Assembly (NCBI RefSeq): GCF_900115675.1
Contig: NZ_FOXI01000019.1
Location: 1-35,119, forward strand
DNA length: 35,119 bases
Direction of reading: 5' to 3'
DNA from: Halolamina pelagica
GTDB taxonomy: Archaea > Halobacteriota > Halobacteria > Halobacteriales > Haloferacaceae
A program made the translations under genes and the position numbers. The first letter of the stretch is position 1. Every line of letters starts with the position of its first letter. A model generated the notes under the pieces. It saw nothing but the letters and a program-made list of their open reading frames with translations, ran no database searches and had not been told where the DNA came from. This document shows positions 1-35,119 of this stretch, piece after piece.

Positions 1-219
1 GACATGAATCCGACAACGCCTCCACAACCCACATTCACCATCAATGCGGATATTTAACAGGCAACGTATCGTAGCATGACGTACACCGAGGCGGTCACGC
101 CGCCCACTCAAATGCACAATATCGGGACTCCGAGGCCCAGAACGTTCGAGACACACTCTCGAACCGCTGTGGTGTCTCGGCTCAGATAACTCCGAGTCCC
201 CTGCCGGGATAGGAGTAAC
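1..219. other. No gene seen at the left edge
   Basis: All frames are short or broken. One frame near the left edge has a lone CG pair of the kind found in TnpB zinc ribbons, but stops follow at once. This stretch may be a decayed tail of the transposon whose right end is called just downstream; I cannot support more than that. Confidence 0.3.
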
Positions 220-336
220 GGCGGTGTGGCCCCGCCATCGGCCTGTCATGCCGACAGGCCGTAAACCAGTAAATATCCCAACCCAACGGTGCGGTGCCGT
301 GGGAAGCCTCGCCGTTTACGGCGAGGAGGAGGTCAC
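220..336 (+). mobile_element. Remnant right end of an IS200/IS605-type (TnpB-only) element
   Basis: Three hairpins follow one another: 220-236 (GGCGG/CCGCC), 239-261 (9-bp stem, loop ATGCC) and 307-326 (8-bp stem CCTCGCCG/CGGCGAGG, loop TTTA). The last is followed by AGGAGGTCAC. A GC-rich hairpin followed by an AGGAGG/ATGTCA-like tail is the usual look of the right end of haloarchaeal TnpB-only elements, where the omegaRNA 3' end also lies. No intact tnpB is present upstream, so this would be a solo or decayed end. The family assignment comes from memory of such ends and has not been aligned. Confidence 0.4.
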
Positions 337-466
337 TAGGGGTTCGCTGTCCGGCTCCACGCGACCGACTATTCGTTCGAAAAACGATAGGATTTCTCGC
401 CCCAATTCAGCTAAACGAATCTCTCAAACGGATACATCTCGGATTGACATCCTCCTACCCCCAAGA

Positions 467-652
467 GTGGACTATCGTTCTACGTGCCACCACACCTTTT
501 CATCCGGGGACGTACAGTCCACATGTCCTGTGTCTGGATCTGATCCAATACAGTGTCCAATCTGTGGATGGACTGGACAACAGTCTGACTTGGAAAACGA
601 AGAGCAAGGATCTGCTTGCCCGACTTGTGGTGAGAACGTGATGGGTGAGTAG
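467..652 (+). CDS. Small zinc-ribbon protein, start uncertain
   Basis: The reading frame ends with two knuckles, CPICGWTG and CPTCGE, about 20 residues apart. This is the CPxCG double zinc-finger layout common in very small haloarchaeal proteins. A GTG at 467 gives 61 residues. The frame stays open upstream to 224, but that part runs through the transposon-end hairpins and has a low-complexity basic composition unlike a haloarchaeal protein, so I start inside. It converges with the orc1/cdc6 gene. The role is unknown; nucleic-acid or protein binding is the usual guess for such proteins. Confidence 0.42.
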   Translation: MDYRSTCHHTFSSGDVQSTCPVSGSDPIQCPICGWTGQQSDLENEEQGSACPTCGENVMGE

Positions 653-701
653 CTTTCGAGGTCGTTTAACTCACCCCACCGCAACGTTCCCGGTTTGCCC
701 T

Positions 702-720
702 GCGGCCGTGCGGAGGCCGC
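702..720. terminator. Hairpin between convergent genes
   Basis: GCGGCC (702-707) pairs with GGCCGC (715-720) around a 7-nt loop, in the gap between the zinc-ribbon ORF and the end of the orc1/cdc6 gene. Its position suggests a terminator, but no T-run follows on the plus strand, so this is weak. Confidence 0.25.
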
Positions 721-750
721 CATGATTTTGGCCTCGTGGCTGATCGCTGT

Positions 751-1989
751 CTACGCCGAGATGCGATCAGACTTCTCGACGACATCGGCGACGTCTTCGT
801 GGATCCCAACTTCGTTCAGCAGATCGGACATCGCCGCGAGGATCATCTCCTCGTCGTGACCGAGTTCGTAGGCGTTGTATTTCCCTTCGGGGTAGCCCTG
901 ATTGCGCTGGATCGATTCAATCACGCCGAGGCCCTCAATCTCACCGAGGAAATCCCGGACACGCCGAAGCGTGCGAGCGTCGTGATGGGAAATGTCACAG
1001 AGTTCCTGATACCGCTCGTAGATATCCTTCGAGCGCGAAGGATCATCCTGGTTGTGCTGAAGAGAAACGAGCGCGTACAGCGAGAGCTTATGCTGATCGG
1101 CGAGATCGGCGATCCCGTCCATCACCTCCTCGCGTTCAAGCTCGCGACGCGCTTCGGCAACGTTGTCTTCATCGACGATTGTGGCATCCTTCGCGCGGGC
1201 GTGGTCCGCAGCCGCGCGGAGGAGGTCGAGTGCTTTCCGAGCGTCGCCGCCGTCTTTCGCACCGTAAGCCGCACAGAGTTCGATCACGCCGTCGGCGATC
1301 GCGTCCTCGTAGAACGAAACTGTGACGCGCTGATTCAGTACTTCCTGTAGTTCCTCGGCGTCATAGGGGGGGAACCGGATGTTCACCTCCGCGAGCGATG
1401 ATTTGACCTCGGGACGGAGGTTCTCGCGGAACGCGAGATCGTTACTGATTCCGATCACGCCGAGACGGGCATCCTCAATGTTGCCGTTCGAGCGGGCCCG
1501 CGGGAGCTGATAGAGTAGCGAGTCGTCGTCACCGATGTTGTCCACCTCGTCAAGGACGATCAGGATCGTGCCGCCAGTGTCGTCGAACTCCGTGAACAGC
1601 TGTTCAAGCACCTCATGCATCGGGTGGCCGGTGTTCGAGAGGCGATTGTCGGAGTCGCGGAATTCATTGACGAGTTTGATCGCGACCTGGTAACTGCTCG
1701 TCAGTCCCTCGCAGTTGAGTTCAACCGTTGTGAGGTCGATATCGTACGTCTCAGAGTCGTGCTGGAGTTGGTTCAGCAAGTAACGCGTCACGGCCGTTTT
1801 CCCGACCCCGGTCTTGCCGTAGAGGAAGATGTTGTTCGGATCCTCGCCGTTGATCACGGGCTGGAGCGCCGTGTGATATCGCTGGATTTCGTCGTCGCGA
1901 CCGACGATATCCTCCGGCGTGTAGTCTTCGGAGAGCTTGTCGCGATCTCGGTAAAGGGAGTCATCCGGGCTGAAACTAATCTCGGGCAT
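751..1989 (-). CDS. orc1/cdc6: Orc1/Cdc6 replication initiator (AAA+ ATPase)
   Basis: This gene encodes an origin-binding AAA+ protein that marks and opens the replication origin. In the 412-residue protein, Walker A (YGKTGVGKT) lies near residues 57-65 and Walker B (LIVLDEVDN) near 143-151. They are followed by the sensor region (GVIGISNDL) and a C-terminal winged helix, about 300-400, that would read origin repeats. An upstream TTG at 2049 is also in frame, but the ATG at 1989 is preferred because the sequence before it carries an ORB-like repeat (2024-2039). The gene points away from an origin with matching repeats, the usual arrangement for a cognate Orc/origin pair. Length is normal for the family. 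It probably drives replication of this replicon or element. Confidence 0.96.
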   Translation of the reverse strand: MPEISFSPDDSLYRDRDKLSEDYTPEDIVGRDDEIQRYHTALQPVINGEDPNNIFLYGKTGVGKTAVTRYLLNQLQHDSETYDIDLTTVELNCEGLTSSYQVAIKLVNEFRDSDNRLSNTGHPMHEVLEQLFTEFDDTGGTILIVLDEVDNIGDDDSLLYQLPRARSNGNIEDARLGVIGISNDLAFRENLRPEVKSSLAEVNIRFPPYDAEELQEVLNQRVTVSFYEDAIADGVIELCAAYGAKDGGDARKALDLLRAAADHARAKDATIVDEDNVAEARRELEREEVMDGIADLADQHKLSLYALVSLQHNQDDPSRSKDIYERYQELCDISHHDARTLRRVRDFLGEIEGLGVIESIQRNQGYPEGKYNAYELGHDEEMILAAMSDLLNEVGIHEDVADVVEKSDRISA

Positions 1990-2169
1990 TGTGAGTGGCG
2001 TAGTTTCGTCAGGGTGGAAGGGGACCACCGTTTCCGCTGTCGTTGGCAACAGTGCCGTTTCCGGTGCCCATCAATCTATCGGACGCGTTGAAACACACCA
2101 CTATTTCCGCTGACTTGCTCGGTCGGACAGAGAGAGACCACTGTTTCCGCTGAGTAGGGAAACCACAGT

Positions 2170-2192
2170 GGGGGGTTCCTGTGGAACCCCCC
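2170..2192. repeat. Perfect 10-bp hairpin inside the origin
   Basis: GGGGGGTTCC (2170-2179) and GGAACCCCCC (2183-2192) form a perfect inverted repeat with a 3-base loop (TGT). It lies directly beside the fourth ORB-like repeat and the A/T-rich stretch. It may be part of the initiator binding geometry (a G-run is typical of ORBs) or a cruciform-forming element. Confidence 0.7.
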
Positions 2193-2245
2193 TATTGCTG
2201 GGACAATCACTAAGTACTAGGCACGTCAAGATAACCGCAAACTAT

Positions 2246-2286
2246 CTCGTGAGCGGTCAATATTGTGTAGTGAGACCGCTCACGAG
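2246..2286. repeat. 13-bp perfect inverted repeat in the origin
   Basis: CTCGTGAGCGGTC (2246-2258) is repeated in inverse at 2274-2286 with a 15-bp A/T-rich spacer (AATATTGTGTAGTGA). It sits between the unwinding region and the inverted ORB copy. It could be a second protein-binding site in the origin, or an operator or hairpin of a short transcript. No ORF needs it. Confidence 0.7.
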
Positions 2287-2339
2287 GAGTTGCGGGACGT
2301 ATTTTCCTGCCGAGTCAGCGGAAACAGTGGTCTCTGTGT

Positions 2340-2555
2340 GTCCTCACTGTAGACAGACTCAAATTGAATGAGACTACCCGCACCGACTGGAATATTCAGC
2401 TGATGGCGTATCAAACTATTCCTGGTAGTGGAGGCACTGACACATGACGGGTCGGATTTATTGGGGCCCACCGACGATCCGGACGCTAACTTCCGACGCC
2501 TCCACCCACACGCCTGTCGACGCACCTCGCGCTCCCCGGCGTTGACGCCACAGCC
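2340..2555. other. No gene supported between origin and zinc-ribbon pseudogene
   Basis: Open frames exist on both strands, but none has acidic haloarchaeal composition, recognisable motifs or a convincing start. I see no strong repeat here. Confidence 0.3.
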
Positions 2556-2728
2556 TCACTTCGCTTCGATTGAGATGTCGTCCGACGCACACTGGGGACA
2601 GTGTGACTACCGATCGGCGTTTTCCCCTTCCCGGTTCGGATCGGGTGAACATCGGTTTTTGCCATACAGTCGAGACACGTGATTCGGACCGCGTCAGTAA
2701 TTGTGAATCGAGGTTCTTTCCGGCGCAC
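2556..2728 (-). pseudogene. Zinc-ribbon mini-protein broken by a 2-nt frameshift
   Basis: From the ATG at 2728 the frame reads a compact protein with CLDC near residue 19. About 20 residues later the second knuckle (HCPQC, then ASDDISIEAK and a stop at 2556-2558) is found only in another frame. Removing one AC from the CACAC at 2601-2605 joins both halves into a 56-residue protein with the four expected cysteines. Without this the frame runs on into arginine- and serine-rich nonsense. The gene is therefore either recently inactivated or mis-sequenced at a dinucleotide repeat. Function unknown; a small nucleic-acid-binding zinc ribbon is likely. Confidence 0.6.
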
Positions 2729-2859
2729 TACGTGTTCTCTCTACTGTTAACGCGAATGATGGTCGACTTCGGTAGTATCCCTGCCATACGACCCTACCGA
2801 TGAGACCGAGTGTTACACATCGATAACGGGGGGAGGGGGCGTAGACAGTACACGAAGCG

Positions 2860-2985
2860 ATGGGGGAAGCTGCCCCGGGAGAGGTAATGTGTGCGCGGTC
2901 GGGCTACACGTACGATCACACGGAGAACGAGTGCCCGATGTGCGACTCGGAGGGCTACATCGATCCGGACGGCGTTCGTTGGTGA
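2860..2985 (+). CDS. 41-residue single-knuckle zinc-finger-like ORF
   Basis: The frame reads a short acidic peptide with CARSGYTYDH followed by ECPMCDSEGY. This resembles the rubredoxin-like or zinc-ribbon pattern CxxCGYxYD...CPxC, except that the second cysteine of the first knuckle is serine. The start can be the ATG at 2860 or 2887. It may be a degenerate copy of a small zinc-binding protein. I support it only by motif, not by promoter or context. Confidence 0.42.
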   Translation: MGEAAPGEVMCARSGYTYDHTENECPMCDSEGYIDPDGVRW

Positions 2986-3005
2986 ACACGAGGAAGAGAA
3001 AGACG

Positions 3006-3248
3006 CTTACACTGTCGTAAGAGGTTTCCAGCGACTCCACGTCGCCGCCGCCTACGACTTATCGGCGAGTGGAGGGCCGGGCCCACAGCTGTTCGTGTAA
3101 GCGAACATACGCGTGGTGCATCAGCACCACAACCGCATATTGTTTTTAATCATATGTGGCAGGTGGTGGTTTGCTACACCGTGGGTGGTAACCGCCGAAT
3201 CGGTGACGCCCTTGGGCGTGATCTCTCTTACGACAGTGTAAGAGGTTT
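3006..3248. repeat. Pair of 16-bp sites with flipped core, same flank
   Basis: CTTACACTGTCGTAAG (3006-3021) and CTTACGACAGTGTAAG (3227-3242) are exact reverse complements, yet both are followed by AGGTTT on the same strand. Each site is a CTTAC/GTAAG palindrome around a 6-bp core (ACTGTC or GACAGT) that is inverted between the copies. About 205 bp lie between them with no supported gene, only a hairpin-like CGTGGTGCATCAGCACCAC near 3111-3130. This could be a recombinase crossover pair or two operators for one regulator, next to the end of the minus-strand operon. Confidence 0.65.
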
Positions 3249-3255
3249 TGTCGAG

Positions 3256-3909
3256 TCACTGGTCGGCCCTCCAGAGAACGCGTTTCGTGTCGGCGCCATC
3301 AGCGGTTGCCATCTCGCGGTACTCGTACTGACCGCCGCGGACGTGGACTCGACCGCTGCTGGCGTCGACGACCTCTTCGCCGCCGGAGATCTTCGCGAGC
3401 GCCTTCATACCGCGATAGACCTCGTTCGAGGCGGGATCCCATCCGAGTTCCTTCTTCAGTCGGTGCTTCAACCGACTCGGGTTGTACTTCGCGTTGGCCT
3501 TCGACTTCGTGTCGACGCCCGTCCGCTGTTCGTTCTCCTCACCTGCGTAGTTGCTCCCGCCGCCAAGCTTCCAGGCGATGTCCGCCCACTGCTCGTGCAT
3601 CGTAACGGCGATGGACTGACTCGTCGAGAGCTCGTCCTCGCGGTCCTCTTCGTCCATCTGCAGGTACACCTCCAGCGGCGTCTGATCGTCACCCTCTCTG
3701 GGCTGCTGGGCTCCCTCCTCCAGCTGGTCGAGGCGATCGTCAACCGATCGTCTGAACTTACGGAACTGAGCACGCAGTTCGCGGAAGTCGCCACGGAGGT
3801 CTTTGACGTGGGATTCGACCTCTTCGACGGTGAGGTCGTCGTCGCCCTCCTTCTCGAGGTGATCGAGCAGCGCTTCGTCGTCCTCTGTGAGGACGCCCTC
3901 GCTGCTCAT
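3256..3909 (-). CDS. Acidic coiled-coil protein, last gene of the operon
   Basis: A 217-residue protein of unknown function. Residues about 1-75 are highly charged and predicted coiled coil (EALLDHLEKEGDDD, then a helix with RELRAQFRKFRRSVDDRLDQL). A middle helix contains MHEQWADIAWKLGG, and a basic lysine-rich patch (SKANAKYNPSRLKHRLKKELG) precedes a C-terminal part that could fold as a small winged helix or beta hairpin (EVVDASSGRVHVRGGQYEY). It overlaps the upstream gene by 4 bp (ATGA) and ends the operon. The mixture of a coiled coil with a basic C-terminal half suggests an oligomeric DNA-binding protein, but this is inference. Confidence 0.85.
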   Translation of the reverse strand: MSSEGVLTEDDEALLDHLEKEGDDDLTVEEVESHVKDLRGDFRELRAQFRKFRRSVDDRLDQLEEGAQQPREGDDQTPLEVYLQMDEEDREDELSTSQSIAVTMHEQWADIAWKLGGGSNYAGEENEQRTGVDTKSKANAKYNPSRLKHRLKKELGWDPASNEVYRGMKALAKISGGEEVVDASSGRVHVRGGQYEYREMATADGADTKRVLWRADQ

Positions 3910-4130
3910 GCTCCCCCTCCGAACGTCGCGACTGTCTCGCCCTCTTCGGCGGCGAGCTCACCCTCGGCTGGCGGCTCGTCGATCCGTTTCAGTTGGATGG
4001 GCCCACAGTGGTCGCCGTGGGCCTCTGCGACTGTCTCGACGCTGTGACGGTCAACGTCACCGCCTCGTGTCGAGACGGCGAACTCGCATTGACTCTGGCA
4101 GGCCGCGACGTATTCGGGCGTACTACTCAT
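3906..4130 (-). CDS. Small acidic protein of unknown function
   Basis: This is a 74-residue acidic ORF (MSSTPEYVAAC...). It has two cysteines close together near the start (CQSQC) and another in DHCGPIQLKRI, possibly a zinc site. The ATG at 4130 overlaps the end of the preceding gene by 8 bp and its stop overlaps the next gene by 4 bp, so it is translationally coupled in the operon. An in-frame start 9 bp upstream (4139) is possible. I do not recognise a family. Confidence 0.7.
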   Translation of the reverse strand: MSSTPEYVAACQSQCEFAVSTRGGDVDRHSVETVAEAHGDHCGPIQLKRIDEPPAEGELAAEEGETVATFGGGA

Positions 4131-4683
4131 CGGCACCACCTTGGAGTTCCTCCAGTCGTTCTTCGAGCAACTCGGTCAGGTGCAGCGGGACCACGTCCTT
4201 GGCGTACTCGCGGTCGAGCGCCTCCTCGGCCTCTTCGACCATCGTCATGAGATCCCATACCGTCCGGCGCTTCTCGTTCTTCGCGCTCTCGAAGGCGGCT
4301 TCGTCCTCATACGCCATCGGCTCCTGGTTGGGGCCGATCTCCCAGTCGTCGTCGGCGTCAGCGGCTGACTCTACTTCCGATCCGGACTCCTCCGCAACGA
4401 CGGCACCACCGTCGGCGACGGCTGCGGTCTCGCTGGCGGGCGTGAATGCCACGTCGTCGACCGCATCGCGGTGGAGCGCCTGGCGGCAGAGGCGCAGCTT
4501 CCGGCGTGCTTCGTGACAGTCGAGGTCCTTCGCGACCTCGGTCCAGGCGTTCAGCCGATCGAGGTCTTCGATCCCACGGATGATCGGTGCGTAGTCCTCG
4601 AAGTCCGACCCAAGGAAGCGGGCTGCCTCCTGCTTCTCGTCGTTCTCGTACTCGGAGTAGTTCCGGGTGTTCGACGCCCGCAT
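4123..4683 (-). CDS. Hypothetical operon protein with acidic linker
   Basis: A 186-residue protein. The N-terminal about 75 residues look like a folded helical domain (FLGSDFEDYAPIIRGIEDL, then LNAWTEVAKDLDCHEARRK). A disordered alanine/glutamate/aspartate linker follows (about 80-115), and then a helical C-terminus (VWDLMTMVEEAEEALDREYAK; TELLEERLEEL). The start at 4683 shares one base with the stop of the upstream gene. I do not recognise the family. Confidence 0.8.
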   Translation of the reverse strand: MRASNTRNYSEYENDEKQEAARFLGSDFEDYAPIIRGIEDLDRLNAWTEVAKDLDCHEARRKLRLCRQALHRDAVDDVAFTPASETAAVADGGAVVAEESGSEVESAADADDDWEIGPNQEPMAYEDEAAFESAKNEKRRTVWDLMTMVEEAEEALDREYAKDVVPLHLTELLEERLEELQGGADE

Positions 4684-4943
4684 CAGTCCGCACCTCCGCC
4701 GATGTACTGACTGCACTCCTCGAACCCCCGACTCCAGCCGCGGGCGTGACCGGCTTCACGGCCATCGGGCAGTTCGGTCACGCGTTTCCCGCACTCGTTG
4801 CACTGTCGCTCCTCGGGCTTACTGGCAGTGACCACGCGGGCGGCCGCCCGGCGCTCGAGTTCCTCGCGCGTGATCCCCCAGTGGCGTTCGAACTCGCTTC
4901 GGGGCTCGGCGCCGTGATCGGTGAGCGTGCGCTGGGTGCTCAT
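4683..4943 (-). CDS. Small zinc-finger protein (CNECGKRVTEL)
   Basis: An 86-residue protein with a CxxC knuckle (QCNECGKRVTELPDG) near residues 47-55 and a further cysteine (FEECSQYIGG) near the end. The pattern, with histidine in AGHARGW between, could bind one zinc. The N-terminal half is a charged helix (FERHWGITREELERRAAAR). It overlaps both neighbours by 1-4 bp. Function unknown; it probably works with the other small zinc proteins of this operon. Confidence 0.78.
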   Translation of the reverse strand: MSTQRTLTDHGAEPRSEFERHWGITREELERRAAARVVTASKPEERQCNECGKRVTELPDGREAGHARGWSRGFEECSQYIGGGAD

Positions 4944-5194
4944 CGGAGACTCACCTCGTCGGGATCGGCGGCGGCAAGCTTCGCAGCCAGTGTCGAGCCC
5001 TGACCGCCGGCTTTCATGGCTTCGCCGGAGCAGTGCTTACAGCACTTTCGGTCGTCATCCAGACTTTCACGCGGGACGCGCTCGAACTCGTAGTTGTCCT
5101 TCTTGTCGAGGTTGCATTTGAGCGTCCCATCGTCCTCGAGTTCGTGGAGCCGGCCGCCGTAGCCGCCAGCGGCGATCGCGACGAAGTCAGTCAT
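4940..5194 (-). CDS. Small protein with Cys-rich knuckle (KCCKHC)
   Basis: An 84-residue protein. Residues 1-25 read VAIAAGGYGGRLHELEDDG, followed by a single cysteine (TLKCNLDKKDN) and a KCCKHCSGE cluster near residue 51, a likely zinc site. It overlaps the TFB-like gene by 8 bp and the next gene by 4 bp. I do not recognise a family. Confidence 0.75.
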   Translation of the reverse strand: MTDFVAIAAGGYGGRLHELEDDGTLKCNLDKKDNYEFERVPRESLDDDRKCCKHCSGEAMKAGGQGSTLAAKLAAADPDEVSLR

Positions 5195-5567
5195 CGGACT
5201 GACTCACCTCCGGGTGTGTCGGCGCGGAGCGGTCACCGGGTTCAGGGAACGTCCCCGCAGCCCGGCTCATTTCGAACCCTTCGGCGGCGCCGATTTCGGG
5301 GTAGCAGTCCCGGATGGCGACGGTGCTCACGTCGGCCACGTCGGCGATTTCCTGTTGCGTGAGTCGACCATCTCGAAGCAGCCCGGTGACGTACACTGCT
5401 GCGGCGGCGACCGTCGACGGCGCCTTGTTGATCGGGTGCTCGATCTCGGCGCGTTTCGCAAACGCGGTTGCCTGCGCTTCGAACGCGTCATCGAGGTCGT
5501 GATCCAGTTCGTCGATGATCTCGACCACCAGCCCCGGCGCGCGGATGAGGTCCTCGATCGAGGTCAT
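5187..5567 (-). CDS. Single-cyclin-repeat TFB-like protein
   Basis: A 126-residue protein. Residues about 48-92 (KAPSTVAAAAVYVTGLL then TQQEIADVADVSTVAIRDCY) match the last helices of a TFIIB/TFB cyclin repeat, where the same order P-x-x-x-AAAA-Y, T-Q-x-E-I-A and the helix-turn-helix VTxVTIRxRY contacts the BRE. Normal TFBs are about 300-320 residues, with an N-terminal zinc ribbon, B-finger and two cyclin repeats. Here only one repeat remains, preceded by one helical segment and followed by an acidic tail. It could compete with or retune host TFBs at element promoters. The ATG at 5567 overlaps the upstream stop by 4 bp; longer in-frame starts run into the preceding gene. Confidence 0.75.
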   Translation of the reverse strand: MTSIEDLIRAPGLVVEIIDELDHDLDDAFEAQATAFAKRAEIEHPINKAPSTVAAAAVYVTGLLRDGRLTQQEIADVADVSTVAIRDCYPEIGAAEGFEMSRAAGTFPEPGDRSAPTHPEVSQSDD

Positions 5568-5980
5568 GCCGTCACCCCCACGACGACGTTGATGATGGCG
5601 ACAAGCAGGCCAGCGATGGCGAGGCCGACACCGAACCACCGCGTCGGGAACTCACACGCGCGGGCGAATCGAGGATAGCTGATCGAGACCGCGCCGACAA
5701 CGGCCAGCATGGTGATCGCGGCCAGCGTGGGGTCGACGTGGAGCAGCTGGGCCATGATCGGGTTGGCTTCTGTCTGGGCGCCGACAGCCTGCGTAGCGTA
5801 GATCGTGCTCGCGGCGTCGGCGGCGCCGTGGGTGGCAAAGAGTGCGAGTCCCTGTTCCTGTTCGTGGTCAACGTCCTCGACGAGCTGCGTGGCGCGTGTC
5901 GAGGGGCCGGTGATGCACTGGGCGATCCGAGTCTGTCGTGAGGCGGTGGTTTTACCGCCGTTGGGTCCGTTAGCTTGCAT
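5564..5980 (-). CDS. DUF5658-like membrane protein, first gene of operon
   Basis: A 138-residue protein. A polar N-terminus of about 45 residues (with GGKTT, not a real P-loop) leads into two or three hydrophobic segments. The motif AASTIYATQAVGAQTEANPIM, broken here into AASTIYATQ and EANPIM, resembles DUF5658-type proteins, in which a D..ST pair and EANP mark the first loop. Two further membrane helices follow (PTLAAITMLAVVGAVSI; FGVGLAIAGLLVAIINVVVG). Starting at the ATG at 5980 removes about 40 upstream in-frame residues of basic, low-quality sequence. It heads the operon that runs to 3256, with a TATA-like box near 6102-6112. Role unknown. Confidence 0.78.
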   Translation of the reverse strand: MQANGPNGGKTTASRQTRIAQCITGPSTRATQLVEDVDHEQEQGLALFATHGAADAASTIYATQAVGAQTEANPIMAQLLHVDPTLAAITMLAVVGAVSISYPRFARACEFPTRWFGVGLAIAGLLVAIINVVVGVTA

Positions 5981-6101
5981 TGTCGTTCCTCTTAGCGACC
6001 CCACGAGGCGTCGGACGGGCCACAACCCGTGCGGCGCCGTTTTCGTGGGCGCCGAACTCCGCCTGTTAGGCGTCGCATACCCCGACCAATACTGTCCCCG
6101 C

Positions 6102-6112
6102 ACCATAAGTTT
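6102..6112 (-). promoter_or_regulatory. TATA-like box for the minus-strand operon
   Basis: On the minus strand AAAACTTATGG stands in an A/T-rich spot inside GC-rich surroundings. Transcription from here would give a leader of roughly 100 nt before the ATG at 5980. The leader contains an inverted element (GGCGCC...GGCGCC around 6032-6051). Confidence 0.4.
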
Positions 6113-6205
6113 TGTCACGATAGACGTACAACTAGGTGGATAAGGAGAGTATTGTGATCCTAGCTTGACAATCTGACAATTTCGGTGGGGATATGGTGGT
6201 GGCCG

Positions 6206-6463
6206 ATGGAAGATAACGATATGACTACCGCGGAGCGTGAGGAACTCATTCTGAGATTCATGGCTGAGCATGAACTCGCGCTCCCGCTGACGCCGATTTT
6301 CCAAAACCTCCGCCGCGAAGAGGGGATCACATTCAGTAAACGAACTGTGAAGCGCCGACTGGAGGCGCTCGAAGAAGACGGGTTCGTGCAGTGGCTCGAT
6401 ATTGGCCGGGGCTATTGGGAGATCACCGAGAAGGGAAAACAGCGAGTCGAGGAGGCCGACTGA
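6206..6463 (+). CDS. Winged-helix regulator (PhiH1/PadR-like)
   Basis: An 85-residue protein that is essentially one winged-helix domain: helix 1 LILRFMAEHELAL, helix 2 TPIFQNLRREEG, recognition helix SKRTVKRRLEALEEDG, and wing FVQWLDIGRGYWEITEKGKQRV. It probably represses or activates an early promoter of the element. Two ATGs are possible (6206, 6221); 6206 is used. It is divergent from the operon beginning at 5980 and convergent with the next winged-helix gene, so the two regulators face each other like a switch. Confidence 0.85.
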   Translation: MEDNDMTTAEREELILRFMAEHELALPLTPIFQNLRREEGITFSKRTVKRRLEALEEDGFVQWLDIGRGYWEITEKGKQRVEEAD

Positions 6464-6468
6464 CGCGT

Positions 6469-6717
6469 TTACCGCGGATCGTCGACAAGCGCATACACGC
6501 CCGTTCCGTGCAGGTTCTCGACGTGATTGTGTTCTCGAAGTCGTGTTAGACGCTGACTGACGTACTGCCTGCTGACTTCGCGCCCGCGTGCAGCGAGTTC
6601 CTCCCTCACCAGCTGCGGCGTTGCCCGCCCCTCGGACAGTACGCTGAGTATCTCTCGATCCGTGTCGTTTAGATCGTCGGCGACCAGTCCCATGCTGGTC
6701 TGAGGTGTCGCGGCCAT
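6469..6717 (-). CDS. Winged-helix regulator (phiH1 repressor-like)
   Basis: An 82-residue protein with a winged-helix core: NDTDREILSVLSEGRAT, PQLVREELAARGREVS, recognition helix RQYVSQRLTRLREHNHV, wing ENLHGTGVYALV. This layout matches small haloarchaeal phage and plasmid repressors of the phiH1 type. The start may be 6717 or the ATG at 6693. It is divergent from the operon led by the structured RNA, with repeated AGTTTACG sites in between that could be its operators. Confidence 0.86.
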   Translation of the reverse strand: MAATPQTSMGLVADDLNDTDREILSVLSEGRATPQLVREELAARGREVSRQYVSQRLTRLREHNHVENLHGTGVYALVDDPR

Positions 6718-6750
6718 TTCGATAAGAGCCTACTGCATCACGACAGTAGT

Positions 6751-6803
6751 AGTTTACGCCCGCAATCTTACAACCACAGTTTACGGTTAGCAAGTTTTTA
6801 GTA
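6751..6803 (+). promoter_or_regulatory. Divergent promoter region with repeated AGTTTACG sites
   Basis: AGTTTACG occurs at 6751-6758 and 6778-6785 in the same orientation, 27 bp apart, and TTTTTAGTA at 6795-6803 is a good TATA-like box for the plus strand. Counting about 25 bp on, transcription would begin near 6825, exactly where the structured leader begins. On the minus strand CGTAAACTACTAC (around 6746-6758) could serve the repressor gene at 6717. Confidence 0.55.
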
Positions 6804-6824
6804 GCCCTAGGTCGTTGTAACAGT

Positions 6825-6890
6825 TGAGAAAACCACGGGACGCCGGATGAATAGCCGGCCGGTGCTTGCGACACCGACCGTGGGTTCTCA
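6825..6890 (+). ncRNA. Three-way-junction RNA leader
   Basis: The 66-nt segment folds on paper into a closed three-way junction. The closing stem is TGAGAA (6825-6830) with TTCTCA (6885-6890), then a small AA/G internal loop, then CCACGG (6833-6838) with CCGTGG (6878-6883). Hairpin 2 is GCCGG (6842-6846) with CCGGC (6855-6859), 8-nt loop. Hairpin 3 is CGGTG (6860-6864) with CACCG (6872-6876), 7-nt loop CTTGCGA. All 22 pairs are Watson-Crick and the two hairpins abut. The predicted transcription start coincides with the first base, and the next gene starts 11 nt after the structure. It may be a cis-regulatory leader, an RNA stabiliser or a small RNA; it is not a tRNA. Confidence 0.68.
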
Positions 6891-6901
6891 GGAAGAAACC
6901 C

Positions 6902-7207
6902 ATGTCGACCAACGCTACGCGCCCAAATAAGGGCTCTGTCACTGAGCATAGCCACCGAACACTGCCGGCCTATGAATGGCTCGGCCGCGACCGCAACGAC
7001 AAGACCCACGTCCTCGACCGCAAGCGCGACGTGGTCCACCGCATCGACGTGCTCGCCGGTGAGCGCGTCGCGGTCTACGATCTCGACGCCGTCGATACGG
7101 ACTGCCGCGGCAACGCGATCGAGACCTACGTCGACTTCGTCGCCGACGGCGTCGGCTGGGTCGACCGCACGTTCCTCAACCGCGACCTGTTCGGGAGGGC
7201 GGTCTGA
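6902..7207 (+). CDS. Hypothetical protein after the structured leader
   Basis: A 101-residue protein with a charged, beta-rich centre (THVLDRKRDVVHRIDVLAGERVAVYDLDAV) and a C-terminal helix (WVDRTFLNRDLFGRAV). I do not recognise the family. The ATG at 6902 follows the three-way-junction RNA directly, so expression may be controlled by that structure. Its stop overlaps the next ATG by one base, opening a run of four coupled small genes. Confidence 0.8.
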   Translation: MSTNATRPNKGSVTEHSHRTLPAYEWLGRDRNDKTHVLDRKRDVVHRIDVLAGERVAVYDLDAVDTDCRGNAIETYVDFVADGVGWVDRTFLNRDLFGRAV

Positions 7208-7353
7208 TGGCCCGCCAGACCGTCCCGACCTACGAGCAGCGCGAGCGCCAGTATCGTGACGCCGACGCACTGGTGTACTGCCCGGACTGTGGGCGTTCGC
7301 ACGCGGCCACGCGCGAAGACGAGACCTACGAGAACGTATGTCCGAATCAGTAA
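7207..7353 (+). CDS. 48-residue zinc-finger protein
   Basis: A 48-residue protein with YCPDCGRSHA near residues 24-33 and a further cysteine close to the end (ENVCPNQ). This fits a small zinc-binding protein with three Cys and a His. It starts at the last base of the preceding stop and its end overlaps the next gene by 16 bp. Common in haloarchaeal mobile elements; function unknown. Confidence 0.7.
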   Translation: MARQTVPTYEQRERQYRDADALVYCPDCGRSHAATREDETYENVCPNQ

Positions 7354-7604
7354 CCCCCTGCCCGCGAACCACCCGCGAGCGCGCGCAGGTGGTGAAACGC
7401 GGGCTCGAGGCGATCGACGACGTGCTCGGCGCCGCTGTGCTCGACCCCAACGAGGGCCCCCGCGCGGAGTGGACGGTCGAGGCGACGATCACCGGCGACC
7501 GACTGCCGGCCGCGGCGGTGCAGATCCTCGCCGACCAGGACTGCGGTGTGGTCTCGACGACACTGCGCGCGCCGGATGTGACACAGGCGGTCGTGGCGGT
7601 CTGA
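7338..7604 (+). CDS. Small alpha/beta hypothetical protein
   Basis: An 88-residue protein. An N-terminal helix (RAQVVKRGLEAIDDVLG) is followed by strands and a second helix (WTVEATITGDRLPAAAVQILADQDCGVVSTT), giving a small beta-alpha-beta look. I do not recognise the family. It overlaps the upstream zinc-finger gene by 16 bp. Confidence 0.75.
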   Translation: MSESVTPCPRTTRERAQVVKRGLEAIDDVLGAAVLDPNEGPRAEWTVEATITGDRLPAAAVQILADQDCGVVSTTLRAPDVTQAVVAV

Positions 7605-7879
7605 CTAACCGACCCGTCTGCCGGCGCTGTTTTCTGCCGCCGGGCCGATCGAGTACACGACCGAAGCCCCGCGACCACGTACTGGCGTACAGTAACTCGA
7701 TCGCCGTTGGCACCATCGCGATCGTTGTCACCGGACTGGCGGGCGTGCTCGCTGACGCGGCCGGGTGGGACTGGTGGCGCGACTACTTCCTGCTCACGAG
7801 CATCACGATCACGATCGTGATGCTGGTGGCTGAACTCGTACTCACGGAGCTGGAGGCCGGCGCCGTGACCGGGCGGTGA
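7601..7879 (+). CDS. Two-helix membrane protein, start codon unclear
   Basis: The frame encodes two clear membrane segments (NSIAVGTIAIVVTGLAGVLA and YFLLTSITITIVMLVAELVL) after a basic stretch containing CRRC. No ATG, GTG or TTG occurs in this frame between the end of the upstream gene and the first membrane helix. A CTG at 7601 overlaps that stop; the first GTG (7745) would delete the first helix. I give the longest version, 92 residues. Either a rare start or translational coupling without a good start is used, or a base is missing. Confidence 0.55.
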   Translation: MTNRPVCRRCFLPPGRSSTRPKPRDHVLAYSNSIAVGTIAIVVTGLAGVLADAAGWDWWRDYFLLTSITITIVMLVAELVLTELEAGAVTGR

Positions 7880-7928
7880 GACGCTTCGCTCCCGAACGTT
7901 TTTGCCGCGCTGGCGCCGACATACGGGC

Positions 7929-8213
7929 ATGAGCACCGACACGCCGGAGGCCAACCATCCTCGTGAGGCCATCGAGAACATCTCGCTGACCCTCTCCGAG
8001 GACGGCGAGATCTGGGTGGCAAAAGACGAGGACACCGGCGTCGCGTCGCAGGGCGAAACCCGTGAGGAGGCGCTGGAGATGCTCGACGAGGCGGTGGCGC
8101 TGCACAAAGGCGAGATCGGCCACGAACCGACCGACGAGGAACTCCGAGAGCTGGGCATCGACCCGGCGAACAACGAAAGCGGGTCGTTGGAAGACTCGGA
8201 GATCTTCGAGTAA
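7929..8213 (+). CDS. hicB: HicB-like antitoxin
   Basis: A 94-residue protein. ISLTLSEDGEIWVAKDEDTG followed by SQGETREEALEMLDEAVAL is the signature of the HicB-like partial RNase H fold: strand, strand with the D-x-G-x-W/Y-V-A pattern, then a helix with G-x-T-x-E-E-A. The acidic C-terminal tail would bind the toxin. It is followed 2 bp later by a HicA-like gene. HicB usually precedes HicA in archaea, and it would autoregulate the pair; no separate DNA-binding domain is visible. Confidence 0.82.
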   Translation: MSTDTPEANHPREAIENISLTLSEDGEIWVAKDEDTGVASQGETREEALEMLDEAVALHKGEIGHEPTDEELRELGIDPANNESGSLEDSEIFE

Positions 8214-8215
8214 CG

Positions 8216-8470
8216 GTGGTCTCGCGAGATTTTTCGGGCGACGACGTGGTGACAGTCCTGTGTAACGTTGGCCCGTTCCACACTGAGAAGGTCACCGGCA
8301 GCCACGCGAAACTCCGGTATGATCCACCTGATCACCACAATACTGACCCGCGCGTGGTGACGGTCCCACGGAAAGACCGAATCCGGATTGGGACCCTGCG
8401 GAACATCGCCGAGCAAGCCGGCGCGAAGGACTTCGACGAATTCTGCGCCTGGATCGACCGGAACACCTAG
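8216..8470 (+). CDS. hicA: HicA-like mRNA interferase toxin
   Basis: An 84-residue protein with the double-stranded-RNA-binding-like HicA fold. FSGDDVVTVLCNVG is the first helix, TGSHAKLRY carries the GSH motif with the catalytic His, and VTVPRKDRIRIGTLRNIAEQAG corresponds to the VPxHxxLxxGTLRxIL segment (here the middle His is Lys or Arg). It begins with GTG just after hicB. A translation-inhibiting ribonuclease is expected. The pair may stabilise the element by post-segregational killing. Confidence 0.82.
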   Translation: MVSRDFSGDDVVTVLCNVGPFHTEKVTGSHAKLRYDPPDHHNTDPRVVTVPRKDRIRIGTLRNIAEQAGAKDFDEFCAWIDRNT

Positions 8471-8471
8471 C

Positions 8472-8765
8472 TTATTCGATCCGCTTGCGGACTTCTTCGA
8501 GTGTGTAGGTTTCCCCGTCCGGCTCCGACCCCAACTCCTCGGCAAGCTCGGGATCGAGTTGGGGGCCGAGTTTCGCCCACCAGTAGGTGTCGCCGTCGTC
8601 CTCTGCCCGCGCGAGCACATCCTCGCGCTCCAACTCAGCGAGGCGATCGACGACGGCTGCCTCGTCGGCGTCGAGCTCGGCGGCGACCACTTCGGCAGGC
8701 AGTGGTTCGTGCTCACCGAGTTTGTCGAATGCCAGCAGGATGGCCTGCGTTGAGAGGTCGGCCAT
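8472..8765 (-). CDS. Winged-helix-like small protein
   Basis: A 97-residue acidic protein. The first 60 residues look like a winged helix (STQAILLAFDKLGEHEPL, PAEVVAAELDADEAAVVDRLAELEREDVLARAEDDGDTYW). An acidic C-terminus follows (LDPELAEELG). The ATG at 8765 is chosen because the upstream extension lacks haloarchaeal composition. It converges with hicA (1 bp between the stops). Confidence 0.78.
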   Translation of the reverse strand: MADLSTQAILLAFDKLGEHEPLPAEVVAAELDADEAAVVDRLAELEREDVLARAEDDGDTYWWAKLGPQLDPELAEELGSEPDGETYTLEEVRKRIE

Positions 8766-8830
8766 ACCTGCCGGTAGGGCGCCGACCCACTTCGCCGTTG
8801 TGTCGACCCCGTCTGACCCATCGCGATCGT

Positions 8831-9133
8831 TCAGGCCCCCATCTCGTTTTCGACACGCTCGCGCACACAATCCATCCAGTTTGGCAGCTCGTCGATCGGC
8901 TCGCGCATCCCTTCGGCGTACGCCTTCTGCACGTCGACGGTCCCGTTGGTGTACCGGAAGTCGAAACTGTACCGGCCGTCGACGCCGGCGGCGACGATCG
9001 CCATGTGTGTTTGCCGATCGACGGGGCTGATCTCGACGTGGACATGTTCCGGACCGTCGGCGTGCCCGTGGAGTTGTGTGTTGATCGAGAACTCGCCGAC
9101 GCGACTGTCGGACTGCGACTGCTTCGTGGCCAT
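8831..9133 (-). CDS. Hypothetical beta-rich protein
   Basis: A 100-residue protein. Histidine-rich strands (THLQGHADGPEHVHVEISPVD-like composition near residues 19-38) are followed by WMDCVRERVENEMGA at the C-terminus. I do not recognise a family. A TATA-like box lies at 9157-9167, about 27 bp before the ATG, so the mRNA is probably almost leaderless. Confidence 0.72.
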   Translation of the reverse strand: MATKQSQSDSRVGEFSINTQLHGHADGPEHVHVEISPVDRQTHMAIVAAGVDGRYSFDFRYTNGTVDVQKAYAEGMREPIDELPNWMDCVRERVENEMGA

Positions 9134-9156
9134 GTGGGGACCGACGGGCTACTACT

Positions 9157-9167
9157 CCGTATAAGGC
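9157..9167 (-). promoter_or_regulatory. TATA-like box
   Basis: On the minus strand GCCTTATACGG lies about 25-30 bp upstream of the ATG at 9133, the spacing expected for a leaderless archaeal transcript. Confidence 0.55.
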
Positions 9168-9298
9168 CGAGAAGGGGGGTTACAGATGTCACACCCCTCC
9201 CTCGGGATTTAACAATGAGAACAGATAACCCAGCCGCTATATTCTTTACTTATAGACTTTACACATAGGCTAATCCTCCATTCAATACCCATTTGAAG

Positions 9299-9407
9299 AA
9301 CCTATGGGTAAAACCTATGTGATAAATATATAGTCACCACATATGTCCCAAACCTACAAGTGAAGGCGATACATCTGGGCTATACATATGGGGCAAACCT
9401 ATAGGTG
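9299..9407. repeat. Partition-operon repeats (candidate operator or parS)
   Basis: Two 23-bp direct repeats, 9340-9362 and 9385-9407, read CATATGnnnCAAACCTAnArGTG and are spaced 45 bp apart. A degenerate third copy lies at 9301-9321 (CCTATGGGTAAAACCTATGTG). ACCTATAGGT (9397-9406) is a perfect palindrome, and an inverted CACATAGGC occurs near 9261-9270. The last repeat covers the parA start codon and encodes its first residues. A TATA-like box (AAATATATAG, 9324-9333) sits among them. Such arrays beside ParA genes serve as autoregulatory operator, centromere, or both. Confidence 0.68.
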
Positions 9408-10248
9408 TAGCACATACCTGGACAAAGGTGGTACCGGCAAGACCACCTGCACGGCCCACCTCGGCGTTGCACTTCAGCAAGCATGCGACGAGGAAGTGCT
9501 GTTGATCGACCTCGCGGGAAAGCAGAGTGACCTCGCGAAGACGTTCGGCCTCTACGAGGAGGTGCAGGCCGACATCGAGAGCGAGGACGACTTCCCTAAC
9601 GTCGCAACGACGATGGAGGAGAACTGGACGAACGTCTCGGATCTTCTCGACGACCCGATCGACGAGCTGGTCTACGAGACTGACGAGGGCGTGGATCTGA
9701 TCCCGGCCCACCCCAGCCTCGACGCGCTCGACGCCGACCTCGGCAACGTCGACGACGCCCAAGAGCGGTACCACCGGCTCCGGGAGTTCCTCGACGACTA
9801 CGTCGACCCGCTGGACTACACGGTCGTGCTGCTCGATCTCCCGGGCGTCGCGAACAACGTCTCCTACAACGGGCTCTGGGCGACCGAATCCGTGGTCGCG
9901 CCGGTACAGATGGGCCCGCTGGAGTTCGAGCAGGCGCGTGGCCTCGAAAAGGACCTCGGCGGTATTCGTGACAGCTACGGCGTAGACGTGGCGCTAGAGA
10001 TGCTGCTGCCGAACCTCTACGACCGCCGGACGAATCTGGACGCCGAAGTCCACGAGCAGTTCCTGGAGGAGTTCGGCGACGTGGTCGGCCCGGAGAAGAT
10101 CGTCGCGAGCCAGGCCATCCGGAAGGCTACCAACGAGGGCCGGACGATCTTCACGCTCGATGAGGACGAACTGAGCAAGACCGCCCGCGAAGCGCGCGAA
10201 GCATTCGTGACCAACGCCGAGGAACTACTCACCCGACTCAACCAATGA
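9388..10248 (+). CDS. parA: ParA/MinD-family partition ATPase
   Basis: A 286-residue deviant Walker ATPase expected to segregate the replicon by patterning on the nucleoid. Walker A (DKGGTGKTT, residues 12-20) carries the signature lysine KGG. Walker A' is LLIDLAGKQSD (about 39-49), where the usual Asp-Pro-Gln is replaced by Ala-Gly-Lys-Gln. Walker B is VVLLDLPG (about 147-154). The C-terminal region has a long acidic helix. The start is the ATG at 9388, placed within the upstream repeat, so ParA or its partner may control its own translation and transcription. It overlaps the next gene by ATGA. Confidence 0.92.
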   Translation: MGQTYRCSTYLDKGGTGKTTCTAHLGVALQQACDEEVLLIDLAGKQSDLAKTFGLYEEVQADIESEDDFPNVATTMEENWTNVSDLLDDPIDELVYETDEGVDLIPAHPSLDALDADLGNVDDAQERYHRLREFLDDYVDPLDYTVVLLDLPGVANNVSYNGLWATESVVAPVQMGPLEFEQARGLEKDLGGIRDSYGVDVALEMLLPNLYDRRTNLDAEVHEQFLEEFGDVVGPEKIVASQAIRKATNEGRTIFTLDEDELSKTAREAREAFVTNAEELLTRLNQ

Positions 10249-10649
10249 GCAACGACGACGAACTCGAACAACTCCGACAGCAGAGTACCAGCGGCGGCGG
10301 CAACCGGATCGACGCCGACGCTGCGAAACAGAACAGCGCCGTCGACGACCTCGTGGACGCCCTGGAACGCATCGACGAGGGCGACAGTAGTGCGACCCTC
10401 TCGTTCTGGGGGAAGTCCGAGGCCGCGGCCGTCGACGTGCTGATGACCGACGACGAGCGCCGGACCGCGATGCTGGAGGCCTTTGCCGAGGAGTTGGGTG
10501 CCGAGGTGGATGTCGACGACGCGAGCCAGTCCGACCTCCTCAAACTCGCGATCCGGTACGCGATCGCCGACGTGGATCCGGAGCTGGTCGACGATCTTCG
10601 CGAGGCCCGCCGCGAACGAGCGATGGCCAAGGCGGACGAGGGGCTATGA
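10245..10649 (+). CDS. ParA partner protein (candidate ParB-like adaptor)
   Basis: A 134-residue acidic, helical protein that overlaps parA by 4 bp. The N-terminal 50 residues are low complexity and probably flexible (ELEQLRQQSTSGGGNRIDADA). The middle (FWGKSEAAAVDVLMTDDERRTAMLEAFAEELG) and C-terminus are helical. The position suggests the DNA-binding or adaptor partner of ParA. No classical ParB motif or ribbon-helix-helix signature is clear. Confidence 0.8.
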   Translation: MSNDDELEQLRQQSTSGGGNRIDADAAKQNSAVDDLVDALERIDEGDSSATLSFWGKSEAAAVDVLMTDDERRTAMLEAFAEELGAEVDVDDASQSDLLKLAIRYAIADVDPELVDDLREARRERAMAKADEGL

Positions 10650-11164
10650 GGACTTCTGCTAGCGACTACCATAAAGTCGCACAACAAACGATATCGAACG
10701 ACGAAGACTACGACAGCCCCGTCGTGGAGTTTACGATTAGAGTCTTCTCTCTTGCCGACGACTTCTCAGAACTTGAGGGGAAAATTGCCGAGCACAGCCT
10801 ACGGAACAGGGGACTCTGCCCAGGAGGATTAGAGAACCTCGAGAATCGGTTTGAAACCCTCTCGGTCCGTTTTTCAGATATTCAGCGCGTAATTAGCGAC
10901 CCTGATACATACTTGGACGGATATCTAGAGTCCGAGCTCGGAGAAAGCGACGCGACGAGGTTACGAACCACAATCCATGGGGACGGTGATTTGGACAGAA
11001 TCTTTTCTCAGATACGAGACGCGCAGAGCCGAATCTCTAGTGAAATCGCCGCAAAGCGGAGCCACTTGATGACCACAAGAGGCTTGTTTATCTCGCTGCT
11101 CTCTACCGGAGTTGCGTTGCTCGCGTTAGGAACAACAGTTGCGTCGAACACCATCTGGGCCTAG
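10646..11164 (+). CDS. Coiled-coil protein with C-terminal membrane anchor
   Basis: A 172-residue protein. Residues 1-140 are mainly helical and coiled coil (FTIRVFSLADDFSELEGKIAEHSL; FETLSVRFSDIQRVI; FSQIRDAQSRISSEIAAKRSHL), and the last segment (GLFISLLSTGVALLALGTTVA) is a membrane helix. Base composition is lower in GC than parA, which suggests a different origin although it overlaps the partner gene by ATGA. Function unknown; it could tether the partition complex to the membrane. Confidence 0.8.
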   Translation: MRTSASDYHKVAQQTISNDEDYDSPVVEFTIRVFSLADDFSELEGKIAEHSLRNRGLCPGGLENLENRFETLSVRFSDIQRVISDPDTYLDGYLESELGESDATRLRTTIHGDGDLDRIFSQIRDAQSRISSEIAAKRSHLMTTRGLFISLLSTGVALLALGTTVASNTIWA

Positions 11165-11231
11165 GCCGCAACACTTCCGCGGACCTACTCGCCGAAAACA
11201 CTACCTTTGCTTAGTGCGTTGGTCTAAGTAA

Positions 11232-11657
11232 ATGCCCAACGCCATCAAGTCCACCGGCGCCGACGCGGTCGCCCTGCAGGTCACCCGCGAAGCTCGGGAT
11301 GCCGGCCTCGTCGACGAACAGGACGACGACATAACTCGGCTGGCGCCGGTGAACGTGTACGCGTTCGACGACCTCCTGCTCGTGATCGATCGCGACCGCG
11401 TCGACGACGCCGACGTGGTCGAGCTCGTGACCGCGGCCGCGGAGGATACCGGCTCGATCTATCCGGGCGCGCGAGTGTCGATCTCGATCCGGGGCGACGG
11501 CTATCAGGTACCGCTACCCGGGGCGGACGATGCTGGCTTCACTGTCGGCGACACGGCGCCGACGAGCACGGCGCCGGGCGTGCTGGTGATCGTGCGCGAG
11601 GGCAACGAGCGACTGGCACGCGATCTTCGGACGGTCCGAGAGGAGCAGGTGAGGTAG
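11232..11657 (+). CDS. Hypothetical acidic protein
   Basis: A 141-residue protein. Residues 1-90 look like an alpha/beta domain (LQVTREARDAGLVDEQ, NVYAFDDLLLVIDRD, VVELVTAAAEDTGSIYPGARVSISIRG). A short proline/threonine linker follows, and then VLVIVREGNERLARDLRTVRE. I do not recognise a family. It is preceded by 67 bp without a gene and converges with the low-GC gene at 11665-12402. Confidence 0.72.
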   Translation: MPNAIKSTGADAVALQVTREARDAGLVDEQDDDITRLAPVNVYAFDDLLLVIDRDRVDDADVVELVTAAAEDTGSIYPGARVSISIRGDGYQVPLPGADDAGFTVGDTAPTSTAPGVLVIVREGNERLARDLRTVREEQVR

Positions 11658-11664
11658 TGTCGAG

Positions 11665-12402
11665 TCAGCCGAGGAAGCCGCGTATTTCTCGCTCGGCTTC
11701 TGAACCATCTGAGTAGAATACTGATCCTTCAAGACCTGTATCAGCCCACAATCGGTCGAATAGCGGCGAGAGTTTGTTGTAGGTCTCTGCTGGCGTGCAG
11801 GACTCAAGCGGTACTTTCACCGGCCGCGGGTCGATGCGGTCGCTTTCGAATACGGCTTCCGACACAGATACCGACATTCGAACATTGTCCGGAATTCGGA
11901 CCTGCTCACCCCTGACGCCGATGAGTGTAACGAGAACGGTCATCCAGTCTGACTCGTACTCCTCTCCGAATTGCTCTTGAGCCCAGTTCGCTGTAGCTGC
12001 AAGCTTCGCCTCGGTGCTGCTTGCGACGAACAGATTGTGGTCCCCACGTTCCCAGATTTCGCCGGCTGAGACGGTTTCAATTCCACTTACGGGTGTTCGG
12101 AGATTGTAGGCCTCTGTTTCCCCTGATTTGGCGGCGCGGGTAGTGATCTGGCCGTGTTCGTGTTGTTCTCTCCATGCTGAACGTCCCTCGAAATGAGGAA
12201 TCTGTTCGTCGATATTCTCCCCTGCCGCCAGCGAACCCCCGCTTGGGTACCCTTCGGGAATCATGTGCGCGACGAGCTGTGGCTCTCGATCATCCAGCTC
12301 GTGATCGCCGTCGACGATCTCCTCGACGCGCTGTTCGTGAAATGCGACTGCCTTCTGCACCGGCTCTTGGTGCGTGCTGGCGTTGAGGGCGGCTTCTCTC
12401 AT
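11665..12402 (-). CDS. AlbA_2/Schlafen-like C-terminal region protein, cargo
   Basis: A 245-residue protein. The part near residues 18-55 (AVAFHEQRVEEIVDGDHEL then REPQLVAHMIPEGY) resembles the stretch after the AlbA_2 domain of Schlafen-like ATP-binding proteins, in which an arginine-rich helix leads to LLLHLIPLxxF. The rest (DHNLFVASSTEAKLAATANW; DWMTVLVTLIGVRG) is unrecognised. The DNA-binding AlbA part is absent, so it is either a stand-alone C-terminal version or a truncated gene. The ATG at 12402 is preferred over an in-frame GTG at 12432. GC is lower than that of the surrounding genes. Confidence 0.72.
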   Translation of the reverse strand: MREAALNASTHQEPVQKAVAFHEQRVEEIVDGDHELDDREPQLVAHMIPEGYPSGGSLAAGENIDEQIPHFEGRSAWREQHEHGQITTRAAKSGETEAYNLRTPVSGIETVSAGEIWERGDHNLFVASSTEAKLAATANWAQEQFGEEYESDWMTVLVTLIGVRGEQVRIPDNVRMSVSVSEAVFESDRIDPRPVKVPLESCTPAETYNKLSPLFDRLWADTGLEGSVFYSDGSEAEREIRGFLG

Positions 12403-12438
12403 CTCACTAGAGTATGAATTCGCACACTTCAAAAAGCC

Positions 12439-13101
12439 TCACTCGGGGTCTTCTTCTTCGGACGGGCCAACTGCGTTCTCGATTGTATCAACTACAGTCA
12501 CTTGCTCGATGTCCTCACCGAATAGAAGCTCAATATCTGTATCTGAGTCAACCCATCCTTGGTCGGGGAAGTGCCAATCCACCCCTGTGAGTGAGATTTG
12601 TTTCTCTTTGCCGTCATCACTGTACTGTTTGATAGCCCCAACTGCAATCGCGCCATCTGAGGTGAGCACCTGGACACGGGCTGCTTCGTCGAGTGTGCCT
12701 TCCCATGGTTCGTGGAAGTTTCGTCGTCTGTCCCCGTCGAGTCTTTTCCAGAGCCAATTCCGAACTCGGTCGTGGTGATCAGCGGCCAAGATTACACCTC
12801 CCACGGCCCCAACGGCTACAGAGAAGCCCAGCAATCCGAGAACGTATTTAGCTTGGAAGGTAGGGGTGAAAAACACCTCACTGATGTCTTGGGGTTCTGT
12901 GATTGAGGCCCCAAACACTTCGAGGATAGAGAGGAAGAGCGAATCGACAAACAGACTCGCGGCGAGGCTCAACATTAGGAGTCTCGTTTCGGAGATCTTC
13001 GTCCTGACGACGGCGAGTGTCACGGCAAAATGTGTAGAGATGAATCCGGGGACTACGACGATGAGCGCCAGTAAAAGATTCTGAATAGAAACGAGAGGCA
13101 T
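12439..13101 (-). CDS. DUF6338-like membrane protein, cargo
   Basis: A 220-residue protein with three membrane helices in the first 110 residues (LLLALIVVVPGFISTHFAVT, LLMLSLAASLFVDSLFLSIL, YVLGLLGFSVAVGAVGGVIL) and a cytoplasmic C-terminal domain. That domain has a small beta-barrel look (RVQVLTSDGAIAVGAIKQYSDDGKEKQISLTG). The PGF motif in the first helix and the downstream SH3-like region resemble the DUF6338 family. It shares one base with the upstream low-complexity gene. The family has no settled function; its position next to the integrase argues for cargo. Confidence 0.78.
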   Translation of the reverse strand: MPLVSIQNLLLALIVVVPGFISTHFAVTLAVVRTKISETRLLMLSLAASLFVDSLFLSILEVFGASITEPQDISEVFFTPTFQAKYVLGLLGFSVAVGAVGGVILAADHHDRVRNWLWKRLDGDRRRNFHEPWEGTLDEAARVQVLTSDGAIAVGAIKQYSDDGKEKQISLTGVDWHFPDQGWVDSDTDIELLFGEDIEQVTVVDTIENAVGPSEEEDPE

Positions 13102-13361
13102 TACTCGTCAGAGCCGCCCGAGTCACCGCCTGAATCGCTGCCATCCGAGTCGCCTTGTGCAGACGGGCGAATGACACCGTGCCCTCCTTCTTCGCCGGCA
13201 TTCCCGTCAGCTGTAGTTCCCTTCGACTTCTCGACGCTTTTAGAACCGTCTGCTGTGGTTCCCTCTTTAACGCCCTTGGAGTTATGGCTCTGCTGTTTGC
13301 CGAGCGATTCTTTGTCACTACTGCCATCGCCGCTGTCGTTAGAGCCGTTGTCGTCGGACAT
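13101..13361 (-). CDS. Low-complexity Ser/Gly/Asp protein
   Basis: An 86-residue protein made almost entirely of Ser, Gly, Asp, Lys and Glu, with a twice-repeated KGTTADG-like unit (KEGTTADGSKSVEKSKGTT). No hydrophobic core can be seen, so it is probably disordered. It shares one base with the DUF6338-like start and has a good TATA-like box at 13384-13396. It may be a companion of the membrane protein. Confidence 0.72.
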   Translation of the reverse strand: MSDDNGSNDSGDGSSDKESLGKQQSHNSKGVKEGTTADGSKSVEKSKGTTADGNAGEEGGHGVIRPSAQGDSDGSDSGGDSGGSDE

Positions 13362-13383
13362 CTGTACAGGTAGTTACCGGCCC

Positions 13384-13396
13384 TTTTAATGTAAAC
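13384..13396 (-). promoter_or_regulatory. TATA-like promoter of the cargo operon
   Basis: On the minus strand GTTTACATTAAAA lies 23-35 bp upstream of the ATG at 13361, the usual spacing for a leaderless archaeal mRNA. From here three genes, 13361 to 11665, could be read. Confidence 0.58.
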
Positions 13397-13638
13397 CTGA
13401 CTCCACCACGCTGAAAGTGAAAATATACGCGGAAAACCACCAGAGGGGAGCCGGTTTCACACCCGAAGGAAGGGGGTATCCCACAGCGAATCGAGCCGAC
13501 AGATTCCATATAGCGATATCTCATTTATCGTATTCTCGCCCCGATTCCCTGTATTCTTACTGGTTGCAGTTGTGTCCTGCCCACAGTTGCACAACCGGAA
13601 TTATCAAGTAGTTAGCTGATAGACTGAGCAGTACGGAA

Positions 13639-13704
13639 ATGCCATCCTCAGATTACCCCAACCCCGAAGAAAACCGGCTGTACTCGGGTGAGAACCGTGC
13701 CTGA
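13639..13704 (+). CDS. 21-codon ORF ahead of integrase; may be its N-terminus
   Basis: ATG at 13639 follows an A/T-rich AATTATCAAGTAG at about 13599-13611 by the usual promoter distance. The peptide (MPSSDYPNPEENRLYSGENR then A, stop) ends inside the integrase frame. A +1 shift at the UGA would continue smoothly into EQIHWSRKSLDELED. So this may be the true N-terminus of the integrase, broken or translated by frameshift, rather than a separate gene. Confidence 0.45.
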   Translation: MPSSDYPNPEENRLYSGENRA

Positions 13705-14932
13705 GCAAATCCACTGGTCGCGGAAGTCGCTGGACGAACTCGAGGACTTCTACTGGACGGAGATCGCGACCGCTCGCGAGCGCGACGGCCACGATCCCGA
13801 GACGACGATCCCCACGCACGAGTGGCTCGTCGACGCCGGCTATAGCGGACTGGGGTATGCCCTCCGCGAACACCACAACACGACGCCCAAGCAGTTTTTC
13901 GAGGAGTACGTCGGCCTCGGCGTCGACGAACCCCACGGGTTCGAGTGGGGAATCGACCACTCCAGAACGGTCGAACTGCTGGAGAGCTATCTGCGGAGCA
14001 TCGAGCAGCGGGGCGACACCGTGGCGGCGTCGACGGCCGACACGCGGCGCTCACGGCTCGCGACGTGGGCGCGGACCTACGCTGAGGTGAACGACCGCCA
14101 CGACCTCGTGGGTGCGCTCACGGACGCCGACAGCCGTGCGCACGAGATCGACCGCTGCTGGGCGGCGTTGGACGTGCTGGATGATGAGCTCTCGACAGCA
14201 GGCTCGAAACTCGAGTACCTTCGTATCGCCCGGGACTGGTACGGCTACCTCGTCGACCGCGGGCGGGCGCAGTTCAACCCGCTTGCGACTGCCGCCGGTC
14301 AGTACGGGTGGGAGCGCGACGAACCGGACAATCCCGCCCTCGACGTGGCACAGGTTCGAGCGCTGCACCAGGCCGCCGACTCCCTCGACGACCGGCTCCT
14401 GGTCGTCGGCCTCGCCGGCTGGGGGCTCCGCCCATCAGAACTCGCGGCACTCCACGTCTCCCAGCTCCACCTCGACGCCGCGGATCCACACATCGAGTTC
14501 GTCGACGGTGAGCGAAAGAACGGGCCGGGGACGGTCGCGCTGCTGTTCGGACTCGATACACTCCGGGAGCGCATCGACGCGTTCGACGAGGACTGGAACG
14601 GCTACCTGTTTCCGTCGAACGCCGCAGCGTCGGGGCATATCGCCACGTCGACTGTCGCCCGCCGGTTCGACTCGCTCTGTGAGGAAGCCGGCGTAACGGT
14701 GCGTGGCGAGACGCCGACGCCGAAGTACGGGCGTCGGTTTTGGTACTCCACCTACTCGGAGGTCGTCGCTGATCTAGCCGAGCGGACGGCCGAGATCGCC
14801 GCCGATCAGGGGAGCGACGACCCGAAGACGGTGCTTCGGAACTACACGAGTGAGGAGAAGCGTCGCGAACTCCGGCGCGAGGAGATGCGAGAGCGACTGG
14901 CTACGGCGTTCGAGGTGGATGATGGAACTTGA
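13688..14932 (+). CDS. int: Tyrosine recombinase (integrase)
   Basis: A protein of 414 residues from GTG 13688 (or 411 from GTG 13697). An N-terminal domain of about 90 residues is followed by a core-binding helical domain (about 95-200). The catalytic domain carries Arg in GWGLRPSEL (about R248), Lys in GERKNG (K277), Arg in KYGRRFW (about R349-350, where the usual His is Tyr) and the nucleophile Tyr in VLRNYTS (Y386). It would integrate or excise the element, or act on the nearby palindromic sites. No ATG start is available except through the upstream 13639 ORF in another frame. Confidence 0.93.
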   Translation: MRTVPEQIHWSRKSLDELEDFYWTEIATARERDGHDPETTIPTHEWLVDAGYSGLGYALREHHNTTPKQFFEEYVGLGVDEPHGFEWGIDHSRTVELLESYLRSIEQRGDTVAASTADTRRSRLATWARTYAEVNDRHDLVGALTDADSRAHEIDRCWAALDVLDDELSTAGSKLEYLRIARDWYGYLVDRGRAQFNPLATAAGQYGWERDEPDNPALDVAQVRALHQAADSLDDRLLVVGLAGWGLRPSELAALHVSQLHLDAADPHIEFVDGERKNGPGTVALLFGLDTLRERIDAFDEDWNGYLFPSNAAASGHIATSTVARRFDSLCEEAGVTVRGETPTPKYGRRFWYSTYSEVVADLAERTAEIAADQGSDDPKTVLRNYTSEEKRRELRREEMRERLATAFEVDDGT

Positions 14933-15140
14933 CGAACCCCCAGCGACCGAAACGCTCACGACAGCATTGGAGCCCTTCCGTGGCGACAGCAGGGAGAGGC
15001 CCGAACACGTTGCGGTTGAGCTACTGATTCGTCTCGGCTACCTCACGTTTGAAACAGATACGTACCCGAAAAGGGAGGTCCCTCAGGGACGACCAGCATC
15101 TGCCCCGCCTCGCCACCGTCGACGACGTGATCGGACGTGA
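14919..15140 (+). pseudogene. Truncated small ORF fused to recombinase relic
   Basis: The frame starts at ATG 14919 or 14922, overlapping the integrase stop, and reads a normal acidic segment (ATETLTTALEPFRGD; HVAVELLIRLGYLTFETDTYP) to about residue 52. It then changes to proline/arginine-rich sequence, which is antisense of the relic recombinase. The last third is therefore not original. It looks like a short gene cut off by a past recombination near 15080. Confidence 0.55.
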
Positions 15141-15294
15141 CCGCCACAATCTCGTGAGTCCGGAACCCACACTCGGCGGCGAGCCGAAACGCGACCTTCC
15201 GTAACGGGTCATCGACGACCTCGAGCAGCGCGTCGACCTCGTCGCGATAAGCCAGACTCGCCGACCGTCCTGGTCCTCATTCTTCGGTCATCAT
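15044..15294 (-). pseudogene. Decayed second tyrosine recombinase fragment
   Basis: On the minus strand YRDEVDALLEVVDDPLRKVAF and FRLAAECGFRTHEIVAVTSDH, then MLVVPEG, match the first half of the catalytic domain of haloarchaeal XerC/D-like recombinases. The catalytic-arginine motif C-G-x-R-x-x-E-I is present. Upstream, MTEE, DQDGRRVWL and RDEVDALL are in three different frames, so at least two frameshifts are present. The end is lost after VPEG, with a stop at 15044-15046. The fragment shows that this is a repeatedly used integration site. Confidence 0.72.
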
Positions 15295-15833
15295 GGGTAG
15301 CTTCCCCTTTGCTGGATCCCGGAAGAATCTCCGCCGAGAACGGTCGAAATTGATCCGATTTGGAGGTGTCATCGGAGTTGATCGTGCGTCGATCTTCCGA
15401 TTCCCCCCCCGATTCCCGGAAGCCTTTGAGCGTGGAGGTCCCGATTCCTCGGTTCTCCTCAGTAAGACAAATTGCGAAACATCCGCTAGATAGGGTAGCG
15501 ATTCAGTCGGTGATTCAGAATTTGCTTTAAGACACTAACCCAGTTCTTGTACAGACTCCAAACTCTGCATCTCGCATCCCAGTCTTGACAGAAAGATGAA
15601 TAGTTGGACTATTTATGTTTTGGAGCCTATATTAGTTTTTACAGGGACGATTATTATATAACGGTAAAATTTACATATCTATGGATATCGCTAATCCGTG
15701 TGGCAATCATGTAGGTAAAATATCTTGAACGTGGGTTAATCTGGATCTACCGTTCCCGAACGTGCCAGCTTCCCTTGGTGGGGTCAGGGCATTGTATAGT
15801 CTTCAACGGACCCGAAATCAGAGATGTGAACGT
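15295..15833. other. Low-GC intergenic region, no gene seen
   Basis: About 540 bp without a supported gene, A/T-rich from 15530 to 15720. Several TATA-like stretches occur (TTATTATATAACGG near 15651-15664, GTAAAATATC near 15715-15724). Together with the next promoter they may drive the cassette downstream. A C-run (CCCCCCCC at 15405-15412) is notable. Confidence 0.4.
15792..15801 (+). promoter_or_regulatory. TATA-like box of the bactofilin cassette
   Basis: TTGTATAGTC lies about 33-42 bp before ATG 15834; transcription would start near 15823. It is the nearest candidate promoter for the whole operon. Confidence 0.45.
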
Positions 15834-15947
15834 ATGATGCAAACGTCGACACAACGGCAAACGAAGGAGTATCAGACGACCACTGGAATCGGGAAATCAA
15901 ATCAAGATAGTCTTCGAGACGGAGGTGATCAGAGTGCGGGTGGATGA
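15834..15947 (+). CDS. 37-residue leader ORF of the cassette
   Basis: ATG 15834 (or 15837) lies about 10 nt after the predicted transcription start and reads a polar peptide rich in Gln, Thr and Gly. Its last 14 bases overlap the start of the next gene at 15934. It could be a real small protein or a coupling leader peptide that brings ribosomes to the strong Shine-Dalgarno site. There is no other evidence. Confidence 0.38.
   Translation: MMQTSTQRQTKEYQTTTGIGKSNQDSLRDGGDQSAGG
15921..15930 (+). promoter_or_regulatory. Strong Shine-Dalgarno site deciding the first start
   Basis: GGAGGTGATC is a full-length match to the anti-Shine-Dalgarno end of archaeal 16S rRNA. With GTG at 15934 the spacing from GGAGGTG is 6 nt. 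This argues for 15934 rather than the in-frame GTG at 15925, which lies inside the site. Confidence 0.75.
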
Positions 15948-17652
15948 TGTCCTTTATGAGGCTGGTGAACCGGTTGACCCTGACCGAGCGAAAGAGCTGG
16001 CAGTAAACGAAGTACTCAAAAAACCGTTAACCGAACATCTAAACAACCAACAAAAGAAGTACCGGCAGATCGCTGTCGCTAGCGGAGTGTTGATTCTCGC
16101 TGGTGTCGGCGCTCTGGCTATAAATATCGATCCGTTGGTTGGTGGAGGCCTGTTGATTGCTGGTATCGTTGTCGCTGGTGGTGGGTACAGTTACGTGAAT
16201 CGGGAGGATCCTAATGTGACGATAACTGGTATCGAGAAAGGGTATTGGACAGGATACAGCCTTCCCACCGATGATGGGGTGATGGTCTATGACGCGATGG
16301 ATAATATAGACCAGACGGAGTTTGACCTCGAACAACTCTCGGATACAGAACCGGTCTCGTCCGCACGAGCAGATATCGAGAATTTGAGCGAATTCCCAGT
16401 CGTCATGCCACCGGGCGAGAATCCGGAGGCATCGTTCACAGGAACGCTCGAATCTGTCCGCGAGGAGATCGAAAACGCGGATCGACATACAGTGGAGGTA
16501 CCGCTCGTATCAACCGGAAGTCGCCAGGCCGAAGCCGTCGACTTCTTCGCATCCACAGCCACAGACGAGGCTGACCCCGTTTCGGTAGATGTTGAGATCA
16601 CGGACAACGAGGCTCAGGGAGATGTACAGTCGCTCGCTGAGTTAGAACGGATGGCTGCGAGTGATCACGGAGAGTCCGAACTAGAGGAGCTTTCGGAGAC
16701 AAGCCAAGAGTTGGCGAATGACCTTTCAGGTCTTCAAGAGACAGCGATTGACCTGTTGAACGAGCATGTCGGGGCTGCTGCAGACGCATTCGGATTGGTG
16801 AGCTACAACTTCTACTGTCCTGATTGCCAGATGGACGACATTGACTCGGAGCTCTCCCTTTCTAATCCACATGAAGGGACGTGGTACTGCGGTACTTGTC
16901 GGGAGTCGTTCGAGACTGAAGAAATTTTGCCGCGCCACCGCATCAAAGACGAGATCGTCAACCCAGTTTGGGACCAACTCTGGATCGAGAAGGACGACCA
17001 GCGACGAGAGATCTACGAGAACATCGAAGATCAACAGTCCGATCTACAGGAACGTGAGTTCGAGCAACGTAGTGAAGAAATCCGAACCGCAGCCGACCGC
17101 ATTCAGGAAATCCGATCTAAAATCCGCAACCTCAAGACGCAAGCCAAGGCCGCTCAAGGGAAAGTCGACGAGGTTGGTGATCTCATGGTCAAGTATGACC
17201 GAATCCATGAAGAGCGGAAGCGAGAATTCCAGCAGGAGGTCGAACAGTCTTTCGCCGAGATTGATGAGCGGACCGAGCGCGTGCTCGAGGAAACACGGAA
17301 TGAAGAACAAGAACGGATCGAGCAGGCTGAACAAGCGGCGAAAGAGAAGGCAGAGCTGATTCGAGAGGAGGAACGCCGACGGGAGGTCGCGAAGTTCATC
17401 GCTGAACAGCGAAGGGCTGACGCTCGCAATGAGGCGGCATTGGCACAACAGGCCGAGAGGAAACGCGCAGAGATGGGTCAGCGAGCAGAGTTCCACGACG
17501 AAGAGATGACCATGGAGCAGCGCCAACATCGAGAGAACTGGAATCTGAAGACGCGGGGGAAGACTTCGTTCTCCAGCCATATCAACCGATTCAAACAATG
17601 GAAAGATCGGACGTTGGGGGCGAGTGCTCACCAATCAGGAGGTGAACACTGA
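15934..17652 (+). CDS. Membrane zinc-ribbon long coiled-coil protein (cassette gene 1)
   Basis: A 572-residue protein of no family I recognise. Two adjacent membrane helices lie near residues 44-63 and 67-85 (IAVASGVLILAGVGALAI; GGGLLIAGIVVAGGGY). An acidic middle domain runs to about residue 280, and a zinc ribbon (YCPDC...WYCGTC) lies near residues 290-320. A coiled coil of about 180 residues rich in Glu, Arg and Gln follows (ERKREFQQEVEQSFAEIDER; REEERRREVAKFIAEQRRAD). The layout is that of a membrane-anchored scaffold with a cytoplasmic rod. The C-terminus reads SGGEH because the Shine-Dalgarno site of the next gene is encoded there. It shares one base with the next gene. GC is lower than in the rest of the element. 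Confidence 0.85.
   Translation: MRVDDVLYEAGEPVDPDRAKELAVNEVLKKPLTEHLNNQQKKYRQIAVASGVLILAGVGALAINIDPLVGGGLLIAGIVVAGGGYSYVNREDPNVTITGIEKGYWTGYSLPTDDGVMVYDAMDNIDQTEFDLEQLSDTEPVSSARADIENLSEFPVVMPPGENPEASFTGTLESVREEIENADRHTVEVPLVSTGSRQAEAVDFFASTATDEADPVSVDVEITDNEAQGDVQSLAELERMAASDHGESELEELSETSQELANDLSGLQETAIDLLNEHVGAAADAFGLVSYNFYCPDCQMDDIDSELSLSNPHEGTWYCGTCRESFETEEILPRHRIKDEIVNPVWDQLWIEKDDQRREIYENIEDQQSDLQEREFEQRSEEIRTAADRIQEIRSKIRNLKTQAKAAQGKVDEVGDLMVKYDRIHEERKREFQQEVEQSFAEIDERTERVLEETRNEEQERIEQAEQAAKEKAELIREEERRREVAKFIAEQRRADARNEAALAQQAERKRAEMGQRAEFHDEEMTMEQRQHRENWNLKTRGKTSFSSHINRFKQWKDRTLGASAHQSGGEH
17638..17645 (+). promoter_or_regulatory. Shine-Dalgarno site of cassette gene 2
   Basis: GGAGGTGA, 6 nt before ATG 17652, inside the end of gene 1 (encoding part of GGEH). 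It is nearly identical to the gene 2-gene 3 junction. Confidence 0.75.
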
Positions 17653-18602
17653 TGGCCAGTGAAGACCTTCACAAGCCGCTCAAAGCGATCAATCAAAGCA
17701 TCTCGGATCTGCGTGAGGATATAATTTCGCTCAAAGGAGAGGTAGAGAAGATCCACACAGTCATTCGGCAAGCGGCCGAGACCATCCGGGAGGCCATTCA
17801 GGAGAATATTCGTGCACAGGCAGAGCTGAAACTGATGGATCATATCATGGAGGTTCGGACGGTCAAACCCCAGATAAATGCCGAATACGAGCAAATAGAG
17901 ACTGAGCGAAGTGAACTCCAAGAGCGCCTCACGAGTATTGAGGAGCGATACCAGCGCAAACACGAAGAACTCAATGAGAAAGCGAAGGACCGAATTCGGA
18001 ATCTGGGCTCACATATTTTCGAAATCGATGAAGAGCAGTTTGAATCGGGGATTGAGGATCCGTTCACGAGTCAGGTAACGACGACATGGCAATTCCTTCA
18101 GGCGCATAACGAGGACGTACGAACGGAACGAACCGGAGAGGTTCAGGGTACAACTGAGGAGGTCGTCCAGACTATCGACGACTTTGTGCATCGTCAGGAT
18201 GAATTGATCGAAACTATCGACGACCACCGCTTCGACGCAGCTGAAGTCCCACTCCCGGACGATCATCCAGAACGGTTACAGGTACCCTACTATATTGTCG
18301 AATACGAGTCAGATGGCTTCTCCCAACGTCGACTCGTCGTCCCTTCGGAACTCTCGACAGAGAATGGGACGACATGGTGTTCAATATCCCTCTCGCCGAT
18401 TTCGGGGTCGGGAGAGCTCCTCAGTGGTGTTTCAGGCGTTGACAACCCCGAGACTATCGGGTCGATTTCCGCTGATCAACTCGCGTCGACGCTCGGTGAA
18501 TACGGTAAGGAGTCATGGGTCACGTCGTACAGCGACGCTGTGACAGATGCCGTCCCCGAGGATGGCACAATTCCGGTCCGAGCCCCGGGAGGTGAAGACT
18601 GA
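17652..18602 (+). CDS. Coiled-coil protein with C-terminal domain (cassette gene 2)
   Basis: A 316-residue protein. Residues 1-140 are coiled coil (INQSISDLREDIISLKGEVEK; YEQIETERSELQERLTSIEE). A helical middle is followed by a beta-rich C-terminal domain (about 210-300: VPYYIVEYESDGFSQRRLVV, TWCSISLSPISGSG). I do not recognise the family. It is translationally coupled to both neighbours and ends with PGGED, again because the next ribosome site is encoded there. It probably binds the coiled coil of gene 1. Confidence 0.84.
   Translation: MASEDLHKPLKAINQSISDLREDIISLKGEVEKIHTVIRQAAETIREAIQENIRAQAELKLMDHIMEVRTVKPQINAEYEQIETERSELQERLTSIEERYQRKHEELNEKAKDRIRNLGSHIFEIDEEQFESGIEDPFTSQVTTTWQFLQAHNEDVRTERTGEVQGTTEEVVQTIDDFVHRQDELIETIDDHRFDAAEVPLPDDHPERLQVPYYIVEYESDGFSQRRLVVPSELSTENGTTWCSISLSPISGSGELLSGVSGVDNPETIGSISADQLASTLGEYGKESWVTSYSDAVTDAVPEDGTIPVRAPGGED
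18588..18595 (+). promoter_or_regulatory. Shine-Dalgarno site of cassette gene 3
   Basis: GGAGGTGA, 6 nt before ATG 18602. The junction GGAGGTGAAGACTGATGGC differs from the gene 1-gene 2 junction by only one base, so the two intergenic joints are copies or under the same constraint. Confidence 0.75.
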
Positions 18603-19411
18603 TGGCGCATCTTGAACAGACACGGGCCGTCGTCGAAGCTGACGAAAAGTTCGACGGGAAGATTATCCCGACAGAGAGGGCGGAACTCGACCGCCCAGTT
18701 CGTCTCCAAGATGGAGCAACAGTACAGGGTAGCATCTACGGAGAAACTATCGATATGGCTCCGAATTCCTCTGTCGAAGGATCTGTGATGGCCAGTGGTG
18801 GCGTTGAGTTAGACGGTAGCCATATCCACGGCGAAGTTGGGACACCTGGCAAGGTTATCGCTGAGGACGCTCGGATCGACGGAACTGTCACAGGAAAGCG
18901 AGTGACGCTCAGCAACTGTGTCGTGCGAGGCAACGTCGTTGGAACAGAGGTGATACTGGAAAACTGTACAGTCCTTGGCATCGCCACTGCTGACCGCCGG
19001 TTGGACCTCACGGACTCGCTCTGTTACACGTTCCGGGGTCACAATGAGACGGTCCTCGACGAAGTTACAGTAATTCTCCCTCAGGCGATTGCTGACGGAG
19101 GACTCACGCTCGAGACGCCTGTAACTGTAGCTGGACTCGGATCACTCGACGTAGATACTGAATCCGATGACGAAGATGAGAAACACCCTGAACTGACTCA
19201 ATCAGATCTCTATACACACGAAGGAACGACCTATCTCACTCTGTCTCCCCGAATCCTGAACCTCGAAAAAGTGAACGATCGATTAGAGGAGCTCGAACAA
19301 GGCGTGCTAGCTGCTGTCGACGACAGCACTGGTGACACGATGGAGATGAGCATCGAGGATGTCCTGGATCTATTGGACGTCGACGCAAATAGGGCTCCAC
19401 TTACAGAATAA
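18602..19411 (+). CDS. Bactofilin-like beta-helix protein (cassette gene 3)
   Basis: A 269-residue protein. Residues about 30-150 form a series of short repeats of the type G-x-V-x-G-x-V (VQGSIYGETIDMAPNSSVEG; DGSHIHGEVGTPGKVIAEDA; RIDGTVTGKRVTLSNCVVRG). These are typical of right-handed beta-helix polymers of the bactofilin/polymer-forming cytoskeletal family. A beta-rich middle and a helical C-terminus follow (RILNLEKVNDRLEELEQGVL; MSIEDVLDLLDV). Bactofilins form filaments on membranes without nucleotide. Here it is longer than the usual 120-180 residues because of the extra C-terminal domain, which may bind the coiled-coil partners. Confidence 0.75.
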   Translation: MAHLEQTRAVVEADEKFDGKIIPTERAELDRPVRLQDGATVQGSIYGETIDMAPNSSVEGSVMASGGVELDGSHIHGEVGTPGKVIAEDARIDGTVTGKRVTLSNCVVRGNVVGTEVILENCTVLGIATADRRLDLTDSLCYTFRGHNETVLDEVTVILPQAIADGGLTLETPVTVAGLGSLDVDTESDDEDEKHPELTQSDLYTHEGTTYLTLSPRILNLEKVNDRLEELEQGVLAAVDDSTGDTMEMSIEDVLDLLDVDANRAPLTE

Positions 19412-19413
19412 GG

Positions 19414-19659
19414 ATGATCGGACTCAGTGTTGGAGCGCTCGTCCTCGGAGGACTCATTACTGCCTGGTTCGCCCTTTGGATATGGCGAATCATTGGTGCG
19501 GCCGCTAGTGTTGAGACTCTCGGAATCGGAGTGGTTGTCGTCATTGCGGTCGCCGCACTTTACGGTGCTCTTCCACCGCTGTTCGGGTTCATGACCACGG
19601 GAGCACCCGTTATCGTAGCGGGCATCCTCAGCTTTGTTCTTTTGCGTGTACTTTTCTAA
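19414..19659 (+). CDS. Small membrane protein (cassette gene 4)
   Basis: An 81-residue hydrophobic protein with two or three membrane helices (IGLSVGALVLGGLITAWFAL; LGIGVVVVIAVAALYGALPP; GAPVIVAGILSFVLLRVLF). It starts 2 bp after the gene 3 stop. It probably anchors the complex. It ends the cassette, as downstream sequence lacks an open frame in phase. Confidence 0.78.
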   Translation: MIGLSVGALVLGGLITAWFALWIWRIIGAAASVETLGIGVVVVIAVAALYGALPPLFGFMTTGAPVIVAGILSFVLLRVLF

Positions 19660-20044
19660 GATGACGTATTTATCAATCACTTCCTCTTTGCCAATATTTC
19701 GGACGCAGACACAAGTTAAAACGGCATTTTGAAGGTGGGTGTTTCTGTTCTCAGAAGTTACTGTGTGCGGATTTTTCCGAGTTCTCCTGATTCTCGGAAG
19801 CTGCTGGAACCCTATCCTTCAGTGTAGCTCAGGCAGTACTCCCCATCGGTAGTTCGTACTAACCGGCTCAGTATTTCTGGGATGAGAATTTGTTTTGAAT
19901 AGTCGCATCGAGTTAATGTTGGTGTCGTTATCATTATTACGGATTAGCCACAAGACAGGTATGCGGTTTGAATTGTCAGAGGCAGGCACCCCGTCAGACC
20001 ACATTTGGGCGTCGTTTCGATTTGCTGGTGGCGGCCCTAGTCTG
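19660..20044. other. Intergenic, no gene seen
   Basis: About 385 bp of mixed GC without a convincing ORF or repeat. The cassette (plus strand) and the minus-strand module converge here. A/T-rich stretches near 19700-19760 and 19880-19940 could hold terminators, but I see no good hairpin. Confidence 0.35.
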
Positions 20045-20404
20045 CTACTCACGAACCCTCGCGAGAACTGCATCGGCTGTACTCTGGGCGACGCCGTGGA
20101 TCGCCGTGGGGTCTTCACGATCGGCTCGCCGCAGCTCGTCCAAGGACTCGAACTCCCGAGCGATATCCTTCGAGATCTCCTCGCCAACGTTGTTCACTTG
20201 GCGGACCACCTCGCGAATCTCCTCGTTCCGATCGTCGAGGTGGAACGCGAGTCGATGTTCCTGTTCGTGCTCGTCGATCCGGCCGGCTTCGTAGTCTCGG
20301 TGGGCCTGGTCGACCGGCGAAAGATCCTCGCCGTGCTCCTCGAGGGCACCGATGGCCACGATGATCGTGATGACGCCGGCGCCGACGATCTCGAGACAGC
20401 TCAT
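20045..20404 (-). CDS. Helix-hairpin-helix protein with N-terminal membrane helix
   Basis: A 119-residue protein. Residues 4-22 are hydrophobic (LEIVGAGVITIIVAIGAL). A charged region follows (SPVDQAHRDYEAGRIDEHEQ, SHOCT-like) and then a coiled coil. The C-terminal FESLDELRRADREDPTAIHG then VAQSTADAVLARVRE resembles a DNA-binding helix-hairpin-helix (L-x-x-I-x-G-V-x-x-x-T-A-x-x-I). A membrane-bound DNA-binding protein would suit a DNA transfer or packaging role. TATA-like GTTTATAGTG lies at 20547-20556, about 140 bp upstream. It is the last gene of the minus-strand module. Confidence 0.75.
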   Translation of the reverse strand: MSCLEIVGAGVITIIVAIGALEEHGEDLSPVDQAHRDYEAGRIDEHEQEHRLAFHLDDRNEEIREVVRQVNNVGEEISKDIAREFESLDELRRADREDPTAIHGVAQSTADAVLARVRE

Positions 20405-20546
20405 CGTTTCGAACCCACTCCTCGGCGTCCGTTCCCCACCTTCGACACCGTCGAACAGGAACGATACCCTACTCTACTGGTGAGATTCTGGGCTTTCATT
20501 GGGATCAAGACTGGCTCTGAGATGCGACCCTGCCAACTACGCGCGC

Positions 20547-20556
20547 ACTATAAACC
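20547..20556 (-). promoter_or_regulatory. TATA-like box
   Basis: On the minus strand GTTTATAGTG, between the 20599 and 20404 genes. It could give the HhH gene its own promoter with a leader of about 120 nt. Confidence 0.38.
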
Positions 20557-20598
20557 ATGTATCCTGCCGCGCCCCCGGGCCTGATGATGATGTGATTT

Positions 20599-21354
20599 TC
20601 ACTCTGGAGCCACCTCTTCCCACGGAGTTTCGAGCGCCTTCTCGCCGACGAGAGTGAGGACGTACTCGTGGCCGCGTTTCGCCATGCAGGCACCGAGTTC
20701 GTCGTCGTCACTGGCGTAGTTCTGGATGGAACTCTCGGAGGCGTTGGACCGCATCTCCATATCGCTGTAACTGCTGACTGGATAATCACGGACCGCCTTG
20801 AGGACGCTCTGCATCCGCTCCCGCTTCTCCGCCTTTGTGAAGGCCCACGGTTGGAGCAGTTTAGGAACGTCGTACTCCTCCATCGCATCGTCGACGCGTC
20901 CCTGTTTGGCTTCCTCGACATCGCGGATCGTCGTCGTGCGTTCGGCGCGGAGCTCAGACACGTCGCGAAGCGAGAGGTCACACGCGACGGCGTACCCCCG
21001 ACGGTCTCGGAGGATCTCACGAACGAGTTCCTCGTCAACATCCTCCCGAGTAGTACCCTCAGGGAAGTCACGATCGAGCAGGAACCAGTCCGAGTAGTAG
21101 TCACGGACCGCCGGCTTCTCGTCACCGCCGCGAACGTCGATGTCGTTCACTTCGACCCACCAGTCGACGTCTTCGTGGCGGTTGAGCCAGCGGTCGCGAG
21201 GATCCTCGCGAACACGGGCGCCCCACGCCAGCCCATACCGGTCCAGCCAGCCGCGGTCCTTGTCCGGGAGCCCGCAGCGGGCGCCGCCGAACTCCACCGG
21301 CCAGCGCTTCCAACTCGGCGTGTGGATCAGAACATCGTGCGGCATCTCGATCAC
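20599..21354 (-). CDS. Winged-helix-containing protein of the module
   Basis: A protein of 251 residues from GTG 21354 (248 from ATG 21345). The N-terminal half is Trp/Asp-rich (LDRYGLAWGARVREDPRDRW; WWVEVNDIDV), followed by a charged helical stretch (SLRDVSELRAERTTTIRD). A C-terminal winged-helix-like domain follows (MQSVLKAVRDYPVSSYSDME then MRSNASESSIQNYASDDDEL, with wing GHEYVLTLVGEKAL). It overlaps the large membrane protein by 4 bp (GTGA). It probably regulates or binds DNA in the transfer process. I do not recognise the first half. Confidence 0.8.
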   Translation of the reverse strand: MIEMPHDVLIHTPSWKRWPVEFGGARCGLPDKDRGWLDRYGLAWGARVREDPRDRWLNRHEDVDWWVEVNDIDVRGGDEKPAVRDYYSDWFLLDRDFPEGTTREDVDEELVREILRDRRGYAVACDLSLRDVSELRAERTTTIRDVEEAKQGRVDDAMEEYDVPKLLQPWAFTKAEKRERMQSVLKAVRDYPVSSYSDMEMRSNASESSIQNYASDDDELGACMAKRGHEYVLTLVGEKALETPWEEVAPE

Positions 21355-23420
21355 CCACTCAGCGTCGGCCAGCTCCCGCGCTGTTCGTCGACGGTGTAGG
21401 GATCACGTTCCAGCGTCACCCACTGATCACCAAGATCAAGGCAGCGGTAGAGATCGTCGTCACGCAGCCGCTTCCGAACGCGATCGTCGTCGAAGTCATC
21501 CAGCAACGCGTCGAACCGCGACCGGCTCACGCGCCGCTTGTCTCGGCCAATGATCGGCACTCGGCCACTCCGGAACGGCTTCAGGGCCGTCTTCCGAATC
21601 ACTTCGTCGAGCTTGTGCTCCCAGTCCGCTCGGTCCGCGATCCCGTACTGGAACAGGTAGTCAGCGAACTCGCGGCTATCGACGCGCGGTTCATCCTCTC
21701 GGGCGATGGCGGCATCGACGTACTGGATCACGTCCGCGACGAGCTGCTCCTGGTCGTCGTGAACGAACTCTTCGCCGTTGACCTCGAGCCGGTAGACCTC
21801 TTCGCCGTCGACGTGGAGCGTGAGGCCGCGGGCGACGATCATCGTCGGCTGGGAGCGGAACAGCCGCCGAATGATCGCCTCTCCGTCGGCGCGGTACTCC
21901 GCTTCGTCGGCGAGATAGAGCCCGTAGCGCAGAATCACACCGACGACGACGGCTAGCACCAGCGCGATCGGGATGCTTCCGACGAGCATCGTGAAGAAGA
22001 CGTAGCTGAAGAACACGCCCAGCCACGGGATACCTCGCCCGAGGACTTTCGCCCGGACGGCCTGCTGGGCGTAGGCGGCACGGACCTCTTCGCACACGGC
22101 CGGCCACGCCTCTCGCAGGGAGTAGGCCGTGAGCCCGAGCACGGCCATCGTGACCGCTCCGAGCGCGAACTGCACCTCTGGCGCGGCCGTCGCCGCCGCA
22201 GCCAGCACACGACTCCACTGGCCGTTCGCAACGCTCACGACGGCGTACGCAACTACCAGCACGCCGGCGACGATCGAGACGCCGATGACCAGGCGCTGGA
22301 TGACCAGCAGCGCGGCCGCGGGCCGGGCGTCACTCCCAGCGACTTCGGCGATCCCACGCCGGACTCGACGGACTGCATGCGGGCCGACGGCCGCGATGAA
22401 CAGGATGCCGACCAGGGCCGAACACCACAGGCCAGCGATCGAGGCCCACTCTGAACCCGCGGCACTCGACAGTGCAAACCCGAGGCCAGCGAGCTGCGTG
22501 ATTCGGTACGCCCGGCCCTGTTGTAGCACCCATGCGACCGCCGTGCAGGCCAGTGCGATCACCAGCGGAAGGACGGCGACACCGAACAGCGCCGGCGCTC
22601 CGACCACCGAGGCAACGGCGACCGGGGCGACGCCGGCGAGCCACACGCCGACGACACCGACGAGAGCAGTCCCGAGGGCCAGTCGACGGGACTGGATCAT
22701 GCGCTCGGGCACGACCTCGTCGTCGAGGCGGCGGTCGAGCAGGACGATGCTCACGGCGCTGACGACCAACACCGTGGCGATGAGTGCCCATTGCCGGTAG
22801 AGCCACTGCACGCCGATGATCGCGGTTGCGTAGGCGAGTTCCCACAACGTGCCGGCGTACGGATAGCTCCCGACGATGCCGATGCTCCACTGAATGCCGG
22901 TGCTGATGCTGCTGGTGATCGACGCGGGACCGGGCGTCGAGGGGTCGGTCTGGAGCAGCCGGACGACGGCGTCACCCGAGACCGCGACAGCGCCGAGGAC
23001 GACCACTGCGCCGGCCAGCCCGACCGCACGCCGGGCCAGTGTTGGGAGCCAGCCAACACGCTGGTCCCACGCTGACGAGACGGCACTGCTCACCCGCTTG
23101 GCGGCCGCGGGCAGGCGCGTGATCGTCTCCTCGGCCGTCGTGTCGAACAGCGCCATAAACCGGCGCTGCAGTTCGGCTTCGCTCAGTTCCTGGACCGTGT
23201 CGACCGAGAGCTTCAGTTCGGCGGCCGTCCGCTGCCGACGCTGGGCGCGAACGTCCTCCCTGACTTGTTTCTCTTCGTCGCTGAGCCCCAGGACCTTGCT
23301 CCGCCGATAGGCGACGATCGCCCCGACGAGCAGGACGACCGTGATGATCGCGGCGAGAGCGGTCTGTCCCGATGTGGTGGTCGGAACACTCACGTCACCC
23401 TGAAGCAGTAGCTCACGCAT
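21351..23420 (-). CDS. Large polytopic membrane protein
   Basis: A 689-residue protein. One membrane helix near the N-terminus (TALAAIITVVLLVGAIVAYR) is followed by a cytoplasmic helical part with a DnaJ- or SHOCT-like look (VRAQRRQRTAAELKL). About ten more membrane helices lie between residues 130 and 500. A soluble C-terminal domain of about 190 residues follows (ADGEAIIRRLFRSQ; EEVYRLEVNGEEFVHDDQEQ; VSRSRFDALLDDFDDD). ATG 23420 is used because it overlaps the upstream stop by 8 bp and the 60-residue in-frame extension is Ser/Thr/Arg-rich antisense-like sequence. By size and topology it recalls the VirB6/TraG-like channel components of secretion systems, without detectable motif identity. 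Confidence 0.85.
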   Translation of the reverse strand: MRELLLQGDVSVPTTTSGQTALAAIITVVLLVGAIVAYRRSKVLGLSDEEKQVREDVRAQRRQRTAAELKLSVDTVQELSEAELQRRFMALFDTTAEETITRLPAAAKRVSSAVSSAWDQRVGWLPTLARRAVGLAGAVVVLGAVAVSGDAVVRLLQTDPSTPGPASITSSISTGIQWSIGIVGSYPYAGTLWELAYATAIIGVQWLYRQWALIATVLVVSAVSIVLLDRRLDDEVVPERMIQSRRLALGTALVGVVGVWLAGVAPVAVASVVGAPALFGVAVLPLVIALACTAVAWVLQQGRAYRITQLAGLGFALSSAAGSEWASIAGLWCSALVGILFIAAVGPHAVRRVRRGIAEVAGSDARPAAALLVIQRLVIGVSIVAGVLVVAYAVVSVANGQWSRVLAAAATAAPEVQFALGAVTMAVLGLTAYSLREAWPAVCEEVRAAYAQQAVRAKVLGRGIPWLGVFFSYVFFTMLVGSIPIALVLAVVVGVILRYGLYLADEAEYRADGEAIIRRLFRSQPTMIVARGLTLHVDGEEVYRLEVNGEEFVHDDQEQLVADVIQYVDAAIAREDEPRVDSREFADYLFQYGIADRADWEHKLDEVIRKTALKPFRSGRVPIIGRDKRRVSRSRFDALLDDFDDDRVRKRLRDDDLYRCLDLGDQWVTLERDPYTVDEQRGSWPTLSG

Positions 23421-25011
23421 AGGCACCATCTCGAATGTCCTGCAGTGTCTGTTCGGCCTCGGCGCCGGCGTCGTGCTGGAGGATCGCGAGCTCGAACAGG
23501 TCGCGGTAGGCGTCGACGGGCAGGTGGAAGCGATCCTCGACGACGTTCGCTGCTCGGAGCTGGTGCTCGAGGTAGTACCGGAGCCCGTCGATCTCGCCAT
23601 GTTCGTCCGTGACGTTGTGTTCGCGGACGTACTCCAGCAGTTCCACCACGCCCTGCGCTGCGTTCATCTCGTCATCGAACTTCTGCATGTCTAGGTCGGT
23701 CTTCTCGACCACGTCCTCGAGTTCGTACGTCTGGACCGCTGTGTCGCTCATGTCGGTCGGATCGATGCCCGCATCAGCGAGGTCGAACTCCTGCCAGATC
23801 TCCTGTTGGTTCCAGTCGATGGCGTCGAGCAGTTCGTCGTCGGGCTCGACAGCCAACGACGCCGTCTCAGCATCGTCGTCGACGGTACGCTGGCGCTGCA
23901 CCTCGGCCTCGAGGATCGTGCCGGCTTCGTCGTCACCGCCGTCGGTGCTCGCGCGCTTCGTCACGACGGCCGTCCAGCCCGCGGCGTCCATCGCCTGCAG
24001 GCGCGCATGGATCGCCAGTCGAGGACTGATCTCGCTGAAGAGGTTGCTGATCGCGACGAGCGGGTCGTCCCCGAGGTCCCGCATCGCGCCGGCCATGTAG
24101 TCGTCACCCTCCCAGATGTCGTTGTGGCTGGCGTTCGCGAGCTTCTCGAGGTCCTCCTTCCGCTGTTGCTCGCCGAGACGCTGGGAGAGTTTCCCCTCGT
24201 CGGCCTCGGTCGTCTCGAAGCGGTTAGACCGGTAAGCGAGCCCGGCGATCACCAGCAACAGCGGGACGATCACGGTGGCGACGAACAGCCAGCCACCGAG
24301 TGTCATCGTCACCAGCGTCAGGATCTGCGTGTAGTTGCCGGTCAGCATGTGCAGCGGGGCGCGGAAGGTCAGGTAGGCGTTGACCATCCCCTGCATCGTT
24401 TCTTCGGCGCTCGGCGGCTGCGCTAACCCGAGTTTGACGGGAAGGCTGGTGCCGATCGTCTCCTGCACGTCGGCGATCGTCGCGTTCCACTCCTGCCACT
24501 TCGCGGCGTCCTCGCGGGTCTGCGTCATCTCGCTGGCTGGCTGGTGAACCATCTCCGTCAGCCCAGAGAGGCGGATCAGCGCGGTGTACCGCTGCCCACG
24601 GGTCTCGATGTGAGTGCCGTTGCCGCTCTCGTTCTGGACTTCGATTCGGCGCTCGACCGACCAGTAGAGTTCGTACGTCCCGTCGGCATCAGCCGAGAAC
24701 TCGAATTGCCCGAAGTCGCGGTTGTAGGTAAGCTCAGCGTTCCCTCCCTGGGTTTCGACGCCAAAGTCGACCACGTCCCTCGCGTCGAAGTTCTGCGGGG
24801 CAATCTCCAATGGTGCCGCACCGGCTTGGTAGATGATCGTGCCGTTCGAGGTGGACTGATGCACGTCTTCGTCGACGTAGTGGGGCTGCGTGACCGCGAG
24901 GTCGGCGGACTCGACCTGTGGGCCGGTCTGCCCGGCCACCGGCCCGACGGCGCCGCCGACCAGCGACAGCACCAGGAGGCCGACGGTCGCAAAGCGACTA
25001 ATCCTCGTCAT
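23413..25011 (-). CDS. Exported membrane protein with large outer and inner domains
   Basis: A 532-residue protein. A Sec-type signal (FATVGLLVLSLVGGAVGPVAG) occupies residues 6-26. An extracytoplasmic beta-rich domain follows (DFARDV... YNRDFGQFEFSADADGTYEL; NESGNGTH with sequons) to about 200. A membrane helix lies near 230-260 (GGWLFVATVIVPLLLVIAGL), and then a long acidic cytoplasmic region (EDLEKLANASHNDIW; LEDVVEKTDLDMQKFDDEMN). ATG 25011 overlaps the upstream stop by 14 bp. It would span the envelope and link the outer secreted proteins to the ATPase side. Confidence 0.82.
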   Translation of the reverse strand: MTRISRFATVGLLVLSLVGGAVGPVAGQTGPQVESADLAVTQPHYVDEDVHQSTSNGTIIYQAGAAPLEIAPQNFDARDVVDFGVETQGGNAELTYNRDFGQFEFSADADGTYELYWSVERRIEVQNESGNGTHIETRGQRYTALIRLSGLTEMVHQPASEMTQTREDAAKWQEWNATIADVQETIGTSLPVKLGLAQPPSAEETMQGMVNAYLTFRAPLHMLTGNYTQILTLVTMTLGGWLFVATVIVPLLLVIAGLAYRSNRFETTEADEGKLSQRLGEQQRKEDLEKLANASHNDIWEGDDYMAGAMRDLGDDPLVAISNLFSEISPRLAIHARLQAMDAAGWTAVVTKRASTDGGDDEAGTILEAEVQRQRTVDDDAETASLAVEPDDELLDAIDWNQQEIWQEFDLADAGIDPTDMSDTAVQTYELEDVVEKTDLDMQKFDDEMNAAQGVVELLEYVREHNVTDEHGEIDGLRYYLEHQLRAANVVEDRFHLPVDAYRDLFELAILQHDAGAEAEQTLQDIRDGAYA

Positions 25012-26020
25012 CTTTGAGTTCCTCCTCAACCTGCTGCAGTTCTGTGTCGGCGCTCATCGACCCGTTCCCCTGGAAGTCCTGCCGCGGTTTCGGACCGACT
25101 TCTGGACTGGTCTGCTGCTGGCGCGGCCGGCCGCGGCTGGCAGCACTCAGTCGTTCGTGCGTCTCGATGCGGTCGTTCACGGATTCCTCGATCGGCTTGT
25201 TCATGCGTTCTCTGGTGTTCTGGAGGCGGCGCTGGAGGACGTTGATCTCCTCTTTCGCGTCACTGAGGTCGTTCGCCATCTGCTCGTTCTGCTTTCGCAG
25301 ACCGTCGACGCGGGCGTCGTCGAACTCCGGAAGCGTGCATCGGAGTGAGGTGTAGTTCCCACCGGGATCAGCGGTGATGCTGTTCGTCTCTTGGACGATC
25401 TTCGTCCCGCCCCACTCAGTGTCGGAGACGCCGACGAGGCTCCCGTACTCCCCGGGTTCGAGGCGGATCACTGCAGCACCGTCTTCGTCGGCGCGACGCG
25501 GGTCGAGCGAGATGCCGAGGCCCGCAGCGATCTCACCGTTGCGATAGGGCTTCGGCGAGGAGAGGATGCCGCTCCACCCCTTGATCGGGATGAACGCGTT
25601 CGCCTCGCCCGGGAGTTCGACGTGGCGGCCCTTGTACGCCTTCGACGATCCGCCCATCTTCAGCTGGAGTTCATCGAGTTCGGTGACCTGGCTGTCACGC
25701 CGACGCCAGCCGTAGCGGTACACCCAGCCGAGGATGAGCAGTGCCGCCACCGTGGCGTAGGTCCACGGACTCCGCAGCGCACCGATCGCGAAGCGGGCAC
25801 CCCAGCGGACCATCAACCCGGCCGCCAAGAGCGAGCCGAGACCGAGGACCACTGCCGCCGCAGGGTGTCGGTCGGCCCACTCCCGGAGCGAGACTGATGA
25901 TTCGTCCTCTACCGTCTCGGGGTCGGAGATGTCTTCGAGCTCCCGTGCAGACTCGAGATTGACGAACTTCCGCTGCCGGCCAACGATGCCGAGGCGAGCC
26001 TGCAGTGACTCAAGCACCAT
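24998..26020 (-). CDS. Membrane protein with coiled-coil C-terminus
   Basis: A 340-residue protein. Two membrane helices lie near residues 56-72 and 84-98 (AAAVVLGLGSLLAAGLMVRW; YATVAALLILGWVYRYGW). A beta-rich middle follows (GRHVELPGEANAFIPIKGW; IRLEPGEYGSLVGVSDTEW), then a coiled coil (LRKQNEQMANDLSDAKEEIN then VLQRRLQNTRERM), and a Gln/Glu-rich tail. ATG 26020 overlaps the preceding stop by 11 bp; the 49 extra in-frame residues upstream are antisense-like. Its topology suits a structural subunit between the channel and the ATPase. Confidence 0.82.
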   Translation of the reverse strand: MVLESLQARLGIVGRQRKFVNLESARELEDISDPETVEDESSVSLREWADRHPAAAVVLGLGSLLAAGLMVRWGARFAIGALRSPWTYATVAALLILGWVYRYGWRRRDSQVTELDELQLKMGGSSKAYKGRHVELPGEANAFIPIKGWSGILSSPKPYRNGEIAAGLGISLDPRRADEDGAAVIRLEPGEYGSLVGVSDTEWGGTKIVQETNSITADPGGNYTSLRCTLPEFDDARVDGLRKQNEQMANDLSDAKEEINVLQRRLQNTRERMNKPIEESVNDRIETHERLSAASRGRPRQQQTSPEVGPKPRQDFQGNGSMSADTELQQVEEELKDDED

Positions 26021-26225
26021 CGAGATCACCTTCGAGGATGCGGTTAATCTCGCCTCGAACCTGGGGGTCGAGGCCGCCATCAACCTCTTCGCGGACGTCT
26101 TGGGCGACGAGTTCGACGAGCCGGGAGTTGATCCGATCCCGATCGTCGTGGATTGCGGTGAACTCACGCCAGAGTGCTTCCGGCGTGTCGATCTGGTAGC
26201 TCTTCGTCCGGTACACTAGGACCAC
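26010..26225 (-). CDS. Small helical protein, GTG start
   Basis: A 71-residue protein (VVLVYRTKSYQIDTPEALW onwards) with a helical acidic body (INSRLVELVAQDVREEVDGG; VRGEINRILEGDLDGA). GTG 26225 or 26216 is preferred, because residues from the ATG 26300 (HDHDNHHDRR) are low-GC and unlike coding sequence. It overlaps the next gene by 11 bp. Function unknown. Confidence 0.62.
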   Translation of the reverse strand: MVLVYRTKSYQIDTPEALWREFTAIHDDRDRINSRLVELVAQDVREEVDGGLDPQVRGEINRILEGDLDGA

Positions 26226-26507
26226 CTCGCGGCGGTCGTGATGATTATCATGATCATGACTGCTGGTGCTGGAAAACAGAACTCGAGCCGTGGGCAGCAC
26301 ACGGCGAGATTGGTAACGCTGCCAGGTCGAGGGAGATCTCGACCGAAATTCAGACTCTACTAGATGTTCGCGGCGTGCGCCTGACGCGCGCGTACTGTAG
26401 TTAGTAGCGCGTAGCCGTCACTGAACTCCCGCACACCTCGCACACCCCGGAGCCGGGTGGTGATTGTATACCGCATGAATGGGTGAATATTCCCGCATAT
26501 GCCGGCC
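26226..26507. other. Intergenic gap inside the module
   Basis: About 280 bp between the end of the ATPase gene and the next start, the largest gap of the module. It contains a GC-rich alternating CGCGCG stretch (about 26389-26394) and an A/T-rich palindrome-like element (TGATCATGATAATCATCA, near 26238-26256 on either strand). It probably holds a new promoter for the 26225-20599 part. Confidence 0.4.
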
Positions 26508-28865
26508 CTATCGGTCCGCCAGCGGGGCAGCAGCGTCTTCGATACCTTCCATCGCGTCCTCAAGATACTCTACCCCGACAGTGGTTAGTTGAAGGTTCTT
26601 GTAGGCCCGTTCACCGTCGCGATTTGTCCGCGTGATGTCGTCCCAGTCATCACCGAAAGCTTTCGACAGCCGTTTCCCGAACTTTGCCATCACGCCACTG
26701 TCGTCGAAGTCACGCGGTTCGCGGTCGTGATCGAGCATGAATTCATTGAACGCAGTACGCACATCTGTGCGCTTCACAGCCTCGCCTTCCCGGAACTGGA
26801 GGCACTTGCTGACGAACACCGCGACTGGCCGCCGCTCAACGTCTGGCGTGTCGTCTTCGTCGTAACCAGCGTTGACAGTGAGCCGTGTCGGCACCTCGTC
26901 GTCCCATCGACGGCCTTCGGAAAGCGGTGTCCGCAGCTCCTCGTTTCGACCGAGCGAGAGATCGACCATCTCGTGGCCGCAGTCCTCGCAGGTCAGGTCG
27001 GCGAGGTTCTCCGCGCGATCGAGCGCCTCCGACCCGCACTCCTCACACTCCTCGGTCGGCGTGAGATAGTCCACACGCGCCTGCCAGCCGTTATCGTCGC
27101 GACTCTCGGTGAAGTGGTGGTGTGAGGGGCCGGCAAAGTCCACCGGACCGAGGAACTCAATCCCGCGTTCATCGATCGCGGGCTGGACCATCCCGACGAT
27201 ACTTGCCTCGCCGGGTTTCGGCGTCAGTGTGTTGTAGAAACTCCCCCACTTGTCGTTCGCGGTCCACTCGAAGACGTCCTTGACCGTGTCGCGGTTCGTG
27301 TTGTAGACGACGTACCGGTTGAACAGCTCCCGGATCGGCTTTAGGAGGTCGGACAGGTACTGCGTGTCGCAGGACAAATGCACGCCGCTGTGGCGGTTCT
27401 CACGGAACAGTTCGGTCAGCATGTGTCCGATCGCCTCTTGGAGTGCCGCCGCCCGGGCGTCGAAGGACTGCCGGCGGTTGTGCGGTGCGACCTTCCACAT
27501 CTCTCGCATCAACAGCACGGCTTCAGCGATTCCGTAGCGCTGCTCGCGCTGTTTCACTATCGTCTCGGCAAGGTGGCCGACCGCGATGAACTGTGCGATC
27601 TCGTCGTCGATGAACGCCTGTGAGAAAACGGTTATCGTCTCCGTGTCGGCGAATATATCGCCCCAGTCGAGCGTGTAGTCGTCTTCCTGCGTCCGGATGA
27701 AGCCGTGCTGCTGGAGGTCACTCAGCGTCGAGACGATCGGCTTCTGCTTCATGTCGCTCAGCTCCTCTCGCGAGCGCACCTCTTCGGCGAGATCGGCGAG
27801 CGTCCAGTCGTCTTTCCGGTTGTTTACGTCCGTGTACGCACTCCGGATGATGCTCTCCTGTTCTGGCGTGAGCTTCGTCGCCATGATCGAGATGAGCAGC
27901 CGCTTGCTGATCTTCGATGCCGGGATGGTGAACGGGCGGACTGTGAACTCCTCGGCGTCGGTGTCGAAGGGGAGTTCCTGTTGGGTGAGTCCCGGCGTCA
28001 GGGGAACGAGAATCTCCAACTCGGGATAGGTCTCCGGGCCGCGGTCAGGATCCTCAGCGAAGGAGGGTGGGGCGTCCTGATCCTCACGACTGTTCCGCAT
28101 CGTCGCGTCGTGCTGCGGGATGTCGTAGACCCAGTTCTCACCGTCCCGGAGGCCGACGAAGTCGAGCAGTTTGAAGTCGCGTCCTTCGGTGTAGTTCTGC
28201 AGGTAGTACGCCTCCCCCTCCGTCTCGACGCCCGCTGACTTCCCCTGCCCGGTACCGCCGGTGTGAATGTTCTTCAGCGCACCCGAGAGCAGGCTGATCG
28301 CCTCGACGGTGTCGCCGAGGTCCTGCTCGGCGTCCTGAATGTGCTCGCCGATCTTCGTGTCGAACATCGTTGCATCGACGCGCGACCGAAGTTCGGTGCG
28401 GATGATCTCCTCCTCTTCGGCGATCGCGGTGCAAGAGCGGAACGCCGCACCGATGATCTGCCGTGCCGTTGCTTCGCCCACCTCAAACCCGTCACCGACT
28501 TCGGTGAGTTTCGCCCGGCCGGCGATCCGGTCACCAGCTTCGGGCGAGACGGCGGCAACGTAGGTGTTCGGCTGTTCGAAAAACTGCGTGAGTGCATCGA
28601 AAGACCAGTCGCGATGGTCGCCGACGACGCCGTCGTAGTCCTCTGGCGACGAGGTGCCCTCGCCAACGAGCCGCGGGAGCAGTGTATCGCGCAGTTGTTT
28701 CGCGATGTAGTGGTAGTGCTTCCGCTCACCGCGCTGGAGTGCCCGCGCACAGAGGCGGATTGACTCCCGAACATCCTCGTTGCGGTCCCAGTAGTCCTCA
28801 CGCTGCTGCTGGGACTGCGTGTGTTCGATGAAGGACTTGCTGTCTGTCGTGTCGTCGGTACTCAT
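26508..28865 (-). CDS. HerA/VirB4-like ATPase with zinc ribbon and winged helix
   Basis: A 785-residue P-loop ATPase. Walker A is TGGTGQGKS (about 202-210). A Walker B-like strand is AEAVLLMREMWKVAP (about 447-461), where the usual Asp before the Glu is Met-Arg. A HerA/VirB4-type sensor GVHLSCDTQYLSDL lies near 494-507. Then comes a zinc ribbon with CEECGSEA and LTCEDCGHE (about 607-630). A C-terminal winged-helix-like region (about 690-785; RTDVRTAFNEFMLDHDREPR, FGKRLSKAFGDDWDDITRTN) resembles the D5-type domain of viral and phage primases. VirB4 and HerA ATPases drive DNA or protein across membranes; a winged helix fused here suggests DNA binding. It follows a zinc-protein gene by 15 bp. 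Confidence 0.85.
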   Translation of the reverse strand: MSTDDTTDSKSFIEHTQSQQQREDYWDRNEDVRESIRLCARALQRGERKHYHYIAKQLRDTLLPRLVGEGTSSPEDYDGVVGDHRDWSFDALTQFFEQPNTYVAAVSPEAGDRIAGRAKLTEVGDGFEVGEATARQIIGAAFRSCTAIAEEEEIIRTELRSRVDATMFDTKIGEHIQDAEQDLGDTVEAISLLSGALKNIHTGGTGQGKSAGVETEGEAYYLQNYTEGRDFKLLDFVGLRDGENWVYDIPQHDATMRNSREDQDAPPSFAEDPDRGPETYPELEILVPLTPGLTQQELPFDTDAEEFTVRPFTIPASKISKRLLISIMATKLTPEQESIIRSAYTDVNNRKDDWTLADLAEEVRSREELSDMKQKPIVSTLSDLQQHGFIRTQEDDYTLDWGDIFADTETITVFSQAFIDDEIAQFIAVGHLAETIVKQREQRYGIAEAVLLMREMWKVAPHNRRQSFDARAAALQEAIGHMLTELFRENRHSGVHLSCDTQYLSDLLKPIRELFNRYVVYNTNRDTVKDVFEWTANDKWGSFYNTLTPKPGEASIVGMVQPAIDERGIEFLGPVDFAGPSHHHFTESRDDNGWQARVDYLTPTEECEECGSEALDRAENLADLTCEDCGHEMVDLSLGRNEELRTPLSEGRRWDDEVPTRLTVNAGYDEDDTPDVERRPVAVFVSKCLQFREGEAVKRTDVRTAFNEFMLDHDREPRDFDDSGVMAKFGKRLSKAFGDDWDDITRTNRDGERAYKNLQLTTVGVEYLEDAMEGIEDAAAPLADR

Positions 28866-28880
28866 GTATGGAAAATCGGG

Positions 28881-29456
28881 TTAGTCGCTCGGTTGTTCAG
28901 CTGGCTGTGCATCGGCTTCTGGTGCATCCGCCGGCACCTCGTCCGTCGTCAACACCGCGATCAGGTCGCGGAGGTCGGCCTCCACGTCGGCAATCAGCCC
29001 CGCAAACTCCTGCTGGGCGTCGAGGAGCACGAGCGGCTGGCCGCTGTGGCTGGCCTTGAACTCGCGGATGCCGTCGTCGATGTCCGAGTCGTTCCGGACC
29101 TCGATCGGGAGCTTTCCCTCCTTCAACGGGCAGTTGTGTGCGAACTTCCCGCTGCAGGTGCAGACCGGTTTCTCGCGAAGTGCGTCCTGATAGCGGGTAC
29201 TCAGGAACTCCTCCTCGTCCTCGGTATCGGCGTCGCGGAACTCGCGGTAGAGCTGGAACTGCTCTTTCTGCTGCTGGATGTGGTCGAGCAGGAAATCCTG
29301 GTAGGCGTTCTCCCGTCCGACGCGTTCGATCTTCGGCGTGATCTCGGTAAGGCGTCGGTTGGCGTACCGCTTCGTCGAAAGGCTGACCTGCGAGGAGGCC
29401 CGCCGGAACTGCCGCTCGACCTGGTCCAGCAGCGCCTCGAACCGCTCGTGCATCAT
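28881..29456 (-). CDS. Cysteine-containing helical protein
   Basis: A 191-residue protein (ATG 29456; GTG 29465 possible). Long charged helices occupy residues 1-90 (ALLDQVERQFRRASSQ; DFLLDHIQQQKEQFQLYREF). A CTCSGKFAHNCP cluster near residues 105-116 could bind a metal (C-x-C...C with His). The acidic Ala/Pro-rich tail is disordered. It probably acts with the ATPase, whose gene follows 15 bp after. Confidence 0.75.
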   Translation of the reverse strand: MMHERFEALLDQVERQFRRASSQVSLSTKRYANRRLTEITPKIERVGRENAYQDFLLDHIQQQKEQFQLYREFRDADTEDEEEFLSTRYQDALREKPVCTCSGKFAHNCPLKEGKLPIEVRNDSDIDDGIREFKASHSGQPLVLLDAQQEFAGLIADVEADLRDLIAVLTTDEVPADAPEADAQPAEQPSD

Positions 29457-29705
29457 CGTGCCCACCCTCCAAAGCCGGAATCAGCGAACCAGACGGCCCA
29501 CACGGCGGCGACGACACCGGCACCACCGAGGAGGACGAAATACCACACGCCGGTCGTGAGTAGGTAGTACGTCGAGAGGCCGCCGATGAGTAGCAGGAAC
29601 ACCTGTTTGTACCGTTACGTTGAGGAAACCCTTCGCTGCACTCGGCCTCAGTACCGCTACGAGGATGGCCAGCGCGACCGCGGCGCCGACGGTTGTGTAG
29701 ATCAT
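29453..29705 (-). pseudogene. Small membrane protein split by a 1-nt frameshift
   Basis: From ATG 29705 the frame reads a membrane helix (TTVGAAVALAILVAVLRPSA) then KGFLNV, after which it degenerates. The continuing membrane protein (RYKQVFLLLIGGLSTYYLL, TTGVWYFVLLGGAGVVAAVW) lies in another frame that opens right after a stop and ends at 29453, overlapping the next ATG. Deleting one base near 29611-29620 (TACCGTTACG) joins the two into an 83-residue protein with three helices. Either the gene is newly broken, a base was mis-called, or two small proteins are made (the second from GTG). Confidence 0.6.
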
Positions 29706-29899
29706 CAGCGCACCCCCGCGACGCGCCGGACGATCCGCGTGCCGGCGCCCCACAGCAGTAGCGTGACGATACCGACCGCAACGAGGAGCAGGCTGAGTGT
29801 CACCCACGATCCGGAGGTCTGCATCCAGATGAGCAGCGCCAGGGCCAGCGCGCCGATGAGCAGGATGCCTCGGCCACCCGGCGAGAACTCAAGCGCCAT
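29705..29899 (-). CDS. Two-helix small membrane protein
   Basis: A 64-residue protein with two membrane helices (GILLIGALALALLIWMQTSG; WVTLSLLLVAVGIVTLLLWG) and a basic C-terminus (TRIVRRVAGVR). It is coupled to both neighbours (1-bp overlaps). Confidence 0.78.
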   Translation of the reverse strand: MALEFSPGGRGILLIGALALALLIWMQTSGSWVTLSLLLVAVGIVTLLLWGAGTRIVRRVAGVR

Positions 29900-30822
29900 C
29901 AGGCATCTCCGTCGTCGTCATCGTCGCCGAATAGTCCCGTGACATCGTTGACGAGATTATCGACGCCGTGGAGGGCGTCGTTGACCGCCGTGTCCAGCTG
30001 CCCAGTGATCGAACTCCCCTCACGGTAGCGAACCTGCGGCGGGTCGCCACTCGTTGAGAGCAGGAACGTCCGGTCAAGGTGATCGGCTTTCGTGTAGGTG
30101 CAGACGCCGTCGGTGCCGCCGTCACAGTCCGGGACGGGGACCCAATTCGCTTCCGCGTCAGTGCCGGTGTTGGTGTCATACTGGATGGTGGTTGCATTAC
30201 TCGGGACAGAGTCGGTTTGGTTGTCTGCCAGTTCGCTCGCGGCGATGTAGTGCCAATCAGCGCCGTTCGGCGTCAGTGACGGGAGTGAAAAGCCAGTCAC
30301 GTTGGCCACCATATCGCCGATGGTCGACCGGCCGCTCGCGATCGAGCCCCGTGTCGCCGAGATCGGGAACACAGCCTCGGTCGGCCCGTCGAGCGTGACC
30401 GTCACCGCCGTGTGGTTGCGGTCCTGCGTCGGCTCGAGGTCAGCTGGGAGGTCGGCGTTACTGGCTTCGAGGCCCTGTTTGAGTTGGGGCGCGACGTACG
30501 CTTTCGGGACGTAGAACCGCACCGTCCGGGCGAGATCCTCGTTGTAGTCGATTCGGAGGAATACGCGGCCACTACTGCGAGTGAGCCAGTCGTTGAGGCC
30601 GGCGTCGTCGGCGTCATCGGCGACGGTGAGGCTCATGTTGAGGCCGTACACCCCACCCGTGACGTGGCTCTGGTTGCGGAACTCCGCGATCGCGCCGTCG
30701 GTCGCGAGTTCGTGGTCGGTGTCGGCTTCGTACACCGACTCTTGGGCAGCAGCCATCGACGCCGGCGCGACCGCCGCAAGGACGAGCACGACCACGAATG
30801 CGAGGTCTGCAGACCGAGTCAT
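29899..30822 (-). CDS. Sec-exported glycoprotein-like protein
   Basis: A 307-residue protein. A signal peptide (FVVVLVLAAVAPASMAAAQ) leads into a beta-rich body (YNEDLARTVRFYVPKAYVAP; SGRSTIGDMVANVTGFSLPS) with several N-x-S/T sequons, a disulfide-like pair (PDCDGGTDGVC) and an Asp-rich C-terminus (GDDDDDGDA). ATG 30822 overlaps the previous stop by 4 bp; the upstream in-frame extension is arginine/histidine-rich and unlikely. It is probably a surface component of the apparatus. Confidence 0.82.
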   Translation of the reverse strand: MTRSADLAFVVVLVLAAVAPASMAAAQESVYEADTDHELATDGAIAEFRNQSHVTGGVYGLNMSLTVADDADDAGLNDWLTRSSGRVFLRIDYNEDLARTVRFYVPKAYVAPQLKQGLEASNADLPADLEPTQDRNHTAVTVTLDGPTEAVFPISATRGSIASGRSTIGDMVANVTGFSLPSLTPNGADWHYIAASELADNQTDSVPSNATTIQYDTNTGTDAEANWVPVPDCDGGTDGVCTYTKADHLDRTFLLSTSGDPPQVRYREGSSITGQLDTAVNDALHGVDNLVNDVTGLFGDDDDDGDA

Positions 30823-31064
30823 AGGCGCATGAAGTTCATGTACCAGATGTCCATCGCGGCTTCGCGGACGGTGCGGCTGACGGCGAGCGTGACGATGATC
30901 CCAACGACAGCCATCACGATGTACGAACTCGTCACCGCGGTCGCGTAGTAGATCGCGAATCCGCCGATGACGAGCACGAGCAGTTTCCAAAGCACACGGC
31001 CGAGTGACCCGGAGAGCATCCCTCGGACTGCGCGGGCAAGTGACCGCGGGATGGGGATCAACAT
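30819..31064 (-). CDS. Small membrane protein, two helices
   Basis: An 81-residue protein with an amphipathic basic start (PRSLARAVRGMLSGSLGRVL) and two membrane helices (KLLVLVIGGFAIYYATAV; YIVMAVVGIIVTLAVSR). It overlaps its downstream gene by 4 bp. Confidence 0.76.
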   Translation of the reverse strand: MLIPIPRSLARAVRGMLSGSLGRVLWKLLVLVIGGFAIYYATAVTSSYIVMAVVGIIVTLAVSRTVREAAMDIWYMNFMRL

Positions 31065-31065
31065 C

Positions 31066-31317
31066 TTACATCACCGCCCCGAAGACGAGTCGGAGCACGC
31101 CGACCCCAGCCAGGCCGAGCGAGAACAGTGCGATCGGGATGCCGACCACGAAGCCGACCGCCGAAGAAAGCATCATGGCGACGATGATGACCGCGTTCAC
31201 GGCGATCTGCGTGACTGGGTCCTTCGCCCAGATAGCCTTGCGTGCGTACCCGACGCCGGTCTTGGCCCACTCTTTCGGACTCGGCAGACCGAGGCCCGTA
31301 TCGATGCTTGCGGACAC
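31066..31317 (-). CDS. Small membrane protein, two helices
   Basis: An 83-residue protein starting with GTG 31317. A soluble start (LPSPKEWAKTGVGYARKAIW) leads to two membrane helices (IAVNAVIIVAMMLSSAVGFV; VGIPIALFSLGLAGVGVLRL). It resembles its neighbour 30819-31064 in length and design; the two may be pilin- or holin-like small subunits. Confidence 0.74.
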   Translation of the reverse strand: MSASIDTGLGLPSPKEWAKTGVGYARKAIWAKDPVTQIAVNAVIIVAMMLSSAVGFVVGIPIALFSLGLAGVGVLRLVFGAVM

Positions 31318-31418
31318 TACTCTTCACCTCCGTTCCCCCGGGTTCGGCGGCCGAGGATAGCCGTTCGTGCGGCCTGCTGTTCGGCGTACGATGCGATCCT
31401 GGTAGTGTGGTCAGTCAT
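31317..31418 (-). CDS. 33-residue coupled ORF
   Basis: ATG 31418 overlaps the previous stop and its own TAG shares a base with the next GTG, exactly as in the rest of the chain. The peptide is soluble and basic (EQQAARTAILGRRTRG). The tight coupling on both sides is the only evidence that it is translated. Confidence 0.5.
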   Translation of the reverse strand: MTDHTTRIASYAEQQAARTAILGRRTRGNGGEE

Positions 31419-32046
31419 TAGTGAGTCCCTCCGGTGGCTCGACGTAGCCGCTGTATTCGGCCGCCAGTCGTGTGGTGTAGGCGACCGTCACGTCACGATC
31501 CTCGGCGACGGACTCCTCAACGAAGAGATCAAGCTCGTCGTGTGCAGCATCGCTCGCGTAGCCCGAGAGCGTCACCGACTTGTCGACCGGAAGGTCTGTG
31601 GTATTGACCATCCGGGCGTTCTGGAACGAGTCGTTTGAGACATCGGCGACGAGGTACTGGGTTGCGTTGCCATCGTCGCGGACGTGTGTGGTCTCGATGA
31701 CGTTCCACGCCGATTCGTTGCCGCCGAAGCGGGCGTTGGTGTAGTCCTCAATCGACTCGTTGTGAGTGTTGAACGCCTGTTGAAGATCGGCGCGGTCGGC
31801 CAGTGCCTTCTCTCGATCCTCGTCAGTATCCGAGAGTGGGTCGAAGTTGCTGGCCCACCAGCGCGTCTTATCCAGTGTCGCCATCGCGGCTGCTGACCAG
31901 TCGATGCCATCCTCGTCAGTATCATCGAGGAAGTCACCGAGGACGCCACTGTCGTCTTGGGCCGCGACAGTTGCCGGCGCTGCACCAACGACACCGATAG
32001 TCAAGACTGCGGCGAGTAGGAGGCTCGCCGACCTGGTAGTATTCAT
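31411..32046 (-). CDS. Sec-exported protein with N-glycosylation sites
   Basis: A 211-residue protein. The signal peptide (SASLLLAAVLTIGVVGAAPA) ends near AAQ at 30. A helical part follows (DWSAAAMATLDKTRWWASNF; REKALADRADLQQAF), then sequons (NES, NAT, NDS, NTT) and a beta-rich tail. ATG 32046 lies directly after a tRNA-like minihelix at 32050-32090. It is a surface protein of unknown function. Confidence 0.8.
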   Translation of the reverse strand: MNTTRSASLLLAAVLTIGVVGAAPATVAAQDDSGVLGDFLDDTDEDGIDWSAAAMATLDKTRWWASNFDPLSDTDEDREKALADRADLQQAFNTHNESIEDYTNARFGGNESAWNVIETTHVRDDGNATQYLVADVSNDSFQNARMVNTTDLPVDKSVTLSGYASDAAHDELDLFVEESVAEDRDVTVAYTTRLAAEYSGYVEPPEGLTND

Positions 32047-32049
32047 AAA

Positions 32050-32090
32050 CGCCCGTGTGAGGAGTCGAACCCCACTGCTCCGAACGGGCG
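32050..32090 (-). other. tRNA acceptor/T-arm-like minihelix
   Basis: On the minus strand CGCCCGT (32090-32084) pairs perfectly with ACGGGCG (32056-32050). Between them, after 8 bases, a 6-bp stem GTGGGG/CCTCAC (one G-T pair) closes a 7-base loop TTCGACT at 32075-32057. This is the layout of a tRNA acceptor stem stacked on a T-arm (GGTTCGA), with the D and anticodon arms missing. It lies 3 bp before a start codon. It could be a tRNA-end attachment relic or an RNA leader. Confidence 0.5.
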
Positions 32091-32147
32091 GGTACTCTCT
32101 TGGGGAAGCACCGTGTAGGGGGTTTGAACAGCAGTTAATCAGTCGTT

Positions 32148-33230
32148 TTACGCTTCGAGTTCGTCAGCCACGAAGTCCGGGTTACCGTTGTAGTCAACAC
32201 CGGCGCCAAGTGCAGTCGTCCAGACGGTCGTGCCGGACGCATCGTACTGGTCAGCGGTGAGCATGCTCCGGGCGTTCATGAACCCGAGCATCTCGTCGCC
32301 GACAGTCGTCACGTCCAGCGTTGCCGACGTCTGTCCGTCGTCGAGCAGCGCGTCGGGGTTGTGGATCGTCATGGTCTGGCCGTCCGAGGAGATCGTGGCG
32401 TAGGTGTCCTCGGTCGTGTCGAGCCACTCGTGATCCTCGTTGGCGGTCTGGTAGTAGACCGGGACGTACTGGCTGTCGTCGCCGATGGTGAGCTGCGTGT
32501 AGCTCGACCAGACGAGGTCGCCGGCGCTGGCGTCCTCGGTCGACGCCGCGTAGGCGTCAGTCAGGTTGCTGTTGAGGGTGTCCAGCTGGACTTCGGTCGT
32601 GTTCTGGGTGACCGTCGTCGAGTCAGTCGAGAGGACCGTCCCGACATCCTCGTCCTCGCTGTCGGAGTCGCTGAAGACGTTCAGGCTCGACAGCGAGAAG
32701 CCACCGAAGAAGCCGGCGTCGGTGTCCTCACTCTCGGGGTTCTCGCTGGCGATGAGCGCGCGGTCCTCAGTGTTGCTGTACGTGTAGCTGATGTTGGTGG
32801 TGTCCGGGCTCACTGCCTCGGTGTTGTTCGTGAACGTGACGTTCAGCGTCACGGACTCACCGGCGCCGACCTCGAGGCCGGAGTAGTCCGACCCGTCGTC
32901 AGCCAGCGAAACGTTGTAGTACCAGAGGTCGAGCGTGCCGTCCGTGCCGGAGTCGACCGCGCTGTAGTTCTCCGGCGTCGCCTCGTAGATCGTCTCGCCG
33001 CCCTGCGTGATCTCGACCTTCGAGTTCGGACTGTCAGCTTCCCATGCGATCAGGGAGTCAGTTGTCGCGTTGTACGCCTGCGTGCCTGCGTCGTTGAGCT
33101 CTGTCGTCGTTGTGGTGTTGGTCGTCTCGGTGTCGACCGTCGGCGCCGCCGCAAGGGCGCCGCCGGCCGCTGCGACCAGCATGATCGCGACGAGCAGGAG
33201 GCTCTTCGCTTGTGAAGTTGGGAATTCCAT
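32148..33230 (-). CDS. Large Sec-exported sequon-rich protein
   Basis: A 360-residue protein. The signal peptide (SLLLVAIMLVAAAGGALAA) is followed by a Thr/Asn-rich beta-sandwich-like protein with at least seven N-x-S/T sites (NTT, NAT, NVS, NVT, NNT, NIS, NLT). An acidic insert (SDSDSEDEDV) and a beta-rich C-terminus are also seen (TATLDVTTVGDEML-like; ALGAGVDYNGNP). ATG 33230 is preferred because the in-frame upstream extension is non-coding in look. Its size and glycosylation suit a main surface or spike protein of the apparatus. No family recognised. Confidence 0.82.
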   Translation of the reverse strand: MEFPTSQAKSLLLVAIMLVAAAGGALAAAPTVDTETTNTTTTTELNDAGTQAYNATTDSLIAWEADSPNSKVEITQGGETIYEATPENYSAVDSGTDGTLDLWYYNVSLADDGSDYSGLEVGAGESVTLNVTFTNNTEAVSPDTTNISYTYSNTEDRALIASENPESEDTDAGFFGGFSLSSLNVFSDSDSEDEDVGTVLSTDSTTVTQNTTEVQLDTLNSNLTDAYAASTEDASAGDLVWSSYTQLTIGDDSQYVPVYYQTANEDHEWLDTTEDTYATISSDGQTMTIHNPDALLDDGQTSATLDVTTVGDEMLGFMNARSMLTADQYDASGTTVWTTALGAGVDYNGNPDFVADELEA

Positions 33231-33338
33231 CAGTTGCTGAAGGAAGTCAGTTGGTTCGCACACGATACGCTCGCCGTTGCGGGGGAGGTGGCACGGGCGG
33301 TGGCCGGTCGCGATCCGCCCGCGCATGGATTAGGTGTA

Positions 33339-34046
33339 TCATTGCTCTGAGAGACTGCCAACGTTGCCGACGCCGACGGCCATCATCGTGTCGACGAGCG
33401 TTGCGTTGATCGAGATCCCGACGGTCCCACGGCGCCACCAGTCCGGTCGCGATCGCATCGTCCACGGGTTTGTGACCGCCCCCGGCGCAAGGGACGCTTC
33501 CAGTCCATTATCGAGCCAGCTGTCGAACACGGTCCCGAGATCGTCCACGTCGAAGAACTCGCCGGGCTGGCCGGCTGCCGTGTACTGGTGCCACGGTTCG
33601 ATCACTCGGAGCTGCGGATGCGTCCCGTCGACGAGCGCGATCTCCGTTCCCGGCACTCGGCCGGCGATCCAGTGATAGATCGACGCGATCACCTGTTGGA
33701 CCTCGCCCTCGTCGTCGAAGAACACGTAGACCGGTTCGTGGTCGCCGTAGTGACTGTCGAGATTCCCCAGCCAGCCGTCCTGGTGGGAGTAACTCGCCCA
33801 GTAAACCGCGACGCTCGTCTCTCGCTCCGCCGACCGGGCAACCCAGCCGTAGAGGCCGATGAGCTTCTCCTCTGCCGCGGCGGGCATGACCAGCTCTGGC
33901 CGGTAGCGGTCCAGCGTCGACGGCTCGTACGCGAGCGTGACGTGCTCGGGCTGGGCGTCGAAGTGTTTCCCCAGTGCATTCGCCGAGAACACGGTGCCGC
34001 CGACCGCCACCACGCCAGCCGCCTGGAGAAACTCACGCCGACGCAT
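33339..34046 (-). CDS. Tat-exported protein
   Basis: A 235-residue protein. It begins with a twin-arginine signal (MRRREFLQAAGVVAVGGT) and a hydrophobic stretch. The body has a conserved-looking block (YWASYSHQDGWLGNLDSHYG then DHEPVYVFFDDEGEVQQVIA, SIYHWIAGR). A C-terminal SINATLVDTMMAVGVG helix could be a weak anchor. The DGxxxxxDSHYGDHEPV block recalls a VPS62-like secreted fold, but I am not sure. It is separated by 2 bp from the subtilase and probably comes from the same transcript. Confidence 0.8.
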   Translation of the reverse strand: MRRREFLQAAGVVAVGGTVFSANALGKHFDAQPEHVTLAYEPSTLDRYRPELVMPAAAEEKLIGLYGWVARSAERETSVAVYWASYSHQDGWLGNLDSHYGDHEPVYVFFDDEGEVQQVIASIYHWIAGRVPGTEIALVDGTHPQLRVIEPWHQYTAAGQPGEFFDVDDLGTVFDSWLDNGLEASLAPGAVTNPWTMRSRPDWWRRGTVGISINATLVDTMMAVGVGNVGSLSEQ

Positions 34047-34048
34047 GA

Positions 34049-35119
34049 TCAGCCCCCCGCCGTGCTGACCACTCGTGCAAGGAACCCGCCCGCCGCCTCG
34101 GCGGCGGCCTCGTAGTACGTCTGGCGCTGCTGCGCCGGGTCAGTCATCGCCTCGGACTGGCTCGTCTCGGGGTGGGTCCCGCCGGCGAGGTTCGTGGCGT
34201 TGAACATCCCGTGGCCGGCCTCGGCAGTCGCGAGATGTGGCGCCGGCTCGGCACTCTTCGTGACTGCGTCATGCACCTCGGCTGGCGAAATATCGGCGAG
34301 CGAATCACCGCCCATGACGCCCGCCAGCGTGTCGTTGATCGCCATCGCTCGAGCGATCCCGCCGGCGACGATCGGCGTCGCCATCGACGTGCCCGACAGC
34401 GACGTGTTCGTGAGACTGCCGCCGGTCGTCGGCGTTCGGGCGACGATCTGCATCCCCGGTGCGACAACATCGATCGGCTCGGCGTTCGTCACGTTGCCGT
34501 CCGCCGCCTGCGAGCCGGCGTACTGGCTGAAGTACGCACTCCACGCTTCCTGCGGTCCGGAGCCGTTCGTCGCCCCGACCGTGATCACGCCCGGCGCGTC
34601 GGCCGGTGTGGCCACGCCCGGCGAACGGGTCTGCCGAGAGTTGCCCGCGGCGACGACGACCACTGAGCCCGCGTTCTGGGCGTACGTGACGGCGTCGACA
34701 ACTGGCTGAGAGCGGAGTTTCGCCCCCAGGCTCAGGCTGATCACGTCCGCATCGTGATCGGCCGCATACCGAATTGCATCCGCGATGTTGGCCGTCGAGC
34801 CGCCCCCATCGTCAGCCAGGGCCTTCACGACGAGCAGCTGGGAGTCAGGTGCAACACCGTCGTGGACGGTGCCCGACGCGTTGGCGGCGATGCTGGCGGC
34901 CGTCCACGTCCCGTGCCCATTCCCGTCTTCGATCGCGTCCCAGCCGGCCTCGGCAACCGTCTCGTTCGTCATGATGTTCTTTGAGGCGTTGCTGATCCGT
35001 ATCGGCGAGCCGACCGAGCCGTTACCGAACACGCGCCCGTCGGCCGTGTTCGCGCCCGTGTCGACGACCGCGACCGTCTGGCCCGACGAATCTGCCGAGA
35101 TATCGCCGACAGACTCGCG
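34049..35119 (-). CDS. Subtilisin-like serine protease (S8), cut by window edge
   Basis: A peptidase S8 catalytic domain, N-terminally incomplete because the window ends. The frame stays open to the last base. Catalytic residues can be seen: Asp in TVAVVDTGANT (about 35060), His in GNGHGTWTAASIAAN, the oxyanion Asn in VVAAGNSRQT, and Ser in LSGTSMATPIVAGG. A short Ala/Glu-rich C-terminus follows (YYEAAAEAAGGFLARVVST). Haloarchaeal subtilases (halolysins) are usually Tat-exported; the signal would lie outside. It probably matures or trims the neighbouring surface proteins, or degrades the recipient S-layer. Confidence 0.93.
   Translation of the reverse strand, partial: RESVGDISADSSGQTVAVVDTGANTADGRVFGNGSVGSPIRISNASKNIMTNETVAEAGWDAIEDGNGHGTWTAASIAANASGTVHDGVAPDSQLLVVKALADDGGGSTANIADAIRYAADHDADVISLSLGAKLRSQPVVDAVTYAQNAGSVVVVAAGNSRQTRSPGVATPADAPGVITVGATNGSGPQEAWSAYFSQYAGSQAADGNVTNAEPIDVVAPGMQIVARTPTTGGSLTNTSLSGTSMATPIVAGGIARAMAINDTLAGVMGGDSLADISPAEVHDAVTKSAEPAPHLATAEAGHGMFNATNLAGGTHPETSQSEAMTDPAQQRQTYYEAAAEAAGGFLARVVSTAGG

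Follow-up and report, generated by a model that had tools for sequence, protein, structure and literature searches.

A conserved haloarchaeal cassette coding for a divergent bactofilin-like protein, its two obligate partners and an exchangeable membrane protein

The window analysed here, a stretch of 35,119 bp that makes up one entire contig of a 3.16-Mb haloarchaeal assembly, carries orc1/cdc6, parA, integrase and HerA-like ATPase genes together with a cassette of four open reading frames, all of whose features lie on the forward (+) strand. G1 (15934..17652, 572 aa), G2 (17652..18602, 316 aa) and G3 (18602..19411, 269 aa) are the core components and G4 (19414..19659, 81 aa) follows as an optional partner. 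The start of G1 is the GTG at 15934, just 3' of the Shine-Dalgarno sequence GGAGGTGATC (15921..15930), as read directly from the DNA. The original prediction had placed the start of this gene at 15834, in the wrong frame; the ATG at that position opens an ORF of 36 codons only. Both the G1/G2 and the G2/G3 junctions are stop/start overlaps (TGATG), and overlaps of the same type are found in most of 15 orthologous loci compared, the remainder having short gaps. The proposal of four tightly coupled genes stands as regards four + strand ORFs of which G1 to G3 overlap, but not as regards a core status for G4, which is present in 3 of 17 loci. As had also been pointed out, the cassette has a lower GC content than the remaining contig (53.5% versus 61.9%); in orthologous cassettes the GC content is often host-like and resembles that of the surroundings. 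The integrase gene upstream of the cassette (13688-14932, 414 aa) is a full-length frame and not one of the relics that this region had been thought to contain.

The distribution of the core genes was assessed in a sample of 392 genomes of the host's order using a G3 ortholog search, a G1 profile and a G2 profile. Orthologs of G3 (~42-65% identity) were found in 15 of the 392 genomes, the window's own included, and a 3' remnant was found in one more. Matches to the G1 profile fell in exactly these 15 genomes, as did the matches to the G2 profile, and no solo copies of G1 or G2 occurred among the 392 genomes. This association of G1 to G3 is far beyond chance because it involves the identical 15 genomes and none of the others sampled. 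Widening the search to the phylum yielded one further genome, from another class, harbouring G1-G2-G3 in order at ~33-38% identity, and a scan of named genomes identified six carriers: Natronorubrum thiooxidans, Halorientalis regularis, Halorhabdus amylolytica, Halonotius aquaticus, Halorubellus salinus and Halorarius halobius. The Halorarius halobius locus is new to the set and brings it to 17, the total out of which locus counts are given here. In every complete locus the three genes are adjacent and their order is kept. The search for this gene order in other Halobacteria, which the original prediction had put forward as a check, accordingly came out in its favour for G1 to G3, and the adverse outcome that it had named, homologues never found together elsewhere, is contradicted by their co-occurrence in all complete loci. 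We regard it as close to certain that G1-G2-G3 constitute a real unit.

The trees of G1, G2 and G3 have 8-10 of 12 splits in common and are free of conflict at a support of at least 95. They depart from the host families, f7 for example grouping with f10 at 100. Trees that are concordant with each other and not host-like imply that the module has been inherited, and transferred horizontally, as one. The cassette is shown by sequence comparison to be under purifying selection, with dN of ~0.13-0.28 and dS of ~0.8-2.4 in three closer ortholog pairs. Two instances of decay were found: in genome G043 G3 is reduced to a 3' piece and the rest is gone, and in genome G051 a transposase insertion cuts G1, whose frame is also broken, with G2 and G3 still open. 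Present in ~4% of the order's genomes sampled, missing from ~96% and decaying in these two, the cassette is therefore dispensable for basic cell shape. The notion that it is carried as cargo fits the present contig with its orc1/cdc6, parA, integrase and HerA-like genes, but does not fit most other carriers, in which the cassette lies on large, often chromosome-sized contigs, nor the plasmid, phage and viral collections, in which no match to G3 or the cassette was found.

From its ORF, profile and AF2 model, G1 consists of a membrane hairpin, a middle region, a zinc ribbon, a very long helix and a C-terminal motif, TRGxTSFS..IN. Hydropathy of the window protein and its orthologs places a double membrane span at residues 46-83 (16069..16182), and helices 16-62 and 67-90 of a low-confidence AF2 model lie over this region. 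The cysteines of the zinc ribbon, C295-P-D-C298 ... C319-x-x-C322 (CPxC...CxxC in the alignment; 16816..16899), are invariant in 14 orthologs and are followed by the highly conserved stretch PRHRIKDDIVNPVWDQLWIEKDDQRREIY. The long helical region, residues 339-539 (16948..17550), has a heptad-like 3.5-residue periodicity and is modelled as helices 339-406 and 412-539, with a pLDDT of ~82-84 over residues 440-510 in a model that is poor overall (pTM 0.20). The double span, the invariant cysteines and the predicted helix agree with the earlier description of gene 1 as a membrane-anchored zinc-ribbon protein with a very long coiled coil. A match of the G1 profile to PDB 7rdr (E 9.7e-12) contained no stretch that passed alone and was treated as a low-complexity helix effect.

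The ORF and sequence of G2 point to a soluble helical or coiled-coil rod (residues ~1-195) and a C-terminal domain (~205-316). Its N-terminal half is heptad-like and hydropathy revealed no membrane span, in line with the proposal that gene 2 encodes a second rod protein; the C-terminal domain had no clear Pfam or PDB match. Matches of G1 or G2 to SLATT_5, DUF3053, LmuB, LeoB, JetC, SMC and Rad50 were set aside as weak coiled-coil resemblance.

G3 was recognised as bactofilin-like from its match to the Pfam bactofilin family PF04519 and from its AF2 model. The window protein scores 25.2 bits (E 2e-5), below the PF04519 cut-off of 27.9; the family is matched by 14 of the 15 G3 orthologs at E<=0.01, and in a six-frame search the orthologs in genomes G168 and G137 exceed the cut-off. 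The AF2 model (seven sequences; mean pLDDT 78.7, pTM 0.76) has the strands of a beta-helix at residues ~33-176 (18698..19129), with block pLDDT values mostly of 85-97, and a C-terminal strand pair and helix at residues 203-257 (19208..19372), where the alignment holds the motif TYLTLxPRILNLE. Hydrophobicity along the G3 alignment has a period of ~5.7 residues, or ~17 per three-strand turn (lags 6, 11 and 17). By VIA-align the model superimposes on right-handed parallel beta-helices with Z ~10-14 and rmsd ~3-5 Å, compared with ~11 Å for the left-handed LpxD. A right-handed beta-helix is thus predicted with confidence from the model, and the structure prediction that had been called for recovered both the beta-helix and the extra C-terminal part rather than the absence of a beta-helix that would have told against them.

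A Foldseek search with the G3 model gave no solved structure at E<=0.001 and no bactofilin among the top rows listed, and there was likewise none among the VIA matches listed. The beta-helix spans ~145 residues or more, exceeding the ~110-residue bactofilin domain, and the N-terminus, MAHLEQTRAVVE in the window and MAxIExTRAVVE across 15 aligned sequences, is on inspection unlike the amphipathic membrane-targeting peptide of bactofilins. Since its Pfam score, the length of its beta-helix and the lack of an evident targeting peptide all set it apart, G3 is not filed as a strict bactofilin. Judged by sequence, it is a divergent bactofilin-like protein whose strongest recognisable similarity is to the polymer-forming bactofilins. 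Kinship to a common haloarchaeal family with two beta-helices is suggestive, in that hhalign assigned it a probability of 88% and a reversed decoy reached 50%. The host genome encodes two further bactofilin-family proteins, and because most carrier genomes examined have other members of the family above the cut-off, G3 looks like an addition.

The membrane component next to the core varies between loci. G4, by its ORF and hydropathy a small membrane protein of ~3 spans, has its only other orthologs in L035/L047 (Natronorubrum thiooxidans) and L038, and it is an optional partner outside the core. A different gene lies beside the core in 10 of the 17 loci and encodes a HEAT-repeat membrane protein: its N-terminus has a hydrophobic helix, its C-terminus the HEAT repeats, and it also has further membrane spans and an acidic linker. 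This protein is a genuine component, since its profile matched nine of the 392 genomes at E<=1e-12, every one of which carries the cassette, with the matching gene right next to it. G4 and the HEAT-repeat partner never occur in the same locus among the 17, which is weak evidence of exclusivity because the loci are few. A Ser/Thr kinase gene, moreover, adjoins the cassette in four loci, those of genomes G271, G109, G168 and, independently, G409; in the last, the deepest locus, it is the sole kinase match of the genome at E<=1e-20. No such kinase was found within the flanks examined of the other loci.

Taken together, these features suggest a scaffold under the cell membrane that is probably built from a filament-type protein and two rods, one of them anchored in the membrane. 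The most likely reading, held at about even odds, is that the three core proteins form one membrane-tethered, bactofilin-like scaffold. From these data, and by analogy with published bactofilins, we infer polymerisation, a physical complex, its topology, kinase control and a physiological role in cell shape or as a membrane scaffold, along the following lines. G3 would polymerise end to end into a filament without the need for nucleotides, and the N-terminal hairpin of G1 would tether this filament to the cytoplasmic side of the membrane. The zinc ribbon of G1 could serve as a folding or docking node, its long helix would extend along or away from the membrane, and G2, with its rod and C-terminal domain, may link G1 to G3 or set the distance between them. 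Translational coupling could keep the three proteins at matched levels. A lineage-specific membrane partner, G4 here and the HEAT-repeat protein elsewhere, would be held in place or restrained by the scaffold as its client or effector, and in some lineages the Ser/Thr kinase may regulate the scaffold, the outcome being a changed local shape or domain organisation of the membrane or envelope.

The strongest rival to this scaffold is a signalling or stress complex at the membrane that is linked to the kinase. G3 would then act as an adaptor that does not polymerise, G1 as a rod-shaped membrane sensor, and either G4 or the HEAT-repeat protein would deliver the output. The kinase beside four cassettes, including the deepest, would find its place in such a complex, HEAT repeats are adaptor modules, and the optional parts change around an invariant core. 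We nevertheless consider it unlikely, as the flanks examined of the remaining loci offered no such kinase and as G3 most recognisably resembles proteins that form polymers. Less probable still is an anti-virus defence function, which the original prediction had entertained and which would have the scaffold sense infection and the swappable membrane partner, G4 or the HEAT-repeat protein, harm the membrane. The patchy distribution, the horizontal transfer as a unit, the swapped membrane genes, the decay in some genomes and the mobile-type contig that is the carrier here are all compatible with defence. However, PADLOC gave no specific component match, its hits on G1 and G2 (~21-23 bits) being coiled-coil noise and G3 and G4 giving none, and a nuclease, NADase or nucleotide-signal domain was not found in any of G1 to G4. 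The neighbours examined are mostly ordinary genes (mutS, superoxide dismutase, UDP-sugar dehydrogenase and transporters), and a scan of 125 neighbour genes brought out no defence-island pattern, so that this role is unsupported. Matches to mad2/mad3 (MADS) among the neighbours are unspecific, as these models ring dozens of times per genome in 14 of 14 control genomes, and the PD-T4-6/mad6 matches of the kinases reflect generic protein-kinase similarity. That the scaffold serves the stability or transfer of a mobile contig, by fixing its replicon or its transfer apparatus to the membrane, is highly improbable: the gene content of the present contig would suit it, and bactofilins are reported to be able to organise ParABS in Myxococcus (PMC5703909), but elsewhere the cassette resides on large contigs beside mutS, superoxide dismutase or UDP-sugar dehydrogenase, and G3 is in no plasmid, phage or viral record searched.

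The membrane-tethered scaffold thus remains the preferred reading, and it may be extended, with considerable doubt, to that of a mobile cytoskeleton, a horizontally acquired kit of filament, anchor, spacer, exchangeable membrane effector and sometimes kinase that would provide the recipient with a regulated membrane structure that it lacked before and that would serve either morphogenesis or protection against infection. G1 and G2 are two families without a curated name, each of which accompanies a bactofilin-like protein one-to-one in several haloarchaeal families and in one further class of the phylum. They would define obligate partners of an archaeal bactofilin-like filament, of which we have found no report, and their distribution suggests that a cytoskeletal module can be an accessory trait passed on by horizontal exchange. 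Being small, with three genes, and present in cultivated species, the unit is directly testable.

Bactofilins form nucleotide-independent polymers, bind membranes and recruit membrane clients; they consist of a single domain of ~110 residues with unstructured tails, and an N-terminal membrane-targeting peptide has been described for BacA and its broad conservation suggested (PMC12448750). G3 shares with the bactofilins (PF04519; BacA, BacM, CcmA and TtBac) the predicted right-handed beta-helix, the PF04519 match, the membrane-linked setting and an operon with a coiled-coil membrane protein. It differs from them in the sub-threshold score of the window protein, in its longer beta-helix, in a C-terminal alpha/beta part that replaces the disordered tail, in having no evident membrane-targeting peptide and in its two novel partner families. 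The halofilins are haloarchaeal bactofilin families (Curtis et al. 2024) and have been linked to curvature-dependent morphogenesis (PMC12186497, available part). They are, like G3, bactofilin-related and haloarchaeal, whereas partners of the G1/G2 kind are not mentioned in that part of the source.

The BacA partner LmdC is a single-span coiled-coil membrane protein with an M23 endopeptidase, encoded in a coupled operon (PMC10945521). Overlapping genes for a bactofilin or bactofilin-like protein and a membrane-anchored coiled-coil protein are common to both systems, but G1 and G2 contain no M23 or other peptidase domain, no peptidase family being found in either by domain search, and G1 is distinguished by its zinc ribbon and very long helix. 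To our knowledge, haloarchaea are without peptidoglycan. Flotillin/SPFH proteins resemble G1 in that a long coiled coil comes after a membrane hairpin, but G1 carries a zinc ribbon in place of the SPFH/Band-7 domain, for which 14 G1 orthologs gave no match at E<=0.5. A description of the G1-G2-G3 set was not found in the literature searched, a body that did not include the halofilin paper (Curtis et al. 2024), and within that scope the claim that no system of this composition had been described holds. Set beside these relatives, the cassette is best described as a putative scaffold of the bactofilin-like kind, distinguished by two new families of obligate partners and by a membrane component that can be exchanged.

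The C-terminal part of G3, the bactofilin-like beta-helix protein of the cassette, may exist as a separate domain, since a 145-aa frame in another searched genome (G023, contig C1:334145-334381) is similar to this part only (residues 188-266, 35% identity). Upstream of G1, the gene for the membrane-anchored zinc-ribbon protein, lies an ORF of 36 codons (15834-15947) whose end falls within the G1 start region and which may encode a leader peptide.

The surroundings of related cassettes offered further observations. In Halonotius aquaticus a single cassette (locus L042) is flanked by two different HEAT-repeat membrane proteins, one on each side (4434-5528 and 9157-10416). Three genes were noted upstream of the kinase-linked cassette of genome G109 (L073:4500-10031), encoding a zinc-ribbon protein of 318 aa, a multi-zinc-ribbon protein of 587 aa that weakly matches SPFH/Band-7, and an IetA-like AAA ATPase. 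Genome G051 harbours several clustered Ser/Thr kinase genes, some of them broken, at about 1466-1498 kb of its contig C1 (loci L099, L105 and L070), and amid this cluster lies a stop-containing N-terminal remnant of G1.

Elsewhere in the window, a 1085-aa frame (5564-8821) had DUF5658 as its sole match, which was marginal and C-terminal. The window contig is probably a replicon of its own or an integrated one. An inverted repeat of 34 bp (88%) at 2125-2343 adjoins the orc1/cdc6 gene (751-2049) and is likely a replication origin. Plasmids from several haloarchaeal genera share the sequence of the contig end (1-336) with 85-93% identity, and the contig break therefore probably lies at a repeated element.
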